Source: Streptomyces sp. ML-6
GTDB taxonomy: Bacteria > Actinomycetota > Actinomycetes > Streptomycetales > Streptomycetaceae
Reading direction: 5' to 3'
Assembly (NCBI RefSeq): GCF_030116705.1
Contig: NZ_JAOTIK010000001.1
Span: 7,034,501-7,098,500, forward strand
Length of the DNA stretch: 64,000 bases
Under the pieces are notes generated by a model. That model saw only the letters and a program-made list of their open reading frames with translations, did no database searches and was not told the origin of the DNA. Positions 1 through 64,000 of the stretch are shown here, in pieces; within the stretch, counting starts at the first letter, position 1; every line of letters begins with the position of its first letter. The position numbers and the translations under genes were made by a program.

Positions 1-1626
1 GCCCTGCGGCTGGCCGGGGACCGGCCGGACGAACCGCACATGGCCCGCGCCTCGGCCTGGATCAGGGCCCAGGGCGGCATCGCGGCCGCCCGCGTCTTCA
101 CCCGGATCTGGCTCGCCCTGTTCGGCTGGTGGAAATGGGACGACCTGCCGGAACTCCCGCCCGAGCTGATGTTCTTCCCCAAGTGGGCCCCGCTCAACAT
201 CTACGACTTCGGCTGCTGGGCCCGCCAGACCATCGTGCCGCTCACCATCGTCTCGGCGAAGCGGCCGGTGCGCCCCGCCCCGTTCGCGCTCGACGAACTG
301 CACACCGACCCGGCCCACCCGAACCCGCCCAGGCGCCAGGCCCCGGCGGCGAGCTGGGACGGCGTCTTCCAGCGCCTGGACCGGGCGCTGCACGTCTACC
401 ACCGGTTCGCCCCGCGCAGCCTGCGCCGGATCGCCATGAACGCGGCCTCCCGCTGGATCATCGAACGCCAGGAGAACGACGGCTGCTGGGGCGGCATCCA
501 GCCCCCCGCCGTGTACTCCGTCATCGCCCTGCACCTGCTCGGCTACGACTTGGAGCACCCGGTGATGCGGGCCGGGCTCGAATCGCTCGACCGGTTCGCG
601 GTCTGGCGCGAGGACGGCGCCCGCATGATCGAGGCCTGCCAGTCCCCGGTGTGGGACACCTGCCTCGCCACCATCGCGCTCGCCGACGCCGGGGTGAGCC
701 CCGACCACCCGGCCCTCGTCAGGGCCGCGGACTGGATGCTCGGCGAGGAGATCGTCCGGCCCGGCGACTGGGCCGTGCGCCGGCCCCGGCTCAACCCGGG
801 TGGCTGGGCGTTCGAGTTCCACAACGACAACTACCCGGACATCGACGACACCGCGGAAGTGGTCCTCGCGCTGCGCCGGGTCCGCCACCCCGACCGGGCC
901 CGCGTCGAGGCCGCCATCAGACGGGGCGTGCGCTGGAACCTCGGGATGCAGTCCCGCAACGGGGCCTGGGGCGCGTTCGACGCGGACAACACCAGCGCCT
1001 TCCCCAACCGGCTGCCCTTCTGCGACTTCGGCGAGGTCATCGACCCGCCCTCCGCCGATGTCACCGGACACGTGGTGGAGATGCTCGCCGTCGAGGGGAA
1101 GGCCGGGCACCCCGCCACCCGGCGCGGCGTGGAGTGGCTGCTCGCCGAACAGGAGGAGAACGGCGCCTGGTTCGGCCGGTGGGGCGTCAACTACGTGTAC
1201 GGGACGGGGTCGGTCGTGCCCGCCCTGGTCGCCGCCGGACTGCCCGTCACCCACCCGGCGATCCGGCGCGCGGTCCACTGGCTGGAGTCCGTGCAGAACG
1301 ACGACGGCGGCTGGGGCGAGGACCTGCGCTCGTACCACGAGGACGAGTGGATCGGGCACGGCGCCTCGACCGCCTCCCAGACCGCGTGGGCGCTGCTCGC
1401 GCTGCTCGCCGCCGGACGGCGCGACAGCGGGGCCGTGCTGCGGGGGGTGTCCTGGCTGACCGGCACCCAACGGGCCGACGGGTCCTGGGACGAGCCGTAC
1501 TTCACCGGCACCGGTTTCCCCTGGGACTTCTCCATCAACTACCACCTCTACCGGCAGGTCTTCCCGCTCACCGCCCTCGGACGGTACGTGTACGGCGAAC
1601 CGTTCGCCGTCCGCAAGGGGGCCTGA
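1..1626 (+). CDS. shc: Squalene-hopene cyclase, 5' end outside window
   Basis: The protein cyclises squalene to hopene and diplopterol, the first committed hopanoid step, at the inner face of the membrane. The frame is open from base 1, so the start lies upstream; 541 residues are visible of a family length near 650-680. The catalytic acid motif DIDD (the DXDD of the family) is encoded at 838-849, followed by TAEV. Several QW-type repeats are visible (QENDGCWGG, RNGAWGAFDADN, QNDDGGWGEDL, QRADGSWDE). The stop TGA overlaps the ATG of the next gene by one base, so the two are translationally coupled. Identification is secure. Confidence 0.96.
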   Translation, partial: ALRLAGDRPDEPHMARASAWIRAQGGIAAARVFTRIWLALFGWWKWDDLPELPPELMFFPKWAPLNIYDFGCWARQTIVPLTIVSAKRPVRPAPFALDELHTDPAHPNPPRRQAPAASWDGVFQRLDRALHVYHRFAPRSLRRIAMNAASRWIIERQENDGCWGGIQPPAVYSVIALHLLGYDLEHPVMRAGLESLDRFAVWREDGARMIEACQSPVWDTCLATIALADAGVSPDHPALVRAADWMLGEEIVRPGDWAVRRPRLNPGGWAFEFHNDNYPDIDDTAEVVLALRRVRHPDRARVEAAIRRGVRWNLGMQSRNGAWGAFDADNTSAFPNRLPFCDFGEVIDPPSADVTGHVVEMLAVEGKAGHPATRRGVEWLLAEQEENGAWFGRWGVNYVYGTGSVVPALVAAGLPVTHPAIRRAVHWLESVQNDDGGWGEDLRSYHEDEWIGHGASTASQTAWALLALLAAGRRDSGAVLRGVSWLTGTQRADGSWDEPYFTGTGFPWDFSINYHLYRQVFPLTALGRYVYGEPFAVRKGA

Positions 1627-2285
1627 TGGGCGACGCCCCGGGGCCGTCAGGGCCCGCGGCACCGCTGCTGATCGCCTGCGCGCTCGGCATCGAGCGGTTC
1701 GCCCTGCACAGCGGCCGGGGCAGGGCCGGCGCGGCCCCCGGCCCCGTCACCGTCCTGCGCACGGGCATGGGCCCCCGGGCCGCCGAGGAGGCCGTGGGCC
1801 GGGCGCTGGCCCGGGGCCGCGCGTCCGGTGCGGCCGTCCTGGCCTCCGGGTTCTGCGCCGGGCTGTTTCCGGGGATGCACCCCGGGGACCTGGTGGTCGC
1901 CGACGAGACCCGGGAGGCCGGGGGCTCGACGGCCTGCACCACCCCCGGCCTGCTCGCCGAGGCCCTGGCCAGGGCGGTGCCCGGCCACACCGTCCACACC
2001 GGCCCGCTGGCCGGCTCCGCCCATGTCGTACGCGGACACGAGCGGGCCGCACTGCGGGCCACCGGAGCGATCGCGGTCGACATGGAGTCGGCCGCCACTC
2101 TGCGCACCGCCCTGCGGTCCGGGCCCCGCCCGGTTGCCGCCGTACGGGTGGTCGTGGATGCTCCGGAGCACGAGCTCGTCCGCATCGGCACGGTACGCGG
2201 TGGAATATCGGCTTTCCGTGTTCTCCGTGCCGTCCTGCCGGCTTTCTACGAATGGCACCGATCTTTGTTGCTCCCCAGGAGGTGA
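1626..2285 (+). CDS. hpnG: Hopanoid-associated nucleoside phosphorylase-like protein HpnG
   Basis: This 219-residue protein belongs to the MTA/SAH nucleosidase-phosphorylase superfamily. In hopanoid clusters the family removes adenine from adenosylhopane, giving the ribosyl intermediate. Supporting features are the early LLIACALGIERFAL strand, a glycine-rich stretch (VLRTGMGPRAAEEAV), ASGFCAGL, and VDMESAATL, where the MES triplet is the ribose-binding signature of the fold. The ATG at 1626 overlaps the shc stop (TGATG), typical of coupled operon genes. It precedes hpnH, whose product it would use. Function is inferred from family and context. Confidence 0.88.
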   Translation: MGDAPGPSGPAAPLLIACALGIERFALHSGRGRAGAAPGPVTVLRTGMGPRAAEEAVGRALARGRASGAAVLASGFCAGLFPGMHPGDLVVADETREAGGSTACTTPGLLAEALARAVPGHTVHTGPLAGSAHVVRGHERAALRATGAIAVDMESAATLRTALRSGPRPVAAVRVVVDAPEHELVRIGTVRGGISAFRVLRAVLPAFYEWHRSLLLPRR

Positions 2286-2290
2286 GCCAG

Positions 2291-3310
2291 ATGGCCATGC
2301 CGCTCCGCCAGTCCATCAAGGTGGCGACGTATCTCGCCGAACAGAAGCTCCGAAAGCGGGACAAGTTCCCGCTCATCGTGGAACTGGAGCCCCTGTTCGC
2401 CTGCAATCTCGCGTGCGAGGGCTGCGGGAAGATCCAGCACCCCGCCGGAGTGCTCAAGCAGCGCATGCCGGTCGCCCAGGCGGTGGGTGCCGTGCTCGAA
2501 TCGGGTGCCCCGATGGTTTCCATCGCAGGTGGTGAACCGTTGATGCACCCGCAGATCGACGAAATCGTCCGGCAGCTGGTGGCGCGGAAGAAGTACGTCT
2601 TCCTCTGCACCAACGCGATGCTGCTGCGGAAGAAGATCGAGAAGTTCACCCCCTCCCCGTATTTCGCCTTCGCCGTGCACATCGACGGGCTGCGCGAACG
2701 GCACGACGAATCGGTCGCCAAGGAAGGCGTCTTCGACGAGGCGGTGGCGGCGATCAAGGAGGCCAAGCGACGCGGCTTCCGGGTCACCACGAATTCCACC
2801 TTCTTCAACACCGACACCCCGCAGACCGTCATCGAGGTCCTCAATTACCTCAATGACGAGCTGAAGGTCGACGAGATGATGCTCTCGCCCGCCTACGCCT
2901 ACGAGAAGGCGCCCGACCAGGAACACTTCCTGGGCGTCGAGCAGACCCGCGAACTCTTCAAGAAGGCGTTCGCCGGCGGGAACCGCGCCCGCTGGCGGCT
3001 GAACCACTCGCCGCTCTTCCTGGACTTCCTGGAGGGCAAGGTGGACTTCCCCTGCACGGCCTGGGCCATCCCGAACTACTCCCTGTTCGGCTGGCAGCGG
3101 CCCTGCTACCTGATGAGCGACGGCTATGTGCCGACGTACCGCCAGCTCATCGAGGAGACCGACTGGGACAGGTACGGCCGGGGCAAGGACCCGCGCTGCG
3201 ACAACTGCATGGCGCACTGCGGCTACGAGCCCACCGCCGTCCTCGCCACCATGGGATCGCTGAAGGAGTCCCTGCGCGCGGCGCGCGAGACGGTCTCCGG
3301 GAACCGGTGA
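2291..3310 (+). CDS. hpnH: Adenosylhopane synthase, radical SAM (HpnH)
   Basis: The radical-SAM enzyme joins a 5'-deoxyadenosyl group to diploptene to make adenosylhopane, the entry to side-chain-extended hopanoids. The cluster-binding motif CNLACEGC (CX3CX2C) falls at residues 38-45, followed by an AGGEPL glycine motif. Two candidate ATGs exist. The one at 2291 is chosen because AGGAGG at 2277-2282 sits 8 bases before it; an upstream in-frame ATG at 2252 would overlap hpnG and has no ribosome site. The product is 339 residues, normal for the family. It lies between hpnG and the ispG relic in one operon. Confidence 0.95.
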   Translation: MAMPLRQSIKVATYLAEQKLRKRDKFPLIVELEPLFACNLACEGCGKIQHPAGVLKQRMPVAQAVGAVLESGAPMVSIAGGEPLMHPQIDEIVRQLVARKKYVFLCTNAMLLRKKIEKFTPSPYFAFAVHIDGLRERHDESVAKEGVFDEAVAAIKEAKRRGFRVTTNSTFFNTDTPQTVIEVLNYLNDELKVDEMMLSPAYAYEKAPDQEHFLGVEQTRELFKKAFAGGNRARWRLNHSPLFLDFLEGKVDFPCTAWAIPNYSLFGWQRPCYLMSDGYVPTYRQLIEETDWDRYGRGKDPRCDNCMAHCGYEPTAVLATMGSLKESLRAARETVSGNR

Positions 3311-3314
3311 CGTC

Positions 3315-3503
3315 ATGACCGCTGGAGAGCCGGTCGCCCTGGGGCTCCCCGGCCCGCCGGCCCGACCGCTCGCGGTGCGCCGCCCCTCGCGGCGCATCCG
3401 GGTCGGGTCGGTTGCGGTGGGCATCGAAGAAGCCCTGAAGATCGCCGAGGGCATGGACGGCACCGGGACGCCGTCGGGGGCTCCCACCGTCACCGCGAGC
3501 TGA
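3315..3503 (+). pseudogene. ispG: ispG relic: N- and C-termini fused by internal deletion
   Basis: This 62-codon frame is not a normal small gene. Its first ~36 residues (LGLPG..RPLAVRRPSRRIRVGSVAVG) match the start of actinobacterial IspG (HMBPP synthase). Its last ~26 (IEEALKIAEGM...SGAPTVTAS) match the IspG C-terminus. The ~320 residues between, including the TIM barrel and the Fe-S cysteines, are missing, and the frame is preserved across the join after residue 36. Streptomyces hopanoid operons known to me carry a second ispG exactly here, between hpnH and dxs. The residual peptide cannot be catalytic. The call rests on remembered family sequence and needs alignment. Confidence 0.82.
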
Positions 3504-3530
3504 AACGGAATCAGGAGAGGGGGCCCGGGC

Positions 3531-5432
3531 ATGACGATTCTGGAGAACGTCCGGGGGCCGCACGACCTCAAGGCGCTGGACGAAGCACGACTCGGCGAAC
3601 TCGCCGAGGACATCAGGAAGTTCCTCATCCGGGCGGTGGCGAGGACCGGCGGTCACCTGGGACCCAACCTCGGCGTGGTGGAGCTGTCCATCGCCCTGCA
3701 CCGGGTCTTCGACTCGCCCGTGGACCGCATCCTCTGGGACACCGGGCACCAGAGCTACGTGCACAAACTGCTCACCGGACGGCAGGACTTCTCCAAGCTG
3801 CGCGGCAAGGGCGGCCTGTCCGGATACCCCTGCCGCGAGGAGTCCGCGCACGACGTCATCGAGAACTCCCACGCCTCGACCGTCCTCGGCTGGGCCGACG
3901 GCATCGCCAAGGCCCACCAGGTGCTGGGGCGCGAGGACCACGTCGTGGCCGTCATCGGGGACGGGGCCCTCACCGGCGGAATGGCCTGGGAGGCGCTCAA
4001 CAACATCGCGGCCGCGCGGGACCGGCCGCTGGTCATCGTGGTCAACGACAACGAACGCTCGTACGCCCCCACCATCGGCGGCCTCGCCGACCACCTCGCG
4101 ACCCTGCGCACCACCGACGGCTACGAACGCTTCCTCTCCTGGGGCAAGGGCGTGCTGCGGCAGACACCGGTCATCGGGACGCCGCTGTACGAATCGCTGC
4201 ACGGCGCGAAGAAGGGGTTCAAGGATGCCTTCGCCCCGCAGGGCATGTTCGAGGACCTCGGACTCAAATACGTCGGCCCGGTCGACGGGCACGACATCGC
4301 GGCCGTCGAGTCCGCCCTGAACCGGGCGAAACGCTTCCACGGCCCGGTGCTGGTGCACTGCATCACCGAGAAGGGCCGAGGCTACCCGCCGGCGCTCCAC
4401 GACGAGGCCGACCGCTTCCACACCGTCGGCGCGATGGACCCGCTGACCTGCGCACCGCTCCTCCCGCCCGGCGGGCCGTCCTGGACCTCGGTGTTCGGCG
4501 ACGAGATCGCCCTGATCGGCGCGGAGCGGCCGGACGTCGTGGCCGTCACCGCGGCGATGCTGGACCCCGTCGGGCTCACCCGGTTCGCCGAGGCGTTCCC
4601 CGACCGGATCTGGGACGTCGGCATCGCCGAACAGCACGCCGTCGTCTCCGCGGCGGGGCTCGCCACCGCCGGACTCCACCCGGTCGTCGCCGTCTACGCC
4701 ACCTTCCTCAACCGGGCCTTCGACCAGCTGCTGATGGACGTCGCGCTGCACGGGTGCGGGGTGACCTTCGTCCTCGACCGGGCCGGTGTCACCGGACCCG
4801 ACGGCCCCTCGCACAACGGGATGTGGGACATGTCCGTGCTCCAGGTCGTGCCCGGCCTGCGGATCGCCGCCCCGCGCGACGCCGACGAGCTGCGGGCCCA
4901 GCTCCGCGAGGCCGTGGCCGTCGACGACGCCCCCACCGTGATCCGGTTCCCCAAGGAGGCGGTGGGGGAGCCGGTCCCGGCGCTCGGCCGGATCGGCGGC
5001 ATGGACGTGCTGCACCGGGCGGACGACCCCGACGTGCTGCTGGTGGCCGTCGGCGCGCTCGCCCCGGTCTGCCTGGGAGCGGCGGACCTGCTGGCCGGTG
5101 GCGGCATCCGCTGCACCGTCGTCGACCCGCGCTGGGTCAAACCGGTCGACGGGGAACTGCCCCCGCTCGCCGCACGGCACCGGCTGGTCGCCGTCGTCGA
5201 GGACAACAGCCGGGCAGGAGGCGTCGGCTCGGCGGTCGGGCAGGCGCTGCGGGACGCCGGGGTCGACGTACCGCTGCGGACGTTCGGCATCCCCGAGCAG
5301 TTCCTCGCCCACGGCAAGCGTGCCGAGGTACTGGCCGACATCGGACTCACCCCGGTGGAGATCGCCGGACGGATCAGCGGCGCACTGGCCGCCGGGAAGG
5401 CGGCGACGAGGACCGAGGAGAGCGGGGAATGA
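3531..5432 (+). CDS. dxs: 1-deoxy-D-xylulose-5-phosphate synthase (hopanoid-operon copy)
   Basis: DXS condenses pyruvate and glyceraldehyde-3-phosphate with thiamine diphosphate, the first step of the MEP isoprenoid pathway, and here probably boosts precursor for hopanoids. The 633-residue length is normal. Visible motifs are the thiamine-diphosphate motif ([16 protein letters not shown]), a transketolase-type pyrimidine domain ([17 protein letters not shown]) and the DXS signature [19 protein letters not shown] ribosome site CAGGAGAGGGG precedes the ATG. The gene overlaps hpnO by 4 bp (ATGA). As a second copy inside a hopanoid operon it probably duplicates a housekeeping dxs outside the window. 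Confidence 0.95.
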
Positions 5433-6826
5433 AGGACGACGACCCCAAGGGCTTCGACCTGGCGCGGCTCCTCGCGGAGCGCGGCGCCGAACGCTACGAA
5501 CTGCACACGAAGCACCTCAACCACCAGCTGCCCCGGATGCTCCGCACCATCGGCTTCGACAAGGTCTACGAACGGGCCGAGGGCGCGTACTTCTGGGACG
5601 CGGACGGCAACGACTACCTCGACATGCTCGCCGGGTTCGGCGTGATGGGGCTCGGCCGGCACCACCCCGTCGTGCGCAAGGCCCTGCACGATGTCCTGGA
5701 CGCCTCGCTCGCCGACCTCACCCGCTTCGACTGCCAGCCGCTGCCCGGCCTGCTGGCCGAGAAGCTGCTCGCGCACAGCCCGCACCTGGACCGGGTGTTC
5801 TTCGGCAACAGCGGCACGGAAGCGGTCGAGACGGCCCTGAAGTTCGCCCGCCGCGCCACCGGCAGGCCCAGGATCCTCTACTGCGCCCACTCCTTCCACG
5901 GGCTGACGACCGGCTCCCTCTCCGTCAACGGCGAGGACGGCTTCCGGGACGGCTTCGCCCCCCTGCTGCCGGACACCGCCATCGGCCTCGGCGACCTCGA
6001 CGCCCTGCGGCGCGAACTGGGGCGCGGCGACGTGGCGGCGCTGATCGTCGAGCCGATCCAGGGCAAGGGGGTCCACGCCGCGCCCCCCGGTTTCCTGCGG
6101 GAGGCCCAGGAGCTGCTGCACAGGCACAAGGCCCTGCTCATCGCGGACGAGGTGCAGACCGGCCTCGGCCGGACCGGTGACTTCTACGCCCACCAGCACG
6201 AGGAGGGCGTCGAACCCGACCTGGTCTGCGTCGCCAAGGCACTGTCCGGCGGCTACGTCCCGGTCGGGGCGACCCTCGGCAAGGACTGGGTCTTCCGGCG
6301 CGTCTACTCGTCGATGGACCGGGTCCTGGTCCACTCCGCGAGCTTCGGATCCAACGCCCAGGCGATGGCGGCCGGACTCGCCGTCCTTGCGGTGATGGAG
6401 GACGAGCGGATCGTCGCCCGTGCGCGCCGCACCGGCGATCTGCTGCGGGAACGGCTGGGCGCGCTGGTCGACCGCTACGAGCTGCTGCACGAGGTGCGCG
6501 GGCGCGGACTGATGATCGGGATCGAGTTCGGCCGGCCGTCGTCACTGAAGCTGCGCAGCCGCTGGACCATGCTGCAGGCGGCTCGCAAGGGACTGTTCGC
6601 GCAGATGGTGGTGGTGCCGCTGCTCCAGAAGCACCGCATCCTCACCCAGGTCTCGGGCGACCACATGGAAGTGATCAAGCTGATCCCGCCGCTGGTGATC
6701 GGGGAGCCGGAGGTGGACCGGTTCGTCACGGCGTTCACCGAGGTCATGGACGACGCGCACAGCGGCGGCGGACTGATGTGGGACTTCGGCCGGACCCTGG
6801 TGAAGCAGGCCGTGGCCAACCGCTGA
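5429..6826 (+). CDS. hpnO: Class III aminotransferase HpnO (aminobacteriohopanetriol formation)
   Basis: This 465-residue PLP enzyme of fold-type I, class III, is expected to aminate the hopanoid side chain to give 35-aminobacteriohopanetriol. Visible motifs include [18 protein letters not shown] (phosphate binding), [14 protein letters not shown] (Asp for the PLP nitrogen) and [13 protein letters not shown], where the lysine should form the Schiff base. The ATG at 5429 overlaps the dxs stop by 4 bp, making it the last gene of the hopanoid operon. The N-terminal ~40 residues are rich in charged residues, as in other hopanoid-linked members. Substrate is inferred from context. Confidence 0.88.
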
Positions 6827-6845
6827 GCAGGGCTCCCGGATACTT

Positions 6846-6880
6846 TTGCCTCGGAGGCAAGAAATTTGCCTCCGAGGCAG
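6846..6880. promoter_or_regulatory. Twin dyad operator upstream of XRE-cupin gene
   Basis: Two near-perfect palindromes lie in tandem: TTGCCTCGGAGGCAA at 6846-6860 and TTGCCTCCGAGGCAG at 6866-6880. Their centres are 20 bp apart, close to two helical turns, so two dimers could bind one DNA face. They sit 20 bp before the regulator start and after the hpnO stop, the expected place for an autoregulatory site. Binding by the adjacent regulator is an inference. Confidence 0.72.
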
Positions 6881-6900
6881 GATCCTGGCCCAATGGGAAC

Positions 6901-7509
6901 ATGAATCCTCCGGACGGAGGGGCGGCCGACGAGCTGCCCGGAGTCGCACCACGCCTGCGCGATCTGCGCCGCAGCCGCGGTCTCACCCTGGAGACCGCCG
7001 CCCAGCGGGCGGGGCTTTCCCCCGCCCATCTCTCCCGGCTCGAAACGGGCCGGCGCCAGCCCTCGCTGCCGATGCTCCTCGGTCTTGCCAGGATCTACGG
7101 TACGACGGTCTCCGAGCTGCTCGGCGAGACACCCCCCGAACGCGACGCGATCATCCGTGGCGGAAAGTTCGAGGGGGCCGAGGCCGACGGCTGGTCCTAC
7201 CAGCAGGCCGGCGGCTCGGGCCGGGCGATGCAGGCCCTCCGGGTCCGGGTCCCCCACGGCGCGCAGGGCGACCTCGTGCGGGTCCACCCGGGCGAGGAGT
7301 GGGTGTACGTGCTCGCCGGCCACCTGCGGGTCACGCTCGGGGACACCGTGCACGACCTCGCCCCCGGGGACAGCGCGCACTTCGACTCGCTCACCCCGCA
7401 CCGGCTCGCCGCCCTCGACCGCGACGGCGCGGAGCTGCTCTTCGTCCACACCCTGCTGCAGAGCCCCGCCGCCGAGCTGTGCCTCGGCAGCGGCATCCAC
7501 CATCGCTGA
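6901..7509 (+). CDS. XRE-family regulator with C-terminal cupin domain
   Basis: The 202-residue protein has a helix-turn-helix at about residues 18-75 (LRDLRRSRGLTLETAAQRAGLSPAHLSRLETGRRQPSL) and a cupin beta-barrel at about 110-195 (VHPGEEWVYVLAGHLRVTLGD.VHDLAPGDSAHFDSLTPHRL). Such proteins sense small ligands or metals through the cupin. The ATG at 6901 is chosen because upstream in-frame sequence contains the operator dyads and resembles non-coding DNA. The gene follows the hopanoid operon, and in other Streptomyces a comparable regulator sits next to hpnO, but control of hopanoid genes is not shown. It is probably cotranscribed with the following small membrane protein gene. Confidence 0.88.
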   Translation: MNPPDGGAADELPGVAPRLRDLRRSRGLTLETAAQRAGLSPAHLSRLETGRRQPSLPMLLGLARIYGTTVSELLGETPPERDAIIRGGKFEGAEADGWSYQQAGGSGRAMQALRVRVPHGAQGDLVRVHPGEEWVYVLAGHLRVTLGDTVHDLAPGDSAHFDSLTPHRLAALDRDGAELLFVHTLLQSPAAELCLGSGIHHR

Positions 7510-7542
7510 GACCGGCCCGGCCGGTCACCAGAGAGGACCGTC

Positions 7543-7710
7543 ATGTCCGATTCGGAGAACTTCGACCCGCTCGGGTCCACGAAGAAGTACGAGGCCCAGG
7601 AACGGAAGTTCCCCCGCGGTGTGGTGATCCGGCTGTTCGCCTACCTCATCGCCGGGCACATCCTCGCGGCCTTCCTCTACCTGCTGTTCGCGGTGGCGGG
7701 CAAGGGCTGA
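7543..7710 (+). CDS. Small single-span membrane protein (DUF6126-like)
   Basis: A 55-residue frame starts at ATG 7543 behind GAGAGGA. It has a charged N-terminal half (MSDSENFDPLGSTKKYEAQERKFPRG) and one hydrophobic helix (VVIRLFAYLIAGHILAAFLY) ending in GKG. It begins 33 bp after the XRE-cupin stop on the same strand, so the two probably form a unit. I recall small proteins of this shape (DUF6126) paired with XRE-cupin regulators in Streptomyces, but the family name is tentative. Function is unknown; a membrane partner or effector of the regulator is possible. Confidence 0.75.
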   Translation: MSDSENFDPLGSTKKYEAQERKFPRGVVIRLFAYLIAGHILAAFLYLLFAVAGKG

Positions 7711-7820
7711 ACACGCGCCGGGGCGGATCGGGCGCACTCCCGTTCACGCCCCGCCCGTACTCCGCTCCCGCGCGCGCCGTTTCCGGCCGCGCCCCGTTCC
7801 GGACCGCGCCCCGTTCCCGA

Positions 7821-8633
7821 TCAGGACTCGTCGAGGAGCCGGTCGCGCAGCCGCTCGCGGGTCTCGGGGGAGAGCTTCAGTCCCTCGGAGAAGTAGCGGT
7901 CCGTGCCGCCCCAGGTCTCGTCGATGACGGCGAAGGCCGCGGCCAGGTACTCGGCACGGGCTCCGAAGAGCGGATTGAGCAGCTCCATCACCTCGTCCGA
8001 CATGCCCTTCGCCGACATGTCGCTGCGGCGCACCTTGTAGCGGCGGTGGGCATCGTTGGACTTCAGGTAGTCGGCCTCGATCTCCTCGCGCCCGACCCCG
8101 ACGGCCAGCAGCGACACCGCGATCGCCAGGCCGGCCCGGTCCTTGCCCGCCGCGCAGTGCATCAGTGCCGGAACGCTGTCCTCGGCCAGGGCGTGCAGGA
8201 CCTGGCTGTGCTCGGCGGTCCGGTCCAGAATGATCGACCGGTACGAGGCGATCATCCGGTTCACCCCCTTGCCGTCGCCGAGTATCGCGTGCAGCTGCGC
8301 GACGTCGCCGTCCCGGACCACGTGCCAGAACTCCGCCCCGTCGGCCGGGTCGGAGAGGGGTATGTTCACGCTCCGCACACCGGGCAGCTCCACGTCCAGG
8401 CCGTCGAGCCGCCGGTCGGTCTCGTTGCGGAAGTCGAAGACGGTGTGCAGACCGAGACCGCCGAGGAAGGCTGCGTCCTCGGCCGTGGCGTGCGCGAGGT
8501 GACCGCTGCGGAAGAGCCGCCCGTGCCGCACCCGTCGGCCGTCCGCCGCGGGCAGGCCGCCCACGTCGCGGAAGTTGCGGACGCCCGCCAGCTCGGGTTC
8601 CGTCGACGGGATCTGCGGCAACTGCTGGGTCAC
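7821..8633 (-). CDS. Protein-tyrosine/dual-specificity phosphatase
   Basis: The 270-residue protein carries the phosphatase P-loop HCAAGKDRAG (CX5R) and the N-terminal signature GVRNFRDVGGLPAADGRRVRHGRLFRSG typical of bacterial Y_phosphatase3-type tyrosine phosphatases. Some members act on phosphotyrosine or phosphoinositides. The GTG at 8633 is chosen because AGGAG lies 5 bases upstream; much longer in-frame extensions run into decayed DNA. No signal peptide is visible, so it is probably cytoplasmic. It stands alone, convergent with the small membrane protein gene. Confidence 0.87.
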   Translation of the reverse strand: MTQQLPQIPSTEPELAGVRNFRDVGGLPAADGRRVRHGRLFRSGHLAHATAEDAAFLGGLGLHTVFDFRNETDRRLDGLDVELPGVRSVNIPLSDPADGAEFWHVVRDGDVAQLHAILGDGKGVNRMIASYRSIILDRTAEHSQVLHALAEDSVPALMHCAAGKDRAGLAIAVSLLAVGVGREEIEADYLKSNDAHRRYKVRRSDMSAKGMSDEVMELLNPLFGARAEYLAAAFAVIDETWGGTDRYFSEGLKLSPETRERLRDRLLDES

Positions 8634-8949
8634 GGCGACTCCTGGAAGGTCTCTGGGGCCGGCGGGAGTCGCCGGCAAGGCCACTCCCGCGACGATACGA
8701 CATGGATTCCTCAGGCAATCATCTCGGCCATTGCCTGTCGATACCCCTGTGACCCTCGCGAACTCCCTTGTTCCTGCGGCCGGTCCGCCCGGTGAATGGC
8801 CCGCGGGCCGGGTCCGGCTGCTCGCCGGGGCGGACAGCGGTGACGCGCTGCGGCTCACCGAGCGGAACGAGCTGATCCACCTGTAACTGGAGGCCGAAGC
8901 TCTCCCTCGTGGCGGCCGAGCCCCTGGCGAAGGAGCCGGAGCCGTCCTC
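8634..8949. other. Intergenic stretch without a convincing gene
   Basis: Several frames are open here on both strands but none has a ribosome site, normal codon bias or a recognisable product. The region probably holds the phosphatase promoter and further decayed sequence belonging with the downstream alpha-galactosidase fragment. Confidence 0.5.
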
Positions 8950-9292
8950 CCGGCCCTTCGAAATCCGGGTCGAACCGGAAAGGGCTGACCCGGACAATGA
9001 TCTCCATCGTGCGCACCCGGACCGGGTGCGGCACTTCCCAAGCGGGAAGCGGGCCGATTGCCGCAATCGGCTGGTGCTGAACCGGCCCGCACCGATGTGC
9101 GCGAATATCTCCTGGAACAGCTGGACACCCTGCTCTCCAGCGCTCCCGTCGACTGGGCGAAATGGGATTTCAACCGCTGTTTCACCGATGCGGGGTGGCC
9201 GGGTGAGGGGTATCCGCAGAGGCCCCGGGTCGAGCACGTGGCTGCCCGGTACGCGCTGATCGACCGACTCGGGGCCGCACGCCCCGCCCCGG
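8950..9292 (+). pseudogene. Decayed GH36 alpha-galactosidase fragment
   Basis: Two plus-strand frames read consecutively like the catalytic core of a family-36 alpha-galactosidase. Frame one gives RVEPERADPDNDLHRAHPDRV then NRLVLN up to about 9081, resembling the usual [22 protein letters not shown] and NQLVLN. After an indel, another frame gives ARTDVREYLLEQL, DWAKWDFNR (catalytic KWDxNR) and AGWPGEGYPQR. A complete gene would encode about 700 residues, so only a piece remains, with no start or end. Composition is less GC-rich than neighbouring genes, as expected for a decaying gene. Confidence 0.75.
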
Positions 9293-9579
9293 GGGATCTT
9301 GACGCGCGTGCTGAGGCTCCGAAAGGGGCGACGCGCGAGCCATGTCCAAAATGTGCGCTTTCGAGCAACTTGCTCGGATTGCGTGGGGGATGGCCGCCCA
9401 TTGGTGAGCGGGATCATATCCGTGACGGTGTGTGGCGAAGGAGCGGTCGGGAATTCCGTGCGCGGCGCGGAAAGGCAAGATCCTTAATCCACGGAGGGTG
9501 ACCGGAATTCCGTGCCGATTTCCCGGGTGTGGAATCCGGCCCGGAACTCGTGGCTTGTTCTCGGTGTCCCGGCTCGCCT
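9293..9579. other. Intergenic stretch upstream of riboswitch
   Basis: No credible gene is seen. The stretch is relatively AT-rich for this genome (for example around 9325-9375) and should contain the promoter for the riboswitch-controlled LysM/M23 gene. No clear -35/-10 pair could be assigned. Confidence 0.4.
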
Positions 9580-9775
9580 ACGGTCACCGTCAATCCGGAC
9601 GGACCGCCCAATCCTGCCGCCGCCCGGAATTCGCACCCACTGATCGCGTGGCAGGAGCGGGGGAACCAGGTAAGTCGCCGACCGGGAAATCCGGCCGGCT
9701 AGGGGTGAAGTCGCGCTCGCGCGGCCGGGCATCTCCAGCCCGAACCCGACAGCTCACCTCGCAGGCGCCGGAGAG
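9580..9775 (+). promoter_or_regulatory. ydaO-type cyclic-di-AMP riboswitch
   Basis: The leader of the LysM/M23 gene carries segments typical of actinobacterial ydaO-yuaA elements in the right order: GAGCGGGGGAACCAGG near 9654, GGCTAGGGGTGAAGTCGC near 9697, then CCCGAACCCGACAGCTCACC near 9739 and GCAGGCGCCGGAGAGG leading into the ribosome site. In Streptomyces this class controls cell-wall hydrolase genes such as rpfA, with c-di-AMP favouring termination. Exact boundaries are approximate because no folding was computed. Confidence 0.85.
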
Positions 9776-9785
9776 GAAATACTTC

Positions 9786-10742
9786 ATGCCCATATCGGGT
9801 AAGCACCGTCGTCCCAAGGTCGGCCCCATCGCCCGCGGCGTCGTCGCGGCGAGCGCCGGTGGCGCCGTCATCGCGCTCCCGCTGCTCGGCGCCACCGGTG
9901 CCCACGCCGCGGAGCAGGCCGCCCCGGCCGCCGTGCCGCAGCAGGCTCCCGTCACCACCGCGCCCGCCCAGCCGGTCGCGCAGAAGCAGGCCCCCGCCGC
10001 CACGACGTACTCCGTCGTCCCCGGCGACTACCTGGCGAAGATCGCGGCCGAGCACAAGGTCCAGGGCGGCTGGCAGAAGCTGTACCAGGACAACCGCCAG
10101 GTCGTCGGCGAGAACCCCGGCCTGATCTTCCCGGGCATGAAGCTGACCCTCGGCGCCAAGGCGTCCGGCGGCGCCGCGTCCACCGGCGCGGGCACCGGCT
10201 CGTCCCTCCCGTCGAAGGCCCCCTCGGTGCCCTCGACCGCGAAGAAGTCGGCCCCGGTCAAGTCGGCTCCGGTCAAGACCGCGCCCGCCGCCCAGTCCAA
10301 GGCCGCGACCTCCGCCCCGGCCGCTCAGGGCGCCGGCTCCGGTTACGTCCACCCGGTTCCCGGCAACCACACCACCAACTACCGGGCCTCCGGCTCCAAC
10401 TGGTCCAGCGGCAGCCACAGCGGGATCGACTTCCCCGTCTCCACCGGCACCAGCGTGAAGGCCATCACCTCGGGCACCGTCGTCACCGCCGGCTGGGGCG
10501 GCGCGTACGGCAACCAGGTCGTCATCAAGCACGCCGACGGCCGCTACTCGCAGTACGGCCACATGTCCTCCCTCTCCGTCTCGGCGGGCCAGAGCGTGAG
10601 CGCCGGGCAGCAGATCGGCCTCTCCGGCTCCACCGGCAACTCCACCGGCCCGCACCTGCACTTCGAGGTCCGCACCGGTCCGGCGTACGGCTCGGACATC
10701 GACCCCATCGCCTACCTGGCCTCGCACGGCATCCACGTCTGA
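9786..10742 (+). CDS. Secreted LysM domain / M23 metallopeptidase
   Basis: The 318-residue exported protein probably cleaves peptidoglycan cross-links in the wall. A signal peptide is visible (MPISGKHRRPK.., hydrophobic core, cleavage near AHAAEQAA). A LysM module follows at about 75-120 (YSVVPGDYLAKIAAEHKV..LIFPGMKLTL), then an Ala/Pro/Lys/Ser linker, and an M23 domain at about 185-318 with HSGIDFP and HLHFE zinc ligands. The ATG at 9786 follows GAGAGGA. It lies directly under the c-di-AMP riboswitch, matching the known pairing of that RNA with wall-remodelling enzymes. All M23 ligands appear present, so it should be active. Confidence 0.94.
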   Translation: MPISGKHRRPKVGPIARGVVAASAGGAVIALPLLGATGAHAAEQAAPAAVPQQAPVTTAPAQPVAQKQAPAATTYSVVPGDYLAKIAAEHKVQGGWQKLYQDNRQVVGENPGLIFPGMKLTLGAKASGGAASTGAGTGSSLPSKAPSVPSTAKKSAPVKSAPVKTAPAAQSKAATSAPAAQGAGSGYVHPVPGNHTTNYRASGSNWSSGSHSGIDFPVSTGTSVKAITSGTVVTAGWGGAYGNQVVIKHADGRYSQYGHMSSLSVSAGQSVSAGQQIGLSGSTGNSTGPHLHFEVRTGPAYGSDIDPIAYLASHGIHV

Positions 10743-10811
10743 TCCGTGTGGATCCACGCCTGATCCGTACGGCCGGGCAACCGGACGGCGGAATCCGGCC
10801 CGGGTGAAACG

Positions 10812-10845
10812 GAAGGGGCGGTGCGCGACGGCGCACCGCCCCTTC
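10812..10845 (+). terminator. Hairpin terminator after LysM/M23 gene
   Basis: A perfect 15-bp stem (GAAGGGGCGGTGCGC and its complement) with a GACG loop begins 69 bases after the stop codon. No strong T-run follows, as is common in Streptomyces. Confidence 0.85.
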
Positions 10846-10952
10846 GGCGTATTCCCCCTTTGCCAAAAACTGACCGGGTGGTCTATCTCACCTCTCGTCA
10901 ACCCCATATTACGGTCGCGTAGGTCACATTCGTCGGTGCAGGATAAGCGCTT

Positions 10953-11786
10953 GTGGCAGACGATTCGAGAAAAAATCAACGTGGCATCACCAACCGACAT
11001 GGTGTCATCGGGTCGTACGCGGCGATCGGCGACAGCTTCACCGAGGGAGTCGGCGACCCGGGCCCGGACGGGACCTTCGTCGGCTGGGCGGACCGGTTCG
11101 CGGTACTCCTCGCGGACCAACTCCCGGACACCGGACCGGACGTGGGCCCCCACGGGGACTTCCGGTACGCCAACCTCGCCGTACGTGGACGCCTCCTCGA
11201 CCAGATCGTCGAGGAGCAGGTGCCGCGCGCCAAGGAACTCGCCCCCGACCTGGTGAGCTTCTGCGCGGGCGGCAACGACATCATCCGCCCCGGGACCGAC
11301 CCCGACGACGTGGCCGAGCGCTTCGAGCGCGCGGTCGCCGACCTGACCGGATCGGTCGGGACGGTCATGATCACCACCGGCTTCGACACCCGCGGCGTCC
11401 CCGTGCTGCGCCATCTGCGCGGCAAGATCGCCACGTACAACGCCCATGTGCGGGCCATCGCGGACCGCTACGGGTGCCCGGTCCTCGACCTGTGGTCGCT
11501 GCGGTCCGTCCAGGACCGGCGCGCCTGGGACGACGACCGGCTCCACCTCTCGCCCGAGGGACACACCAGGGTCGCGCTGCGCGCCGCCCAGGTCCTCGGC
11601 ATGGAGGTGCCGGCCGACCCCGACCAGGAATGGCCCCCGCAGGCCCAGCGCGGCACGCTCGAAGTGCGGCGCGACGACATCCACTGGGCGCGCGAGTACC
11701 TGGTGCCGTGGATCGGCCGACGGCTGCGCGGCGAGTCCTCCGGCGACCACGTCGAAGCGAAGCGGCCGGACCTGCTGCCGCTCTAG
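10953..11786 (+). CDS. SGNH/GDSL-family hydrolase
   Basis: The 277-residue protein has the SGNH block order: GDSFTEG (nucleophile Ser, block I), GGNDI (block III) and DRLHLSPEGH (Asp/His of block V). The family contains esterases, lipases and acyl-thioesterases. No signal peptide is visible, so it is probably intracellular. The start is GTG at 10953 behind AGGA; no in-frame ATG precedes the GDS block. The last ~50 residues (WAREYLVPWIGRRLRGESSGDH) form a charged tail common in Streptomyces members. It is monocistronic, between two hairpin terminators. Substrate is unknown. Confidence 0.9.
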   Translation: MADDSRKNQRGITNRHGVIGSYAAIGDSFTEGVGDPGPDGTFVGWADRFAVLLADQLPDTGPDVGPHGDFRYANLAVRGRLLDQIVEEQVPRAKELAPDLVSFCAGGNDIIRPGTDPDDVAERFERAVADLTGSVGTVMITTGFDTRGVPVLRHLRGKIATYNAHVRAIADRYGCPVLDLWSLRSVQDRRAWDDDRLHLSPEGHTRVALRAAQVLGMEVPADPDQEWPPQAQRGTLEVRRDDIHWAREYLVPWIGRRLRGESSGDHVEAKRPDLLPL

Positions 11787-11788
11787 GC

Positions 11789-11828
11789 TCTTTCGTCGGG
11801 ATCGGACCGGCATGATCCCGACGAAAGA
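11789..11828. terminator. Bidirectional hairpin between convergent genes
   Basis: A perfect 15-bp stem (TCTTTCGTCGGGATC / GATCCCGACGAAAGA) with a 10-base loop lies 3 bases after the SGNH hydrolase stop and 71 bases beyond the end of the STM4011 gene. Its A/T-rich outer pairs suit termination in both directions. Confidence 0.85.
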
Positions 11829-11899
11829 CCCCGAAGTATTCCTCGCAGAACGGAAGCGGGTGGGCCCGGGCCCGGCCGTACGACGGACGGATCCGGGCC

Positions 11900-12790
11900 T
11901 CAGGCCCGTCCGGGGAGGGACGGCGGCGACGACGCCGGTATCCGCTCCAGCACACCGCCCGCGAAGACGTCGTACAGCGGCAGCGTCTCCAGATGCACGT
12001 ACCCGATGTGGCAGTCGCAGACCGCCAGCGGACAGGCCCGCGGCCCGAGCGCCCGCCGGTAGCTCCCGTCGTAGAGGTTGCCGAGTTCCGCCGGTACGAA
12101 GTGGCAGCGCCGCACGGTGCCCTCCCCGTCCACCGAGACGACCGACTCACCGGTCCGGCAGGGCAGCCCCGCCGACCGGTGCGGATGCCGGCTGTACGGG
12201 AAGAGCGGGTCGACGGCCGTCCAGCGGTCCGCCTCCTCGTCCGTATAGGTGTGGCCCTCCGCGGCGTTCACCCACAGGTAGACCTCGTCCGGCAGCGCGG
12301 CCCGCAGCCGCCGGGCCTCCGCCAGGTGCTCGTCGAGCCCGACGATCCCGACGCTGTACCGGACGCCCAGCGCGGTCAGCTCCCGGCACTTGCCGAGGAA
12401 CCTCTCGTACGGCGTCTGCCCCGGGTGGTACGTGCACCAGAGCGCGATCTTCTCGCGGTCGGTCCCGTCCGCCTCGGCCAGCCAGCCCGTACGGCTGCTG
12501 AGGTTGGTCTGGATCGCGACCCGGCGGACCTGCGGCAGCCGCGCCAGCTCGACCAGCGCCCGGCGGTACCAGGAACGGACCAGGCCCTCGCCCCACGGCG
12601 TGAACAGCACCGAGAGCCGGTCGCCGGTCTGCGCCGCGGCCCACGCCGTGAACCGCTCCAGGGCGGCGCGGTCGGCGCGCAGCTGCTCCCGGCTGTCGCG
12701 CCGCTTGGCGAACGGGCAGTACGGGCAGTCGTAGTCGCACGAGGAGAGCGGGCCGCGGTAGAGGATGGTCAGGTCCATGGACGCGCTCAC
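11900..12790 (-). CDS. STM4011-family radical SAM protein
   Basis: This is the last gene of the STM40xx operon. The radical-SAM motif CDYDCPYC (CX3CX2C) lies near the N-terminus at residues 18-25 from the GTG at 12790. C-terminal cysteines (PCRTGESVVSVDGEGTVRRCHF and CPLAVCDCHIGY) look like a SPASM-type auxiliary iron-sulfur region, as in enzymes that modify peptides or proteins. The GTG at 12790 overlaps the upstream stop by 4 bp (GTGA); ATG 12778 is the alternative. The reaction is unknown. Family naming (STM4011, after the Salmonella gene) is from memory of annotation pipelines. Confidence 0.87.
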   Translation of the reverse strand: MSASMDLTILYRGPLSSCDYDCPYCPFAKRRDSREQLRADRAALERFTAWAAAQTGDRLSVLFTPWGEGLVRSWYRRALVELARLPQVRRVAIQTNLSSRTGWLAEADGTDREKIALWCTYHPGQTPYERFLGKCRELTALGVRYSVGIVGLDEHLAEARRLRAALPDEVYLWVNAAEGHTYTDEEADRWTAVDPLFPYSRHPHRSAGLPCRTGESVVSVDGEGTVRRCHFVPAELGNLYDGSYRRALGPRACPLAVCDCHIGYVHLETLPLYDVFAGGVLERIPASSPPSLPGRA

Positions 12791-14151
12791 TTCAATTCGT
12801 ACGCGGCCATCGCGGCCCGTACACCGGGGGAGAAGAGCTCGGGACCCAGGGCGTCGGAGTGGGCCAGGCCCTCGGGGGAGAGCCGCAGCAGCCCGGCTCC
12901 GCCGGCCGACGCGTCGAGCCAGCCGCGGGCCTCGAAGCGGGCCAGCTCGGCGGGGAAGTCGTCGGCGGGCGAGGTGCCGAACCGCTCCCGGTAGTCGTCG
13001 ATCCGCAGCCCCTCGGCCTGGAGGACCGACTGCAGGAGGTGACGGCGACGGGCCTCGTCGCCGTCGACGTACCGGCCGACCTCGGCGCGCGAGAAGTCCT
13101 CGGTGGCGGTGTAGCCGTCGATGATCGCCCGCACCTCCCGCATCTCCACCGCGTAGTCGAAGGAGTAGTGCAGCTCCGTGGTGTACGAACGGGCCCCGCA
13201 CCCCAGGCCGATCATCCCGTCGGTCTGGCAGGCGTGGTCGTCCGGGCCGTCCGTGCGCGGGGCGTCGGCACGGCGGAACATCCGCATCGAGACCTGCTCG
13301 TACCCGTGGGCCAGGAGATGGTCCCGGCCCGCGCGGTACAGCCGCAGCCGCTGCTCGTCCCAGGCCGCGTCCGCCGCCGCCTCGCCGTCGGCGCCGAGCC
13401 GCCCCAGACCGGTCAGCGGGCGCACGTACAACGGGTAGAGGTACAGCTCCTCCGGCCGCCGGCCGAGCGCCGCGTCCAGCGAGGTGCGCCAGCTGTCCTC
13501 GGTCTGGCCGTCGATGCCGTAGATCAGGTCGATGTTGAGGACCGGGAACCCGGCGTCGCGGATCCGGTCGAGCGCCGCCTCCACGTCGGCACGGCGCTGC
13601 GGGCGCACGGCGGCGCGCGCCTCGGCCTCGACGAAGCTCTGCACCCCGATGCTGATCCTGGTCGCGCCCCGGTCCGCCAGGACGGCCAGCCGGTCGGCGG
13701 TCGCGGTCGACGGCGACGTCTCGACCGACAGCGGGACGGAGCGCAGATCGGCGCCCATCCGCTTCTCCGCGATGTCGCAGAGCCGGTCCAGCTCCGCCGC
13801 CGTCAGGAACGTGGGCGTGCCCCCGCCGAACGCGGCCGCCGCGAAACGCACCGGCTCGGCGTCGCCCAGCGCCTCCCGGACGGCCACGGCCTGCCGGTCC
13901 AGCGCATCGAGATAACGGGTCGTCAGCTCGTCGGGCGCGCCGATCCTGGTGAAGAGGTTGCAGAAGCCGCAGCGGACCTCGCAGAAGGGTATGTGGAGAT
14001 AGAGCGAGAGCGCGTCCCGGCGCTCGCCCGCCCACAGCTCGCGCAGCTCCGGCCGGTCGGCGAGCGGCCGGTAGGCGGTCTTGTGCGGGTAGGCGTAGAC
14101 GTAGCTTTGATACGGGCGGACGGCCGGTGCGGTGGTCGTGGTGCGGCTCAT
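12787..14151 (-). CDS. STM4012-family radical SAM protein (HemN-like)
   Basis: The 454-residue protein resembles coproporphyrinogen-III-oxidase-type radical-SAM enzymes. It has LYLHIPFCEVRCGFCNLFT (CX3CX2C at about residues 58-65), FGGGTPTFL, the SVETSPSTAT segment, GVQSF and LIYGIDGQTEDSW. HemN relatives include porphyrin enzymes, haem chaperones and methyltransferases, so HemN-likeness alone does not define function; its place beside STM4011 argues for the uncharacterised STM4012 family. Its ATG overlaps the STM4013 stop and its own stop overlaps the STM4011 start, both by 4 bp, implying near-stoichiometric synthesis. Confidence 0.88.
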   Translation of the reverse strand: MSRTTTTAPAVRPYQSYVYAYPHKTAYRPLADRPELRELWAGERRDALSLYLHIPFCEVRCGFCNLFTRIGAPDELTTRYLDALDRQAVAVREALGDAEPVRFAAAAFGGGTPTFLTAAELDRLCDIAEKRMGADLRSVPLSVETSPSTATADRLAVLADRGATRISIGVQSFVEAEARAAVRPQRRADVEAALDRIRDAGFPVLNIDLIYGIDGQTEDSWRTSLDAALGRRPEELYLYPLYVRPLTGLGRLGADGEAAADAAWDEQRLRLYRAGRDHLLAHGYEQVSMRMFRRADAPRTDGPDDHACQTDGMIGLGCGARSYTTELHYSFDYAVEMREVRAIIDGYTATEDFSRAEVGRYVDGDEARRRHLLQSVLQAEGLRIDDYRERFGTSPADDFPAELARFEARGWLDASAGGAGLLRLSPEGLAHSDALGPELFSPGVRAAMAAYELK

Positions 14152-15035
14152 GGTGCGGTGGCCCCCGGTTCCAGGAAGAAGTGCGCGTACGGAACGGTCC
14201 AGACGGACTCGTGCCCGAGCCGGTGACCGGTGTAGCCGTCGTCCCCGTATGCCGTGCCGTGGTCGGAGCACACGATGGCGAAGCAGCGGCGACGGCTGCT
14301 CGCGGCGGCGAAGAGCCGGCCGATGTGGGCGTCGACGTACTCCAGGGCGGCGGCGTGGGTGGCGCGGGAGTCGCCCGCCTCGCGGGTGGCTCCCGGCCGG
14401 TGGAACCAGTTGGGCTGGTGCAGGGCGGACACGTTCACGAAGAGGAACAGCCGCTGCTCGGCCGGGAGCCCGGCCACGACCTGCTCGGCGCGGGCGACCT
14501 GCGCCTCGAAGGAGGTGGGCGACGCCACGCCGAACTCCGGTTCCCAGTGGCTCTCCTGGAACATGTCCGGCAGCACGGAACCGAGCGGCGGCTGCCGGTT
14601 GAAGAAACCGACCCCGCCGATGCACACCGTGCGGTAGCCCACGTCGGCGAGGGCGGACATCAGGTCCGGCCGGTCGAAGACGAAGGTGCCCGACGCGGTG
14701 GACTCACTGCCGGCGAAACGCGCCGCGAACAGCCGGGGATGCGGCCCGGGACCGGCCGGGGTCGGCAGGAAGCCCGCGAAGATCGCCTGGTGGGACGCGT
14801 AGGTGAAACTGCCCGGCGCGTGGCGTTTCTCCCAGACCCCGCCCGGCAGATGGCGCGCCAGGTTCGGGATGCGCCCCGCGGCGGCGAGCTCCACCGCCAC
14901 GTCGTGGCGCAGCGTGTCGAGGGTGACGAGCAGCAGATCGTGGCTGCCCACGATCTCGCTCATGTCCGGTTCGCCCGTGTCCGGGGGCGGGGTGGCCGAG
15001 GGGGCGGGCGCGGTGTCAGGCGGTGGCGGTTGCAC
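14148..15035 (-). CDS. STM4013-family hydrolase (alkaline phosphatase/sulfatase fold)
   Basis: A 295-residue member of the alkaline-phosphatase superfamily. LLLVTLDTLRHDVAVE gives the first metal-binding Asp, and CSDHGTAYGDDGYTGHRLGHES carries the second metal cluster (DHG and His). HAPGSFTYASHQAIFAGF supplies the region of the catalytic nucleophile. It probably hydrolyses a phospho- or sulfo-ester, or transfers such a group. No signal peptide is seen, so it should be cytoplasmic. The GTG at 15035 is preferred because AAGGA precedes it and it overlaps the STM4014 stop by 20 bp; ATG 14963 (MSEIVGSHD) is the alternative. Confidence 0.87.
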   Translation of the reverse strand: MQPPPPDTAPAPSATPPPDTGEPDMSEIVGSHDLLLVTLDTLRHDVAVELAAAGRIPNLARHLPGGVWEKRHAPGSFTYASHQAIFAGFLPTPAGPGPHPRLFAARFAGSESTASGTFVFDRPDLMSALADVGYRTVCIGGVGFFNRQPPLGSVLPDMFQESHWEPEFGVASPTSFEAQVARAEQVVAGLPAEQRLFLFVNVSALHQPNWFHRPGATREAGDSRATHAAALEYVDAHIGRLFAAASSRRRCFAIVCSDHGTAYGDDGYTGHRLGHESVWTVPYAHFFLEPGATAP

Positions 15036-16170
15036 GGTGGTTCCTTGCTCTGTTCTGTACGGCGGCGACCTGCGCCGCGTAGGTGTCCAGTCCCTCGACG
15101 CCGCTGCCGGGGAGTCCGGTCAGCCGCGGCAGCAGGTCGCCGAAGGCGTTGACCTCCCCGACGGCGAAGCGCCGCCAGTCGGTCGAGGGCAGCAGATCGA
15201 CGCCCACGCACAGCGTGTCCGGGAAACACGCCGCCGCCCGCTCGCACACGGCCAGGGCCTCGGCCCAGCTGCCGCCCGCGGCCGCGACGGCCTCCCGGAC
15301 CTCGTCGAGGCTTCCGCGTTCGCCGCCGAGGTGAAGATTGGTCATGGGGGACCTGCTGGTACGCACGACGGCATGGGTGGCCCTGCCCGCCACCACCACG
15401 ACCCGCAGGTCCGTCGCCCGGCCGCGCCGGGTCGCCTTGGGCAGCCAGCGCTCGATGTGCAGCCCGTCGGGCGCCAGCGCGTCGACGATCGCGGCGACCT
15501 CCGGTTCCGTCGTGCAGCGGCGCACCCGCAACGAGTTGAACAGCCGGCCGGAGGCGTCCCGCTCCACCGAGGTGGTGGCCCTGATCCGGCCGGGCCCGGC
15601 CGTCTCCACGGCCAGGACCCCCGAGGCGGACGAACCGTGCGCGAGCTTCACGAAGACCCGGGGCGTGCCCAGGGCCGCCATCCGCTCGCGCACGTCCGCC
15701 CAGTCCCGCACCACCGGCGCCGCGGCGCCCGAGGTCGGCGACGCCGGGACGGGCACACCGGCGCCGTCCAGCACGGCATGGCAGAGCCGCTTGTCGAACA
15801 GCACCGCGGCCTCGTCGGGATCGTCGAGCAGTACGGCCCCGGCGGCGTCCGCCGCCCGCCCCACCGCCCGGACGGCTTCGGTGAACCGGGCGTACCAGAG
15901 CGCGGTCCCCTCGACCCGGGTCGGATCGTCGACCGCCCTGAGCAGCCGCTCCACCTCGGCGTCCTCGCCGGGCGAGTCCATCCGCACGGTCTCGCCCGGA
16001 CGGAAGGCCGCCGCGCCGCGCAGGACGTCCAGCCAGGGCACGACGCGCGCCGTCGGCAGCCCGGCGGCGCGCACGGCGTCCTGGAAGAACGCGACCCGGC
16101 GGTTGCCGGGCACACCCACGACGGCGAAGCGCGGCGCCGGACCGGGCGCGCTATTCGCTGACGGCGACAT
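15016..16170 (-). CDS. STM4014-family ATP-grasp protein
   Basis: The 384-residue protein reads as an ATP-grasp ligase. It has an N-terminal Rossmann-like part (FAVVGVPGNRRVAFFQDAV), a lysine-containing ATP-binding strand (RVFVKLAHGSSASGVLAVE), IERWLPKATRRGRATDLRVVVVAGRATHAVVR, and a C-terminal metal/ATP segment (VGVDLLPSTDWRRFAVGEVNAFGDLLP). ATP-grasp enzymes activate carboxylates to form peptide or amide bonds. It overlaps neighbours by 20 bp on both sides. In this operon it could ligate an amino acid or peptide made or modified by the radical-SAM partners; that is inference. Confidence 0.86.
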   Translation of the reverse strand: MSPSANSAPGPAPRFAVVGVPGNRRVAFFQDAVRAAGLPTARVVPWLDVLRGAAAFRPGETVRMDSPGEDAEVERLLRAVDDPTRVEGTALWYARFTEAVRAVGRAADAAGAVLLDDPDEAAVLFDKRLCHAVLDGAGVPVPASPTSGAAAPVVRDWADVRERMAALGTPRVFVKLAHGSSASGVLAVETAGPGRIRATTSVERDASGRLFNSLRVRRCTTEPEVAAIVDALAPDGLHIERWLPKATRRGRATDLRVVVVAGRATHAVVRTSRSPMTNLHLGGERGSLDEVREAVAAAGGSWAEALAVCERAAACFPDTLCVGVDLLPSTDWRRFAVGEVNAFGDLLPRLTGLPGSGVEGLDTYAAQVAAVQNRARNHRATATA

Positions 16171-17122
16171 AGCGGTGCTCGTCCTCTTCCGGGTCCCAGT
16201 ACTCGACCTCGTCGAGCTCGGTGTTCACCCGGTCGGGACCCAGCAGGTCCCGCAGGCGCTCCACCAGCGGGGCGCCGATGTAGTGGTGGTGCAGATCCAG
16301 CGAGGCCAGATGGGTGAGGGGCTGGCCCGAGAGCAGCGCCTGCGCTCCTTCGTCGCCCAGGGTGCCCATCGCGAGGGAGAGCGACTCCAGCCGGGCGACG
16401 ACCGGCGCGGAGGCGACCGCCGCCGCGATCTCGTCCTGGATCTCGCTGTTCTGCAGCCCCAGATGGCGCAGGGCGGGGAACGCCGCCCCGGACAGCAGCG
16501 GAGAGAGGTCCGCGACCGTCGTGTCGCCGCCGTACTCGGTGACGCCCAGCCAGAGGTCGAGGTGCTCCAGCGCGGGCAGCTCCGACGCCCCGACCGCCCG
16601 CACGATCCCGGCCGGCAGCCCGCCGGACTCGAACCGCAGCGACTTGAGCGCCGGGTGCCGAACCGGCCGCAGGGCGAGGACCTCCCGGTCGTCGAACGAG
16701 TCGCCGCAGCCGCGCACCGTCAGCTCCTCCAGCTGCCCGAACGCCTCGACCACCGGGGTGATGTCGCACATCTCGAGCCACGACAGCTCGCACTCCTCAC
16801 CGACCACATCGGCGAGGAAGAGCGCCCGCAGGGCCGGGAACCGGTCGGCGTGGCCGGTCAGCAGCTCGACGACGGGGGCGAAGTTCTCGTACTCCTCCTG
16901 CCACCAGGGGCCGATCAGCAGGGCCCGCACCCGTGTCGTGTCGACCGTGTCGACGAAGTGCTGCCACAGCGCGCCGAAGGTCAGGTCGCCCTGCCAGGCG
17001 CTCTCCAGCCGCCACGCCACCGAGCCGGCGTCCGGGAGAGGGGCCTCGGAGGCGCGGTCAGGACCGGGCAGGGTGAGGACGGGCAGGCCGTGGAACGTTT
17101 CGGGGTGGTCGATGTCCGACAC
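16151..17122 (-). CDS. STM4015-family leucine-rich-repeat protein, copy A
   Basis: A 323-residue acidic protein with irregular leucine-rich repeats through its middle (PALKSLRFESGGLP, PALEHLDLWLGV, PALRHLGLQNSEI, ARLESLSLAMGTLGDEGAQALL, THLASLDLHHHYIG). No catalytic residues are visible, so a scaffold or substrate role is likely. It starts with GTG at 17122, 9 bases after GGAG and 6 bp after copy B's stop. The N-terminal FHGLPVLTL and the C-terminal RYVAVSE are shared in form with copy B. It is adjacent to the ATP-grasp gene with a 20-bp overlap. Confidence 0.85.
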   Translation of the reverse strand: MSDIDHPETFHGLPVLTLPGPDRASEAPLPDAGSVAWRLESAWQGDLTFGALWQHFVDTVDTTRVRALLIGPWWQEEYENFAPVVELLTGHADRFPALRALFLADVVGEECELSWLEMCDITPVVEAFGQLEELTVRGCGDSFDDREVLALRPVRHPALKSLRFESGGLPAGIVRAVGASELPALEHLDLWLGVTEYGGDTTVADLSPLLSGAAFPALRHLGLQNSEIQDEIAAAVASAPVVARLESLSLAMGTLGDEGAQALLSGQPLTHLASLDLHHHYIGAPLVERLRDLLGPDRVNTELDEVEYWDPEEDEHRYVAVSE

Positions 17123-17128
17123 CGCGCA

Positions 17129-18079
17129 TCACTCCGCGACCGAGGTGTAACGGCCCTCGGCGCCGCGGTCGCCCCAGGGCTTGTTGCGTTCCGACACGTC
17201 GACCCGCACGCCGTGCGGTTCCAGCGCCTCCGTGACCCGGCGCTCCATCGGCTCGGTCATGAAGTGGTGGTGCAGATCGAGCCGTTCGAGATGGGTGAGG
17301 GGCTGGCCGTCCAGCAGCGCCGCCGCGCCCTCGTCGCCCAGCGTGCCGTTGGACAGGTCGAGGACCCGGAGCTGCGCGACGACCGGGGCACTGGCGACGG
17401 CCGAGGCGATCTCGTTCTGCAACTCGCTGTTGCGCAGGCCGAGATGGGTGAGCCGGGGGAAGCGGGTGCCGGAGAGCAGCGGGGCGAGGTCCGCCACATC
17501 GGCGTCGCCGCCGTACGCGGACACGCCGAGCCAGAGGTCGAGCCGCTCCAGCGCGGGCAGCTCACTGTCCAGGATGCCGCGGATCACACTGACCGGCAGG
17601 CCCCCGGTCTCGATGGTCAGCGCGCTCAGCCGCTCGTGCTTCGAGGGCGTGAAGACCAGCTCCGAACCACCGCGCACCCCCAGTTCGGCCAGCTCGGGGA
17701 AGGCCCTGAGCAGCGCCGTGACGTCCGACTGCTCGATCCAGGAGATCTCGCTCTCTTCCATGATCAGGTCGCCGACGAAGACGGCCCGCAGCGAGGTGAA
17801 CCGGTCGGCGGCGGCGATGACCAGGTCGATCGGGTAGGACGACTTCTCCTCGTACGACTCGCCCCACTGGCCGATGATCAGAGCCCGCACCCCGGCCGGG
17901 TCGACCGTCCGCAGGAACGCCTCGAACGCCTCTTCCCAGGTCGTTTCCTCCTCGTACGGTTCCACCGAGATGCGCCAGGCTGCCGCGTCGGCGGCCTGCA
18001 CGGGCGCTTCCTCCGCCGTGTGCTGGAACTGGACGACGGGAAGGCCGAAAAACTCGTGCAGATGGTCCACACCGGACAT
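17129..18079 (-). CDS. STM4015-family leucine-rich-repeat protein, copy B (first gene of operon)
   Basis: A 316-residue paralogue of copy A, arranged in tandem. The LRR core is closely similar (PALERLDLWLGVSAYGGD, PRLTHLGLRNSELQNEIASAV, LRVLDLSNGTLGDEGAAALLDGQPLTHLERLDLHHH). ATG 18079 is preferred to an upstream GTG-initiated extension because AGGAG lies 9 bases before it. It begins with EFFGLPVVQF and ends with RYTSVAE, mirroring copy A at both termini while mid-protein surfaces differ. Most STM4015 loci I recall carry one such gene, so this is probably a local duplication. Confidence 0.85.
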   Translation of the reverse strand: MSGVDHLHEFFGLPVVQFQHTAEEAPVQAADAAAWRISVEPYEEETTWEEAFEAFLRTVDPAGVRALIIGQWGESYEEKSSYPIDLVIAAADRFTSLRAVFVGDLIMEESEISWIEQSDVTALLRAFPELAELGVRGGSELVFTPSKHERLSALTIETGGLPVSVIRGILDSELPALERLDLWLGVSAYGGDADVADLAPLLSGTRFPRLTHLGLRNSELQNEIASAVASAPVVAQLRVLDLSNGTLGDEGAAALLDGQPLTHLERLDLHHHFMTEPMERRVTEALEPHGVRVDVSERNKPWGDRGAEGRYTSVAE

Positions 18080-18121
18080 GACCCTGAGCTCCTGGTACTG
18101 GGGGACGACTGATGTCCCCAA

Positions 18122-18144
18122 GGTTTATCAAGCCGCACTGACAA
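18122..18144 (-). promoter_or_regulatory. PafBC/RecA-independent DNA-damage-type promoter of the STM40xx operon
   Basis: On the minus strand TTGTCAGTG is followed, after exactly 8 bases, by TAAACC. The RecA-independent DNA-damage promoter of actinobacteria has consensus TTGTCRGTG-N8-TAnnnT; the first nine positions match perfectly and the -10 has one mismatch. It lies 43 bp upstream of the first ATG (18079), leaving a short leader. Confidence 0.65.
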
Positions 18145-18205
18145 CGGCACGGCCGGGACCGCCCGCGGCGGGGGACCGGGACCGGACGGGCGGCGCCGCG
18201 GTCGA

Positions 18206-18228
18206 TTGTCAGACCCCCGTCGTAGCGT
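18206..18228 (+). promoter_or_regulatory. PafBC-like promoter, divergent partner
   Basis: TTGTCAGAC is followed by 8 bases and TAGCGT, which fits the damage-promoter layout with two mismatches in the 9-base block and a perfect TAnnnT. It precedes the GTG at 18277 by about 48 bases. Both divergent units therefore show the same unusually short -35/-10 spacing (11 bp), which is not normal for HrdB promoters. Confidence 0.5.
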
Positions 18229-18276
18229 TTTCTGCGTGGCCGGCACAGCGGGTGCGGCCATCGAGGGGAGACGTCT

Positions 18277-18603
18277 GTGTACCGGCAGGGCGATGTACTG
18301 ATCATGTCGTTGGAGGAGTCGGAGGTGCCCGCGCAGCTCCTGGAGGCGCCGGGCGAGCCGCGGGACGGCCGGGGCCGCATGGTCCTCGCGCTGGGCGAGG
18401 TCACCGGCCACGCCCACGCCATCCAGGGGCCGGGCCGACTGATGCGCGAGGCGGGGGCCTTCGGGCCGATGCTGCTCCATCTCCCCGAGGGCGGACGGGT
18501 GGTGCACGAGGAGCACGCGACGATACCGCTGCCGAAGGGCTGGTACCGGGTGGTGCGCCAGCGGGAGTACGCGCCGGGAGCGGTCCGCATCGTCGCGGAC
18601 TGA
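18277..18603 (+). CDS. Conserved hypothetical protein, paired with DUF6745 gene
   Basis: A 108-residue protein with no signal peptide or membrane segment; I do not recognise its family. GTG 18277 is supported by GAGGGGAG ending 7 bases upstream. It begins YRQGDVLIMSLEE and contains a histidine-rich GEVTGHAHAIQGP and LPKGWYRVVRQREYAPG, which look like a small all-beta fold. Good codon bias shows it is real. It precedes the DUF6745 gene on the same strand, 180 bp away, and probably forms a unit with it. Confidence 0.82.
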   Translation: MYRQGDVLIMSLEESEVPAQLLEAPGEPRDGRGRMVLALGEVTGHAHAIQGPGRLMREAGAFGPMLLHLPEGGRVVHEEHATIPLPKGWYRVVRQREYAPGAVRIVAD

Positions 18604-18726
18604 CGCGCCGGAGCACGGTTCGGGGCACGGCGGCACACCGGATCACCGCAGCGCGCCGAGCCTCACGCACCACGAACAAGAGGACGCTCCGTGCGCAGCC
18701 GCTGCGCACGGACGCACAGACACACC

Positions 18727-18757
18727 AATACGCGAACAACGCGAACAACGCGAACAC
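18727..18757 (+). repeat. Short tandem AACAACGCG repeat
   Basis: The gap between the 108-residue protein gene and the DUF6745 gene contains a short AT-richer tandem (CGCGAACAA units, two to three copies) immediately before the ribosome site region of the downstream gene. No function is apparent. Confidence 0.5.
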
Positions 18758-18783
18758 ACGGAATCAGGGGACGGGGAAGACCG

Positions 18784-19785
18784 ATGCAGTACGTGGACTC
18801 ATGGCGGACCGTGGCGGCGGCGACGGGCACGGCGGACCGGGCCGCGGCCGAGGACGGGCTGCGGCTCGCCTACCGCAGCGCGGGGCTCGCCGAGCCGGAG
18901 CGGATCGTCTGGGTCGAATCGCCCCGGGCAGCGGTGGAGGCCGTCGAGAAGCTGGTGGACGCCGGCCGCTCGGTGCGCGAGGAGGTGCGGACCCGGCCCT
19001 GGGCGCAGGAGCGCCGCCGGATGTACGACGAACTGGGCCCGGCGGGCTGGTCCGCCCTGTGGTCCGCGACGGGGGCACAGCTGTGGGAGACCACTGCGGC
19101 GCTCGCCGACCGGATCCGGGCCGGGGTCGTCGCGGACCTCGCCAAGCGCCCGGAGGACGAGTCCGATGTCCGGCTGGTGCTGCTCGACGCCGTCCTCGGC
19201 CAGCACGACGCGGCCTGGCTCGCGGCCTTCGACGGCCGGGGCGACCGGCTGAACGGCCTGGCCGAGGTGGCCAGGAACGCGGGCTGGTGGTGGCCCTACG
19301 AGCGTGCCGTGGTGATCAGCGAGCGACCGCAGGCACTGCACCGGGACGAGGCGGGGCGGCTGGACCGGGGGGACGGCCCCGCGCTGGCCTACGCCGACGG
19401 CTTCGCCCTCTATGCCTGGCGCGGCATGCCGGTGCCCGCCGAGTTCCTCGACGAGCTCAACGCGCTGACCCCGAAGCGGATACGCGAGGAGGAGAACGCC
19501 GAACTGCGACGCGTGATGCTGGAGTTCTACGGCTACGACCGCTATCTGAGCGAGTCGGGTGCCGAGCCGGTGCACCGGGACGAGACCGGTGTCCTCTGGC
19601 GGATCGCGTTGGCCGGCGACGAGGACGTGGTGATGGTCGAGGTGGTCAACTCCACCCCGGAGCCGGACGGAACGCACCGCGTCTACTGGCTCCGGGTGCC
19701 GCCGGGCACCCGGACCGCGAAGGAGGGGGTGGCCTGGACCTTCGGGGTCGGGAGCGAGGAGTACGCGCCCCTGCAGCAGACCTGA
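18784..19785 (+). CDS. DUF6745-like protein of unknown function
   Basis: A 333-residue soluble protein. The distinctive segments WWWPYERAVVISERPQALHRDEAGRLDRGDGPALAYADGFALYAWRGMPVP and AEPVHRDETGVLWRI match my memory of the DUF6745 domain, which often sits near LRR or repeat proteins in Streptomyces. No catalytic motif can be named. ATG 18784 is taken because GGGGAAG precedes it and upstream in-frame sequence (threonine/arginine repeats) is low-complexity leader. It ends in a convergent hairpin shared with the TetR gene. Proximity to the STM4015 LRR genes may or may not be meaningful. Confidence 0.8.
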   Translation: MQYVDSWRTVAAATGTADRAAAEDGLRLAYRSAGLAEPERIVWVESPRAAVEAVEKLVDAGRSVREEVRTRPWAQERRRMYDELGPAGWSALWSATGAQLWETTAALADRIRAGVVADLAKRPEDESDVRLVLLDAVLGQHDAAWLAAFDGRGDRLNGLAEVARNAGWWWPYERAVVISERPQALHRDEAGRLDRGDGPALAYADGFALYAWRGMPVPAEFLDELNALTPKRIREEENAELRRVMLEFYGYDRYLSESGAEPVHRDETGVLWRIALAGDEDVVMVEVVNSTPEPDGTHRVYWLRVPPGTRTAKEGVAWTFGVGSEEYAPLQQT

Positions 19786-19807
19786 CCCCCGTCGGCCGGA
19801 CGGAGCG

Positions 19808-19830
19808 CCGCCCCGTGCACGACGGGGCGG
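19808..19830. terminator. Convergent hairpin between DUF6745 and TetR genes
   Basis: A perfect 9-bp stem CCGCCCCGT / ACGGGGCGG with a 5-base loop lies between the stops of two facing genes, suited to terminating both. Confidence 0.75.
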
Positions 19831-19839
19831 GCCGTCGGG

Positions 19840-20451
19840 TCAGGCCGTCAGCATCGCGCGGTCGATGCCGAGTTCGCGGGCGAGCGCCTCGTCGGTCCAG
19901 GACAGCATCGTGGTGCGGGAGAGCGGGCCCGCGTACGAGATCATCTGCACGGCCAGGCCGTCCAGCAGGGCGGTCAGCCGCCAGGCCGCCGACATCGGGT
20001 CGTCGCACTGGAACTCACCGGCGGCGGCGCCCTCTTCGATGACCTCGGCCAGTTCCGCCTTCCACTGCTGGTCGAGATCGCCGGCCACGTTGCGCAGCGC
20101 CGGATCGCGCAGCGAACCGGCCCAGCCCTCGATCCACAGCCGCCAGCCCTTGGCCTGCCCCGTCGGCGCGTACCAGCGGACGGCGGCGCGCAGCCGGCGC
20201 ACCGCGCTCGTGCGACGGCCCAACAGCTTGCGCAGATGGGCGAGATCGGCCTCGGCGGCATGGGCGAAGGCCGCCGCGACCAGCTTTTCCTTGGTCGAGA
20301 AGTGATAGAGCACGAGCGCGTTGCTCACGCCGAGCACGGAGGCGACATCGGCGATCCGGACCGCCGCGACCCCCCGCACCTCGATCTGCTCGACGGCAGC
20401 GCGCAGGAGCTCTTCGCGTCGTTCCGCCACGCTCAACCGCACTCTTGCCAC
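19840..20451 (-). CDS. TetR/AcrR-family transcriptional regulator
   Basis: A 203-residue repressor with the TetR DNA-binding domain at residues 8-55 (RREELLRAAVEQIEVRGVAAVRIADVASVLGVSNALVLYHFSTKEKLVAAAF) and a BetI-like C-terminal ligand/dimer domain (WRLWIEGWAGSLRDPALRNVAGDLDQQWKAELAEVI). The start is GTG 20451 and no ATG is available nearby. It is transcribed away from a repeat-rich gap and in the same direction as the AhpD-like gene behind it. Target genes are not evident from sequence. Confidence 0.92.
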   Translation of the reverse strand: MARVRLSVAERREELLRAAVEQIEVRGVAAVRIADVASVLGVSNALVLYHFSTKEKLVAAAFAHAAEADLAHLRKLLGRRTSAVRRLRAAVRWYAPTGQAKGWRLWIEGWAGSLRDPALRNVAGDLDQQWKAELAEVIEEGAAAGEFQCDDPMSAAWRLTALLDGLAVQMISYAGPLSRTTMLSWTDEALARELGIDRAMLTA

Positions 20452-20605
20452 GGCGTCACCCTAACGAATATGCCTCCGGCGGAAAGACCGGGGGCGCAAC
20501 CGTGTCGGCCCCGTCCCGGTTCGGCCGGGGCCCGGACCCTGGACCTGCGCCGACATCCCCGCTGCCGCCTCCGCCCGCCCCGGGCGCCGCGGCAACCGGG
20601 GCTCC

Positions 20606-20651
20606 GGCCGGTCGGCCGGTCGGCCGAGCGGCCGAGCGGCCGGCCGGCCGG
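20606..20651. repeat. CGGCC-rich short tandem repeat
   Basis: The gap between the TetR and AhpD-like genes holds iterated CGGCCGGT and CGGCCGAG units, nearly self-complementary throughout. It may act as a transcription terminator for the AhpD-like gene or be slippage-prone filler. Confidence 0.55.
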
Positions 20652-20665
20652 AGCGACCGTGGCGG

Positions 20666-21229
20666 TCAGCGGGACGCGGGGCGTTCGAGCTCGCACCGGT
20701 CCTTGAAGCCCTGGCTGGTCAGACCGAGCGCGGAGTTGGTCCGGGAACGCATGTTCTCCAACGCCACCATGGTCGTGAGCTCGACGAACGCCTCCTCGCC
20801 CAGCACGGTCCGCAACCGCTCCGCCAACACGTCACCGACCTCGGGCGGGGTGACGCTCATGGCCTCCGAGTACTCCATGACGTCGCGCTCCAGCGGGGTG
20901 TACGCCTCGCTCTCCCGCCACACCGGCACCTCGCGCAGTTTGCGCGGGTCCATGCCGTGGCGGTGGTTCTCCCAGTAGCCGAAGTCCAGGCACCAGCTGC
21001 AACCGACGGTGGCCGCCGACGTCATCACGGCCAGTGCCCCGAGCCGGGGGTCGAGCTTCTTCCAGCGGCCCGCAGCCAGTTCGAGACGGACCAGGGACCA
21101 CAGCACCCCGGTGTGATGGGCGTAGGCCCGTACGGGATCGACGACCTTGCCGTACCTGCGCTTCGAGTACCACGAAACGGCACGGAACAGCAGGGTGCGG
21201 GGCGGGTCGAGCGATACGCGGGTGGTCAT
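20666..21229 (-). CDS. Carboxymuconolactone decarboxylase / AhpD-like protein
   Basis: A 187-residue all-helical AhpD-fold protein. GCSWCLDFGYWENH carries the CXXC pair and the downstream His expected of alkylhydroperoxidase-type members, suggesting thiol peroxidase or related redox activity. ATG 21229 is preferred over 21235 because GGAG lies 7 bases upstream; for 21235 the ribosome site would touch the start. A perfect palindrome TCGTATACGA at 21242-21251 lies just upstream of the ribosome site and could be a repressor operator. It diverges from the PPOX-type oxidoreductase gene. Confidence 0.87.
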   Translation of the reverse strand: MTTRVSLDPPRTLLFRAVSWYSKRRYGKVVDPVRAYAHHTGVLWSLVRLELAAGRWKKLDPRLGALAVMTSAATVGCSWCLDFGYWENHRHGMDPRKLREVPVWRESEAYTPLERDVMEYSEAMSVTPPEVGDVLAERLRTVLGEEAFVELTTMVALENMRSRTNSALGLTSQGFKDRCELERPASR

Positions 21230-21413
21230 GTCCATTCTCCTTCGTATACGACTTCCGAACGTGATTTCGATACGGTGTGGGCGCCGCCCGGCGACGCCGT
21301 GGGACGCCGTGGGCGGGCCGCTCACACCGATGCGACGGATGGCGACCCCGCGGATGTGACATGGACGCCACCGGAAGCGGAATCCTGCGGCGGGCGCGGA
21401 CGTTGGTTCCGGC

Positions 21414-21854
21414 ATGACGGGATTCGACGCACGACAGGAAGCACTGCTCGGGCTGCTCGCCGAGGAGAACGGCGGGGTGCTCGTGACACTCGGGCGGGAC
21501 GGCAGACCCCAGCTGTCCAATGTCAATCACTTCTACTATCCGCAGGAGCGCATCGTCCGCGTCTCGATCACCGACGGCCGGGTGAAGACCAGGAACCTGC
21601 GCCGCGACCCGCGGGCGAGCTACCACGTCACCAGCGCGGACCGCTGGGCGTGGACGGTGGTGGACGCCACCGCCGAACTGTCCCCGGTCGCCGCCGAGCC
21701 GCACGACGCGACGGTGGAGGAGCTGATCACGCTCTACCGCGACGTCCAGGGCGAACACCCCGACTGGGACGACTACCGCGCGGCGATGGTCCGGGACCGG
21801 CGCCTCGTACTGCGACTGCACATCGAGCACGTGTACGGGCAGTCGCGTGGCTGA
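21414..21854 (+). CDS. PPOX-class F420-dependent/FMN oxidoreductase-like protein
   Basis: A 146-residue split-barrel flavin or deazaflavin-binding protein of the pyridoxamine-5'-phosphate-oxidase-like family. The N-terminal block LLAEENGGVLVTLGRDGRPQLSNVNHFYY and VRVSITDGRVKTRNLRRDPRASYHVTSADRWAWTVVDATAELSPV are typical of F420-dependent PPOX members in actinobacteria. The ATG at 21414 follows GTTCCGGC without a strong ribosome site. Divergent from the AhpD-like gene, with which it shares a 184-bp control region. Confidence 0.88.
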   Translation: MTGFDARQEALLGLLAEENGGVLVTLGRDGRPQLSNVNHFYYPQERIVRVSITDGRVKTRNLRRDPRASYHVTSADRWAWTVVDATAELSPVAAEPHDATVEELITLYRDVQGEHPDWDDYRAAMVRDRRLVLRLHIEHVYGQSRG

Positions 21855-21965
21855 CGCGGCCCGGCCGGGCCGCCGCCCCGTGCGGCGCTCCGCCGGCCGT
21901 TCCGTTCCCGCACCGTCGTACTCCCTCCCCGCAAGGGGACAGGACCGCCCCACCCAGGAGATGCC

Positions 21966-23165
21966 GTGACCGGCGCCGCCCCCTTGCCCCCGCTGCGCAC
22001 CCGGCTGCGTGCGCAACGTCCCCTCGCCTTCGGCGCGGATCCGGACGGTGCCCGGATGGAGCGCATCCGCCGTTCGCCCAACTTCGCCGACGGCGCCTTC
22101 CGGAACCCGGTGGGGGCGCGGACCGGACCGTCCGGTTCGGCACTGGAGTTCGCCAAGGTCTACTTCCGCAAGGAGGAGCGGGTGCGCCGGGCGCCGGCCG
22201 GCACCGTGCCCGTCCATGCCACCACCTACGCCGATCTCGCCGAGCCGCCCGCCACGGGGCTGCGGCTCACCTGGATGGGCCACTCCGGCGTGCTCGCCGA
22301 GATCGACGGCCGACGGGTGCTCTTCGACCCGGTGTGGGGCGAACGCTGTTCGCCCTTCGCCTTCGCCGGGCCCCGGCGGCTGCACCCCGTGCCGCTGCCG
22401 CTCGCCGCGCTCGGCCCGGTGGACGCGGTGGTGATCTCCCACGACCACTACGACCACCTCGACCTGCCGACGGTCCGGGCCCTCGCGGGCACGGGCACGG
22501 TCTTCGTCGTCCCGCTCGGGGTCGGGGCCCATCTGGAACGGTGGGGCGTGTCACCGGACCGGATGCGCGAGCTGGACTGGAACGAGACCACGCAGGTCGC
22601 CGGGATCAGCCTCACGGCCACCCCGGCCCGGCACTTCTGCGGCCGAGGCCTGCGCAACCAGCAGCACACGCTCTGGGCGTCCTGGGTCGTCGCGGGGCCC
22701 GGGCACCGGATTTACCACAGCGGGGACACGGGCTACTTCCCCGGCTTCGCGGAGATCGGCGCCGCGCACGGCCCGTTCGACGCGACGATGATCCAGATCG
22801 GCGCGTACTCCGAGTACTGGCCCGACATCCACATGACGCCGGCCGAGGGCATGCGGGCCCACCTGGATCTCCAGGGCGGCAGGCCGTCCGGCGTGATGCT
22901 TCCCATCCACTGGGGCACCTTCAACCTGGCTCTGCACCCGTGGGCCGAGCCGGGGGAGTGGACGAGGGACTCGGCCGAGGAAGCGGGCCAGGCGGTGGCG
23001 CTTCCCCGTCCCGGCGAGCCGTTCGAGCCCGCCGGGAAGCTGCCCTCGGACCCCTGGTGGCGCGGGGTGTCCCACCCGCTCGCTCATCCGTGGCGTCGGC
23101 CCCGGCGGGCCGGGGCGGTCGCCGGATCGCGCAGCGAGGACCTCGACCTCGCGGGCGGGCGGTGA
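21966..23165 (+). CDS. MBL-fold metallohydrolase (NAPE-PLD/UlaG-like)
   Basis: A 399-residue metallo-beta-lactamase-fold protein with the metal motif SHDHYDHLD (HxHxDH) at about 158-166 and downstream ligands in TPARHFCGRG, HSGDTGYFPGF and LPIHWGTFNLALHP. The layout LTWMGHSGVLAEIDGRRVLFDPVWGERCSPF is typical of the N-acyl-phosphatidylethanolamine phospholipase-D-like / UlaG-like branch, so a phosphodiester or lactone substrate is likely. The GTG at 21966 follows CAGGAG. No signal peptide. It ends convergently with the response regulator gene. Confidence 0.9.
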   Translation: MTGAAPLPPLRTRLRAQRPLAFGADPDGARMERIRRSPNFADGAFRNPVGARTGPSGSALEFAKVYFRKEERVRRAPAGTVPVHATTYADLAEPPATGLRLTWMGHSGVLAEIDGRRVLFDPVWGERCSPFAFAGPRRLHPVPLPLAALGPVDAVVISHDHYDHLDLPTVRALAGTGTVFVVPLGVGAHLERWGVSPDRMRELDWNETTQVAGISLTATPARHFCGRGLRNQQHTLWASWVVAGPGHRIYHSGDTGYFPGFAEIGAAHGPFDATMIQIGAYSEYWPDIHMTPAEGMRAHLDLQGGRPSGVMLPIHWGTFNLALHPWAEPGEWTRDSAEEAGQAVALPRPGEPFEPAGKLPSDPWWRGVSHPLAHPWRRPRRAGAVAGSRSEDLDLAGGR

Positions 23166-23193
23166 CGTCGGTCCGCGAGGCGCGGTGGTCGGT

Positions 23194-23934
23194 CTACCCC
23201 TGCCCGGCGGGCTGCTGGGCGGCTCCGGGCGCGCCCGCGCCGACCAGCCCCGTCTCGTAGGCGACGATGACGGCCTGGACCCGGTCACGCAGCCGGAGCT
23301 TGGCCAGGATGCGGGCGACGTGGGTCTTGACGGTCGTCTCGGCGAGATGGAGGCGGGCGGCGAGTTCGGCGTTGCTCAGCCCTCGGGCGAGCAGGCCGAG
23401 GACCTCCAGTTCGCGCGGCGTGAGCGAGGCGAGGTCGCGGTGGAGGGCGGCGGCGTCGCTGCCGTGCCGGGCGAACCGCTGCACGAGGCGGCGGGTGATG
23501 GCGGGCGCGAGGAGGGCGTCACCGGTACGGACCGTGCGCACGGCCGAGGCCAGGTGCTCGGGGGTGACGTCCTTGAGGAGGAAGCCGCTGGCCCCGGCGG
23601 ACAGGGCCGCGTACACGTACCGGTCGAGGTCGAAGGTCGTCAGGATGATGACGCGGGGTTCGCCGGGGGACGGGGCCTCCCCCGCTCGCACGGGGTCGAG
23701 AGCCCGGGGAGCGGTGAGGATGCGGCGGGTGGCCTCCAGGCCGTCCATCTCCGGCATCCGGATGTCCATCAGGACCACGTCGGGCCGGGTGCGGCGGACC
23801 GCTTCGACCGCCTCGGCCCCGTTGGTCGCCTCGGCGACGACATCGATGCCGTCGGCGCCGAGGATCATCCGGAACCCGGTGCGGACCAGGGTCTGGTCGT
23901 CGGCCAGGACCACCCGCGGCGGCTGCTCGGTCAT
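23194..23934 (-). CDS. NarL/LuxR-type response regulator
   Basis: The 246-residue regulator has a receiver domain (VVLADDQTLVRTGF, phospho-acceptor Asp in VVLMDIRMPEMDG, Thr in ILTTFD, Lys in LLKD) and a C-terminal LuxR helix-turn-helix (LTPRELEVLGLLARGLSNAELAARLHLAETTVKTHVARILAKL). A proline/glycine-rich insertion (APRALDPVRAGEAPSPGEPR) lies between receiver strands. Its ATG overlaps the sensor kinase stop by 4 bp. The pair sits divergently beside an ABC exporter, which it probably regulates. Confidence 0.95.
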   Translation of the reverse strand: MTEQPPRVVLADDQTLVRTGFRMILGADGIDVVAEATNGAEAVEAVRRTRPDVVLMDIRMPEMDGLEATRRILTAPRALDPVRAGEAPSPGEPRVIILTTFDLDRYVYAALSAGASGFLLKDVTPEHLASAVRTVRTGDALLAPAITRRLVQRFARHGSDAAALHRDLASLTPRELEVLGLLARGLSNAELAARLHLAETTVKTHVARILAKLRLRDRVQAVIVAYETGLVGAGAPGAAQQPAGQG

Positions 23935-25241
23935 GGTGCCTCCAGGGGGATCAGGGCTTCCACACGGTAGCCGCCGGTCAGGCGTCGGCCGGTGCTCAGG
24001 GTTCCGTCGTAGACGGCGAGGCGTTCGCGCAGGCCGATGAGGCCCCGGCCGTTTCCGGTGGTCGCGCCCGCCCCCGGACGTCCACCGGTGTCGGTGACCT
24101 CCACCCGGAGCCGGTCCGGCCCGTACTCGACGGTCACGCGGGCGGTGGCCCCGGACGCGTGCTTCATGGTGTTGGTCAGGGCTTCCTGGACCACCCGGTA
24201 GACGGCGAGCCCGATGCCGGGCGGAAGTCCGCGGGGCGGTCCGGTCACGGTCACGTCGACCGGCAGACCGGCCTCCCGCACGCGGCCGACGAGCGCGTCC
24301 AGCTGGTCCAGGCCGGGCTGCGGGGCCAGCGCCGTGCCCGCGTCGGCCAAGTCCCCGTCCCCGTCCGCCGGTTCGCCGTCCCCGGCCATGGTGAGCAGGC
24401 CCATGACGTGCCGCAGTTCGGTCATGGCCGCCCGGCCACCGGCCTCGACGGCGAGCAGGGCCTCACCGGCCTGCTCGGGGGCGGCCTTCATGATCTTGCG
24501 GGCGGCGCCGGCCTGAATGACCATCACGCTGACGTTGTGCGTGACGACGTCGTGCAGTTCGCGGGCGATCCTCGCGCGCTCGTGCTCGACCGCCCGGCGC
24601 AGCGTCTCGGCCTGTTCGCGTTCCAGGGCGGCGAGCCGGGTCCGTCCCTCGTCGGTGCGGAGTTTCCAGGTACGAAGACCGAGGGCGGCCCCGGCCATCG
24701 GGACCAGGATCAGCAGGACGACGTACTCGTTGGGGACGACCGGTGTCACCGAGTTCCCCGAGGTGCTGACCAGGAGGACCGCCACGGGCAGGGCCGCCAG
24801 GGTCGCCGTCCGGTACGGGCTGAACACGGCCGCGCTGTAGACGGCGATGACGAACGCGTAGAAGGTCAGCCGCAGGACGCTCTGCGGCGTCGCCAGCGTC
24901 GCGGCCGTCACGACGCACAGCACGGCGAGCGGACAGCGGCGGCGCAGCGCCAGGGCACCCGAGGCGACGGCCGCGAGGGTCACCATGAGGACCAGGCCGC
25001 CGGGCCCGGACGGACGCGGATGCGCGACCCGCACGCCGGGCGCGATCTCGCGCACCACGACGTTGCCGACGTTGTCGACGCCGTAGTAGACGGTGACGAT
25101 TCCGAGGACCAGCGCCAGCAATACGTCGAACCGCCGGGCGCGTTGGGTGAGCCGCAGCGGCGGACCGGCCGGCACTCTGGCGTCACGGACCGCCCGACGG
25201 GCCGAACCCGCCAGCCGCCCCGCCGTCGTACGTACGTTCAT
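23931..25241 (-). CDS. Sensor histidine kinase, HisKA_3 type
   Basis: A 436-residue membrane kinase partner of the adjacent NarL-type regulator. Four or more hydrophobic segments occupy about residues 38-190. The dimerisation/phospho-acceptor motif ARIARELHDVVTHNVSVMVIQAGA (His in ELHD) and ATPase boxes (VQEALTNTMKHA and GNGRGLIGLRERL) mark a HisKA_3/HATPase_c kinase. ATG 25241 is taken; a GTG immediately before it (25244) is the alternative. Long extracytoplasmic loops are not seen, so it may sense membrane or drug stress, as many kinases paired with FtsX-type exporters do. Confidence 0.94.
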   Translation of the reverse strand: MNVRTTAGRLAGSARRAVRDARVPAGPPLRLTQRARRFDVLLALVLGIVTVYYGVDNVGNVVVREIAPGVRVAHPRPSGPGGLVLMVTLAAVASGALALRRRCPLAVLCVVTAATLATPQSVLRLTFYAFVIAVYSAAVFSPYRTATLAALPVAVLLVSTSGNSVTPVVPNEYVVLLILVPMAGAALGLRTWKLRTDEGRTRLAALEREQAETLRRAVEHERARIARELHDVVTHNVSVMVIQAGAARKIMKAAPEQAGEALLAVEAGGRAAMTELRHVMGLLTMAGDGEPADGDGDLADAGTALAPQPGLDQLDALVGRVREAGLPVDVTVTGPPRGLPPGIGLAVYRVVQEALTNTMKHASGATARVTVEYGPDRLRVEVTDTGGRPGAGATTGNGRGLIGLRERLAVYDGTLSTGRRLTGGYRVEALIPLEAP

Positions 25242-25456
25242 CACCGGCTCATTGTCGCGGGCGCACGCGCCCTCGGAGTCCGCCTCGGCGGCCGGTTTTC
25301 GGCGCCCGCGTACATCGGGCGCCTACATCGCAGGGATGACGCCCGGGCGGCTCGTCCCGGTGCGGTACGACAAAGGGCCCGGGCGGCCGACGCACGGGGG
25401 CCGGGCGCGCTCCTAGCGTCCACGGGGTCCGGTACCCGTGCCGAAGGAGCCCTTTC

Positions 25457-26164
25457 ATGACCATGCCGGTGATCGAACTGCGCGAGGTGAGCCGACGGTA
25501 CGACGACGGCCCGCCCGCGCTGCAGCACGTGTCACTGACCGTGCGGAGCGGCGAGGCCGTCGCCGTCCTCGGCCCTTCCGGCAGCGGCAAGTCCACCCTG
25601 CTCAACCTGCTCGCGGGCCTGGACCGGCCGGACACCGGGACCGTCACCGTGGCCGGGGTGCGCGTGGACGAACTGGGCGAGACCGGGGCGGCGCTGCACC
25701 GGCGGAACAGGATCGGCATGGTCTTCCAGTTCTTCAACCTGCTCGACGACCTCACGGTCGCCGAAAACGTCGTGCTGCCCGCGCGGCTCGCGGGCATGGG
25801 CCGTGCGGAGGCGGACCGGCGCGCGACGGAGCTCCTGGAGAACCTCGGCATCGACCGGCACGCCCGCACCCACCCGGGGCGGCTCTCCGGCGGCGAGCGG
25901 CAACGCGTCGCGGTGGCACGGGCGTTGATGAACCGGCCGCCGCTGCTCCTGGCCGACGAACCGACCGGAGCCCTGGACACGGCCGCGGGACAGGACGTCA
26001 GCAGACTGCTCGCCGGCCTCAACGCCGACGGCCAGACCGTCGTCGTGGTCACCCACGACCTCGCGCTGGCCCGCTCCTGCACCAGTCGTACGGTCAGGAT
26101 CGCCGACGGCCGGATCACCGAGGACGTCCCGTCGCGGGACCTCGCCCCGGAGACCGCCCGATGA
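25457..26164 (+). CDS. ABC transporter ATP-binding protein (MacB/LolD type)
   Basis: A 235-residue ATPase with Walker A GPSGSGKST, Q-loop VFQFFNLLDDL, signature LSGGERQRVAVARAL, Walker B LLLADEPTGALD and H-loop VVTHD. This subclass powers FtsX-like permeases that move peptides, lipids or drugs outward or transmit force in the membrane. AGGAG precedes the ATG. Its stop overlaps the permease ATG by 4 bp (ATGA). It diverges from the two-component operon across a 215-bp region. Confidence 0.96.
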   Translation: MTMPVIELREVSRRYDDGPPALQHVSLTVRSGEAVAVLGPSGSGKSTLLNLLAGLDRPDTGTVTVAGVRVDELGETGAALHRRNRIGMVFQFFNLLDDLTVAENVVLPARLAGMGRAEADRRATELLENLGIDRHARTHPGRLSGGERQRVAVARALMNRPPLLLADEPTGALDTAAGQDVSRLLAGLNADGQTVVVVTHDLALARSCTSRTVRIADGRITEDVPSRDLAPETAR

Positions 26165-28512
26165 GCGCCCTCGGCAGGGTGGTGCGCTCGGGCGTGGGAC
26201 GGCGCCGGGTGCAGACGCTGGTGATCGGGCTCACCACGATGATGGCGGTGGCCGCCTCCGTCCTCGGCGGGTCGCTTCTCGTGGTCTCCGGAGCGCCCTT
26301 CGACGACGCCTTCGCCCGGCAGCACGGCGCACACCTGTCCGTCCGGTTCGACGCGCGCGAGGTGAGCGCCGCACAGCTGACGCGGTCCAAGGACGCCGAG
26401 GGGGTCAGCGGCGCGGCCGGTCCCTTCCACACGGCCACGGTCACCCCGCGGGCCGACGCGGCGGGACCCGGATGGCCGATGACCGTGGCCGGGCGCTCCG
26501 GTCCCGGCCGCGACGTGGACGAGGTGGCGCTGACCGAGGGGCGCTGGGCCACCCGCCCCGGCGAGATCGTGCTGTCCGCCGACTCCCCGCAGATCCCGAC
26601 CCCGGGCAGAAGGATCACCTTCGCCGGGCTGCCCGGGGAGCCGGTGCTGACCGTGGTCGGCGTCGCCCGCTCGGTCACCCGGACCGCGGACGCCTGGGTG
26701 GTCCCGTCCCAGATGCCGGCGCTCACCGCCTCCGGCAGAGGTGGTTACCAGATGCTCTACCGCTTCACCTCGGCGAACAGTGCGGCGCGGATCACCGCGG
26801 GCGGCAAGGCCGTGACGGCCACCCTCCCGGCGGGTGCGGTCGCCGGCGAGCAGTCCTGGCTCACCGTCAGGAAGAACGCCGAGCGCGAAACCGCCCTCTA
26901 CGTCCCGTTCCTCGCCGCGTTCGGCGCGCTGGGCCTGGTCATGTCGGTGCTCGTCGTCGGCAATGTCATCGCCTCGGCCGTCGGCCTGGGAACGCGTCGC
27001 ATCGGCATCCTCAAGGCCGTCGGTTTCACCCCGGCCCAGGTGGTGCGCGCCTACGTGGGACAGGCACTGGTCCCGGCCGCCGCCGGCACGGTCCTCGGCG
27101 TGCTCGCCGGGCACCTGCTCGCCGTCCCCGTGCTGGCCGAGGCCGGGGAGGTGTACGGCACCTCGTCCCCGGCCGTCGAGCCGCTGGTCGACCTGGCGGT
27201 GGTCGCCGGGATGCTCGGCCTGGTGGCGGCGACCGCGTGGGCGAGTGCCCGGCGGGCCGGCCGACTGCGCACGGTCGACGCCCTCTCCGCCGGGCGTACC
27301 GCGTCCGCGGGGCGCGGCCGGTGGGCGGCGCGCCCGGCCGGTCGGCTGCCGTTGCCGCGACCGGTCGCCCTGGGCCTGACCCGGCCCTTCGCGCGGCCCG
27401 CCCGTGCGCTGGCCATGGGCACGGCGATCCTGTTCGGCACCGTCGCCGTCACCTTCACCGTGGGGATGGGCGGCTCGCTCGGCCAGGTGATGAAGGCCAA
27501 GGCGCACGACGCCGCCGACGTGGTCGTACCCGCGCCCATGCCCGACTTCGGCCCCCACGGCCCGGCCCCGGGGAAGCAGCGGCCCGGGACCGATCCGGCC
27601 GCGGTCGCCGCGGTCGTCGGCTCCGCCGACGGAACCGGGCGGTACTACCGCGCCGCGACGGTCCGGGCGACCGTGTCCGGCCCGACCGGCATCGTCGACG
27701 TGATCGCCTTCACCGGCGACGCCTCCTGGGGCGGCTACACGATGGTCTCGGGCCGCTGGTTCGACAAGCCCGGCGAGGCCGTGGTCCCCACCCCCTTCCT
27801 GGCCGTCACCGGCACCCGCCTGGGCGACACCGTCACCCTCGGCGGCCTGGCCGAGCCGGTCACGGTCCGGATCGTCGGCGAGGTCCTCGATCCCCGCAAC
27901 GACGGCATGCAGGTCTTCCTCGACGCCCCGACCCTCACGGCCGCACGTCCCGACCTGACGGACACGAGCCATCACATCGCGGTTGCCCCGGGCACCGACG
28001 CGTCCGCCTACGTCACCGCCCTGAACAAGGCCCTGACACCGCTGGGGGTCACCGCACGGACCGGCGCGCTCCACGGCGGCAGCGACATGGTCGCCACCCT
28101 CGACGCGCTGTCCGCGGTCCTCACGCTGATGCTCGTCGCCGTCGCCGCGCTCGGCGTGCTCAACGGCGTACTGCTCGACACCCGCGAGCGCGTCCGGGAG
28201 CTCGGCGTGTACAAGGCCCTGGGCATGACCCCCCGGCAGACCGTCGCGATGGTCCTCACCTCGGTCCTCGTGACCGGACTCGCCGCGGGCGCGCTGGGCG
28301 TGCCGCTCGGCGTGGCGCTGCACGGCCAGGTCCTCCCGGCCATGGGCGACAGCGTGGGGCTCCGCCTCCCCGACTCCGTCATGGCCGTCCACGGCAGGGG
28401 CGAATGGCTGGCACTCGCACTCGGTGGCCTGCTCATCGCCGTCCTGGGCGCGCTCCTGCCCGCCTGTTGGGCCGCCGGGGCCCGGACCGTCGCGGCCCTG
28501 CGCACCGAATAG
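26161..28512 (+). CDS. FtsX-like ABC transporter permease
   Basis: A 783-residue permease with the two-FtsX-domain layout: an N-terminal helix, a large extracytoplasmic domain, three helices near residues 245-365, a second extracytoplasmic domain and three C-terminal helices (ALSAVLTLMLVAVAALGVLNGVLLDTRERVRELGVYKALGMTPRQTVAMVL..). FtsX signatures RRIGILKAVGFTPAQVV and ELGVYKALGMTPRQT are repeated, one per half. It works with the preceding ATPase. With the divergent two-component system this is the usual exporter/sensor arrangement for cell-envelope stress or antimicrobial peptides. Confidence 0.95.
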   Translation: MSALGRVVRSGVGRRRVQTLVIGLTTMMAVAASVLGGSLLVVSGAPFDDAFARQHGAHLSVRFDAREVSAAQLTRSKDAEGVSGAAGPFHTATVTPRADAAGPGWPMTVAGRSGPGRDVDEVALTEGRWATRPGEIVLSADSPQIPTPGRRITFAGLPGEPVLTVVGVARSVTRTADAWVVPSQMPALTASGRGGYQMLYRFTSANSAARITAGGKAVTATLPAGAVAGEQSWLTVRKNAERETALYVPFLAAFGALGLVMSVLVVGNVIASAVGLGTRRIGILKAVGFTPAQVVRAYVGQALVPAAAGTVLGVLAGHLLAVPVLAEAGEVYGTSSPAVEPLVDLAVVAGMLGLVAATAWASARRAGRLRTVDALSAGRTASAGRGRWAARPAGRLPLPRPVALGLTRPFARPARALAMGTAILFGTVAVTFTVGMGGSLGQVMKAKAHDAADVVVPAPMPDFGPHGPAPGKQRPGTDPAAVAAVVGSADGTGRYYRAATVRATVSGPTGIVDVIAFTGDASWGGYTMVSGRWFDKPGEAVVPTPFLAVTGTRLGDTVTLGGLAEPVTVRIVGEVLDPRNDGMQVFLDAPTLTAARPDLTDTSHHIAVAPGTDASAYVTALNKALTPLGVTARTGALHGGSDMVATLDALSAVLTLMLVAVAALGVLNGVLLDTRERVRELGVYKALGMTPRQTVAMVLTSVLVTGLAAGALGVPLGVALHGQVLPAMGDSVGLRLPDSVMAVHGRGEWLALALGGLLIAVLGALLPACWAAGARTVAALRTE

Positions 28513-29002
28513 GGCCGGGTCCGGAACGGGTGTCTCCGGCGCCCGCCGCAAGGACCGGTGGGGCGCGGGCCGGCGGGCCCCTCGACCGGCGTGGAAAAGG
28601 GGGACGGCCAGCACGAAAAACGGGGACGGTTGCGGCGCGCGCCCGGGGCGTGGATCGCGCATGACGCGGCAGGCGGCTCGGTCCGTCCGGACGACCGGGC
28701 GGGCCGAGCCGTTTCGTGTGTTCATGGGCCCGCTCCGCTCGGCCGTTCGGGTGGCCGTCGGCCGGGCGTGGATGCGGAGTAATCGGTCTTTCGTGCGAGC
28801 TCTCATACCAGAGCGGGACGGATGGCGGGCAAGTTCGACAACTCCCCGCCCCGCCCGCGTGAGGGACGACTACCGTGTGTTGCCGGTGATCAACGGTGGG
28901 CTCATGACTTCCGAGCCCGACCGACGAACCGAGCCTGACCGACCACCGTAGGTGCCACCGCATGGATGCCGATTCCTGGGGCCCCACGTACCGAGGACAC
29001 TG
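28513..29002 (+). other. Intergenic region upstream of conservon
   Basis: No gene is convincing in this 490-bp gap. The first half is GC-rich and could include a terminator for the ABC operon; the part after about 28770 is AT-richer and should hold the conservon promoter, but no clear -35/-10 pair was assigned. Two short frames (28424-28951 and 28558-28782) lack ribosome sites and normal codon bias. Confidence 0.45.
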
Positions 29003-30997
29003 ATGTCTCAACTTCGCGCACCCGCAGCGCGACCGGAACGCCGCGAGGGCGGCCGGCACGGCCGACCCGGTGCCCGTTCCCACTCGGCCGCGGCCAGACC
29101 CCGCGCCGCCCAGCCGTCCCCCGAGACGCGTATACGCCCCCAACTGCTGCGCACCGCGGTGCTGCCGACCGTCGCCGCGGCGCTCAGCGGGGCCGCAGCG
29201 GTCGTCTTCACCGTCCGCTTCACGGGAGCCGGACCGTCCACCACCCTCTGGATCGCCCTGGGCGCGGCCGGTGCGCTCGCGATCGCCGCGGTGCTGGCCG
29301 CGTTCCTCGCCGCCAACCGGGTCGCCACCACCGTTTTCGGACGGTGCCTGGCGCTCCGCCGCGTCAGCGTCCAGGGGCAGGCGGAACTGCAGCGCGTGGT
29401 GGAGCAGCTCCGCAACGGCGAGCAGGTGGCTGTACGCAAGCCCGCCCCGCCCGTCGCTCCGGGGGGCGACGCCTTCGAGCTGCTCGCCCAGGAGATGGGC
29501 CGTCAGCAGGAGGCCGCGGTGGCCTCGGTCGTCGAGGCGTCCCGGCTCGCCGACCACTCCGGCGAGGACCAGAAGGTCGAGGTCTTCGTCAACCTCGCCC
29601 GGCGGCTGCAGTCGCTCGTGCACCGCGAGATCCAGCTGCTCGACGAGCTGGAGCACGAGGTCGAGGACCCCGACCTGCTCAAGGGCCTCTTCCACGTCGA
29701 CCACCTGGCCACCCGCATCCGCAGGCACGCCGAGAACCTCGCCGTCCTCGGCGGAGCGGTGTCCCGGCGGCAGTGGAGCAACCCGGTCAGCATGACCGAG
29801 GTCCTGCGCTCGGCGATCGCGGAGGTCGAGCAGTACCCGAGGGTCAAGCTCGTGCCACCGATCGCCGGCACGTTGCGCGGCCACGCCGTGGCGGACGTGA
29901 TCCACCTGCTGGCCGAACTGGTGGAGAACGCGACCGTCTTCTCCGCCCCGCAGACCCAGGTGCTCCTGCGCGCCCAACAGGTCACCGCCGGGCTGGCGCT
30001 GGAGGTGGAGGACCGGGGACTGGGCCTGCCGGGCAACGAGCAGAAGCGGATGAACGCCCTGCTCGCCGACCCCGACCAGGTCAACGTGGCCCGCCTGCTG
30101 CAGGACGGCCGGATCGGGCTGTTCGTGGTCGCGTCCCTGGCCCGTCGGCACGGCATCGCGGTCCGGCTGCAGAGCAACATCTACGGAGGAACCCAGGCCG
30201 TACTCGTCCTCCCGCAGCCCCTGCTGGGCGGCGCCGGGGACACCGGGGAGAGGAACGGGGCGGCCCCGCCCCCGGCCCCGCAGCCGGGGGCCGCGCACCA
30301 CCCGCCGGCCGAGCCCGCCGGCCACCACCCGCCGGTTGAGCCCCTCGGCCACCACCGGCCGGACCAGGGCCCCGGCCCGTCCCCGGCCCCCGCGCCGGGA
30401 CCACGGACGGACCCCGCCCGCCGGCCGTACGTCCCCGGCCAGCCGCTGCGTCTGCACGGGGCGCCCGAGCAGGCACCGGACCGGGACGAGGCGCCGCCGC
30501 TCCCGCTGCGTGCGCACCGCCCCGCCCCGGACGGGCCCCGCCCCGAGGCCGACGCCCCCGGAGCATCCCCACCCGGACCCGGAGCGGTGCGCGGCACCAT
30601 GAGCCGCCCCCAACTGCCCAGGCGCGCCAACCAGGAGCACCTGGCCCCGCAGCTCAGGGAAGCACCCGCACCGCGCACCGAGGACGAACAGGCCCTGCAC
30701 GACCCGGGACTCATGGCGGCCTTCCGCAGAGGCATCGAACTCGCCGAGGCCCGCGCCGAATCCGAGTCCGAGGCGGAACCCGCCCGGGAGCCGGACCCGA
30801 CCCCCGAGGTGCGGACGGCCCCGCAGCCGTGGCGGACCCGGCCCCCGCTCGAACCGCTGCCGGTACGCGGACGGCCCACGACCGTCACCCCGTACCCGGT
30901 CCCCGGCACGACCCCCGTCCCCGGCACGACCCCGGTCCCGGGAACGGGCACGGCCCCGGCCGACGACTCCCTCGAAACGAACACCTCCAAGGAGTAG
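29003..30997 (+). CDS. cvnA: Conservon sensor kinase-like ATPase, CvnA
   Basis: First gene of a conservon. The 664-residue protein has two N-terminal hydrophobic segments (LLRTAVLPTVAAALSGAAAVVF; LWIALGAAGALAIAAVLAAFLAA), a helical dimerisation region (FVNLARRLQSLVHREIQLLDELEHEV) and a HATPase_c domain (IHLLAELVENATVFSAP; GLGLPGNEQKRMNALL; GRIGLFVVASLARRHGIAVRL). The last ~230 residues are proline-rich and disordered. No conserved phospho-acceptor HELHD is seen, as in other CvnA proteins. ATG 29003 behind GAGGA is preferred over GTG 28952. CvnA is thought to act upstream of the CvnD GTPase. Confidence 0.92.
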   Translation: MSQLRAPAARPERREGGRHGRPGARSHSAAARPRAAQPSPETRIRPQLLRTAVLPTVAAALSGAAAVVFTVRFTGAGPSTTLWIALGAAGALAIAAVLAAFLAANRVATTVFGRCLALRRVSVQGQAELQRVVEQLRNGEQVAVRKPAPPVAPGGDAFELLAQEMGRQQEAAVASVVEASRLADHSGEDQKVEVFVNLARRLQSLVHREIQLLDELEHEVEDPDLLKGLFHVDHLATRIRRHAENLAVLGGAVSRRQWSNPVSMTEVLRSAIAEVEQYPRVKLVPPIAGTLRGHAVADVIHLLAELVENATVFSAPQTQVLLRAQQVTAGLALEVEDRGLGLPGNEQKRMNALLADPDQVNVARLLQDGRIGLFVVASLARRHGIAVRLQSNIYGGTQAVLVLPQPLLGGAGDTGERNGAAPPPAPQPGAAHHPPAEPAGHHPPVEPLGHHRPDQGPGPSPAPAPGPRTDPARRPYVPGQPLRLHGAPEQAPDRDEAPPLPLRAHRPAPDGPRPEADAPGASPPGPGAVRGTMSRPQLPRRANQEHLAPQLREAPAPRTEDEQALHDPGLMAAFRRGIELAEARAESESEAEPAREPDPTPEVRTAPQPWRTRPPLEPLPVRGRPTTVTPYPVPGTTPVPGTTPVPGTGTAPADDSLETNTSKE

Positions 30998-31004
30998 ATG
31001 CACC

Positions 31005-31439
31005 ATGGCGACCGATATGCCGTCCGGTCAGGTCTCGGACCTCGACTGGCTGCTGAGCGGACTGGTCCAGCGCGTCCCGTACACACGCAGTGCGGTTCTC
31101 CTCTCCGCCGACGGGCTGGTGAAATCCCTCCATGGCATGGACGCCGACAGCGCCGACCACATGGCGGCGCTGGCGGCCGGCCTGTACTCGCTCGGCCGCA
31201 GCGCCGGCGCGCGCTTCGGCGACAGCGGCGAGGTGCGCCAGGTGGTGGTCGAGCTCGACTCGACCCTGCTGTTCGTCTCCACCGCCGGCTCCGGCACCTG
31301 CCTCGCCGTCCTCGCCGGGCGCGAGGCGGACGCGGCGGTGCTCGGCTACGAGATGACGATGCTGGTCAAGAGCGTCCGGCCCTACCTGATGACGCCGACG
31401 AGACAAGCGGCCGGCACGCCGAGCCCCACGGGGCTGTGA
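31005..31439 (+). CDS. cvnB: Roadblock/LC7-domain protein, CvnB
   Basis: A 144-residue roadblock protein (DLDWLLSGLVQRVPYTRSAVLLSADGLVKSLHGMD..ADHMAALAAGLYSLGRSAGARFGDSGEVRQVVVELDSTLLFVSTAG). In conservons and in MglB-type systems such proteins act as activators or scaffolds for the small GTPase. AAGGAG overlapping the CvnA stop lies 10 bases upstream. Its stop overlaps the CvnC GTG by 4 bp. Confidence 0.95.
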   Translation: MATDMPSGQVSDLDWLLSGLVQRVPYTRSAVLLSADGLVKSLHGMDADSADHMAALAAGLYSLGRSAGARFGDSGEVRQVVVELDSTLLFVSTAGSGTCLAVLAGREADAAVLGYEMTMLVKSVRPYLMTPTRQAAGTPSPTGL

Positions 31440-31813
31440 GGGTGTCGCTCCAGCAGGACGGGCCGCTGCTCGACGACGCGGCGGGCCGGCTGATCCGCCC
31501 GTACACCGTGAGCAACGGCCGTACCCGTCCGACGGCCGTGCTCGATCTGCTCTCCCTGGTGATGGCCACGGGCACCGAGCCGCAGACCCACCTCGGCCCC
31601 GAGCACTCCGTCGCGCTGGGGCTGTGCGAGGGCCCCACGTCGGTGGCCGAGATCGCCGCCCATCTGCGGCTGCCCGCGGCCGTCACCAAGGTGCTCGTCT
31701 CCGACCTGGTCGACTGCGGAGCAGTCACCGCGCACCCGCCCGCCTTCCAAGACATGCCCACCGACCGATCCCTGCTGGAGGCAGTGCTCGATGGCTTACG
31801 ACGACAGCTCTGA
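31436..31813 (+). CDS. cvnC: DUF742 protein, CvnC
   Basis: A 125-residue DUF742 protein. The sequence RLIRPYTVSNGRTRPTAVLDLLSLVMATG and LCEGPTSVAEIAAHLRLPAAVTKVLVSDLVDCGAVTAHPP reads as a winged-helix, the usual fold of CvnC. GTG 31436 overlaps the CvnB stop (GTGA); GTG 31442 is an alternative. The gene overlaps CvnD by 23 bp, so all four proteins are translated as a coupled set. Confidence 0.93.
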   Translation: MRVSLQQDGPLLDDAAGRLIRPYTVSNGRTRPTAVLDLLSLVMATGTEPQTHLGPEHSVALGLCEGPTSVAEIAAHLRLPAAVTKVLVSDLVDCGAVTAHPPAFQDMPTDRSLLEAVLDGLRRQL

Positions 31814-32873
31814 CGGCTTCGGCAGCCCCGCCGCGTACGAGAACGGCGCAGGCGCCGAGGGCCACGGCGGCCCGCCGGGCCACCTGATGCCGCCGGGCTA
31901 CGGAACTCCGCAGGCCCCGGGCGAGGCCCAGGGGTACGGAACCCCGCAGACCCATGGCGAAGTCCAGGGCTACGGAGCCCCGCAGGGCTATGGGGCACCG
32001 CAGGGGTACGGCGGTCCGCAGTCCTACGGGGAGGCCCCGGCCCCCGGGGGCCCGCAGGGCTATGGGAGCGGGCAGTACTACGGCGACACGCACCATTACG
32101 GGGACGCCCAGGGGCGGGGAACCGCCGGGGCGGACTTCGGGGGAGTGCCTCCGCAGGGCCCGCCGGACTACGGCACCGGGCCGGACCACGGCGACGCGCA
32201 GGACCACGGAGCCGGGCCGGAGCACGGCGGCCCCGGTGACGCCCGGGACACCGCGGACCTTGCCGGGCCCACCGGGCCCGCCGCCTCCGAGGGCTTTCCC
32301 GTCGCGCTCAAGGTGCTGGTGGCGGGCGGATTCGGCGTCGGCAAGACCACGTTCGTCGGCGCGGTCAGCGAAATCACACCGCTGAGCACGGAAGAGCTGC
32401 TGACCCAGGTCAGCGCCGCGACCGACAGTCTCGAGGGCATCGAATCGAAGACCTCCACCACCGTGGCGATGGACTTCGGCCGGATCACCCTCGACGAGCA
32501 GCACGTGCTCTACCTGTTCGGCACCCCCGGCCAGGAACGGTTCTGGTTCATGTGGGACGAACTCTCCCAGGGGGCACTGGGAGCGGTCGTGATCGCGGAC
32601 ACCCGCAGGCTCGCCGACTGCTTCGCCGCCGTCGACTTCTTCGAGCGGCGCGGCATCGGATTCATCGTCGCGGTGAACGAGTTCGACGGCGCCTTCCGCT
32701 ACGCGCCCGAGGAGGTGCGCGCCGCGCTCGACCTGGGGCCGGACGTGCCGGTGGTGCTCTGCGACGCCCGGATCGCCAGCTCGGGGACCGGCGCCCTGGT
32801 CACCCTGGTCCAGCACCTGATCAACGCCACCTCGGCACCGGCCCCGTTGACCGGCTTCGGGGCCCGCCCGTGA
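31791..32873 (+). CDS. cvnD: Conservon Rab/Ras-like GTPase CvnD with long Tyr/Gly-rich N-terminal extension
   Basis: A 360-residue protein in which residues ~168-360 form the usual CvnD GTPase (P-loop GGFGVGKTT at 179-187, switch TPGQERFWFMW, VNEFD as the NKxD equivalent, CDAR). The first ~165 residues are extra: a low-complexity run rich in Tyr, Gly, Gln and Pro, with repeated QGYG/YGxPQ units, and almost free of hydrophobic residues. Typical CvnD proteins are about 190-210 residues. GGAGG lies 9 bases before ATG 31791, so the extension is probably translated. It could drive self-association or partner binding at the membrane. Confidence 0.93.
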   Translation: MAYDDSSDGFGSPAAYENGAGAEGHGGPPGHLMPPGYGTPQAPGEAQGYGTPQTHGEVQGYGAPQGYGAPQGYGGPQSYGEAPAPGGPQGYGSGQYYGDTHHYGDAQGRGTAGADFGGVPPQGPPDYGTGPDHGDAQDHGAGPEHGGPGDARDTADLAGPTGPAASEGFPVALKVLVAGGFGVGKTTFVGAVSEITPLSTEELLTQVSAATDSLEGIESKTSTTVAMDFGRITLDEQHVLYLFGTPGQERFWFMWDELSQGALGAVVIADTRRLADCFAAVDFFERRGIGFIVAVNEFDGAFRYAPEEVRAALDLGPDVPVVLCDARIASSGTGALVTLVQHLINATSAPAPLTGFGARP

Positions 32874-33457
32874 CCCGGAGGGCCACCCGACGGATGCTGC
32901 TCACACCCGCCGACCGCGACGCCCCGGTCCGCACCCGACGACTGCGGACCCTGGGGCTCGGGGAGCGCGCCGACGCGTCCTTCGACAACTTCGACGCCTT
33001 CGCGGACCGGGTGGCCGAAGTGACCGGCGTGCCCTTCTCGATGGTCAACTTCATCGACGGGAACCGGCAGTTCTTCGCGGGACTGCACACCCCGACCGGC
33101 ACGCACAGGGGCTCCGACCTCGGGGCCGCGGCCGCGGGCAGCAGCCGCAGCGGCCGGTACATGGCGCTCGACCGCGGCTACTGCCCCCACGTCGTCGTAC
33201 GGCGCAAGGCGCTCGTCCTGGACGACGTCTGCGACTATCCCCGGTTCGCCGGCAACCCGGTCGTCGACGAGATAGGCATCCGCTCCTATCTCGGCGCCCC
33301 CCTCATCGACCGCACGGGCGTCGCCCTGGGCGCCGTCTGCGCGGTCGACACGGTGCCCCGCCCGTGGGGCAGGGCCGGGCTCGACACCATCAAGTCCCTG
33401 GCGCGGGAACTCGTCGGACACATCCACCAGCGGGAGGAGAACGGCATCGGCGTCTGA
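32870..33457 (+). CDS. GAF-domain protein, conservon-linked
   Basis: A 195-residue GAF protein (FDNFDAFADRVAEVTGVPFSMVNFIDGNRQFFAGLHTPTG..RGYCPHVVVRRKALVLDDVCDYPRFAGNPVVDEIGIRSYLGAPLIDRTGVALGAVCAVDTVPRPWG). The single domain fills the protein and could bind a small ligand, with Cys at the RGYCPHVV position. GTG 32870 overlaps the CvnD stop by 4 bp, so it belongs to the conservon transcript. Some conservons carry such a fifth gene or a P450; none is seen here beyond this. Confidence 0.9.
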   Translation: MTRRATRRMLLTPADRDAPVRTRRLRTLGLGERADASFDNFDAFADRVAEVTGVPFSMVNFIDGNRQFFAGLHTPTGTHRGSDLGAAAAGSSRSGRYMALDRGYCPHVVVRRKALVLDDVCDYPRFAGNPVVDEIGIRSYLGAPLIDRTGVALGAVCAVDTVPRPWGRAGLDTIKSLARELVGHIHQREENGIGV

Positions 33458-33466
33458 ACCGGACCG

Positions 33467-33590
33467 CCCGGACCGTCCCGGCCCCCGGACCGCTTGGACC
33501 GCCCGGATCGTGGCCGAACCGTCCCGGACCGTCCCGGCCGCCGTGGCCGGACCGCCGGCCGGACCCCGGCCGACCCGTCCCGCCCGTCGT
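33467..33590. repeat. Imperfect GGACCG-type repeat between convergent genes
   Basis: The 139-bp gap between the GAF and DUF2264 stops consists of loosely iterated CCGGACCG, GTCCCGG and GCCGG units on both strands. It could fold and act as a bidirectional terminator; otherwise no function is seen. Confidence 0.45.
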
Positions 33591-33596
33591 GCCGCC

Positions 33597-35507
33597 TCAG
33601 ACCTCGACCGTCGTACCGTCCAGGAAGGTCAGCACCACCGAGTCCGCCCCCGCCCGCACCCGCACCGCGTCGCGCAGCGCCTCCGGATGCACGGTGTCCC
33701 GGGACAGGGCGACCAGCGAGACGTGGACGCTGCGACCGCCCGGATGCGGGCGGCTGCGCAGATACGGGATCGCGGAATGCGGACCGTACGCGTTGGACTG
33801 GACGTCACGCGCCACGGCCGCCCCCTCGGCGCCACCGTCCCAGCCGTGCAGCGCGATCAGGGCGCTGCTCAGCCCGTCGGCCGTCCGGGCAAGGGCCCAG
33901 TCCGGTCCCGCCACGGCGAACGGGCTTTGCGCGTGCGCGACGGCGTGGCCGCCCTCCCGCACCACCGCCCCCTCGGGTGCCTCGACCCGGTGCACCCGGA
34001 CCTCCCACGGACCGTGCAGCACGCTCGTCGTCTCGATCCGGTACGCACGCTCGTCGCCCGGCAGCCGGGCCGCGTACCAGGAAGCGGCGACCCGGTCCGC
34101 GCAGCGCAGCGGATGGATGCGGCGGCGCCGGGACGGGGTGCCGTCCGGGGCCACCAGCGCCAGGTGCCCGTCGATCGAACGGGACACCGCGTGCGGGGCG
34201 GCCTCCGGGGCCGTCGCCGTGGAGAAGGCGAGACCCGCGTAGTGCGGATCGGCCGTCCCCTCGGCCGGGTCGGCCGCCTCGTCGTACGGCGGATTGTGGT
34301 CGCTGCCGTGGTTGACCAGCCGGACGATGCCGTCGTCGCGGGTGCCGTGCAACAGCCAGCCCGGGGCGGGCAGCGCCGTGTACTGGTCGGACTCCTCGAT
34401 GGGCAACGGGAGTTCGCGCGCCGTCCACACCGGGTGGTCCGCCGGGAGCAGCAGCCCGAGGAAGCCCTTGCTCGCCCAGTACGGCGAGGCGGGACCGGAG
34501 TACGGCTGGGTGGTCGGCAGGAACGTGTCGTACCAGCCCAGCGTCAGCAGGCCGCGCTCGTCCGGCACCCCGCGCTCCGCGAAGTGCCGCAGGGTGCCCG
34601 AGGCGAGCCGGCGGGTGAGCCCCGGCGCGAGCGGGGTGCAGTCGGCCAGCGCCCCCATCCACACCGGCGCCAGGGCGGCGAACCGGTAGGTCAGCGAACG
34701 GCCCTGGTGCACCGGGGCGCCGTCGGCGCCGAAGAAGTGCTGGTAGTCCTCCAGGAACCGGCCGAGCCGCTGCCGGTAGACCTCGGTCCTGCCCCCGTCG
34801 TCGGCACCCGCCATCCGCGACCACAGCAGCGGGTACAGGTGCATCGCCCAGCCGATGTAGTAGTCGAAGTTCCGGCCGTCGCCGTCGGTGTACCAGCCGT
34901 CACCGAGGTACCAGTCCTCGATCCGGTCCAGGTTGCTCTCGATGTCCGACCGGCTGTACGGGGCGCCGACCGAGGCGAGGAACTGCTCGGACACCACCTG
35001 GAAGAGCCGCCAGTTGTTGTCCCAGGTGCGCCCGCCGACGAATCCGGAGAACCAGTCGACGGCCCGCTCCTGCACCCGGGCGTCCAGCCGGTCCCAGATC
35101 CACGGCCGGGTCTCGTGCAGCGCCACCGCGACCGACGCCGCCTCGACCATCTGCTGCGAGCAGTCCGTCAGCCGCGGCCACGCCTCCCCGCTCGCCGGGT
35201 CCGTGCCGGCGCCCAGCCCCGCCGCGTACCGCTCGACCAGCGCCGGGTCGGCCGCCCCGCCCGCGCCCGCGATGCGGCAGGCGGCGAGCAGGAACGACCG
35301 GGCGAACCCTTCGAGACCGTCCGAGACGACCCCCGACCAGCTGCCGCGGCCGGGCAGCCGGTACTGGGCGAGGCCGGGGGTCGCGTACGGCACCAGGGCG
35401 TCCAGCAGCCGGTCGGCCGTCGCCTCCCAGTGGGCCCTGGTCCAGCCGGTGCGGGAGGACAGGAGCCGGTCGGGCGGCGGCAGGTGCAGATGCGGTGCGA
35501 CGGACAC
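33597..35507 (-). CDS. DUF2264-domain protein
   Basis: A 636-residue protein of the DUF2264 family (LPGRGSWSGVVSDGLEGFARSFLLAACRIAG; DWFSGFVGGRTWDNNWRLFQVVSEQFL; WYLGDGWYTDGDGRNFDYYIGWAMHLYPLLW; HQGRSLTYRFAALAPVWMGAL). The aromatic, alpha/alpha-barrel-like sequence resembles glycoside hydrolase/lyase folds, and family members recur in polysaccharide loci, but no reaction is established. GTG 35507 follows GAGGAG by 7 bases. No signal peptide is seen, suggesting it handles imported oligosaccharide. It is the last gene of the minus-strand degradative set. Confidence 0.87.
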   Translation of the reverse strand: MSVAPHLHLPPPDRLLSSRTGWTRAHWEATADRLLDALVPYATPGLAQYRLPGRGSWSGVVSDGLEGFARSFLLAACRIAGAGGAADPALVERYAAGLGAGTDPASGEAWPRLTDCSQQMVEAASVAVALHETRPWIWDRLDARVQERAVDWFSGFVGGRTWDNNWRLFQVVSEQFLASVGAPYSRSDIESNLDRIEDWYLGDGWYTDGDGRNFDYYIGWAMHLYPLLWSRMAGADDGGRTEVYRQRLGRFLEDYQHFFGADGAPVHQGRSLTYRFAALAPVWMGALADCTPLAPGLTRRLASGTLRHFAERGVPDERGLLTLGWYDTFLPTTQPYSGPASPYWASKGFLGLLLPADHPVWTARELPLPIEESDQYTALPAPGWLLHGTRDDGIVRLVNHGSDHNPPYDEAADPAEGTADPHYAGLAFSTATAPEAAPHAVSRSIDGHLALVAPDGTPSRRRRIHPLRCADRVAASWYAARLPGDERAYRIETTSVLHGPWEVRVHRVEAPEGAVVREGGHAVAHAQSPFAVAGPDWALARTADGLSSALIALHGWDGGAEGAAVARDVQSNAYGPHSAIPYLRSRPHPGGRSVHVSLVALSRDTVHPEALRDAVRVRAGADSVVLTFLDGTTVEV

Positions 35508-35542
35508 GGTGGTGCTCCTCGGAAGGTGGTACGGGGACGGAA

Positions 35543-37963
35543 TCAGCGGGAAAGCACGGCTCGGTGGGTGTGGCCGCGGGAGCCGCCGACGGCGACGGTG
35601 AGCACGGGCCTGCGGCCCGGGGCGACGCTCACCGAGGCGTCGGCGTCCACCACCGACCGCACGGGGAACGGCAGCTCGACGGAGAGCGTGGTGAGCGTCC
35701 GTCCGGGGTCCGCGACCGCGACGCGGACCCGCCCGCCGTGGTGCTGCACGAGCACCGAGGCCGGGCCCGAGGCGGTGATCCCGGCGGCCGTTCCGGCGCC
35801 CCAGAAGTTCACGGCGGTCAGCCCCGCCCGGCGCACCTCCACGGCCTGCGCGGTCGCGTCGTCGGCGACGATCCGCACCGGCCGGGACCGCCACCAGGCG
35901 GCGGTCGCCGCCGCCGAGGCGCCGGGCAGCAGCACATAGGAGTAGCGGGCGTCGGCGGGGGAGACGCCGTGATCGACCCACAGCGTCAGGTAGCGGCGGG
36001 TGACCGGATCGGTGCTGCCGCCGGTGTCCGCCCCGGAGTTGATGTCCCGCCAGGTGCCGGTGCGCTGTTCGCGCAGGGCGTGCAGGGAGACCGGGTCGGG
36101 GAACACATAGCCGCCCACACCCTCCACATGGGCCCACCGGGCCCCGCCGAACGCATGGCTCCAGCCCTGCTCCACGGGCTGCCGCACGCCGTCGACCAGC
36201 AGCCGGTGGCGGCCGTCGGCGCCCAGGTTGCGGTTCTCCACGACCGTCTCGACCCGGTGGCCGTCGGTCGCCGTGATGCCCGCCCCGAGCGCGATCACCG
36301 CGTTGTCCAGCAGGAACCACGACTTCCTGGTGCGCAGGCTGCTGTCCCGGTCGCCGATCACCTCCATCGCCGCCGCCACGTACCTGCCGTCCAGCACGGC
36401 ACCGCCCGCCACGGCGTTGGACGGGCGGTAGGTGGACGTGCCCGCGCCCGTGCCGAGATCGGCGCGCCGACGGGTGTCGACCGTGGTGCCGGGCAACCGG
36501 TACGGGTCGACGGTCGGCCAGAAGCCGTCGTTGTACTGCCGCAGGTCGTCGCCGTCGTACAGGTACGTCATGCCGTCGCCGGTGTACCAGCCGTGCAGGT
36601 TCTCGCCGTTGCCCGCCTCGTACGCCGAGATCCGCTTCGACGACAGCGACAGCGCACAGGCCCAGCCGGGGCGGCGGTGCACCACCCGGTCCATGTCGGC
36701 GAAGACGGAACTGCCGGTGGTACGGGGTCCGACGGGAACGGTGTCGTCGTTCAGGACGGCCTTGGCCAGGGCGAGCCGGGGCAGGGTGGCGAGGGTCTCG
36801 AAGGGGGTGGCGCGGTTGCGGACCAGCCAGCCCTTGACCAGCGCGCGCCAGCGGTCCGCGTACGCGGCGGGGGCGCCGGAGGCCAGGAGCAGGATCGCCG
36901 CGAGGGCCGCCGCGCCGTCGTGGTGGTCACCGGCGCGTTCCCGGGAGATGGCCCGGCCGCGCACGGAATCCATCATCAGCCCGTCGAAGACCACCGGGGC
37001 GAAGGTCCGCTCGACGGCCTCGTACATCACCGAGACCTTCGGATCGGTCACTGCCCACTCGGAGCCGGCCAGCAGCGCCAGCAGATGGGCCGTGCCGCTG
37101 AGCAGCACGACGCCGTACGTACCGGTGTAGGCGACCACGTCGTGCTGGACGAACGACCCGTCCTCGTAGAACCCGTCCCCCGACGCGGTGTACCGGAAGA
37201 GGCTGTTGCGGCCCGCGTCGCGCACGTCGGACAGCGCGTCGCGGGCCGAGACGAGCTTGTCGGGATCCCGTCCCAGCAGTCCGCGCAGCGCCACGACGAC
37301 CGCCTTGTCGGTGCGGTTGGCGCCGGTCTCGGCGAGCGCGGGGTAGTTGGTGCGACGGTCCGCGTCGGGGCAGAACCGGTCGACGACCGCGAGGTAGTCC
37401 GCGAGGTCGGCCGCGGGAAGCCGGTCGCGCAGGACGACGGCGCAGTCCATCAGGGCGCGCGGGGCGCCGATCTCCCAGAACCACCAGTTGCCCGTTTCGG
37501 GCCTGGTCGGGTTGTACGCGGTGTCGTGGGTGAAGCGCAGCGCCGCGACGAGGGCGTCCGCCACCTCGGCGCTGCCCGCGAGGGAGGTGCCCGCGGTGGC
37601 CCAGGCGGTCGCGAGGGTACGCAGCCGGGTGTAGCTCTGGCCGAAGTTGCCGGGGGCGGTGAGCGGTGCGAGGTCGGACCAGAGCGCGGTGCGTCCCGCG
37701 CCGCGGTCGAGGGTGTCCCACAGGCCCCGGGCCGTGGTGTCCAGGGCCTGGACGGCGGCGGTGAGGTCGGGGTCGGCGGGGTCGGGGGCGCCGCCGGTGA
37801 GCAGGGTCTCGGCCCGCTGGAGCAGGGTGTCGAAACCGACGCCCGCCGCCTCGTCGGCCGTTCCCGTCGTGCCGGGCGCGGCCAGGGCGGTGCCGGGCGC
37901 GGCCAGCAGCGCGGTGACGGTGGTGGCGCCCGCCACCAGGAGGGTTCTTCTGCCGAGGTCCAC
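35543..37963 (-). CDS. Secreted polysaccharide lyase family 8 (hyaluronate/chondroitin/xanthan lyase-like)
   Basis: An 806-residue exported lyase. A twin-arginine-type signal (LGRRTLLVAGATTVTALLAAPGTALAAP) starts it. PL8 landmarks: NWWFWEIG at 159-166, TGANRTDK with catalytic Asn near 216, and FYEDGSFVQHDVVAYTGTYG with His near 274 and Tyr near 283, the 9-residue His-Tyr spacing of characterised PL8 enzymes. PL8 enzymes break glucuronate-containing chains (hyaluronan, chondroitin, xanthan) by beta-elimination. GTG 37963 has AAGGAG 6 bases upstream. The exact polymer cannot be told from sequence. Confidence 0.92.
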   Translation of the reverse strand: MDLGRRTLLVAGATTVTALLAAPGTALAAPGTTGTADEAAGVGFDTLLQRAETLLTGGAPDPADPDLTAAVQALDTTARGLWDTLDRGAGRTALWSDLAPLTAPGNFGQSYTRLRTLATAWATAGTSLAGSAEVADALVAALRFTHDTAYNPTRPETGNWWFWEIGAPRALMDCAVVLRDRLPAADLADYLAVVDRFCPDADRRTNYPALAETGANRTDKAVVVALRGLLGRDPDKLVSARDALSDVRDAGRNSLFRYTASGDGFYEDGSFVQHDVVAYTGTYGVVLLSGTAHLLALLAGSEWAVTDPKVSVMYEAVERTFAPVVFDGLMMDSVRGRAISRERAGDHHDGAAALAAILLLASGAPAAYADRWRALVKGWLVRNRATPFETLATLPRLALAKAVLNDDTVPVGPRTTGSSVFADMDRVVHRRPGWACALSLSSKRISAYEAGNGENLHGWYTGDGMTYLYDGDDLRQYNDGFWPTVDPYRLPGTTVDTRRRADLGTGAGTSTYRPSNAVAGGAVLDGRYVAAAMEVIGDRDSSLRTRKSWFLLDNAVIALGAGITATDGHRVETVVENRNLGADGRHRLLVDGVRQPVEQGWSHAFGGARWAHVEGVGGYVFPDPVSLHALREQRTGTWRDINSGADTGGSTDPVTRRYLTLWVDHGVSPADARYSYVLLPGASAAATAAWWRSRPVRIVADDATAQAVEVRRAGLTAVNFWGAGTAAGITASGPASVLVQHHGGRVRVAVADPGRTLTTLSVELPFPVRSVVDADASVSVAPGRRPVLTVAVGGSRGHTHRAVLSR

Positions 37964-37986
37964 GGTGGACTCCTTGTCGAGAGGGT

Positions 37987-39417
37987 TCAGTCGGCCAGGG
38001 TGGACGGGTCGACGGGGGGCTTCGGGAGGTTCAGCGCGGCCAGCTCGGCCCGGCCGACGGCGTCGATCGGGAACGCCCAGGTGTGCACGAAGAAGTCCGT
38101 CAGGTCGTGGCCGGCGACCCGGCTGGAGTACGTGGCCAGGGCCCGGTAGCGCTTCTCGTTCTCCGTGTAGTGGGACTGCGGGTGCTCCTCGCGGACCAGC
38201 CGGTGCAGCCGGGGCCAGAAGTCCTCGCCGAAGGCCAGCTCCAGCTGGCGCAGCGGGACGAGCTTCTCGTACGCGCCGAAGGACTTCTCGTACGTCAGCC
38301 CCGGGGTGCCGAACTTCTGCCGGGCGGACCGGAAGTGGTCGAGGCCCGTCTTCGGGTCGACGGTGAGGAGGTTGGACGGCTGCCCGAGGGTGCGCTGCGC
38401 GGCCAGCGAGTAGATGTTGACCGTGACCTCGGTCAGGCCGCCGGGCTTGTAGGCGAACTGCTGATGCAGGTGGCCGAGTTCGTGGTACAGGCCCCAGCCG
38501 CGGGTCCGCAGCCCCTCCACGGTCGTGGCCCGGTCCAGATAGGCCCGCGGGAAGCCGTTGTAGCCGTGCGTGGCGTAGGCGCCCACACCGCTGGGCACCT
38601 TGCTGACCTCGGTGAAGTGGTACGGGCCCGCCTTGCGCCGGTGCACCGGCCTCGAACCGTCCAGGCCGCTGATCCGGGCGTGCGAATCGATGATCGTCTC
38701 GACCAGTTCGAGCAGCGCCGCGTGGTCCTGGTCCCGGTACAGCAGCGCGCCCTCGCGGGTGAGCGTCATGATCGTGTGCGGCGCGTGGAGCTCCACGTAC
38801 GGCGACCCGGTGAGCGTGTCCAACTGCCGCTGGTAGTCCGCCTCCGAGGTGCGGCCCAGGGTGAAGACCGGCATGGGCGCGGCACCGGAGCGGAACAGCA
38901 CGCCCGCCTTCTCGCCGTTCCCCGTCAGGGTGAGGTTGACCGGGCCGCCGTGCGGGTCCGTCACCGTGTTCGCGCCCGCGGTGAGCGGATAGGCGCGGGG
39001 CTCGGTGATCTCGCCGTAGTAGTCCCAGGCACCGATCCAGAGGGTGGGCAGCAGACCGTCGTACGCCTGGACCGTGAGGGAGAGGGGCGTGCCGCCGGGG
39101 ACGTACAGGCCGGTGGGCTGGAACTCCGAGCCGCGCAGGGCCTGTCCGAGCCGCAGCCGTTCGGCCTCGGCGGCCGGCCGGGCGGTCACGGTCAGCCCGA
39201 CCGGGCGCGCTCCCCGGCGTCCGGCGGTGGTGCCGGCCTCGGCGGCCCGGGCCGTCCCGGCGCCGAGCGCGAGCGCCGCGCCCGCTCCGGCCACCGCGGT
39301 GAGAACGGAACGGCGGCCGACGGGGGAGGAGGCGGCGGAGGACGTGGCGGAGGGCGGGACGGAAGACGCGAGGGAAGGCGTGGCGGAGGAGCCGGCGGAT
39401 TCGGGGGACATGCGCAT
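37987..39417 (-). CDS. Secreted M60-family (enhancin/mucinase-like) metallopeptidase
   Basis: A 476-residue exported peptidase. GRRSVLTAVAGAGAALALGAGTARA is a twin-arginine-type signal. The M60 domain has WGLYHELGHLHQQ with the zinc motif HELGH at about 312-316 and the beta-rich region GLYVPGGTPLSLTVQAYDGLLPTLWIGAW. M60 enzymes cut glycoproteins, including mucins, often recognising glycans. ATG 39417 follows GGGAGAG by 6 bases; an ATG two codons later (39411) is possible. It is the first gene of the minus-strand set, downstream of a LacI-type operator, with 23 bp to the PL8 gene. Confidence 0.9.
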   Translation of the reverse strand: MRMSPESAGSSATPSLASSVPPSATSSAASSPVGRRSVLTAVAGAGAALALGAGTARAAEAGTTAGRRGARPVGLTVTARPAAEAERLRLGQALRGSEFQPTGLYVPGGTPLSLTVQAYDGLLPTLWIGAWDYYGEITEPRAYPLTAGANTVTDPHGGPVNLTLTGNGEKAGVLFRSGAAPMPVFTLGRTSEADYQRQLDTLTGSPYVELHAPHTIMTLTREGALLYRDQDHAALLELVETIIDSHARISGLDGSRPVHRRKAGPYHFTEVSKVPSGVGAYATHGYNGFPRAYLDRATTVEGLRTRGWGLYHELGHLHQQFAYKPGGLTEVTVNIYSLAAQRTLGQPSNLLTVDPKTGLDHFRSARQKFGTPGLTYEKSFGAYEKLVPLRQLELAFGEDFWPRLHRLVREEHPQSHYTENEKRYRALATYSSRVAGHDLTDFFVHTWAFPIDAVGRAELAALNLPKPPVDPSTLAD

Positions 39418-39486
39418 GCGGAACTCTCCCTGCGAACGAGTGAGGGGCAGAAGGCGTGCGGAACGAGTGCTGCTCGGCGCCAGCAT

Positions 39487-39496
39487 GTAAGCGGTT
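39487..39496. promoter_or_regulatory. LacI-type operator (GTAAGCGGTT) upstream of M60/PL8/DUF2264 genes
   Basis: GTAAGCGGTT, followed by GCTATGGA, lies about 70 bp upstream of the M60 start. The same ten bases occur inverted inside the importer promoter at 41993-42002 and in variant form at 41816. The site fits the AANCGNTT core of LacI-family operators, and the LacI gene is adjacent. Confidence 0.68.
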
Positions 39497-39573
39497 GCTA
39501 TGGAGAGGCAAGAGGAGGTGGGGAGTTACTGTTATTTTCTATGGCCGACTGCGGACAGGCGGGAAGTAACCGG

Positions 39574-40668
39574 TCACATTCCAGTGGAGCGGGCGGAACG
39601 CGGCGCGACGGAATCGCGTACCACGATGTGGGTGCCGAGTCGCAGCGCGCCCGTGGTGGGCTCGCGCCAGTCGTCCTCGTCCCCGCCGGTCACGGCGAGC
39701 CGCACCGCCTGGCGGCCCATCTCCTCCAGCGGCACATGGACGGTGGTGAGGCGCGGCCGCAGCTCCTGGGCCACCGGAATGTCGTCGTACCCCACCAGGG
39801 ACACGTCCTTCGGGATCCGCACCCCGGCCTCCTCCAGCGCCTGCGCCGCACCCGCCGCCACCATGTCGTTGGCGGCGAACACCGCGGTGAAGTCCGGACC
39901 GTTCCGCAGCAGTTCGGTCATCCGCCGGTGGCCGAAGCCGCGGCTGAAGGCACCGGGGTGCACCAGGTCCGGATCGGGCGCGATCCCGCGCAGCTCCAGG
40001 GCCCGCCGGTGGCCGGCCAGCCGGTCGCGGGTGGTGGAGAGCTTCGGCGGGCCGCCGAGGTAGAGGATCCGCTCGTGCCCCTGCATCAGCAGGTGGTCGG
40101 TGATGGCGAAGGCGCCGCCCTCGTTGTCGTACTCGACCGCGACGGTCGGGGCCTGCTCGCCCAGCGGCGGCCTGCCGCACAGCACCAGTTTCGATCCGCC
40201 CGCGTCCAGTTCGCGGGCCCGGCGGGCCAGTTCGGTGGTGTAGCCGCGGTCCGCGATGGAGCCGCCGACCACGACCACGGCGTCCGCCCTGCGCTCGTGC
40301 ATCAGGTCGATGAAGGCCAGCTCGCGCTGCGGATCGCCCTGGGTGCAGCAGACCAGGCAGAGCCGTCCGCCCAGCGCCGCCTCCCGCTCCACGCCGCGCG
40401 CGATGTACGCGTAGAACGGGTCGACGACCTCGTTGACGATGATGCCGACGGTGCGGTTGGAGACCCCGGCCAGCGCGCGGGCGTGGGCGTTGACCACGTA
40501 GCCGAGCTCGCGCATCGCGGTCTCGACCCGCTCCCGGGTCGCCTCCGCGACCGGGTAGTTGCGGTTCAGCACACGGGAGACCGTGGCCGTCGACACGCCC
40601 GCGCGCCGCGCGACGTCGGTGACCGTCGCACGCCGTTGTCCGTCCGCGGCTGTGCTCTGCCGGCGCAT
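39574..40668 (-). CDS. LacI-family transcriptional regulator of the glycan locus
   Basis: A 364-residue repressor: N-terminal LacI helix-turn-helix (ATVTDVARRAGVSTATVSRVLNRNYPVAEATRERVETAMRELGY), hinge, and a periplasmic-binding-protein-like sugar domain (VGIIVNEVVDPFYAYIARGVEREA..VFAANDMVAAGAAQALEEAGVRIPKDVSLVGYDDIPVAQELRPRLTTVHVP). ATG 40668 is chosen because it follows GGGGGTGAG. An upstream ATG (40734) overlaps the dehydrogenase stop, but the intervening codons have unusually AT-rich third positions. It probably represses both flanking arms through the GTAAGCGGTT sites, with a sugar as inducer. Confidence 0.93.
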   Translation of the reverse strand: MRRQSTAADGQRRATVTDVARRAGVSTATVSRVLNRNYPVAEATRERVETAMRELGYVVNAHARALAGVSNRTVGIIVNEVVDPFYAYIARGVEREAALGGRLCLVCCTQGDPQRELAFIDLMHERRADAVVVVGGSIADRGYTTELARRARELDAGGSKLVLCGRPPLGEQAPTVAVEYDNEGGAFAITDHLLMQGHERILYLGGPPKLSTTRDRLAGHRRALELRGIAPDPDLVHPGAFSRGFGHRRMTELLRNGPDFTAVFAANDMVAAGAAQALEEAGVRIPKDVSLVGYDDIPVAQELRPRLTTVHVPLEEMGRQAVRLAVTGGDEDDWREPTTGALRLGTHIVVRDSVAPRSARSTGM

Positions 40669-40730
40669 CCGGCTCACCCCCTGGAGGCTGTTGTGTGACG
40701 TCGAGCCTAGAGCCTGCGGGGGGACGGGAC

Positions 40731-41801
40731 TCATGCGATCCTCTCCAGGTCGGCCCGGTGCACCGGGTGTTCCAGCGCCGCGCCCCGCGCGTACCTGGCC
40801 AGTTCGTCGACGGCCAGCGCCCCGAGCCGCCCCACCTCGTTGCCCTGGGCGCCCGCCAGATGCGGGGTGAGGAAGACGTTGGGCAGGTCCCACAGCGGGT
40901 GGCCGGGGGGCAGCGGTTCGGGGTGGGTCACGTCCAGCACCGCGTCCAGCCGCCCGCTGACCAGGTGTCCGGTCAGCGCCTCGGTGTCCACCAGCGGCCC
41001 GCGCGCGGTGTTGACGAGCAGGGTGCCCGGCCGCATCAGGGCGATCCGGCGGGCGTCGATGATCCCGCGCGTCTCGGGTGTGTCGGGGGCGTGGACGGTC
41101 ACCACGTCGCTGGTCGCGACCAGGGTGTCCAGATCGGTCGGGGTGACGCCGAGCAACTCCGCCTCGGCGGCGTCGACATAGGGGTCGTGGAGCAGCACCT
41201 CCGCGTCCAGGACCCGCAGCAGTTCGATGACCCGGCGGCCGATCCGGGAGGCCCCGACGACGCCGACGGTCAGCCCGTGGGTGCCGAGCCAGTGCTGGCG
41301 GTCGAGGTCGGCGTGGGTGCGGTGGGTGCGCCGGGTGCGGAAGAGGCCGGCCAGCGGGAACACCCGCTTCGCGCCCATGATGATCGCCGCCAGGGTGAAC
41401 TCGGCGACCGGTACGGCATTGGCGGCGGCGGCCGAGGAGACGACCAGCCCGCGGTCGAACGCGACCGGGGACAGGAAGGTCTTCACCGTGCCGGCCGCGT
41501 GGATCACGGCCCGCAGCGCGGGTGCCCGGTCCAGCAGTCCGGCATCGACGGGCGGGCAACCCCAGCCGGTGAGCAGGACCTCGGCGCGGCTCAGCGCCGC
41601 CGCGGCCTCCGGGGAGTCGAACTCGCTGATCGGGGACGGGGTGAGAAGGTCGGCGGTTTCCTCGAGACGAGCCCGCACGGGTGGCGGAAAGACGTCGTCG
41701 AGCAGGCCGGGACTCATGGCCAGGACCGTGCGCGGTCGTCGCGGGGACGCTGCCGCAGCAGCGCTACCGGAATGAGCCGGTGCCTCTTCGGTGGTTCGCA
41801 C
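40731..41801 (-). CDS. D-isomer-specific 2-hydroxyacid dehydrogenase
   Basis: A 356-residue NAD(P)-dependent dehydrogenase. The Rossmann core reads GLTVGVVGASRIGRRVIELLRVLDAEVLLHDPY; the family signatures LMRPGTLLVNTARGPLVD and LPNVFLTPHLAGAQGNEVGR give the catalytic Arg and His (Glu is in the TH.EPL segment). The gene lies upstream of LacI with 62 bp between and diverges from the importer operon. It may process a hydroxyacid or uronate-derived product of the imported sugar. GTG 41801 behind GGAGG is taken as the start. Confidence 0.92.
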   Translation of the reverse strand: MRTTEEAPAHSGSAAAAASPRRPRTVLAMSPGLLDDVFPPPVRARLEETADLLTPSPISEFDSPEAAAALSRAEVLLTGWGCPPVDAGLLDRAPALRAVIHAAGTVKTFLSPVAFDRGLVVSSAAAANAVPVAEFTLAAIIMGAKRVFPLAGLFRTRRTHRTHADLDRQHWLGTHGLTVGVVGASRIGRRVIELLRVLDAEVLLHDPYVDAAEAELLGVTPTDLDTLVATSDVVTVHAPDTPETRGIIDARRIALMRPGTLLVNTARGPLVDTEALTGHLVSGRLDAVLDVTHPEPLPPGHPLWDLPNVFLTPHLAGAQGNEVGRLGALAVDELARYARGAALEHPVHRADLERIA

Positions 41802-41815
41802 CCTGCCTCCGGACA

Positions 41816-41833
41816 GTAATCGCGTTCTATGGA
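41816..41833. promoter_or_regulatory. Variant LacI-type site upstream of dehydrogenase
   Basis: GTAATCGCGTTCTATGGA aligns without gaps to GTAAGCGGTTGCTATGGA at 39487-39504 with 14 of 18 identical bases. It lies 15 bp upstream of the GTG start, so it could repress the dehydrogenase-lacI transcript (autoregulation). The shared CTATGGA, read on the minus strand, may also be part of a -10 region. Confidence 0.5.
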
Positions 41834-41978
41834 ATGACCGGCACGCTAAGGAGAGCGATGGCCGACCGTCAAGCTCCAGCGTGCCTCAACTGTCCGTTTC
41901 GCTCGCATATTTATGGACTGGTGATGTCGGATTTGGTCCTCGGGAGCGGTTCGGATCGACAGTGTTCGCCCTGATCCC

Positions 41979-42008
41979 TTGACGCTTGGGTTAACCGCTT
42001 ACTAACTT
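41979..42008 (+). promoter_or_regulatory. Importer operon promoter with embedded LacI-type operator
   Basis: A -35 TTGACG (41979-41984) and -10 TAACTT (42003-42008) are separated by 18 bp. The operator AACCGCTTAC (41993-42002), the inverted form of the 39487 site, fills the end of the spacer and abuts the -10, an ideal repression position. The permease ATG is 50 bp downstream. Confidence 0.72.
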
Positions 42009-42058
42009 GCGGCCCCAGAAGGCCCACCACGCGCCACCCAGCCGAACAGGACGCACCA

Positions 42059-43072
42059 ATGGCTGAAACAGCACCCCCGTTGCCGCGGGAGAAACGGCGA
42101 CGGAAGGCTGAAAACACCTCTCCGCCCGCTGCCCCGGCCGCCGCCGCGCAACACCGGCTCACGCTCCGCCAGCGGCTCAAGCGGGACCGGGTGATGTTGC
42201 TGCTCACCCTGCCCGGTCTGCTGTACTTCGTCGTCTTCCACTACGTCCCGCTGCTCGGGTACGTCGTGGCGTTCCAGGACTACCAGCCGTACCTCGGCTA
42301 CATGCACAGCGTCTGGGTGGGGTTCGCCAACTTCTCCGCCGCGTTCAGCGAGCCGGCCTTCTGGTCCGCGACGTTCAACACCCTGGAGATCGCCCTCGTC
42401 CAGCTGGTGTTCTTCTTCCCGATCCCGATCGCGCTGGCCCTGCTGCTCAACAGCATCGCCAGCGACCGCATCAGGCGCTTCGTGCAGAGCGTCGTCTACC
42501 TGCCGCACTTCATCGGCTGGGTCATCATCGTCTCGATCTTCCAGCAGATCCTGGGCGGCGCGGGACTCCTGCCCGACGTCCTCGGCGGCCTGGGGCTGCC
42601 GCGCTACGACATGATGAGCGACCCCGACGCCTTCCCCTGGCTGGTGACCCTCCAGGTGGCCTGGAAGGACGCCGGCTGGGGCACGATCATCATCCTCGCC
42701 GCGCTGCTCAACATCGACAAACAGCAGTACGAGGCCGCCGCGATCGACGGCGCCGGACCGCGACGACGGCTGTGGCACGTGACGCTGCCGGGCATCGCCC
42801 CCGTCCTCATCCTGTTGCTGATCCTCAACCTCGGGCAGATCCTCTCCGTCGGCTTCGAGCAGATCCTGCTCCAGCGCGACGCGGTCGGCCCGGACGCCGG
42901 TGAAGTCCTCGACACCTACGTCTACTACCACGGCATCAAGGACAACGACTGGGGCGTCGCCGCCGCCGTCGGCCTCGTCAAGGCGGTCATCGGCACCGCA
43001 CTCGTCCTGGGCGCGAACAAGTTCGCCCACCGGCTCGGCCACGAAGGGGTGTACCGCGGTGCTGACCGCTGA
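42059..43072 (+). CDS. Sugar ABC transporter permease (LplB type)
   Basis: A 337-residue inner-membrane permease with six predicted helices after a charged N-terminus (MLLLTLPGLLYFVVFHYVPLLGYVVAFQDY; LFFFPIPIALALLL). The ATPase-coupling EAA loop reads YEAAAIDGAGPRRRLWHVTLPGIAP. Sequence is closest to LplB/YteP permeases of complex oligosaccharide importers, which pair with large lipoprotein binding proteins and borrow a shared MsiK-type ATPase; no ATPase gene is present here. It is the first gene of the LacI-controlled operon. Confidence 0.95.
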   Translation: MAETAPPLPREKRRRKAENTSPPAAPAAAAQHRLTLRQRLKRDRVMLLLTLPGLLYFVVFHYVPLLGYVVAFQDYQPYLGYMHSVWVGFANFSAAFSEPAFWSATFNTLEIALVQLVFFFPIPIALALLLNSIASDRIRRFVQSVVYLPHFIGWVIIVSIFQQILGGAGLLPDVLGGLGLPRYDMMSDPDAFPWLVTLQVAWKDAGWGTIIILAALLNIDKQQYEAAAIDGAGPRRRLWHVTLPGIAPVLILLLILNLGQILSVGFEQILLQRDAVGPDAGEVLDTYVYYHGIKDNDWGVAAAVGLVKAVIGTALVLGANKFAHRLGHEGVYRGADR

Positions 43073-44015
43073 GAAAACGCGCGCCACGACCAAATCCACC
43101 GCACCGGCGCCCCGCCCCGCCCCCGCCCGGAAGTCCGACGGACGGCCCCCGTGGATGGAACGGCCGACCCGCCTCGGACAGACCGCCAAGGCGGTCGCCA
43201 TCGTCGTGGTCGTCCTCGCCGTCGCCTACCCGCTGGTCGGCGTGATCGGCACGAGCTTCGCCTCGCAGACCGACATCATCAAGAGCTCCGGCCTCGTCCT
43301 GTGGCCGGACCACCCCACCCTGGACGCCTACCGCACCATCTTCACCGGCGGAGTCGTCACCCGGGCGCTGATCGTCTCCATCGGCATCACCGTCCTCGGC
43401 ACCCTCGCCAGCCTCCTCGTCACCGTCGGCATGGCCTACGGCCTCTCCCGCCGCGACGTCACCGGCTCCCGCTTCATCCTGATGACCGCCCTGTTCACGA
43501 TGCTCTTCAACGCCGGCATCATCCCGAACTTCCTGCTGGTCAAGGGACTCGGCCTGTACGACACCTACGCGGCGCTCGTCATGCCCACCCTGGTCAGCGC
43601 CTTCAACCTGGTCGTCCTGCGGTCCTTCTTCATGAACCTGCCGGACGAGCTGTACGACGCCGCGAAGGTCGACGGGGCCGGCGACTTCCGCATCCTGGTC
43701 CGGATCGTCCTGCCGCTGTCCAAGGCCGTCCTCGCCGTGATCAGCCTCTTCTACGCGGTGACGTACTGGAACGCCTTCTTCAACGCGCTCCTGTACCTCA
43801 ACGACTCCGACAAATGGCCGCTGCCGATGGTGCTGCGCACCTACGTCCTCCAGGGCCAGAGCCTGAACGCCGCATCGGCGGGCGAGGCGCTCGCCCCGCA
43901 GCAGGCCGTACAGATGGCCGTCCTGGTGATCGCCGTCGTACCGATCCTCTGCGTCTACCCGTTCCTCCAGCGCTACTTCACCAAGGGCGTGCTCACCGGC
44001 GCCATCAAGGGCTGA
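43059..44015 (+). CDS. Sugar ABC transporter permease (YtcP type)
   Basis: A 318-residue partner permease of the carbohydrate uptake type (AVAIVVVVLAVAYPLVGVIGTSFAS; ILMTALFTMLFNAGIIPNFLLVKGLGLYDTYAALVMPTLVSAFNLVVLRSFFMNLPDELYDAAKVDGAGDFRILVRIVLPLSKAVLAV), where the last segment holds the EAA-type coupling loop. GTG 43059 overlaps the first permease by 14 bp and follows AAGGGGTG. The heterodimer probably forms the channel for a GAG-like or uronate-containing oligosaccharide. Confidence 0.95.
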   Translation: MLTAEKTRATTKSTAPAPRPAPARKSDGRPPWMERPTRLGQTAKAVAIVVVVLAVAYPLVGVIGTSFASQTDIIKSSGLVLWPDHPTLDAYRTIFTGGVVTRALIVSIGITVLGTLASLLVTVGMAYGLSRRDVTGSRFILMTALFTMLFNAGIIPNFLLVKGLGLYDTYAALVMPTLVSAFNLVVLRSFFMNLPDELYDAAKVDGAGDFRILVRIVLPLSKAVLAVISLFYAVTYWNAFFNALLYLNDSDKWPLPMVLRTYVLQGQSLNAASAGEALAPQQAVQMAVLVIAVVPILCVYPFLQRYFTKGVLTGAIKG

Positions 44016-44090
44016 GAAACCACCCGACGGCCTTCCGGGCGCAACCGCCGCCCCCCACTCCTTCCTTCCCCTCTCCCAAAGGAGATCCAG

Positions 44091-45764
44091 GTGTCGAGCT
44101 CCACCCCCATCAACCGCAGAGCACTCTTCCGCATGGGCGCGGGCATCGGTCTGGGACTGGCCGCCGCCCCGCTGCTCACCGCCTGCGGCGACGGCGGCAC
44201 GACCGCGAAGGCGGAGGCCAAGAGCGCCTCGCTGCTGCCCAGCACGGCGGTCCGCAACATCGGCCTCGAACCCGACCTGGCGGGCACCGCCGCCGGCGTC
44301 CCGCAGGGCTTCTTCAAGTACCCGGCCAAGCCGCTGCGCGCCACCAAGGGCACCCCGCTCAAGGGCGCGAAGCCGATCAGCGCGACGATGGAGACCTTCT
44401 CCCCGCCGCCGCCCGCCCGCGGTTCCAACGCCGCCTGGCAGGAGATCGAGAAGCTCCTCGGCGGCCGGGTCGACATCACCGCCGTCCCCGCCGACGACTA
44501 CGGCACCAAGTTCTCCACCATGGTCGCCAGCGACAGCCTGCCCGACCTGTTCATGTACCCGGAGAGCGGCGGCGTCGACAACAAGGCCGCCTTCCTCCAG
44601 GCCAAGTGCGCCGACCTGACCCCGCACCTCGCCGGGGACAAGATCAAGGACTACCCGAACCTGGCCGCGATCCCGAAGGGCGCCTGGCAGGGCGCCATCT
44701 TCGGCGGCAAGCTCTACGGCATCCCGATCGCCCGCACCGGCACCGGCGGCGCCGGCGTCTACCGCCACGACCTGTTCGAGGAGGTCGGCGTCACCAGCCT
44801 CGACCAGATCGCCGACCTCGACCGGTTCGTCGAACTCTGCAAGGAACTGACCCGGCCCAAGAAGGACCAGTACGCCATCATCGCGGGCGCCACCACCATG
44901 CTCGCCATGTCCGCGGGCGCGCCCAGCAGCTGGCGGCTGGACGAGAAGACCGGGAAGTTCACCCTCGACCTGGAGACCCCGGAGTACCGCAAGGCCGTCG
45001 AGACCGCGCGGCTGCTGTACAAGGCAGGCTGCTACTACCCGGGCACCCTCCAGATGTCCGGGGCCCAGAAGGCCCAGTACACGGACATGTTCAAGAACGG
45101 CAAGGGCGCCTACGTCTACGACGGCATGCCCACCTACCTGGCGCCCGGCGTCGGCTACATCGCCGCGATGAAGGCGATCGACAAGAAGTACGACCCGCGC
45201 CCGTTCGTGCCGGTCGGCAAGGACGCCGTCGCCTGGATGGACAACGTCGCCCTCCAGAACACCCACGTCAAGAAGGCCTCCGGGGACCGCGTCAAGGAGA
45301 TCCTGGCCCTCGCCGACTTCGCCGCGTCCCCGTTCGGCAGCCAGGAGTACACGCTCATCAACTACGGCGTCGAGGGCACCGACTTCACCCGTGACGCCAA
45401 GGGCAACCCGGCCCTCACCAAGCAGGGCACCCAGGACGTCACCGTGCCCTGGAAGTTCATGGCCTCCGCCGTCCCCGCGATCTTCAGCGCCGACTCGGAA
45501 CAGGGCGTCCGCCACGTCCACGACGCGTTCACGAAGATGATCCCGATGATGGTGCCCGACCCGGTGCTCCAGTACTCGTCCCCCACCTGGGACTCGAAGG
45601 GCACCGGCAGCCTCTACACGCTCAAGCAGGACGGGCTCAAGGACATCATCGCGGGCCGCAAGCCCATGTCCGCCTACGACCAGCTCGTCAAGGACTACCT
45701 GGCCAAGGGCGGAGAGAAGGCCCGCGGCGAGTTCGAGGAAGCCTTCCAGAAGGGGAAGAAGTGA
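44091..45764 (+). CDS. Extracellular sugar-binding lipoprotein (LplA/LipO type)
   Basis: A 557-residue binding protein, large as usual for oligosaccharide importers of the LplA group. The N-terminus has a twin-arginine-like INRRALFRMGAGIGLGLAAAPLLTAC with a lipobox LTAC, so it is anchored outside the membrane. Family segments include SDSLPDLFMYPESGGVDNKAAFLQAKCADLTPHL, GKLYGIPIARTG and YDQLVKDYLAKGGEKARGEFEEAFQKG. AAAGGAG precedes GTG 44091. The stop overlaps the M1 peptidase GTG. Confidence 0.95.
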   Translation: MSSSTPINRRALFRMGAGIGLGLAAAPLLTACGDGGTTAKAEAKSASLLPSTAVRNIGLEPDLAGTAAGVPQGFFKYPAKPLRATKGTPLKGAKPISATMETFSPPPPARGSNAAWQEIEKLLGGRVDITAVPADDYGTKFSTMVASDSLPDLFMYPESGGVDNKAAFLQAKCADLTPHLAGDKIKDYPNLAAIPKGAWQGAIFGGKLYGIPIARTGTGGAGVYRHDLFEEVGVTSLDQIADLDRFVELCKELTRPKKDQYAIIAGATTMLAMSAGAPSSWRLDEKTGKFTLDLETPEYRKAVETARLLYKAGCYYPGTLQMSGAQKAQYTDMFKNGKGAYVYDGMPTYLAPGVGYIAAMKAIDKKYDPRPFVPVGKDAVAWMDNVALQNTHVKKASGDRVKEILALADFAASPFGSQEYTLINYGVEGTDFTRDAKGNPALTKQGTQDVTVPWKFMASAVPAIFSADSEQGVRHVHDAFTKMIPMMVPDPVLQYSSPTWDSKGTGSLYTLKQDGLKDIIAGRKPMSAYDQLVKDYLAKGGEKARGEFEEAFQKGKK

Positions 45765-47227
45765 CGACCCGACGCTCGGCCCTGAAGCTCGGCGGCGCGG
45801 CGGTGGCCGCGGCCGTCGCCGTACCCGCACTCGGTTCGACCGCCCTCGCACAGCCGCACGGCTTCGACCCGGAGCCCGGCTCGGACGGCGTCGGCGACCC
45901 GCTCTTCCCGACCCTCGGCAACGGCGGCTACCAGGTCGTCCACTACGACCTGACCTTCGACTTCACCCCGGTCACCTACGACTTCACCGCAGTGGTGCGG
46001 ATCAACGCCAAGGCCACCCAGGACCTCTCCTCGTTCAACCTGGACACCGACGGCCACACCATCGAATCCGTCACCGTCGCCGGCCGCCCCGCCCGCTGGG
46101 AGATCTCGCCCGGAAAGAGCGGCCAGGAACTCACCGTCACCCCGGCTCGCCCGCTGCACGACCGCCAGGCGTTCACCACCGAGGTGCGCTACCGGGGCAA
46201 CGGCAAGGCGCCCCGACTCGGCCTGAGCGGCTGGAAGTTCGGCACCGACGGCGGCTTCGCCTCCGCCGCCCAGTCCTCCCGCGCCGACACCTTCCTGCCC
46301 TGCAACGACACCCCGTCCGACAAGGCGACCTGGACCTTCCACATCAGCGCGCCCAAGGGCTACGTCGCCGCCGCCAACGGCGAACTGCTCCACAAGACCC
46401 CGCGCGCCGACGGCTCCACCGTCTGGCACTTCGCCCTGCGCGAGCGCATGGCGACCGAACTCATCGGCATCGCCGTCGTCAAGGGCACCTACCTGTACGG
46501 CACCAGCCACCGCGGACTGCCGCTGCGCCACATCGTCCCGCAGGGCCAGGAGGACAAGTACGCCCCGATCGTCGCCCGCACCGCGGACCATCTCGCCTGG
46601 CTGGAGGCGAAGTTCGGCCGCTACCCGTTCTCCGTCTACGGCGTCCACATCTACGACGGCTACACCGACGCCCTGGAGAACCAGACCCTCTCCCTGTTCT
46701 CCACCAACTGGTTCAAGCCCAACGCCCAGGGGCAGCCGGGCTACGAGACCACCATGGTCCACGAGCTGGTCCACCAGTGGTTCGGCGACTCCGTCACCCC
46801 GAACGACTGGCAGCAGGCATGGCTCAACGAGGGCCCCGCCGTGTACTACGCCGGGGTGTACGGCGAGGAGCGCGGCTGGTCGGTCCTCGAGGACAAGATG
46901 AAGGCCACCTACGCCAAGCTCGACGCCGTCCGCGCCACCGACGGCCCGCCCGGACTGCCCGAGGCACTCGGCGGCACCAACATCTACGACGGCGGCGCAC
47001 TGGTCCTGTACGCCCTCAACAAGCAGGTAGGACAACGGAAGTTCGACCGGATCATGCGCGAGTGGGTGCGGCGTTTCAAGGACTCCACGTACACCAGCGA
47101 GGACTTCATCCGGCACGCCGTCGACGTCACCGGCGACGCGTCCCTCGACCCGTTCCTGCGCGACTGGCTCTTCGGGGCCGTGAACCCGCCCATGCCCGGC
47201 CACCCCGACTGGAGGGCCACCGCGTGA
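45761..47227 (+). CDS. Secreted M1-family metallopeptidase
   Basis: A 488-residue exported aminopeptidase-like enzyme. The twin-arginine signal TTRRSALKLGGAAVAAAVAVPALGSTALA begins it. ALENQTLS (residues 304-311) corresponds to the exopeptidase GAMEN-like motif and MVHELVHQWFGD to the zinc motif HEXXH with downstream Glu in NEGPAVYYAG. Length suits the short bacterial M1 group lacking the C-terminal ARM domain. GTG 45761 overlaps the binding-protein stop by 4 bp. In this operon it probably trims peptides released by glycoprotein digestion. Confidence 0.93.
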   Translation: MTTRRSALKLGGAAVAAAVAVPALGSTALAQPHGFDPEPGSDGVGDPLFPTLGNGGYQVVHYDLTFDFTPVTYDFTAVVRINAKATQDLSSFNLDTDGHTIESVTVAGRPARWEISPGKSGQELTVTPARPLHDRQAFTTEVRYRGNGKAPRLGLSGWKFGTDGGFASAAQSSRADTFLPCNDTPSDKATWTFHISAPKGYVAAANGELLHKTPRADGSTVWHFALRERMATELIGIAVVKGTYLYGTSHRGLPLRHIVPQGQEDKYAPIVARTADHLAWLEAKFGRYPFSVYGVHIYDGYTDALENQTLSLFSTNWFKPNAQGQPGYETTMVHELVHQWFGDSVTPNDWQQAWLNEGPAVYYAGVYGEERGWSVLEDKMKATYAKLDAVRATDGPPGLPEALGGTNIYDGGALVLYALNKQVGQRKFDRIMREWVRRFKDSTYTSEDFIRHAVDVTGDASLDPFLRDWLFGAVNPPMPGHPDWRATA

Positions 47228-49437
47228 ACCGACCGGTGAACGTCGTACGAGCAACCGTCGCCGCCGCCTTCGCCGCCCTGCTGACCGGACTCCTCACCGT
47301 CCCGCCCGCCCAGGCCGCACCCGGCCCCCGCACCCTGTACGCGGCCCCCGACGGCCGGGGCTCCTCCTGCACAGCCGCCCGCCCCTGCACCCCCGAGGGC
47401 GCCCGTGACCTGGCCCGCACCGAGACCGGCCGCGACGTCCGCGTACTCCTGAGGAACGGTACGTACGAGCTCGACGAACCCCTCGTCCTCGGCGCCGCCG
47501 ACTCCGGGAACGACGGCCGCACGGTCACCTGGGCCGCGGCCCCCGGCGCCCGGCCCGTCCTCTCCGGCGGACGGGACATCACCGGCTGGCGGCAGAACAC
47601 CGACGGCACCTGGACCGCCGGCGTCCCCGCCGGTGTCACCCCCCGCCAGCTCTTCGTCGACGGCAGGCGCGCCACCCGCGCCCGCGGCGGGGCCTGCGCG
47701 GCGAGCACCTGCGACGCCACGAAGACCGGCATGACCGGCGCGACGGCCACCGGCATCGCCACCTGGCAGCGCCCCACCGACGCCGAGGCCGTCATCCGGA
47801 TCCGCTGGCGCAACTACCACTGCCGGATCACGGGCGTGACCGGCGACGTCATGACCTTCGCCCAACCCTGCTGGACCAACTCGGCGAGCGGCACCGATCG
47901 CACCGGACCCTCCTGGGACTCCACCACGGTCGACTCCGCCCGCTACAGCGGCGTCGCCTTCTTCGAGAACGCCCCCGAACTCCTCGACGAACCCGGCGAG
48001 TTCGTCTGGAACTCCGAGGCCCGCACCGTCACCTACCTGCCGCGCCCGGGCGAGAACATGCGCCACGCCCGGACCGTCACCCCACACACCGAACAACTGC
48101 TCGTCATCGACGGTGCCCACGACGTCACCGTCAGCGGGATCGGCTTCGCGTACGCGGCGTACCGCCGGCCCGACACCGACGAGGGCTACGCGGGCACGCA
48201 GGCCGGCCTCACCCTGACCGGAGCCACCGGCCCCGTCGACCACGCGGGCCGCTTCTACACCAAGCCGTCCGCCGCGGTGACCGTCCGCGGCGGCCGGAAC
48301 ATCGACATCGACAACGCCCGGTTCGGCCGGCTCGGCGGGGCGGGCGCGATCCTCGAAGCCGGCACCAAGGACAGCTCCCTGACCCGCTCGTCCTTCACCG
48401 ACCTGTCCTCGGGCGCCGTGTACGTGGGCGACACCGAACCGATGCCCGGCACGGAACTCGCGGGGGAGCGGAACACGGTCGCGTACAACACCATCTCCCG
48501 CACCGGCGTCGAGTACACCGACTCGGTGGGCATCTGGGCCGGTTACGAGGCGGAACTGACCGTCGACCACAACAGCCTGGACCAACTGCCCTACTCCGGC
48601 ATCTCGGTCGGCTGGGGCTGGAACCAGCCCGAGGCCCAGACGTCCGTCCTGCGCGACAACAGGGTGACGAACAACCGGATCACCGACGTCATGCAGGTCG
48701 CCCGGGAACAGCACGACGGCGGCGCTATCTACACCCAGGGCGCGCAGCCGGGCACGGTCGTCTCCGGCAACTACATCAACCGCTCCGCCTTCGGCAACAC
48801 CGAGCGCGACGGCAACGGCATCTACCTGGACGAACAGTCCTCGCACATCCTCGTCGAACGCAACGTCATCACCCGCGTCGGCTACAAGTGGGTCTCCAAC
48901 TGGGCGGACTACGGCATCCACAACACTGCCCGGGGCAACTGGACCGACACCGCGGCCCCCGCGCTCGGCGGCACGGGCTCGGTCATGACGGACAACCTCA
49001 CCGGTCTGGACCGGCTGCCCGCCGAGGCCCTCGCCGTCGCGGCACGGGCGGGCGCCCGCGGCGGCCCGGTCGAGCAGCTGCGCATCGACCTGGCCCGCAC
49101 CGGCACCGCCACCCAGTCCTCCACCGAGGGCGCGGCGGGCCCGGAACTCGCCCTGGACGGCGACACCACCACGGACACCCGCACCCTGTCCGGGGCGGGC
49201 ACCTGGTGGCAGGTGGACCTGGGCGACGAACGGCGCGTCCGCCGGATCGAGATCTGGAACGACGCATCCGCCACGACCGCCGGCTTCGACGTCGTCACCG
49301 ACGACACGACGATCCACGTCGACGGGAAGGCACTGCGCCCGACCGTCCTGAACCTGGACAGCCGCACCCGAACGGTGAAGATCGTGACGTCCGGCACCGG
49401 ACGCGTGGCCCTCTCCCAGGTGCTCGTCCACCCGTAG
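47224..49437 (+). CDS. Secreted right-handed beta-helix protein with C-terminal discoidin (F5/8C) domain
   Basis: A 737-residue exported protein. A signal peptide (NVVRATVAAAFAALLTGLLTVPPAQA) precedes a parallel beta-helix (TLYAAPDGRGSSCTAARPCTPEGARDLART start signature, then repeated IDGAHDVTVSGIGF, RNIDIDNARFGRLGG, TVDHNSLDQLPYSGISVGWGW, ILVERNVITRVGYKW). Residues ~615-737 form a discoidin-like carbohydrate-binding domain (ATQSSTEGAAGPELALDGDTTTDTRTLSGAGTWWQVDLGDERRVRRIEIWN). Such proteins are lyases or glycosidases of complex glycans; the reaction is not fixed. GTG 47224 overlaps the peptidase stop. Confidence 0.9.
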   Translation: MNRPVNVVRATVAAAFAALLTGLLTVPPAQAAPGPRTLYAAPDGRGSSCTAARPCTPEGARDLARTETGRDVRVLLRNGTYELDEPLVLGAADSGNDGRTVTWAAAPGARPVLSGGRDITGWRQNTDGTWTAGVPAGVTPRQLFVDGRRATRARGGACAASTCDATKTGMTGATATGIATWQRPTDAEAVIRIRWRNYHCRITGVTGDVMTFAQPCWTNSASGTDRTGPSWDSTTVDSARYSGVAFFENAPELLDEPGEFVWNSEARTVTYLPRPGENMRHARTVTPHTEQLLVIDGAHDVTVSGIGFAYAAYRRPDTDEGYAGTQAGLTLTGATGPVDHAGRFYTKPSAAVTVRGGRNIDIDNARFGRLGGAGAILEAGTKDSSLTRSSFTDLSSGAVYVGDTEPMPGTELAGERNTVAYNTISRTGVEYTDSVGIWAGYEAELTVDHNSLDQLPYSGISVGWGWNQPEAQTSVLRDNRVTNNRITDVMQVAREQHDGGAIYTQGAQPGTVVSGNYINRSAFGNTERDGNGIYLDEQSSHILVERNVITRVGYKWVSNWADYGIHNTARGNWTDTAAPALGGTGSVMTDNLTGLDRLPAEALAVAARAGARGGPVEQLRIDLARTGTATQSSTEGAAGPELALDGDTTTDTRTLSGAGTWWQVDLGDERRVRRIEIWNDASATTAGFDVVTDDTTIHVDGKALRPTVLNLDSRTRTVKIVTSGTGRVALSQVLVHP

Positions 49438-49453
49438 CACCCGTGATCCCCGC

Positions 49454-49495
49454 CCGTCCGGGGCCGCCGGTCACCCCACCGGCGGCCCCGGACGG
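49454..49495. terminator. Bidirectional terminator hairpin after glycan operon
   Basis: A perfect 18-bp stem (CCGTCCGGGGCCGCCGGT and complement) with a 6-base loop lies between the convergent beta-helix and transketolase genes, 17 bases after one stop and 15 before the other gene's end. Confidence 0.88.
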
Positions 49496-49509
49496 ACGCC
49501 GTCTCCCGG

Positions 49510-50411
49510 TCACCGGCCCAGAAAGGCGCCGATCCGCTCCCGCAGCCCCCGCGGATCCAGCCCGTGGGCGGCGAGGTGCTCGTCCATCTGCCCGTACCTG
49601 CGCAGCTCGGCCCGCCCCACGCCGAGCCCCAGCACCCGGTGCGGCAGTTCGGCGAGGGCGTCGTTCGCCGCGGTCGTGGACGTGCCCGCCAGGTAGGGCT
49701 CCACGACCACCACGTCGGCGGCGTCCTGCCCGCCGACCGCCCGGCGCAGCCCGGCCCCGTCGAACGGGCGCACCGTGGCCGCGTACAGCACGGTCACGTC
49801 CAGCCCCTCGGTCGCCGCGAGCACGTTGTCGAGCATCGGCCCGACCGCGACCACCACCCCGCCCGTCCCCTCCGCACCGGGATGAACCCGGCACCCCCGC
49901 CCACCGGCCGGGCCGCCGCGTTCGACTGCAGCGACAGCCGCACGTACACCCGGTCGTCCCCGACAGCGGCCTCCCGCAGCAGTTCCTCGGCCTCGTCGGG
50001 ATGGCCCGGCACCTGGATCGTCCACCCCTCCAGGGTGTCCATGAGGGCGACATCGCCCGGCGCCATGTGGGTGAAGCCGCCGGCCGGCCAGTCGTACGAG
50101 GCCCCCGCGCTCACCAGCACCCCGCCCGCCCCCTGGTGGCCGAAGTCCAGCTTGACCTGCTCGAACGGCCGCTCCACCAGAAAACTGGCGAAGGTGTGCA
50201 CGATCGGCCGCAGACCGGTGAGCGCCATTCCCGCGCCCGCCCCGATCAGCAGCTGCTCCCTGATGCCGACGTTGACGACCCGGTCCGGATGGGCCCGCTC
50301 GGCCCCGGCGAAGCCGTCGCGGCTGATCTCGGCCAGTACCAGGGCCAGGCGCGGGTCCTCGTCCAGCAGCTGTGACGTGGTCGAGATGAAGCGGTCACGC
50401 ATCGTGTCCAT
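49510..50411 (-). pseudogene. Transketolase C-terminal subunit, frameshifted
   Basis: The first ~180 codons from ATG 50411 read as the pyrimidine half of a split transketolase ([46 protein letters not shown]). Coding sense then changes frame near 49873: GFIPVR in one frame is followed by [46 protein letters not shown] in another. One base appears missing, since GTGCG-GAGGGG would read VR-EG with one more base. The remainder is intact to a proper stop, so the lesion is recent or a sequencing error. Downstream of the N-terminal subunit gene in the same operon. Confidence 0.85.
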
Positions 50412-50468
50412 GGGAAGTGTCCCTCTCTTGTATCGCTGTTCCGGTGCGGCGGCGCTGGTCGGGAGCGC

Positions 50469-51170
50469 TCAGTCCTTCGGGTCGACCCGGGCGACCACGG
50501 CCCGCGGCCGTCCGGGGTGCGGCGCGGTGAAGGCCGCGTACAATGCCTCGTGGTCCCGGCCGTCCACGGACTCGACCGACCAGCCCGCGGCCTCGAAACG
50601 GGCCGCGATCCCGCCGGGCCGGCCGTGGGACGACGAAGCGTTGTCGATCACCACGGTGTGCAGCTGCTCCAGCCCGGCCGGGCCCGCGTAGGCGATCGCC
50701 TCGTGGTTGCTGCCCTCGTCCAGCTCGGCGTCGCCGATCAGCACCCACACCCGGGGGTCGGTGAGCCCCTGGGCCCGCAGCCCGAGCGCGCTCCCCACGG
50801 CCAGCGGCAGCCCGTGGCCCAGCGACCCGCTGCCGATCTCCACCCCCGGCACCAGCGTCCGGTCCGGGTGGTGCCCGAGCGGCGAGTCGTACGCCCCGAA
50901 CCCGGGCAGCAGCTTCTCGTCGAAGAACCCGTGCGCGGCCAGGACGGCGTAGTACGCCATCGGCCCGTGCCCCTTGGACAGCAGGAACCGGTCGCGGTTG
51001 GGCGCGTCGACGGTCTCGGGCGTGACCCGCAGCACCCGGTCGTACAGCACCCACAGCACGTCCAGCGTGGACGTCGCGGCGGGGCCGTGCTTCTCGTCCC
51101 CGGTCATCAGGCCCATCAGACGGTTCATGTCACGGTGGTCGGGGGTTCGTGCGGTGGTCGTGTTCGTCAT
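50469..51170 (-). CDS. Transketolase N-terminal subunit
   Basis: A 233-residue thiamine-diphosphate half of a split transketolase (DRFLLSKGHGPMAYYAVLAAHGFFDEKLL..GSLGHGLPLAVGSALGLRAQ; GDAELDEGSNHEAIAYAG, the GDG-type motif). Split transketolases act on ketose/aldose phosphates or related donors, sometimes in sugar-specific operons. ATG 51170 lacks a ribosome site but lies about 10 bases after a TTTAAC -10-like box, with TTGACC (51207-51202) upstream, suggesting a leaderless mRNA; in-frame ATG 51188 is the alternative. Its partner gene is frameshifted, so the pair may be inactive. Confidence 0.88.
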   Translation of the reverse strand: MTNTTTARTPDHRDMNRLMGLMTGDEKHGPAATSTLDVLWVLYDRVLRVTPETVDAPNRDRFLLSKGHGPMAYYAVLAAHGFFDEKLLPGFGAYDSPLGHHPDRTLVPGVEIGSGSLGHGLPLAVGSALGLRAQGLTDPRVWVLIGDAELDEGSNHEAIAYAGPAGLEQLHTVVIDNASSSHGRPGGIAARFEAAGWSVESVDGRDHEALYAAFTAPHPGRPRAVVARVDPKD

Positions 51171-51296
51171 GGGACCAGCGTTAAACATCAAGCTTGGTTG
51201 AGGTCAAGTGGCAAAGGCGTTCGTGACCACCCCGCCGAGTGCGGTATTGTTCTCATGCGCGTTCGGTCAGGGGGAAACCCCAGGTCAGGCGGGCAT

Positions 51297-51370
<74 letters not shown>

Positions 51371-51384
51371 CTCATAGGAGTCGT

Positions 51385-51433
51385 GGTTCAGGGGCCGTTT
51401 CGGAGAGATCCGAAACGGCCCCTGAACCTTTTT
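51385..51433 (+). terminator. Strong intrinsic terminator after tRNA-Pro
   Basis: A perfect 19-bp stem (GGTTCAGGGGCCGTTTCGG / complement) with a 6-base loop is followed by TTTTT, a rare canonical rho-independent terminator in this genome. It begins 15 bases after the tRNA. Confidence 0.95.
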
Positions 51434-51640
51434 CCGTGCTTCCCGTACGGAGCAGTCCCGCTCGTCTTCCGGTCGAACGTCGGGGGAGGGGGCGCGACGC
51501 ACCGGCCCCGGATCACCCGAACGACCGGTTCCTCTCGACGCGTGCGGCGAACCGGGGTCCTCTGAACTGCGGGGCCCCTGAACTCCGGGGTCTTCGAACC
51601 GCGGAGGAACGGGGGCGCACCACGACCGGAGGAGGAACCC

Positions 51641-52951
51641 GTGGCCGAGGACGGGGAAGCCGGGCAGCCCGGGGGAGCGGAGCGTGAACTGCGGGAGCTG
51701 CGCGGACGCGTGGCCGCGCTGGAGGCCACGGCGGCCGCGCCCCGCGCGCGGCACCGGGTGCGGTCGTCCCTCGCGGTGGCGCTCGTCCTGATCGGGTGCC
51801 TGCTCGCCCCACTGGGCATCGTCGCCGCGTGGGCGGCGGACGAGGTCGGCGACACCGACCGCTACGTCGCGACCGTGGCACCGCTCGCCTCCGACCCCGA
51901 TGTGCAGGACGCCGTCGCCGACCGGGTGACCGACGCGCTCATGACCCGTATCGACCTGCCGACCCTGCTCTCCGACGTCGCCCCCCAGGACCGTCCCCGG
52001 CTGGAGAAGGCCCTGGGGCGGCTCGGGGGCGCGCTGGAGGGGGCCGTGCGCAGCTTCGTGCACGACAAGGCCCGGGAGGTCGTGGCCTCCGACGCCTTCG
52101 AGAGGGTCTGGACCCGGGCGAACCGGGCCGCCCACGCCTCCGTGGACAAGGCGCTGACCGGCCGCGGCGGCGGTGCGGTGGAGCTCGAGGGGGACGCCGT
52201 CACGCTGGACCTGGGGCCGGTCGTCGACCGGGTGGAACAGCGGCTCGTCGACGAGGGGATGAAGGCCGCCGGACGGATCCCCGAGGTGCACACCGACTTC
52301 ACGCTGGTGCAGTCGCAGGACATCGGGCGGGTCAGGACCTGGACGCGCCTCCTCCAGCTGGCGGGCGCCTGGCTCCCGGTCCTGGCCGTCCTGCTGGTCG
52401 GCAGCGGCGTCCTGCTCTCGGTCCGGCGGCGCAGGGCCCTGGTCGTCGGCGCGCTCGGGGTCGCGGCCACCACCGTGCTGCTCGGCGTCGCCCTGCGCGT
52501 CTTCAGGGCGTTCTACCTGGACGCCCTGCCGCCGGACGTCTCCCGGGCCGCCGCCGGATCGGTCTACGACACGCTCACCCACTTCCTGCACACGATGGTC
52601 CGGATGGCCGCGGCCCTCGGCGTCGTCGTCGCCCTGTCCGCCTGGCTCACCGGCCCCGGCCGCGGGGCCGCTCTCGTCAGGAACCTGTGGACCGCGGGCA
52701 TCGGGGCCGCACGGACCACCGCCGACCGGGCGGGACTGCGGACCGGCCCGGTCGGTCCGTTCGTGCGCCGGTACCGGACCTGGATCGTCCGGATCCTCGT
52801 GGCGGCCGGACTCGTGACGTACCTGCTGTGGTCCCACCCCACCGGCTGGGTCGTCGTCGGCCTGGCCCTGACCCTGCTGTTCGCCCTCGCGCTGACGGAC
52901 TTCCTGGCAGGCGGAGCCGGTGCCGGCGGGGCGGTGGGGCGTACGGGCTGA
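51641..52951 (+). CDS. Multi-span integral membrane protein of unknown function
   Basis: A 436-residue protein: a short acidic coiled N-terminus (ERELRELRGRVAALEATAAA), a first helix (SSLAVALVLIGCLLAPLGIVAAWA), a ~170-residue extracytoplasmic domain (DTDRYVATVAPLASDPDVQDAVADRVTDALMTRIDLPTLL), then helices near 245-290, 315-340 and 385-425. The segment DVQDAVADRVTDAL resembles proteins annotated only as conserved integral membrane proteins in Streptomyces. GTG 51641 is preceded by GGAGGAA. No operon partner is evident. Confidence 0.88.
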   Translation: MAEDGEAGQPGGAERELRELRGRVAALEATAAAPRARHRVRSSLAVALVLIGCLLAPLGIVAAWAADEVGDTDRYVATVAPLASDPDVQDAVADRVTDALMTRIDLPTLLSDVAPQDRPRLEKALGRLGGALEGAVRSFVHDKAREVVASDAFERVWTRANRAAHASVDKALTGRGGGAVELEGDAVTLDLGPVVDRVEQRLVDEGMKAAGRIPEVHTDFTLVQSQDIGRVRTWTRLLQLAGAWLPVLAVLLVGSGVLLSVRRRRALVVGALGVAATTVLLGVALRVFRAFYLDALPPDVSRAAAGSVYDTLTHFLHTMVRMAAALGVVVALSAWLTGPGRGAALVRNLWTAGIGAARTTADRAGLRTGPVGPFVRRYRTWIVRILVAAGLVTYLLWSHPTGWVVVGLALTLLFALALTDFLAGGAGAGGAVGRTG

Positions 52952-53013
52952 GGTTCTCCGGTGCCGGTGCCGCCGGACGGGCTCGCCCGGGCACTGCGTG
53001 AGCGCTTCGCCGG

Positions 53014-53043
53014 GCGGGTGCGGGTGCGGGTGCGGGTGCGGGT
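53014..53043 (+). repeat. Five tandem GCGGGT hexamers
   Basis: Five exact GCGGGT copies, followed by CGGGG, lie in the gap between the membrane protein gene and the EF-G-like gene. Runs of GGG at 6-base spacing could form a G-quadruplex. The copy number may vary between strains. Confidence 0.85.
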
Positions 53044-53130
53044 CGGGGAGAGGCGGAGCCCGGGCGACCACACCCCGCTGCCCAGCCGACTGGTCCAGAT
53101 CACGCCGGAGGAGCCCCGGCCCACTGCCCG

Positions 53131-53162
53131 CCGGTCCCGTCGGGGCGCCCCGACGGGACCGG
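53131..53162 (-). terminator. Perfect 32-bp palindrome downstream of EF-G-like gene
   Basis: CCGGTCCCGTCGGGGC is followed directly by its exact reverse complement with no spacer. It starts 12 bases past the EF-G-like stop (minus strand), so a terminator hairpin is the simplest reading. A symmetric protein-binding site is the alternative. Confidence 0.7.
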
Positions 53163-53173
53163 GACGGCCCCCG

Positions 53174-55270
53174 CTACCGGACCGGTGTACCGGAGGACAC
53201 CGCACCCCCCGGCACCGGGGCGTGGCCCGAGGGCCGGGTGGTGAAGGTGCCCCGGCCCTGCGTCCGGCTGCGCAGCCGGGTCGCGTAGCCGAACAGCTCC
53301 GCCAGCGGCACGGTCGCGGTGATCACCGAGGTGCCCGCCCGGGTGGTCGAACCCGAGACCCGGCCGCGCCGCGCCGCCAGATCGCCGAGCACCCCGCCCA
53401 CGGCGTCGTCCGGCACGGTGACGGTGACCTCCGCCACCGGCTCCAGCACCACCATCGCGCAGGCGCGCAACGCCTCACGGAGCGCGAACCGGCCGGCCGT
53501 GCGGAACGCCATCTCCGAGGAGTCCTTGGAGTGGGTGGCCCCGTCGGTCAGCACGACCCGCAGCCCGGTCACCGGATGCCCGCCGAGCGGTCCCTCGGCC
53601 AGGGCGTCCCGGCAACCGGCCTCCACCGCCCGGACGTACTCCTGCGGCACCCGCCCGCCGACGACGGTCGACGCGAACACGAAGCCCCCGTCGTCACCGG
53701 CGCGGTCGCCGGTGGCGTCCGACGGTTCCACGTCGAGGACCACATGGGCGAACTGCCCGGCGCCGCCGTCCTGCTTCACGTGCCGGTACACCAGCCCGGA
53801 CACCCCGCGCACGACGGTCTCCCGGCAGGCCACCCGCGGCCGGCCGACGCCGATCTCCAGCTCGTGAGCACGACGGACCTTCTCCACCGCGACCTCCAGA
53901 TGCAGTTCCCCCATGCCCGACAGCACCGTCTGCCCGGTCTCGGGATCGGTCCGCACCCGCAGCGAGGGGTCCTCCTCGACCAGCCGGGCCAGCGCCGTCA
54001 CCAGCCGTTCGGTGTCGGTGCTCCGACGGGCCTCCACCGCCACGGAGACGACCGGCTCGGCCGAGGACGGCGGTTCGAGGACCAGGGGCGCCGCCGGATC
54101 GCACAGGGTGGTGCCGGCCCGGCCGCTCCTGAGCCCGATCACCGCGACGATGTCCCCGGCCACCGCCGTGTCCACATCGGTGTGCCGGTCGGCCCGCACC
54201 CGCAGGATGCGGCCCACCCGCTCGGTGCGCCCGGCGCCCGCGTCCAGCACCGTGTCCCCCTTCCGCAGTGTTCCCGAGTACACCCGCAGGTAGTTCAGAC
54301 GGCCGGTGGCCGTCGAGTTCACCTTGAACACCAACGCGGCGAACGGCGCCGCCGGATCGGCCGCGCGTTCCCGCACCGCGCCGTCCAGGGTGCCGCGCAC
54401 CGCCGGAACGTCCAGCGGCGAGGGCAGGTAGGACACGACGGCCTCCAGCAGCGGCTCGACACCGCGGTTGCGGTAGGCGGAGCCGCACAGCACCACCACG
54501 CCCTCCCCGGTGCGGGTGAGGTCGCGCAGCGCGGTGCCCAGGGTCCGTTCCCGGAGCGCCGACCGTTCGCAGAACTCCTCCAGCGCGGCCGGATGGAGCT
54601 CCGCCACCGCCTCCTCCAGGAGCCGCCTGCGCCGGTGCGCCTCCTCGCGCAGCCCGTCCGGTACCGGCCGCTCCTCGGCACCCTCGCCGTCGGCCCACAC
54701 CAGCGCCCGCATGCGCACCAGGTCCACCACGCCGGTGAAGCCGTCCTCGCTGCCGATCGGCAGCTGGACCACCAGCGGAACCGTGTGCAACCGGTCCCTG
54801 ATCGACGCGACCGCGGTGTCGAGGTCGGCACCGGCCCGGTCCAGCTTGTTCACGAAGGCGATCCGCGGCACCCCGTGCCGGTCGGCCTGCCGCCACACCG
54901 ACTCGCTCTGCGGCTCGACGCCCGCGACGGCGTCGAACACCGCGACCGCCCCGTCGAGCACCCGCAGCGAGCGCTCCACCTCGTCGGAGAAGTCGACGTG
55001 GCCCGGGGTGTCGATGAGGTTGATCCGGTGACCGTCCCAGACACAGCTCACCGCGGCGGCGAAGATGGTGATCCCGCGGTCGCGTTCCTGGGGGTCGAAG
55101 TCGGTGACGGTGGTGCCGTCGTGGACCTCGCCCCGTTTGTGGACGGCGCCGGTCAGATAGAGGATCCGTTCGGTGACGGTGGTCTTGCCGGCGTCCACGT
55201 GGGCGAGGATGCCCAGGTTGCGGACGTCGGTCGGGGTGCCGGTGGGAAGACGGTGGATGTCGGTACGCAC
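53174..55270 (-). CDS. EF-G paralogue, TetM/ribosomal-protection-like GTPase
   Basis: A 698-residue translational GTPase with G1 [10 protein letters not shown]2 RDRGITI, G3 DTPGHVDF, G4 NKLD, then EF-G domains II-V ([71 protein letters not shown]). The paralogue is shorter at N- and G-domain insertions than housekeeping FusA and resembles the TetM-like group, which remove bound antibiotics or act as alternative factors. GTG 55270 is preceded by GAAAGG. Its transcript probably starts near 55600, giving a long leader. Resistance function is not established. Confidence 0.92.
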
Positions 55271-55424
55271 GGCCCATGGCCTTTCGGGGTGATCCGGAAC
55301 GGGTCGGCGCGATTTCCCGGACGAACCGGCCCGTGACCGGGCCGCACGAAGCCCCTGACGCGGCGCCCCGCACCGGGCGGGAGGCGAGGGCGCGGGCGCT
55401 TCGGCGCCGGTGGTTCCTCGGGGG

Positions 55425-55565
55425 TCAGTCGTTCGTCGCGGGTGTCCGGTGCGGGCCGCGCAGCTCGCACCGGGCGCACGAGGACACCAGGATCACCTCG
55501 TACCGTGACCGGGGGACGACGACAGCGGCGCGGTGGCGCACGACCGGTCTCCCCTCACTCGTCAC
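55425..55565 (-). CDS. Possible small leader ORF ahead of EF-G paralogue
   Basis: Forty-six codons from GTG 55565 ([45 protein letters not shown]) show strong GC3 bias and a CXXC pair; GTG 55577 is an alternative start. It lies inside the inferred leader of the EF-G-like mRNA, 154 bp before its start. No good ribosome site is visible, so it may be untranslated or leaderless. A translated leader controlling the GTPase gene by attenuation is possible. Confidence 0.4.
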
Positions 55566-55606
55566 GGCGCGCGCCACGAAGCCGTCGTGGTGCGCGATTC
55601 GTGGCG

Positions 55607-55636
55607 ACTGTAGTGAACCTCGAGCCGGTCGGTAAA
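55607..55636 (-). promoter_or_regulatory. HrdB-like promoter of EF-G paralogue leader
   Basis: On the minus strand TTTACC (55636-55631) and TACAGT (55612-55607) are spaced by 18 bp, close to vegetative consensus. Transcription would begin near 55600, giving a leader of about 330 bases. A small hairpin CGGCCCG-TGAC-CGGGCCG at 55327-55344 lies late in that leader. Confidence 0.55.
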
Positions 55637-55766
55637 CCGGATATTCGTCCGTTCCGTCTTCCCCGACAGCCTCATGTCCCGTGACGGGGACGGGCGTTGA
55701 AGGCCGCTTCGATTGATGAAACGATCCCGGCACATGGCACGGGGCGAAGGGGAAGGAATCACAACG

Positions 55767-56399
55767 ATGGACGAGGAGCACGGTCTCACCGCCGCCACGG
55801 TGTTCGACGCCCTGGGCGCGGACTACGAGCGGGCGTTCGGTGAATCCGCCGCCCATCACGCCTCGTTGAGCCGATTACTGGACCGGCTCGCACCGCACAG
55901 CAGGGTCCTGGACGTCGGCAGCGGAACGGGACGGCCGACCGCGCGGGCGCTGGTCGATGCGGGCCACCGGGTCCTGGGGGTCGACGTCTCGCCCGTCATG
56001 GTCGAACTGGCCGCGAAGCAGGTGCCGGAAGCGGAATTCGCATGTGCGGACATCCTCGAACTCCCTCTGGAGGAAGGGAGCTTCGGCGCCGTCTGCGTGT
56101 ACTTCTCGATGCTGCAGATGTCCCGCGACGAGCAGTCCCGGCTGCTGCACAAGGCGCGGCGGCTGCTGGTCCCCGGGGGGCAGCTGGTGGTCGCGACGGT
56201 GCCCCTGGACGTGGAGGACGTCGAGGTCGTCTTCATGGGCCAGCCGGTGCGGGCGACCAGCTTCGGCCCGGAGGAGTTCACCGAACTGGTCACCGGGGCC
56301 GGTTTCTCGGTCGTGTGGGAGCAGAGCACCCTGTTCACCCCGGACCACGAGGCGGCGGCGACCGAACCGCAGCTGTTCCTGCACTGCCGACGGGTCTGA
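55767..56399 (+). CDS. Class I SAM-dependent methyltransferase
   Basis: A 210-residue methyltransferase with motif I VLDVGSGTGRPTARALVDAG, motif II acid in VLGVDVSPVMVELA, FACADILELPL and VCVYFSMLQM before LVPGGQLVVATVPL. Substrate is unknown; the fold is the UbiE/Methyltransf_11 type. ATG 55767 is preferred since GGAAGGA lies about 9 bases upstream; ATGs at 55713 and 55734 would add 7-18 residues with poor support. It ends in a convergent hairpin. Confidence 0.9.
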   Translation: MDEEHGLTAATVFDALGADYERAFGESAAHHASLSRLLDRLAPHSRVLDVGSGTGRPTARALVDAGHRVLGVDVSPVMVELAAKQVPEAEFACADILELPLEEGSFGAVCVYFSMLQMSRDEQSRLLHKARRLLVPGGQLVVATVPLDVEDVEVVFMGQPVRATSFGPEEFTELVTGAGFSVVWEQSTLFTPDHEAAATEPQLFLHCRRV

Positions 56400-56405
56400 C
56401 ACCGC

Positions 56406-56449
56406 CGACGGGGCCGGCGTCCAGGTCTCCCCGGACGCCGGCCCCGTCG
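56406..56449. terminator. Convergent terminator hairpin
   Basis: A perfect 17-bp stem (CGACGGGGCCGGCGTCC / complement) with a 10-base loop lies between the methyltransferase stop and the end of the facing small gene. Confidence 0.85.
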
Positions 56450-56454
56450 CCGGT

Positions 56455-56781
56455 TCAGCGCTCGACCGGCAGCGATTCCGGTGTGCGGCGCAGGTTCCGC
56501 ACCCCGGGCCGCCGCCGGGTGACAGGGCGCCCGCAGGCGTGCAGCGGGTCCTTCTTCCAGCGGCGCAGCGCCTGCCCGCCGCACCTGCGCCACTGCGCGG
56601 GCGAGAGGGGGACCGGCTGCCCGCCCCGCGTCACCAGCGCGTTCACCGGGGCCATCGGGTCCGCCGCCGCGGCCTTGGCGAGCAGCACCCCGATCACCAG
56701 CGGGGCCAGGGTCACGGCCAGGGTCGTACCGGCGGTGGTCACGTGCTGGAGGCGGGGGCGGTGCGGGGTGTCGGGAAGCAT
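56455..56781 (-). CDS. Small single-span membrane/exported protein
   Basis: A 108-residue protein with one N-terminal hydrophobic helix (TTAGTTLAVTLAPLVIGVLLAKAAAA) preceded by MLPDTPHRPRLQHV and followed by an arginine-rich, proline-rich tail containing two cysteines (QWRRCGGQALRRWKKDPLHACGRPVTRRRPG). I do not recognise a family. The basic tail would be outside if the helix is a signal anchor. The ATG at 56781 sits in a divergent-free single unit. Confidence 0.72.
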   Translation of the reverse strand: MLPDTPHRPRLQHVTTAGTTLAVTLAPLVIGVLLAKAAAADPMAPVNALVTRGGQPVPLSPAQWRRCGGQALRRWKKDPLHACGRPVTRRRPGVRNLRRTPESLPVER

Positions 56782-56895
56782 GCTGCCAATTGGACCCCCG
56801 GCGGCCCGTCCGGGGGATGGGCCGCCGTACTCAGCCCGATGGGCCCGTTGTACTCATACGTATGTGTGTCCGATACCCGGCGTCCGCGAGCGCCC

Positions 56896-57774
56896 CTACA
56901 CCGTGGTGCCGGGGCCCGCGCCCGCTCCCGGGGCGGCCTTGATGCCCTTGGTGATCTCGTCCATCACGGAGAGCGCCGGAGCCTTGGAACTGACGTCGAA
57001 ACCGGAACGGACGACGATCAGCATGTCCTCGGCCGCCGGGGACGGGAAGGCCAGCGACTGGACGTACCCGTCGTCGCCGTTCTTCGTCACGACCTTCCAG
57101 CGCACCAGATACCCCTTCTCGCCGGCCACGGTGACCGCCTCCGACTTGAGCTCCTCGTGCGAGGTGATGCCCCCGTAGATCTTCTCGCCGTACGACTCGG
57201 AGGCGTTGGCGGAGATGTCCTTCAGCGCCGTGGCCCTGGGCGTCGTGGTGTCGAGCCCCAGCGCCTTCGCGGGCATGGAGAACACCCCGCCGCGCACGCA
57301 CTTCTCGGACGTGTCGCCGGGACAGGGGTACTCGCCCGTGGTCACTCCCGCGCCCGCGATCCCCGAGGTGCCCTTCCAGCCGTCGGGCACCGGGAGGCTG
57401 ATGCCGCCGGCCAGGTCCGTGGCGTAGCCGTCCTCGGCCTGCGGGGGCCGTTGCCCGGGGGACCCGTCCCGGTCCTCGCCCCCCGGTGCGCCCGGTCCGC
57501 GCCGGGTGTCGTCGGAGGGCGGGGCGGACGGGGTCGCGGACGCGTGCTTCCCGGAGCCGTCGGAGCGGTCCGCCCACAGGAGGACGCCGCCCCCGACGAC
57601 GGCGAGGGCCACCACACCGGCGGTGAGCCCGATGCCGACGCGCATCCGGCGGCGCCGGGTCCCGCCGGGAGGCAGACGGAGGTGGTCGGTCCACCGGGTG
57701 CCGTCCCACCAGCGTTCGTGAACGGGGCCTGTTCCTGTGTGCCCGGGGTCTGGGTGCCAGCCGGGCGGACTCAT
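56896..57774 (-). CDS. DUF2510-domain membrane-anchored protein
   Basis: A 292-residue protein beginning with a DUF2510 module (PPGWHPDPGHTGTGPVHERWWDGTRWTDHLRLP), then one transmembrane helix (VGIGLTAGVVALAVVGGGVLLWA), an acidic/Ser/Pro linker and a ~170-residue extracytoplasmic domain (ISLPVPDGWKGTSGIAGAG..GEYPCPGDTSEKCVRGGVF.. MPAKALGLD) with a probable disulfide pair. DUF2510 modules often lie at the N-terminus of actinobacterial membrane proteins. ATG 57774 is the default; GTG 57792 is possible. Confidence 0.85.
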   Translation of the reverse strand: MSPPGWHPDPGHTGTGPVHERWWDGTRWTDHLRLPPGGTRRRRMRVGIGLTAGVVALAVVGGGVLLWADRSDGSGKHASATPSAPPSDDTRRGPGAPGGEDRDGSPGQRPPQAEDGYATDLAGGISLPVPDGWKGTSGIAGAGVTTGEYPCPGDTSEKCVRGGVFSMPAKALGLDTTTPRATALKDISANASESYGEKIYGGITSHEELKSEAVTVAGEKGYLVRWKVVTKNGDDGYVQSLAFPSPAAEDMLIVVRSGFDVSSKAPALSVMDEITKGIKAAPGAGAGPGTTV

Positions 57775-57976
57775 CTGGGTCACGGGCCCCACCGTAGAAC
57801 GGTTGCGTGAGAATCGTATGAATCAGCTGTGCCGACGGGGGGCGGGGGGCTCCGCCGCCCCGCACGAGACCGGTTGTCGGCGCTCGAACAGCACGGGCCG
57901 GGCAACTGGGGGCGGACGACTGACGGGCGGGGCCGGGCGGGGCGAAAATCATGGCGACGCCGACCCGGGAGCCGCC

Positions 57977-57982
57977 TACGCT
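57977..57982 (+). promoter_or_regulatory. -10 box for leaderless S66 peptidase mRNA
   Basis: TACGCT lies 6 bases before the ATG at 57989, the spacing at which transcription starts at or next to the first codon. No Shine-Dalgarno sequence is present, and no -35 of consensus quality was found. Confidence 0.45.
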
Positions 57983-57988
57983 CATTGG

Positions 57989-59035
57989 ATGTCGATCAAC
58001 CAGTACCCCGCCAAGCCCGTACCCGGTGACCGCGTCGCCGTACTGTCCCCCTCCTCCGGCCTTCCTGGTCTCCTGCCGCTGCCCCACGAGTTGGGGCTGC
58101 GCAGGCTCCGCGAGGAGTTCGGGCTCGAACCGGTGGAGTACCCGACGACGCGGAAGATGGGCTCCACCCCGCAGGAACGGGCGGCCGACATCCACGCCGC
58201 GTTCGCCGACCCCGACATCAAGGCCGTGATCTCCAGCATCGGCGGCGACGACCAGATCACCGTGCTGCCGCACCTGGACCGCGACTTGCTGCGCGCCCAC
58301 CCCAAGCCCTTCTTCGGGTACAGCGACAACACCAACCTGCTGGCGCTCCTCGACAACCTGGGCATCGTCGGCTATCACGGAGGCACGGTGATGTGCGAGC
58401 TCGGGCGGCCCGGCGCGATGCACCCGCTGACCGCCGACTCGCTGCGGGCCGCGCTCTTCACCCACGGCGCCTTCGAGCTCACCCCGGCCAAGGAGACCAA
58501 CGGCGCGAACGGCCGGTGGGAGGACCCGCGCACCTTCGACTCCGAACCCGGCATGCGCCCCTGCGACGGCTGGATCTGGCACAACGCCGACGGCCGGACC
58601 GTGAAGGGGGCGAGCTGGGGCGGAAACGTGGAGATCCTTTCCTGGCTGCTGATGGCCGACCGCGAGATCGGGCCGGTGGACAGCTACGCGGGGCGGGTGC
58701 TGTTCCTCGAGACGTCCGAGGAGATGCCGACGGCCGACGAGGTCTACTGGATCCTGCGGAGCATGGGGGAGCGGGGGCTGCTCGCCCAGTTCCCGGCCCT
58801 GCTCATGGGCCGGGCCAAGAACTGGTCCTTCGACCAGCCGCTCGGCACCGAGGAGGGGGAGCGGTACCGCGAGGAGCAACGGCAGGCGGTCCTGCGGGCG
58901 TTGGACGAGTACGCCCCCGGGACCATGGCCGTCCTCGACGTCGATCTCGGCCACACCGACCCGCAGCTGGTCATTCCGTACGGCGGACAGATCGAGGTGG
59001 ACGGAGCGGCCCGCCGCATCGTCGTCACCTACTGA
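57989..59035 (+). CDS. S66-family (LD-carboxypeptidase/MccF-like) peptidase
   Basis: A 348-residue member of peptidase family S66. Signatures include DRVAVLSPSSGLPGLLP, AVISSIGGDDQITVLPHLD and FFGYSDNTNLLALL, where the Ser of GYSD is the nucleophile, plus ETSEEMPTADEV for the C-terminal lobe. S66 enzymes trim peptidoglycan tetrapeptides or cleave microcin-C-type conjugates. No signal peptide, so cytoplasmic. There is no ribosome site, but TACGCT ends 6 bases before ATG 57989, pointing to a leaderless mRNA. Confidence 0.92.
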   Translation: MSINQYPAKPVPGDRVAVLSPSSGLPGLLPLPHELGLRRLREEFGLEPVEYPTTRKMGSTPQERAADIHAAFADPDIKAVISSIGGDDQITVLPHLDRDLLRAHPKPFFGYSDNTNLLALLDNLGIVGYHGGTVMCELGRPGAMHPLTADSLRAALFTHGAFELTPAKETNGANGRWEDPRTFDSEPGMRPCDGWIWHNADGRTVKGASWGGNVEILSWLLMADREIGPVDSYAGRVLFLETSEEMPTADEVYWILRSMGERGLLAQFPALLMGRAKNWSFDQPLGTEEGERYREEQRQAVLRALDEYAPGTMAVLDVDLGHTDPQLVIPYGGQIEVDGAARRIVVTY

Positions 59036-59087
59036 GCCGGAACCGGGAACGGACGCCGGAACCGGGGAACGGGCAGCTCCGGAGCTT

Positions 59088-59098
59088 TGGTCCGACCA
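59088..59098 (+). promoter_or_regulatory. FadR/LutR-type operator upstream of FCD regulator
   Basis: TGGTCCGACCA is a perfect 11-bp palindrome about its central base and matches the TGGTC-N-GACCA type bound by FadR-subfamily lactate regulators. A CATAGT -10-like box follows at 59113. The same dyad (TGGTCGGACCA) is found at 63212-63222 before the lutA-like gene. Confidence 0.78.
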
Positions 59099-59180
59099 TA
59101 CGCGGTGTGTGACATAGTGGAGGATCGGGCAGCAGAAACGACGGCAACCGGACGATTCCGGCCGAGGCAGGGAGTGACGG

Positions 59181-59915
59181 ATGCCCGTCGAATGGCAACC
59201 CGTACGACAGTCCCGTACGCATGAGCTCGTGCTCCGGAGCATCGAGGAGCGGGTGTTCTCCGGTGAGCTCCGGGCGGGCGACCGGCTGCCGCCCGAGCGT
59301 GAGCTCGCACCCGTGCTCGGGGTCAGCCGGTCCGCGCTGCGCGAGGCCCTGCGGGTGCTGGAGACCATCGGCGTGCTGGTCGCGCAGCCGGGCCGGGGGC
59401 CGGACGCCGGGGCGCGGATCGTGCGCAACCCCGACGACGCGCTCGGGCGGCTGCTGCGCCTGCACTTCGCCCTGGGCAGCTACGGCCTGGAGGACGTCCT
59501 GGAGGCGCGGGTCGTGCTGGAGCGGTCCAGCTTCGAGGCCGCCGCGCGGAACGCCTCGGCGGAGGACCTCGACGAGGCGGAGGCGCTGGTCGCGCGGATG
59601 GGCGAACCGGGCGTCGGGGTGGCCGAGTTCAACGACCTGGACACCCGCTTCCATGTGCACATCGCCCGCAGCTCCGGCAACGCGCTGACCTCCACGCTCA
59701 CCTCCGCCGTCCGCGAGTCGGTGCGACCGCTGATCCTGCGGGCGCTGGAGGAGGCGGAGGACTGGCCGGCCACGGCCGCCGCGCTCGACGCGGAACACGC
59801 CGAACTGCTCGACCTGGTGCGGGCGGGTCAGGGGGCGAAGGCCGCGGACCTGGTCGAGAAGCACATCCGCAGCCTGCACGGCACGCTGGTCGACGGGAAC
59901 TCCGGCCACGAGTGA
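59181..59915 (+). CDS. GntR-family (FadR/FCD) regulator, probable LutR
   Basis: A 244-residue regulator: N-terminal winged helix (VRQSRTHELVLRSIEERVFSGELRAGDRLPPERELAPVLGVSRSALREALRVLETIGVL) and a C-terminal FCD effector domain (EDVLEARVVLERSSFEAAARNASAEDLDEAEALVARM..FNDLDTRFHVHIARSSGNALTSTLTSAVRESVRPL). The shared operator with the lutA-like gene supports a lactate-utilisation role. The ATG follows AGGGAG. An IS element is inserted exactly at its TGA stop codon and supplies a duplicated TGA, so the coding region is intact. Confidence 0.92.
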   Translation: MPVEWQPVRQSRTHELVLRSIEERVFSGELRAGDRLPPERELAPVLGVSRSALREALRVLETIGVLVAQPGRGPDAGARIVRNPDDALGRLLRLHFALGSYGLEDVLEARVVLERSSFEAAARNASAEDLDEAEALVARMGEPGVGVAEFNDLDTRFHVHIARSSGNALTSTLTSAVRESVRPLILRALEEAEDWPATAAALDAEHAELLDLVRAGQGAKAADLVEKHIRSLHGTLVDGNSGHE

Positions 59916-60004
59916 GGGCCTGTCGGGTGGCCGGCCATGCGCGGAGCGTGACGGTCGTGATCTGTCCTCCGGGTGTGGCGGCGGCCCCGGAGTGATCGCG
60001 TGGT

Positions 60005-60937
60005 GTGTGCCAGTGCGACAACTCCGGGGCCGTCAGCGGCCCGTGCTGTCCGGTCGGCCCGACCGATGAGATGTGGGAGATCGTCCAGTGGCTCCTTTCC
60101 GTGCGTGACCTGCGAAAAGGCGGTGGGGTGCGGCAAGTGCGCAGACCGGTTGGTGCTCGACTCGGTCTTTTACGTGCTGCGCTCGGGCTGCCGGTGGCGG
60201 ATGCTCCCGCGTGGCCTGATGCCCCGGGACGCGGTCCACCGCTGGTTCGCCAAGTGGCGCCGGGACGGTGTCTGGGGCCGCGTCCGCGGCGAGCTCCGCC
60301 GCCAGGTCCGGGCCGGGGCCGGTCGCGATTTCGAGCCGTCGGCCGCCGTGCTCGACGCCCGGTCGGTCAGGACCGGCAAGGGGGGCGAGGCGCGTGGATT
60401 CGACGCGGGCAAGCGGACGGCAGGGCGGAAGAGACACGTGAACGTGGACATGATGGGCCTGCTGCTGGTTGTCGCGGTCACCTCCGCGTTCAGGCCCGGG
60501 CCGGAGGCCGCGCGGTCCTGGCCCGGCTTGCTGTCGGCTTCCGCACGGTCCTGGCCCGGCTCGCCGCCGGCTTCCGCACGGTCAGTCTGGTGTGGGCCGA
60601 TGGCGGATACGCCAACTCCGTGGATTCCACGCTCCTTTCATGGGCCCGCGACGCGTTGGGCATCGTCGTCGAGATCGTGAAGCGGACCGACGAGGTCAAG
60701 GGCTTCAAGGTCCTGCCCCGCCGCTGGGTGGTGGAGCGGAGTTTCGGCCGGCTGGTCCGAAACCGCCGGCCGGCTCGCGACTGCGAACGGCTGGCCGCGA
60801 CCTCCGAGGCCATGATCAAGGTGGCGATGATCCGCCTGATGCTCGTCCGGCTCGCCGGGCAGCCATCGCGGTGGAGCCATGAACCCCACCGCAAGACTGC
60901 CCGACCCAGGACCGTCGAGGATCTCATCGCAGCGTAA
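60005..60937 (+). pseudogene. IS5-family transposase, disrupted
   Basis: The protein is readable only by switching frames. The start frame gives VGPTDEMWEIVQWLLSVRDLRKGGG. A second frame gives CADRLVLDSVFYVLRSGCRWRMLP, FEPSAAVLDARSVRTGKGG and RKRHVNVDMMGLLLVVAVTSA. The first frame then resumes with LVWADGGYANS and LPRRWVVERSFGRLVRNRR (DDE-type C-terminal region). The first shift is a single extra G near 60132; the second copy at 62731 lacks it and stays in frame there. The second shift lies near 60490. Two separate lesions argue against programmed frameshifting. Confidence 0.87.
60515..60580 (+). repeat. 33-bp tandem duplication inside transposase
   Basis: Two adjacent 33-bp units (60515-60547, 60548-60580) beginning GTCCTGGCCCGGCT encode VLARLAVGFRT and VLARLAAGFRT. 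The unit length is a multiple of three, so it is an in-frame 11-codon duplication within the element. Confidence 0.85.
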
Positions 60938-61020
60938 TCAACCGGCCACCCGACAGGCTCTGAGGCGACGGGGTGCGAGCAGGCCCGGCAGGCGACTGCT
61001 GGGCTTTCGGTCTGTCGGGG

Positions 61021-61051
61021 GTGTTCCCGTGCGTGTTCCCACGGGAACACG
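61021..61051. promoter_or_regulatory. Three GTGTTCCC boxes, two forming an inverted repeat
   Basis: GTGTTCCC occurs at 61021-61028 and 61033-61040, and as GGGAACAC at 61043-61050. The last two make a dyad CGTGTTCCC-AC-GGGAACACG. This could be a repressor site or a terminator hairpin in the gap between the IS and the haloperoxidase gene. Confidence 0.5.
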
Positions 61052-61216
61052 GGTGGATGAGGATCCGGGGAGATTCGGGCAGATGAGTGAAGACGCGGGC
61101 TAAACTCGGCGTTCGCGCAGGTCAGGGAAGAACTGCAGGTCAGAGGGCCTGTAAGGGGCCCACCTGGGGTCGCCTCCGGCCTGGCGGCCGGGGTGGGTCT
61201 GTTGCGGCCCGGCGGT

Positions 61217-62605
61217 TCAGCCGGCCTCGCCGGGGCACTGCGGCTGGGCAGGCCGGGCCGACTGCGGCGCCGGTGCGTTCGTCTTGCGTACCGGCTGGAA
61301 GTAGTGGGTCAGTGCCCAGGTGCCCACGCGGTTGCCGGCCCGGCAGCCAGCGATGTCCGCCGTACGGGAATGGATGCCTCCCCACACGCGGGCATTGATC
61401 ATGTCCCTGTTGACGTCGTCAGCGGACTCGTAGAGCCGGGTGGTGCCGGTGATCTCGGAGGGAACGTAGAGGTCGGGACGCGAGGTGCCGAGGACGCCGG
61501 TCACGGCGCGCATCACTGCTGCGGCGACGGTCGTGTGGCCGGCGACGTAGTCGGGATGGGGCGGTGTGACGAGCAGTGGCTCCCAGGCCGGGTCCGCCGT
61601 CGTCGCGGGGTTGCCGTCGGTGTCGGCCAGGCGGATGCCGCTGATCGGCCTCCAGAAGGCGTAGTGCAGCTTCGCGTCCCATGCGGTGATGACGGCGTCG
61701 GTCGCCGACGCGTTCGCCGCGGCGAACAGCCGCGCCGTGGTGGCGGCGCCGAGCCCGTGCCGGGCGGCGTAGTCCCGCAAGGCCGTCTGGACCTGCGCCA
61801 CCAGGTTGCCGCTGAAGAAGAGGGCGGTCTCGGTCTGCTGCGGGGTTCTGCCCGAGCCGGTCTTCGACCCCATGGTCTTCAGCTCATTGACGTCGTGGGC
61901 GTACCGAGCCGAGGAGAGCGCGGGCGGCCCGCCGGGGCGGAACTGTTGCGGGGAGGTGAGCAGCAGCGGGCGGAGCTCGGCGAGCCAGGTGTCGATGAAG
62001 GGCTGATGGGCGGGCGGGGTGGGTCTCCAGACTCCGGGAGCGGGCGACGCGGTGAAGGGTACATCCGCGAACCGGCCGTCATTTTCGCGGAGTTCGACGA
62101 TGTGGGCGGCGGCGCGCTTTCCGAAGGCGACACCCTGGTCCCTCGCAGGGCCCTCGGGAATCCCGGAGAGGGAGTCGGCGTAGGCGGCGTCGAGCCCGCT
62201 CTTGAAAGTGGAGAAGTAGGTGAGCAGCACGTCGTGAGCCGCCGTTGCGGCCGCCGCTGCGGAGGATGCGGTGGCGGGGCCGCGTTCCCGCCACTTGTAC
62301 GGGGCGTAGCCACCCTCGATGCCGACCACGGCGTTGTAGACGGCGACGGAGGCGAACCCGTGCCAGACGGCGCCCTGCCCGGAAGGGCGGGCGCCCAGGC
62401 TGGCGCGGATCGTCTCGGTGGCGATGGCGTTCCAGTCACGAACCACGGCTGCCGGGTCCGAAACAGCTGCTCGGCGGGGATCGGCGGCGCTCGGACCGGT
62501 CATGGCCGTGAGCCCGACGAGGGCGAGCATCGCGACGGCGCCGATGACATCCCGGATACGTGAACGCGGAGTAGGAGGAGGTGGAACAGGGTGGTTCTGC
62601 CGCAC
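61217..62605 (-). CDS. Secreted vanadium-dependent haloperoxidase / PAP2-like protein
   Basis: A 462-residue exported protein. The signal peptide is IRDVIGAVAMLALVGLTAMTGPSAADP. The PAP2/vanadium-peroxidase core shows KLHYAFWRPISGIRLADTDG, PPHPDYVAGHTTVAAAVMRAV (His of the GH motif) and ARVWGGIHSRTADIAG (Arg and His ligands). Actinobacterial relatives are mostly annotated as vanadium-dependent haloperoxidase family, though many may be phosphatases. GTG 62605 follows AAAGGAG by 6 bases. It lies between two copies of the same insertion sequence and interrupts a lutR-lutA neighbourhood. Confidence 0.88.
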   Translation of the reverse strand: MRQNHPVPPPPTPRSRIRDVIGAVAMLALVGLTAMTGPSAADPRRAAVSDPAAVVRDWNAIATETIRASLGARPSGQGAVWHGFASVAVYNAVVGIEGGYAPYKWRERGPATASSAAAAATAAHDVLLTYFSTFKSGLDAAYADSLSGIPEGPARDQGVAFGKRAAAHIVELRENDGRFADVPFTASPAPGVWRPTPPAHQPFIDTWLAELRPLLLTSPQQFRPGGPPALSSARYAHDVNELKTMGSKTGSGRTPQQTETALFFSGNLVAQVQTALRDYAARHGLGAATTARLFAAANASATDAVITAWDAKLHYAFWRPISGIRLADTDGNPATTADPAWEPLLVTPPHPDYVAGHTTVAAAVMRAVTGVLGTSRPDLYVPSEITGTTRLYESADDVNRDMINARVWGGIHSRTADIAGCRAGNRVGTWALTHYFQPVRKTNAPAPQSARPAQPQCPGEAG

Positions 62606-62730
62606 AGTGCACTCCTTTGGGTTGGTTCAACCGGATTAGCAGCGGGCGGGAGCATGATCAAGATCAATCGCCGTGGCTGGGGCGCAGTAAGCCGAAGGGG
62701 GCGGGCTGCGTAGTCTGTATTGCCCTGTGA

Positions 62731-63105
62731 GGGCCTGTCGGGTGGCTGGCCATGCGCGGAGCGTGACGGTCGTGATCTGTCCTCCGGGCGTGGCGGCGGC
62801 CCCGGAGTGATCACGGGGTGTGTGCCAGTGCGACAACTCCGGGGCCGTCAGCGGCCCGTGCTGTCCGGCCGGCCCGACCGATGAGATGCGGGAGATCGTC
62901 CATTGGCTCCTTTCCGTGCGTGACCTGCGAAAAGGCGGTGGGGTGCGCAAGTGCGCAGACCGGTTGGTGCTCGACTCGGTCTTTAGGGGGGCGAGGCGCG
63001 TGGATTCGACGCGGGCAAGCGGACGGCAGGGCGGAAGAGACACGTGAACGTGGACACGATGGGCCTGCTGCTGGTTGTCGCGGTCACCTCCGCGTTCAGC
63101 CCCGG
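62731..63105 (+). mobile_element. Internally deleted, truncated second copy of the IS
   Basis: The first ~240 bp and a later ~125 bp match the intact copy closely in the same orientation. The left inverted repeat is present with one change (GGGCCTGTCGGGTGGCTGG) and a preceding TGA. The equivalent of 60171-60378 (208 bp) is missing, joined at GTCTTT/AGGGGGG, and everything past the equivalent of about 60500, including the right inverted repeat, is lost. Its start of the transposase frame is uninterrupted up to the deletion. Confidence 0.88.
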
Positions 63106-63119
63106 GCGGGCCCGGGGCT
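63098..63119 (+). terminator. GC hairpin followed by T-rich tract
   Basis: AGCCCCGGGC-GG-GCCCGGGGCT is a perfect 10-bp stem at the broken end of the IS remnant, followed shortly by a T-rich tract around 63126-63131. It may insulate the lut promoter from upstream reading. Confidence 0.5.
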
Positions 63120-63206
63120 GTGTTCATTTTTATCAGGGCCATGACATTAACGTTCGCGCCTCGGTCGGCGTATGCGCGTCGTAGTCTTCACGATTCGGAC
63201 CGAGGC

Positions 63207-63222
63207 TAGTATGGTCGGACCA
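63207..63222 (+). promoter_or_regulatory. lutA promoter with LutR-type operator
   Basis: A -10 TAGTAT (63207-63212) is overlapped by the dyad TGGTCGGACCA (63212-63222), within a longer symmetrical TATGGTC-G-GACCATA. A repressor here would block the start site. The dyad matches that upstream of the FCD regulator at 59088. The -35 region is weak. Confidence 0.75.
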
Positions 63223-63251
63223 TAAAACTGGAGAAACGATCGGAGAGACCC

Positions 63252-64000
63252 ATGCGCATCGGACTCTTCGCCACCTGTCTGGGAGACACCCTCTTCCCCG
63301 AGGCGGTGAGATCGACCGCGGTCCTGCTCGCCCGCCTGGGTCACGACGTGGTCTTCCCGCCGGGGCAGACCTGTTGCGGCCAGATGCACGTCAACACCGG
63401 CTACCAGCGCGAACCGCTGCCCCTGGTGCGGAACTTCGCGGAGCAGTTCGGCGACACCTCGATCGAGGCCGTCGTCATGCCGTCCGGTTCCTGTGCGGGC
63501 TCGGTCCGCCACCAGCACGAGATCGTCGCCGAACGGTACGGGGACGCGGCGCTCCGGTCGGGCGTGGCCACCGTCAAGGCCAAGACGTACGAACTGTCGG
63601 AGCTCCTCGTCGACGTCCTGGGCGTCGAGGACGTCGGCGCGTACTTCCCGCACCGGGTGACGTACCACCCCACCTGCCACTCCCTGCGCATGCTCCGCGT
63701 CGGCGACAAGCCGCTGAAGCTGCTGCGCGCCGTCGACTCCATCGACCTCGTCGAGCTGCCGGAGGCCGATTCCTGCTGCGGATTCGGCGGCACCTTCGCC
63801 CTCAAGAACGCCGAGACCTCCACCGCGATGCTCCAGGACAAGATGCGCAACATCGCCGCGACCGGTGCCGGGGTCTGCACGGCGGGCGACTCGTCCTGCC
63901 TGATGCACATCGGCGGCGGGCTCTCCCGGATCAGGTCGGGCACCCGCACCCTGCACCTCGCCCAGATCCTCTCCGCCACCCGCACCTCGCCGTACGTCCC
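63252..64000 (+). CDS. lutA: LutA-like (Fe-S) lactate-oxidation subunit, 3' end outside window
   Basis: The frame is open from ATG 63252 to the window edge (249 residues plus a partial codon). Two CCG-domain iron-sulfur segments are visible: PPGQTCCGQMHVNTGY and LPEADSCCGFGGTFALKN, with VMPSGSCAGSVRHQHEIV and THPTCHSLRMLR-type segments (YHPTCHSLRML) between, matching the LutA/GlpC-CcgC family. Family length is about 240-250, so only a few residues should be missing. lutB and lutC would be expected next. GGAGAG precedes the start. Confidence 0.93.
   Translation, partial: MRIGLFATCLGDTLFPEAVRSTAVLLARLGHDVVFPPGQTCCGQMHVNTGYQREPLPLVRNFAEQFGDTSIEAVVMPSGSCAGSVRHQHEIVAERYGDAALRSGVATVKAKTYELSELLVDVLGVEDVGAYFPHRVTYHPTCHSLRMLRVGDKPLKLLRAVDSIDLVELPEADSCCGFGGTFALKNAETSTAMLQDKMRNIAATGAGVCTAGDSSCLMHIGGGLSRIRSGTRTLHLAQILSATRTSPYV

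Follow-up and report, generated by a model that had tools for sequence, protein, structure and literature searches.

What is made by an operon that combines LRR proteins, an ATP-grasp ligase, a phosphatase/sulfatase-fold hydrolase and two radical-SAM enzymes? Such a gene set, widespread and composed of families with placeholder names (STM4011 to STM4015), lies on the minus strand of the window, meaning the whole 64,000-nucleotide stretch of Streptomyces sp. ML-6 DNA that was analysed. A preliminary description proposed a peptide or protein modification pathway with the LRR proteins as scaffold or substrate. The results below fit this proposal, in which the modification itself is what we infer, and point to one residue and one enzyme: the terminal Glu of STM4015 as the candidate site, and the RimK/LysX-like protein STM4014.

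Layout and distribution of the gene set

The features are as follows.

18691..19785, plus strand: DUF6745 protein (PF20530, 391 bits); start at GTG 18691 or ATG 18784
18277..18603, plus strand: protein of about 108 aa, unknown fold, divergent from the operon (PHROG 27831, 1e-11)
17129..18079, minus strand: LRR protein 1 (LRR1), STM4015 family, 316 aa, ending in GRYTSVAE (NF038076, 396.6 bits)
17132..17152, minus strand: C-terminal tip of LRR1 (RYTSVAE) with the invariant terminal Glu (Glu316, 100% conserved)
16151..17122, minus strand: LRR protein 2 (LRR2), STM4015 family, 323 aa, ending in HRYVAVSE (370.9 bits)
16154..16174, minus strand: C-terminal tip of LRR2 (RYVAVSE), overlapping the start of the STM4014 gene
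15016..16170, minus strand: STM4014, apparent RimK/LysX-like ATP-grasp ligase, 384 aa (NCBIfam, PDB profile matches)
14148..15035, minus strand: STM4013/SEN3800, alkaline-phosphatase/sulfatase superfamily hydrolase (NCBIfam; PF00884, 9e-11)
12787..14151, minus strand: STM4012, HemN-like radical-SAM protein (NCBIfam, match to HemN 1olt)
11900..12790, minus strand: STM4011, radical-SAM protein (NCBIfam, SkfB match in its C-terminal part)

The coordinates confirm the spacing originally described (overlaps of 4-20 bp and one 6-bp gap): from LRR1 to STM4011 it is +6, -20, -20, -4 and -4 bp, and two of the overlaps may be small gaps because the starts of STM4013 (GTG 15035 or ATG 14961) and STM4011 (GTG 12790 or ATG 12778) are uncertain. 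The six family identities also hold, all six proteins exceeding curated NCBIfam cut-offs: the two STM4015 copies score 396.6 and 370.9 bits against 275, STM4014 459.7 against 175, STM4013 420.4 against 250, STM4012 643.1 against 380 and STM4011 413.9 against 200. NCBIfam classes STM4013, STM4014 and STM4015 as hypoth_equivalog and STM4011 as subfamily; STM4012 is an equivalog, but its name is merely a family name. Searches of the open literature for a function of STM4011-STM4015 returned table entries in two papers and no described function, in agreement with these classes and with the earlier statement that the families have no assigned function. A PADLOC search of eight proteins gave a single match, of STM4012 to PDC-M51A (27.7 bits), and none for the other seven.

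The genes are kept together, and not by chance; the finding that the preliminary description named as one that would refute it, genes that are not kept together, is thus not borne out. The order 4015-4014-4013-4012-4011 recurs in Streptomyces, Paenibacillus, Deinococcus, Methylobacterium, Salmonella and E. coli, and all five families score above 100 bits in 83 of 87 loci examined (the window and L011-L096, 65 of them from Paenibacillaceae). Among 101 same-genus genomes, STM4015 exceeds its cut-off in 45, STM4011 in 43 and both in 42 (hypergeometric 1e-23, relatedness ignored). The set is present in Actinomycetota, Bacillota, Deinococcota and Pseudomonadota, and partially in Bacteroidota; the locus on a Bacteroides plasmid has neither STM4012 nor a complete STM4013. 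The STM4014-4011 stretch occurs in 154 of 5426 complete E. coli genomes.

The extent first assigned to the locus (11900-18079) does contain the six genes, but the set is wider in many genomes: the DUF6745 gene and its frequent partner, encoding a protein of about 100 aa (18277-19785 here), form a pair that is a frequent partner of the operon, and all 35 of the 101 same-genus genomes with a strong DUF6745 copy (E <1e-100) also possess STM4011 and STM4015. Beyond the other end, an adenylyl-sulfate-kinase-like gene (identity checked by NCBIfam for 3 of the 23) follows STM4011 in 23 of 65 Paenibacillaceae loci, at a distance of at most 84 bp in 19 and 279-563 bp in four; in Salmonella and E. coli the following gene encodes a Cof-type HAD phosphatase, and the Bacteroides STM4011 carries a fused HAD-like domain (a match below family cut-offs). 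Neighbours of this phosphate- or sulfate-chemistry type count in favour of the explanation preferred below.

The tandem LRR pair, part of the original description, is present here but is a lineage feature and not general to the gene set, many loci having one STM4015 copy only. LRR2 is 49% identical to LRR1, and the two fall in separate clades of the tree. Deinococcus (L012) has a tandem pair too, as does another genome (G204, L133), in which both copies group together on the tree, so the duplications look repeated. Several relatives bear an N-terminal WGR domain (PF05406).

Predicted chemistry of the four enzymes

STM4014 appears to be a LysX/RimK-like ligase, although the similarity is weak. 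Its five best PDB profile matches are 1uc8/1uc9, 3vpd and RimK 5zct/4iwx, with E-values of 4e-6 for 1uc8 (the lysine biosynthesis enzyme LysX), 9e-6 for 3vpd and 1e-4 for 5zct; weaker matches follow, to an inositol-phosphate kinase at 2e-3 and to D-Ala ligases at 3e-3. The motif R-x-S-x3-[IM]-T-N is common to STM4014 and 1uc8, and NLH to STM4014 and RimK. Invariant in 21 sequences are K127, K175, E240, K245, D254, R256, R270, T277, N278, D325 and N341, in keeping with the conserved residues of such ligases. Membership of the RimK S6-glutamate ligase family itself (TIGR00768) was rejected, the score of 26.3 bits falling under the cut-off of 143.4.

STM4013 keeps D40, T78, D258, H259 and H271, among others, in 14 sequences, and matches an arylsulfatase, a phosphodiesterase-pyrophosphatase and a choline sulfatase in the PDB. 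STM4012 has a CX3CX2C motif (C57/C61/C64) and an invariant C308 (14 sequences); it matches HemN 1olt (3e-56) over most of its length and NocN 9p2u (3e-33) over its first two thirds. HemN has the cluster motif CX3CX2CXC, with a fourth Cys. Assignment of STM4012 as the coproporphyrinogen oxidase HemN was rejected, with 128.9 bits against a TIGR00538 cut-off of 324.95 and CNL where HemN has CGC; its score is also under the NCBIfam cut-off for ChuW/HutW. STM4011 combines CX3CX2C (C18/C22/C25) with five more conserved Cys at 211, 229, 253, 258 and 260 (7 sequences), an extra C-terminal set of the SPASM/twitch type that would bind a predicted auxiliary cluster, and it matches SkfB 6efn (1e-4) in its C-terminal part only.

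The invariant terminal glutamate of STM4015

A new observation of this analysis is that STM4015 ends in an invariant Glu. It is the last residue in 95 of 96 distinct stop-ended STM4015 ORFs, from loci that are mostly Paenibacillaceae, the exception being the N-terminal piece of a split gene (L041); in 119 of 120 listed of 2606 diverse relatives, the exception being a 222-aa piece without the tail (P0338); and in 120 of 120 listed of 2320 relatives of LRR1. As a control, again in mostly Paenibacillaceae loci, Glu is the last residue of 82 of 83 STM4015 proteins, and of 8 of 83 STM4014, 2 of 81 STM4013 and 2 of 83 STM4012 proteins; it is absent from the eight commonest last residues of 85 STM4011 proteins. 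When 124 STM4015 proteins were aligned (P0338 left out), the Glu316 column was 100% conserved and had the top information of 294 columns, tied with 13 others, whereas the seven preceding residues ranked 110-196. The Glu follows an acidic linker that varies widely in length while the tip is kept, in most lineages as [WY]-R-[YF]-x-x-[VLIM]-[TGS]-Glu.

This pattern bears on two alternatives to the explanation preferred below. STM4015 might be a very large RiPP precursor, its C-terminal peptide being modified by the radical-SAM enzymes and the ligase and then cleaved as a small signal or antibiotic; a SPASM/twitch-like radical-SAM protein and an ATP-grasp protein do adjoin a protein with a conserved C-terminal peptide, and RiPP loci with an ATP-grasp gene often encode SPASM radical-SAM enzymes (excerpt of PMC8939145). 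Residues within the tail vary, however, no protease or exporter was found among the core families in the annotated loci read, and a Pfam scan of the six proteins (E<=1) gave no RRE (PqqD-like) match, a test that divergent RREs can escape; we consider this the least probable of the readings. A rather doubtful one is that the tail serves for docking and nothing more: STM4015 would be a non-covalent scaffold, the substrate of the four enzymes would be a free small molecule, and STM4014 or another enzyme would read the C-terminal carboxylate as a handle. A short tip on a variable acidic linker is common in docking motifs, and the LRR is a binding fold, but such motifs usually conserve their interior, whereas here the last residue alone is invariant, and the partner enzyme STM4014 appears to group with ligases that use a C-terminal Glu.

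Structural models raise a third alternative. The LRR1 AF2 model has a mean pLDDT of 92.6, and its final six residues reach 87 compared with 68 for residues 301-310. The solved relative 2RA8 (Bacteroides fragilis Q64V53, from structural genomics, with a longer N-terminus; no paper was found in a literature search under either identifier) aligns as far as its chain residue 357 and the last residue, 316, of the model. Together these suggest that the tip may lie packed against the LRR body. The confident placement of the tip would suit docking; it and the alignment would also suit a Glu that is conserved because it stabilises the protein, capping or packing on the body through a salt bridge. That explanation is unlikely in our judgement: the linker differs widely in length while the tip is kept, and copies nested among keepers have lost the Glu and kept the body, as in G361, whose copy is 61% identical to a keeper.

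Genomes that lack the enzymes provide a natural control. In the STM4011-positive genomes of the same-genus set, 63 of 66 STM4015 copies keep the terminal Glu, compared with none of three intact copies in G320, G361 and G385, in which neither STM4011 nor STM4014 exceeds its cut-off (Fisher 4e-4, an optimistic value because four of the six Glu-losing copies fall in one clade). On the tree, the Glu was lost independently three times or more. Loss and absence of the operon do not coincide strictly, since three STM4011-positive genomes have an extra Glu-less copy elsewhere (L121, L122, L130); a Calothrix plasmid STM4015 keeps its Glu, and the 11-kb stretch that was read contains none of the other operon genes. 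Loss in enzyme-less genomes fits docking equally well.

A proposed pathway and its closest relatives

Our preferred explanation, to which we give an even chance, is that the operon makes a C-terminally modified LRR protein, STM4014 loading the terminal Glu and the radical-SAM enzymes and hydrolase processing the product. STM4015 would present a flexible acidic linker tipped by the Glu; STM4014 would activate this Glu and then either couple it to an amino compound, in the manner of ArgX/LysX with LysW, or extend it with amino acids, in the manner of RimK with S6; STM4012 and STM4011 would act by radical chemistry, their target, either the attached group or the tail, being held meanwhile by the LRR body; and STM4013 would strip a phosphate- or sulfate-type group. 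The group might be released later, making STM4015 a carrier, or be retained on a modified LRR protein. We infer covalent attachment, the order of steps, the substrate and release alike, and no releasing amidase is found among the core families. More tentative is the specific version in which the LRR protein is a covalent carrier whose small molecule, held on the C-terminal Glu, is reshaped by the two radical-SAM enzymes and the hydrolase and then either leaves as a new cofactor-like compound or stays on the protein as a bound cofactor; we lean somewhat against this version. If attachment does occur, a new carrier-protein pathway would come into view, and two orphan radical-SAM families would gain a substrate at the same time.

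Known systems resemble parts of this scheme. STM4012 aligns with HemN and with the HemN-like methyltransferase NocN, but lacks the fourth motif Cys, has the extra invariant Cys308 and scores below the HemN and ChuW/HutW cut-offs. The C-terminal part of STM4011 resembles SkfB of the SPASM/twitch RiPP pathways; in contrast to these, the core set has no recognised RRE, protease or exporter, and the candidate substrate is a large folded protein. RimK is an ATP-grasp enzyme acting on the C-terminal Glu of ribosomal protein S6 (RpsF), according to an excerpt of PMC7343187. STM4014 appears to be an ATP-grasp protein of the same subgroup, but misses the RimK cut-off, and its presumed partner is the LRR protein encoded in its own operon, where radical-SAM enzymes are encoded too.

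LysW has an acidic tail, and LysZ, LysY, LysJ and LysK are the kinase, reductase, aminotransferase and peptidase of its pathway. On LysW, the RimK-like ArgX, a LysX homologue, links the gamma-carboxyl of the last residue, a Glu, to the amino group of its substrate (PMC4490483, in part). Both systems pair a RimK-like ATP-grasp ligase with a partner protein in which acidic residues precede an invariant last Glu. No kinase, reductase, aminotransferase or releasing peptidase is annotated beside the operon in the five loci read for this (L011-L014 and L172, by annotation only); the operon has instead two radical-SAM enzymes and a phosphatase/sulfatase-fold hydrolase. The candidate carrier is an LRR protein of about 300 aa, unlike the small LysW type, and would, if the proposal is right, place carrier-protein logic on a fold unrelated to LysW or to acyl or peptidyl carriers.

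The operon and its distribution

In the 9.1-Mb genome that contains the window, six minus-strand genes follow one another at intergenic spacings of +6, -20, -20, -4 and -4 bp, in agreement with the overlaps and the one 6-bp gap of the preliminary description, and all six products score over their curated NCBIfam cut-offs. A two-gene module is divergent from them.

18079 to 11900, minus strand: six-gene operon in the order STM4015 LRR (twice: LRR1, LRR2), STM4014, STM4013, STM4012, STM4011
18277-19785, plus strand: DUF6745 gene and gene for a protein of ~100 aa (PHROG 27831)

The NCBIfam entries of the six proteins have no function attached, and searches of an open-licence literature library turned up no described function for the families.

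The five families (the set) are real and widespread, yet patchy in occurrence. A tblastn search with STM4011 yielded 13 plasmid records, from Streptomyces, Embleya, Nonomuraea, Methylobacterium, Deinococcus, Paenibacillus, Salmonella and Bacteroides, and the order 4015-4014-4013-4012-4011 is found in the annotated plasmid records of Methylobacterium, Deinococcus, Paenibacillus and Salmonella. A scan of GTDB species genomes contributed 80 of 527 confirmed relatives to a locus sample (n = 87: the window plus L011-L096) that is skewed because 65 of these 80 are Paenibacillaceae; within it, all five families exceed the presence threshold of 100 bits in 83 of 87 loci. The incomplete loci are L087, whose contig begins within STM4012; L082, an 8-kb contig with STM4015 and STM4014 not over the threshold; L083, with STM4014 under it; and L015, on a Bacteroides plasmid, which lacks STM4012 and an intact STM4013. 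Among 296 Actinomycetota genomes, STM4015 is over cut-off in six and STM4011 in the same six. The STM4014-4011 stretch is present in 154 of 5426 complete E. coli genomes, with ~68% DNA identity to that of Salmonella; a near-identity search for it in E. coli gave no match. An E. coli probiotic strain carries the set between ompL and typA, and the C-terminal residue of its STM4015 is Glu. STM4015-like stretches also occur in five Salmonella/Escherichia phage-collection records (H29-H33), one of 156 kb, and may be host DNA.

The expectation that the genes are kept together holds: STM4015 passes its cut-off in 45 and STM4011 in 43 of 101 same-genus genomes, with both doing so in 42. These genomes are taken to be Streptomyces because the nearest of the listed protein relatives belong to that genus. 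STM4015 occurs without STM4011 in three genomes (G320, G361, G385), and the reverse in G310 alone, where STM4011 is truncated. STM4014 passes its cut-off in 42 of the 101, a count that takes in a decayed copy in G360 and misses G322, where the gene is cut by the contig end. In G360, STM4015, STM4014 and STM4011 are all broken by stops or splits; its decaying operon remnant (L171) and that of G310 (L132) suggest repeated loss of the set.

The terminal glutamate of STM4015

A fixed C-terminal Glu is a new feature of STM4015. LRR1 and LRR2 both end in R-Y-x-x-V-x-E, and Glu is the last residue in 95 of 96 distinct stop-ended STM4015 ORFs of the locus sample, the exception coming from a gene split in two (L041): its N-terminal piece is the ORF without Glu, and its C-terminal piece ends in Glu. 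Among the matches listed, terminal Glu is found in 119 of 120 diverse relatives (of 2606; seeds from Salmonella, Bacteroides and Methylobacterium), the exception, P0338, being a piece without a tail, and in 120 of 120 relatives of LRR1 (of 2320). The linker ahead of the tip varies freely, as in the nine-Asp run of an Escherichia protein, and the tip is constant; it has the form R-[YF] in most lineages, and Enterobacteriaceae and Bacteroides have other tips (MYPMFTE, IYMNAMYTE, WYYPMITE). When 124 proteins are aligned and weighted, with P0338 excluded, terminal Glu has a frequency of 100% and the highest information, a value that 13 of the remaining 293 columns also reach; the preceding seven positions rank 110-196. 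The C-termini of STM4014, STM4013, STM4012 and STM4011 are not fixed on Glu in the locus sample. An STM4015-like protein on a cyanobacterial (Calothrix) plasmid (L100:2014-3288) keeps the Glu end; the other operon genes are absent from the 11-kb stretch read.

Genomes with and without the enzymes provide a natural control. STM4015 C-termini were examined for 70 of 71 Streptomyces matches, leaving out one fragment from G344; the G360 copy was set aside as a pseudogene, since its reading ends before the tail is reached and the Glu in last place is fortuitous. Where STM4011 is over cut-off, Glu is the final residue in 63 of 66 stop-ended copies, the three others (L121, L122, L130) lying away from the operon; where STM4011 is not over cut-off (G320, G361, G385, in which STM4014 is likewise not), Glu ends none of three intact copies. 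Fisher's test (63/66 vs 0/3) gives 4e-4, which is optimistic because the copies share kinship. A quick tree computed with the tail excluded shows at least three losses of Glu, and one clade accounts for four of the six losing copies. A Streptomyces STM4015-like clade (L120, L121, L122, L124) has the tail replaced by a GPLSY-type or similar one, with no further operon gene within each 9-kb locus.

Neighbouring genes

In the window, Methylobacterium and Deinococcus the DUF6745 (PF20530) pair is adjacent to the set, as it is in all 12 actinobacterial GTDB-scan loci that have upstream flank (L082 is too short to count); it is absent beside the set in L016, L133 and L134. Strong DUF6745 copies occur in 35 of the 101 Streptomyces genomes, all 35 with the set, and are lacking in 8 of the 43 STM4011-positive ones; G316, G334, G341 and G360 have only weaker copies, which are over the Pfam cut-off. 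Because the pair is also found without the set (L115; weakly L117 and L119), it is a partner, not core. All 13 distinct stop-ended copies of its ~100-aa member have V-x-D at the C-terminus.

Three neighbouring features suggest that an intermediate may be phosphorylated or sulfated: an adenylyl-sulfate-kinase-like gene 3' of STM4011 in 23 of 65 Paenibacillaceae loci (e.g. L074:10912-11442; assignment checked in three of the 23), at <=84 bp in 19 and 279-563 bp in 4; a Cof-type HAD phosphatase, a separate gene 3' of STM4011 in Salmonella and E. coli; and a C-terminal HAD-like domain, below family cut-offs, fused to Bacteroides STM4011 (L015:7965-9530).

Enzymes and a candidate pathway

The best-supported account, to which we give an even chance, is that STM4014 loads the terminal Glu of STM4015 and that the load is further processed: radical chemistry and dephosphorylation or desulfation would follow, and the load would be either released or retained on STM4015. 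By its sequence, STM4013 is an alkaline-phosphatase/sulfatase-superfamily hydrolase, with conserved residues typical of that superfamily. STM4014 keeps, in 21 relatives, residues like those with which ATP-grasps bind ATP and metal. Against solved ATP-grasps, its profile places 1uc8 (4e-6), a lysine biosynthesis enzyme that we take to be LysX, 3vpd (9e-6), listed as an S6 modification protein, and RimK 5zct (1e-4) ahead of others. Published work assigns 3vpd to Thermus (PMC4431377) and describes RimK-dependent C-terminal glutamates on RpsF (PMC7343187). For ArgX, a RimK-like LysX homologue, it describes coupling of the substrate, through its amino group, to the gamma-carboxyl of LysW's terminal Glu (PMC4490483). 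STM4011 has a CX3CX2C motif and resembles SkfB in the region of its five further conserved Cys. STM4012, with an invariant Cys308, aligns with NocN and with HemN, but lacks the fourth motif Cys of HemN.
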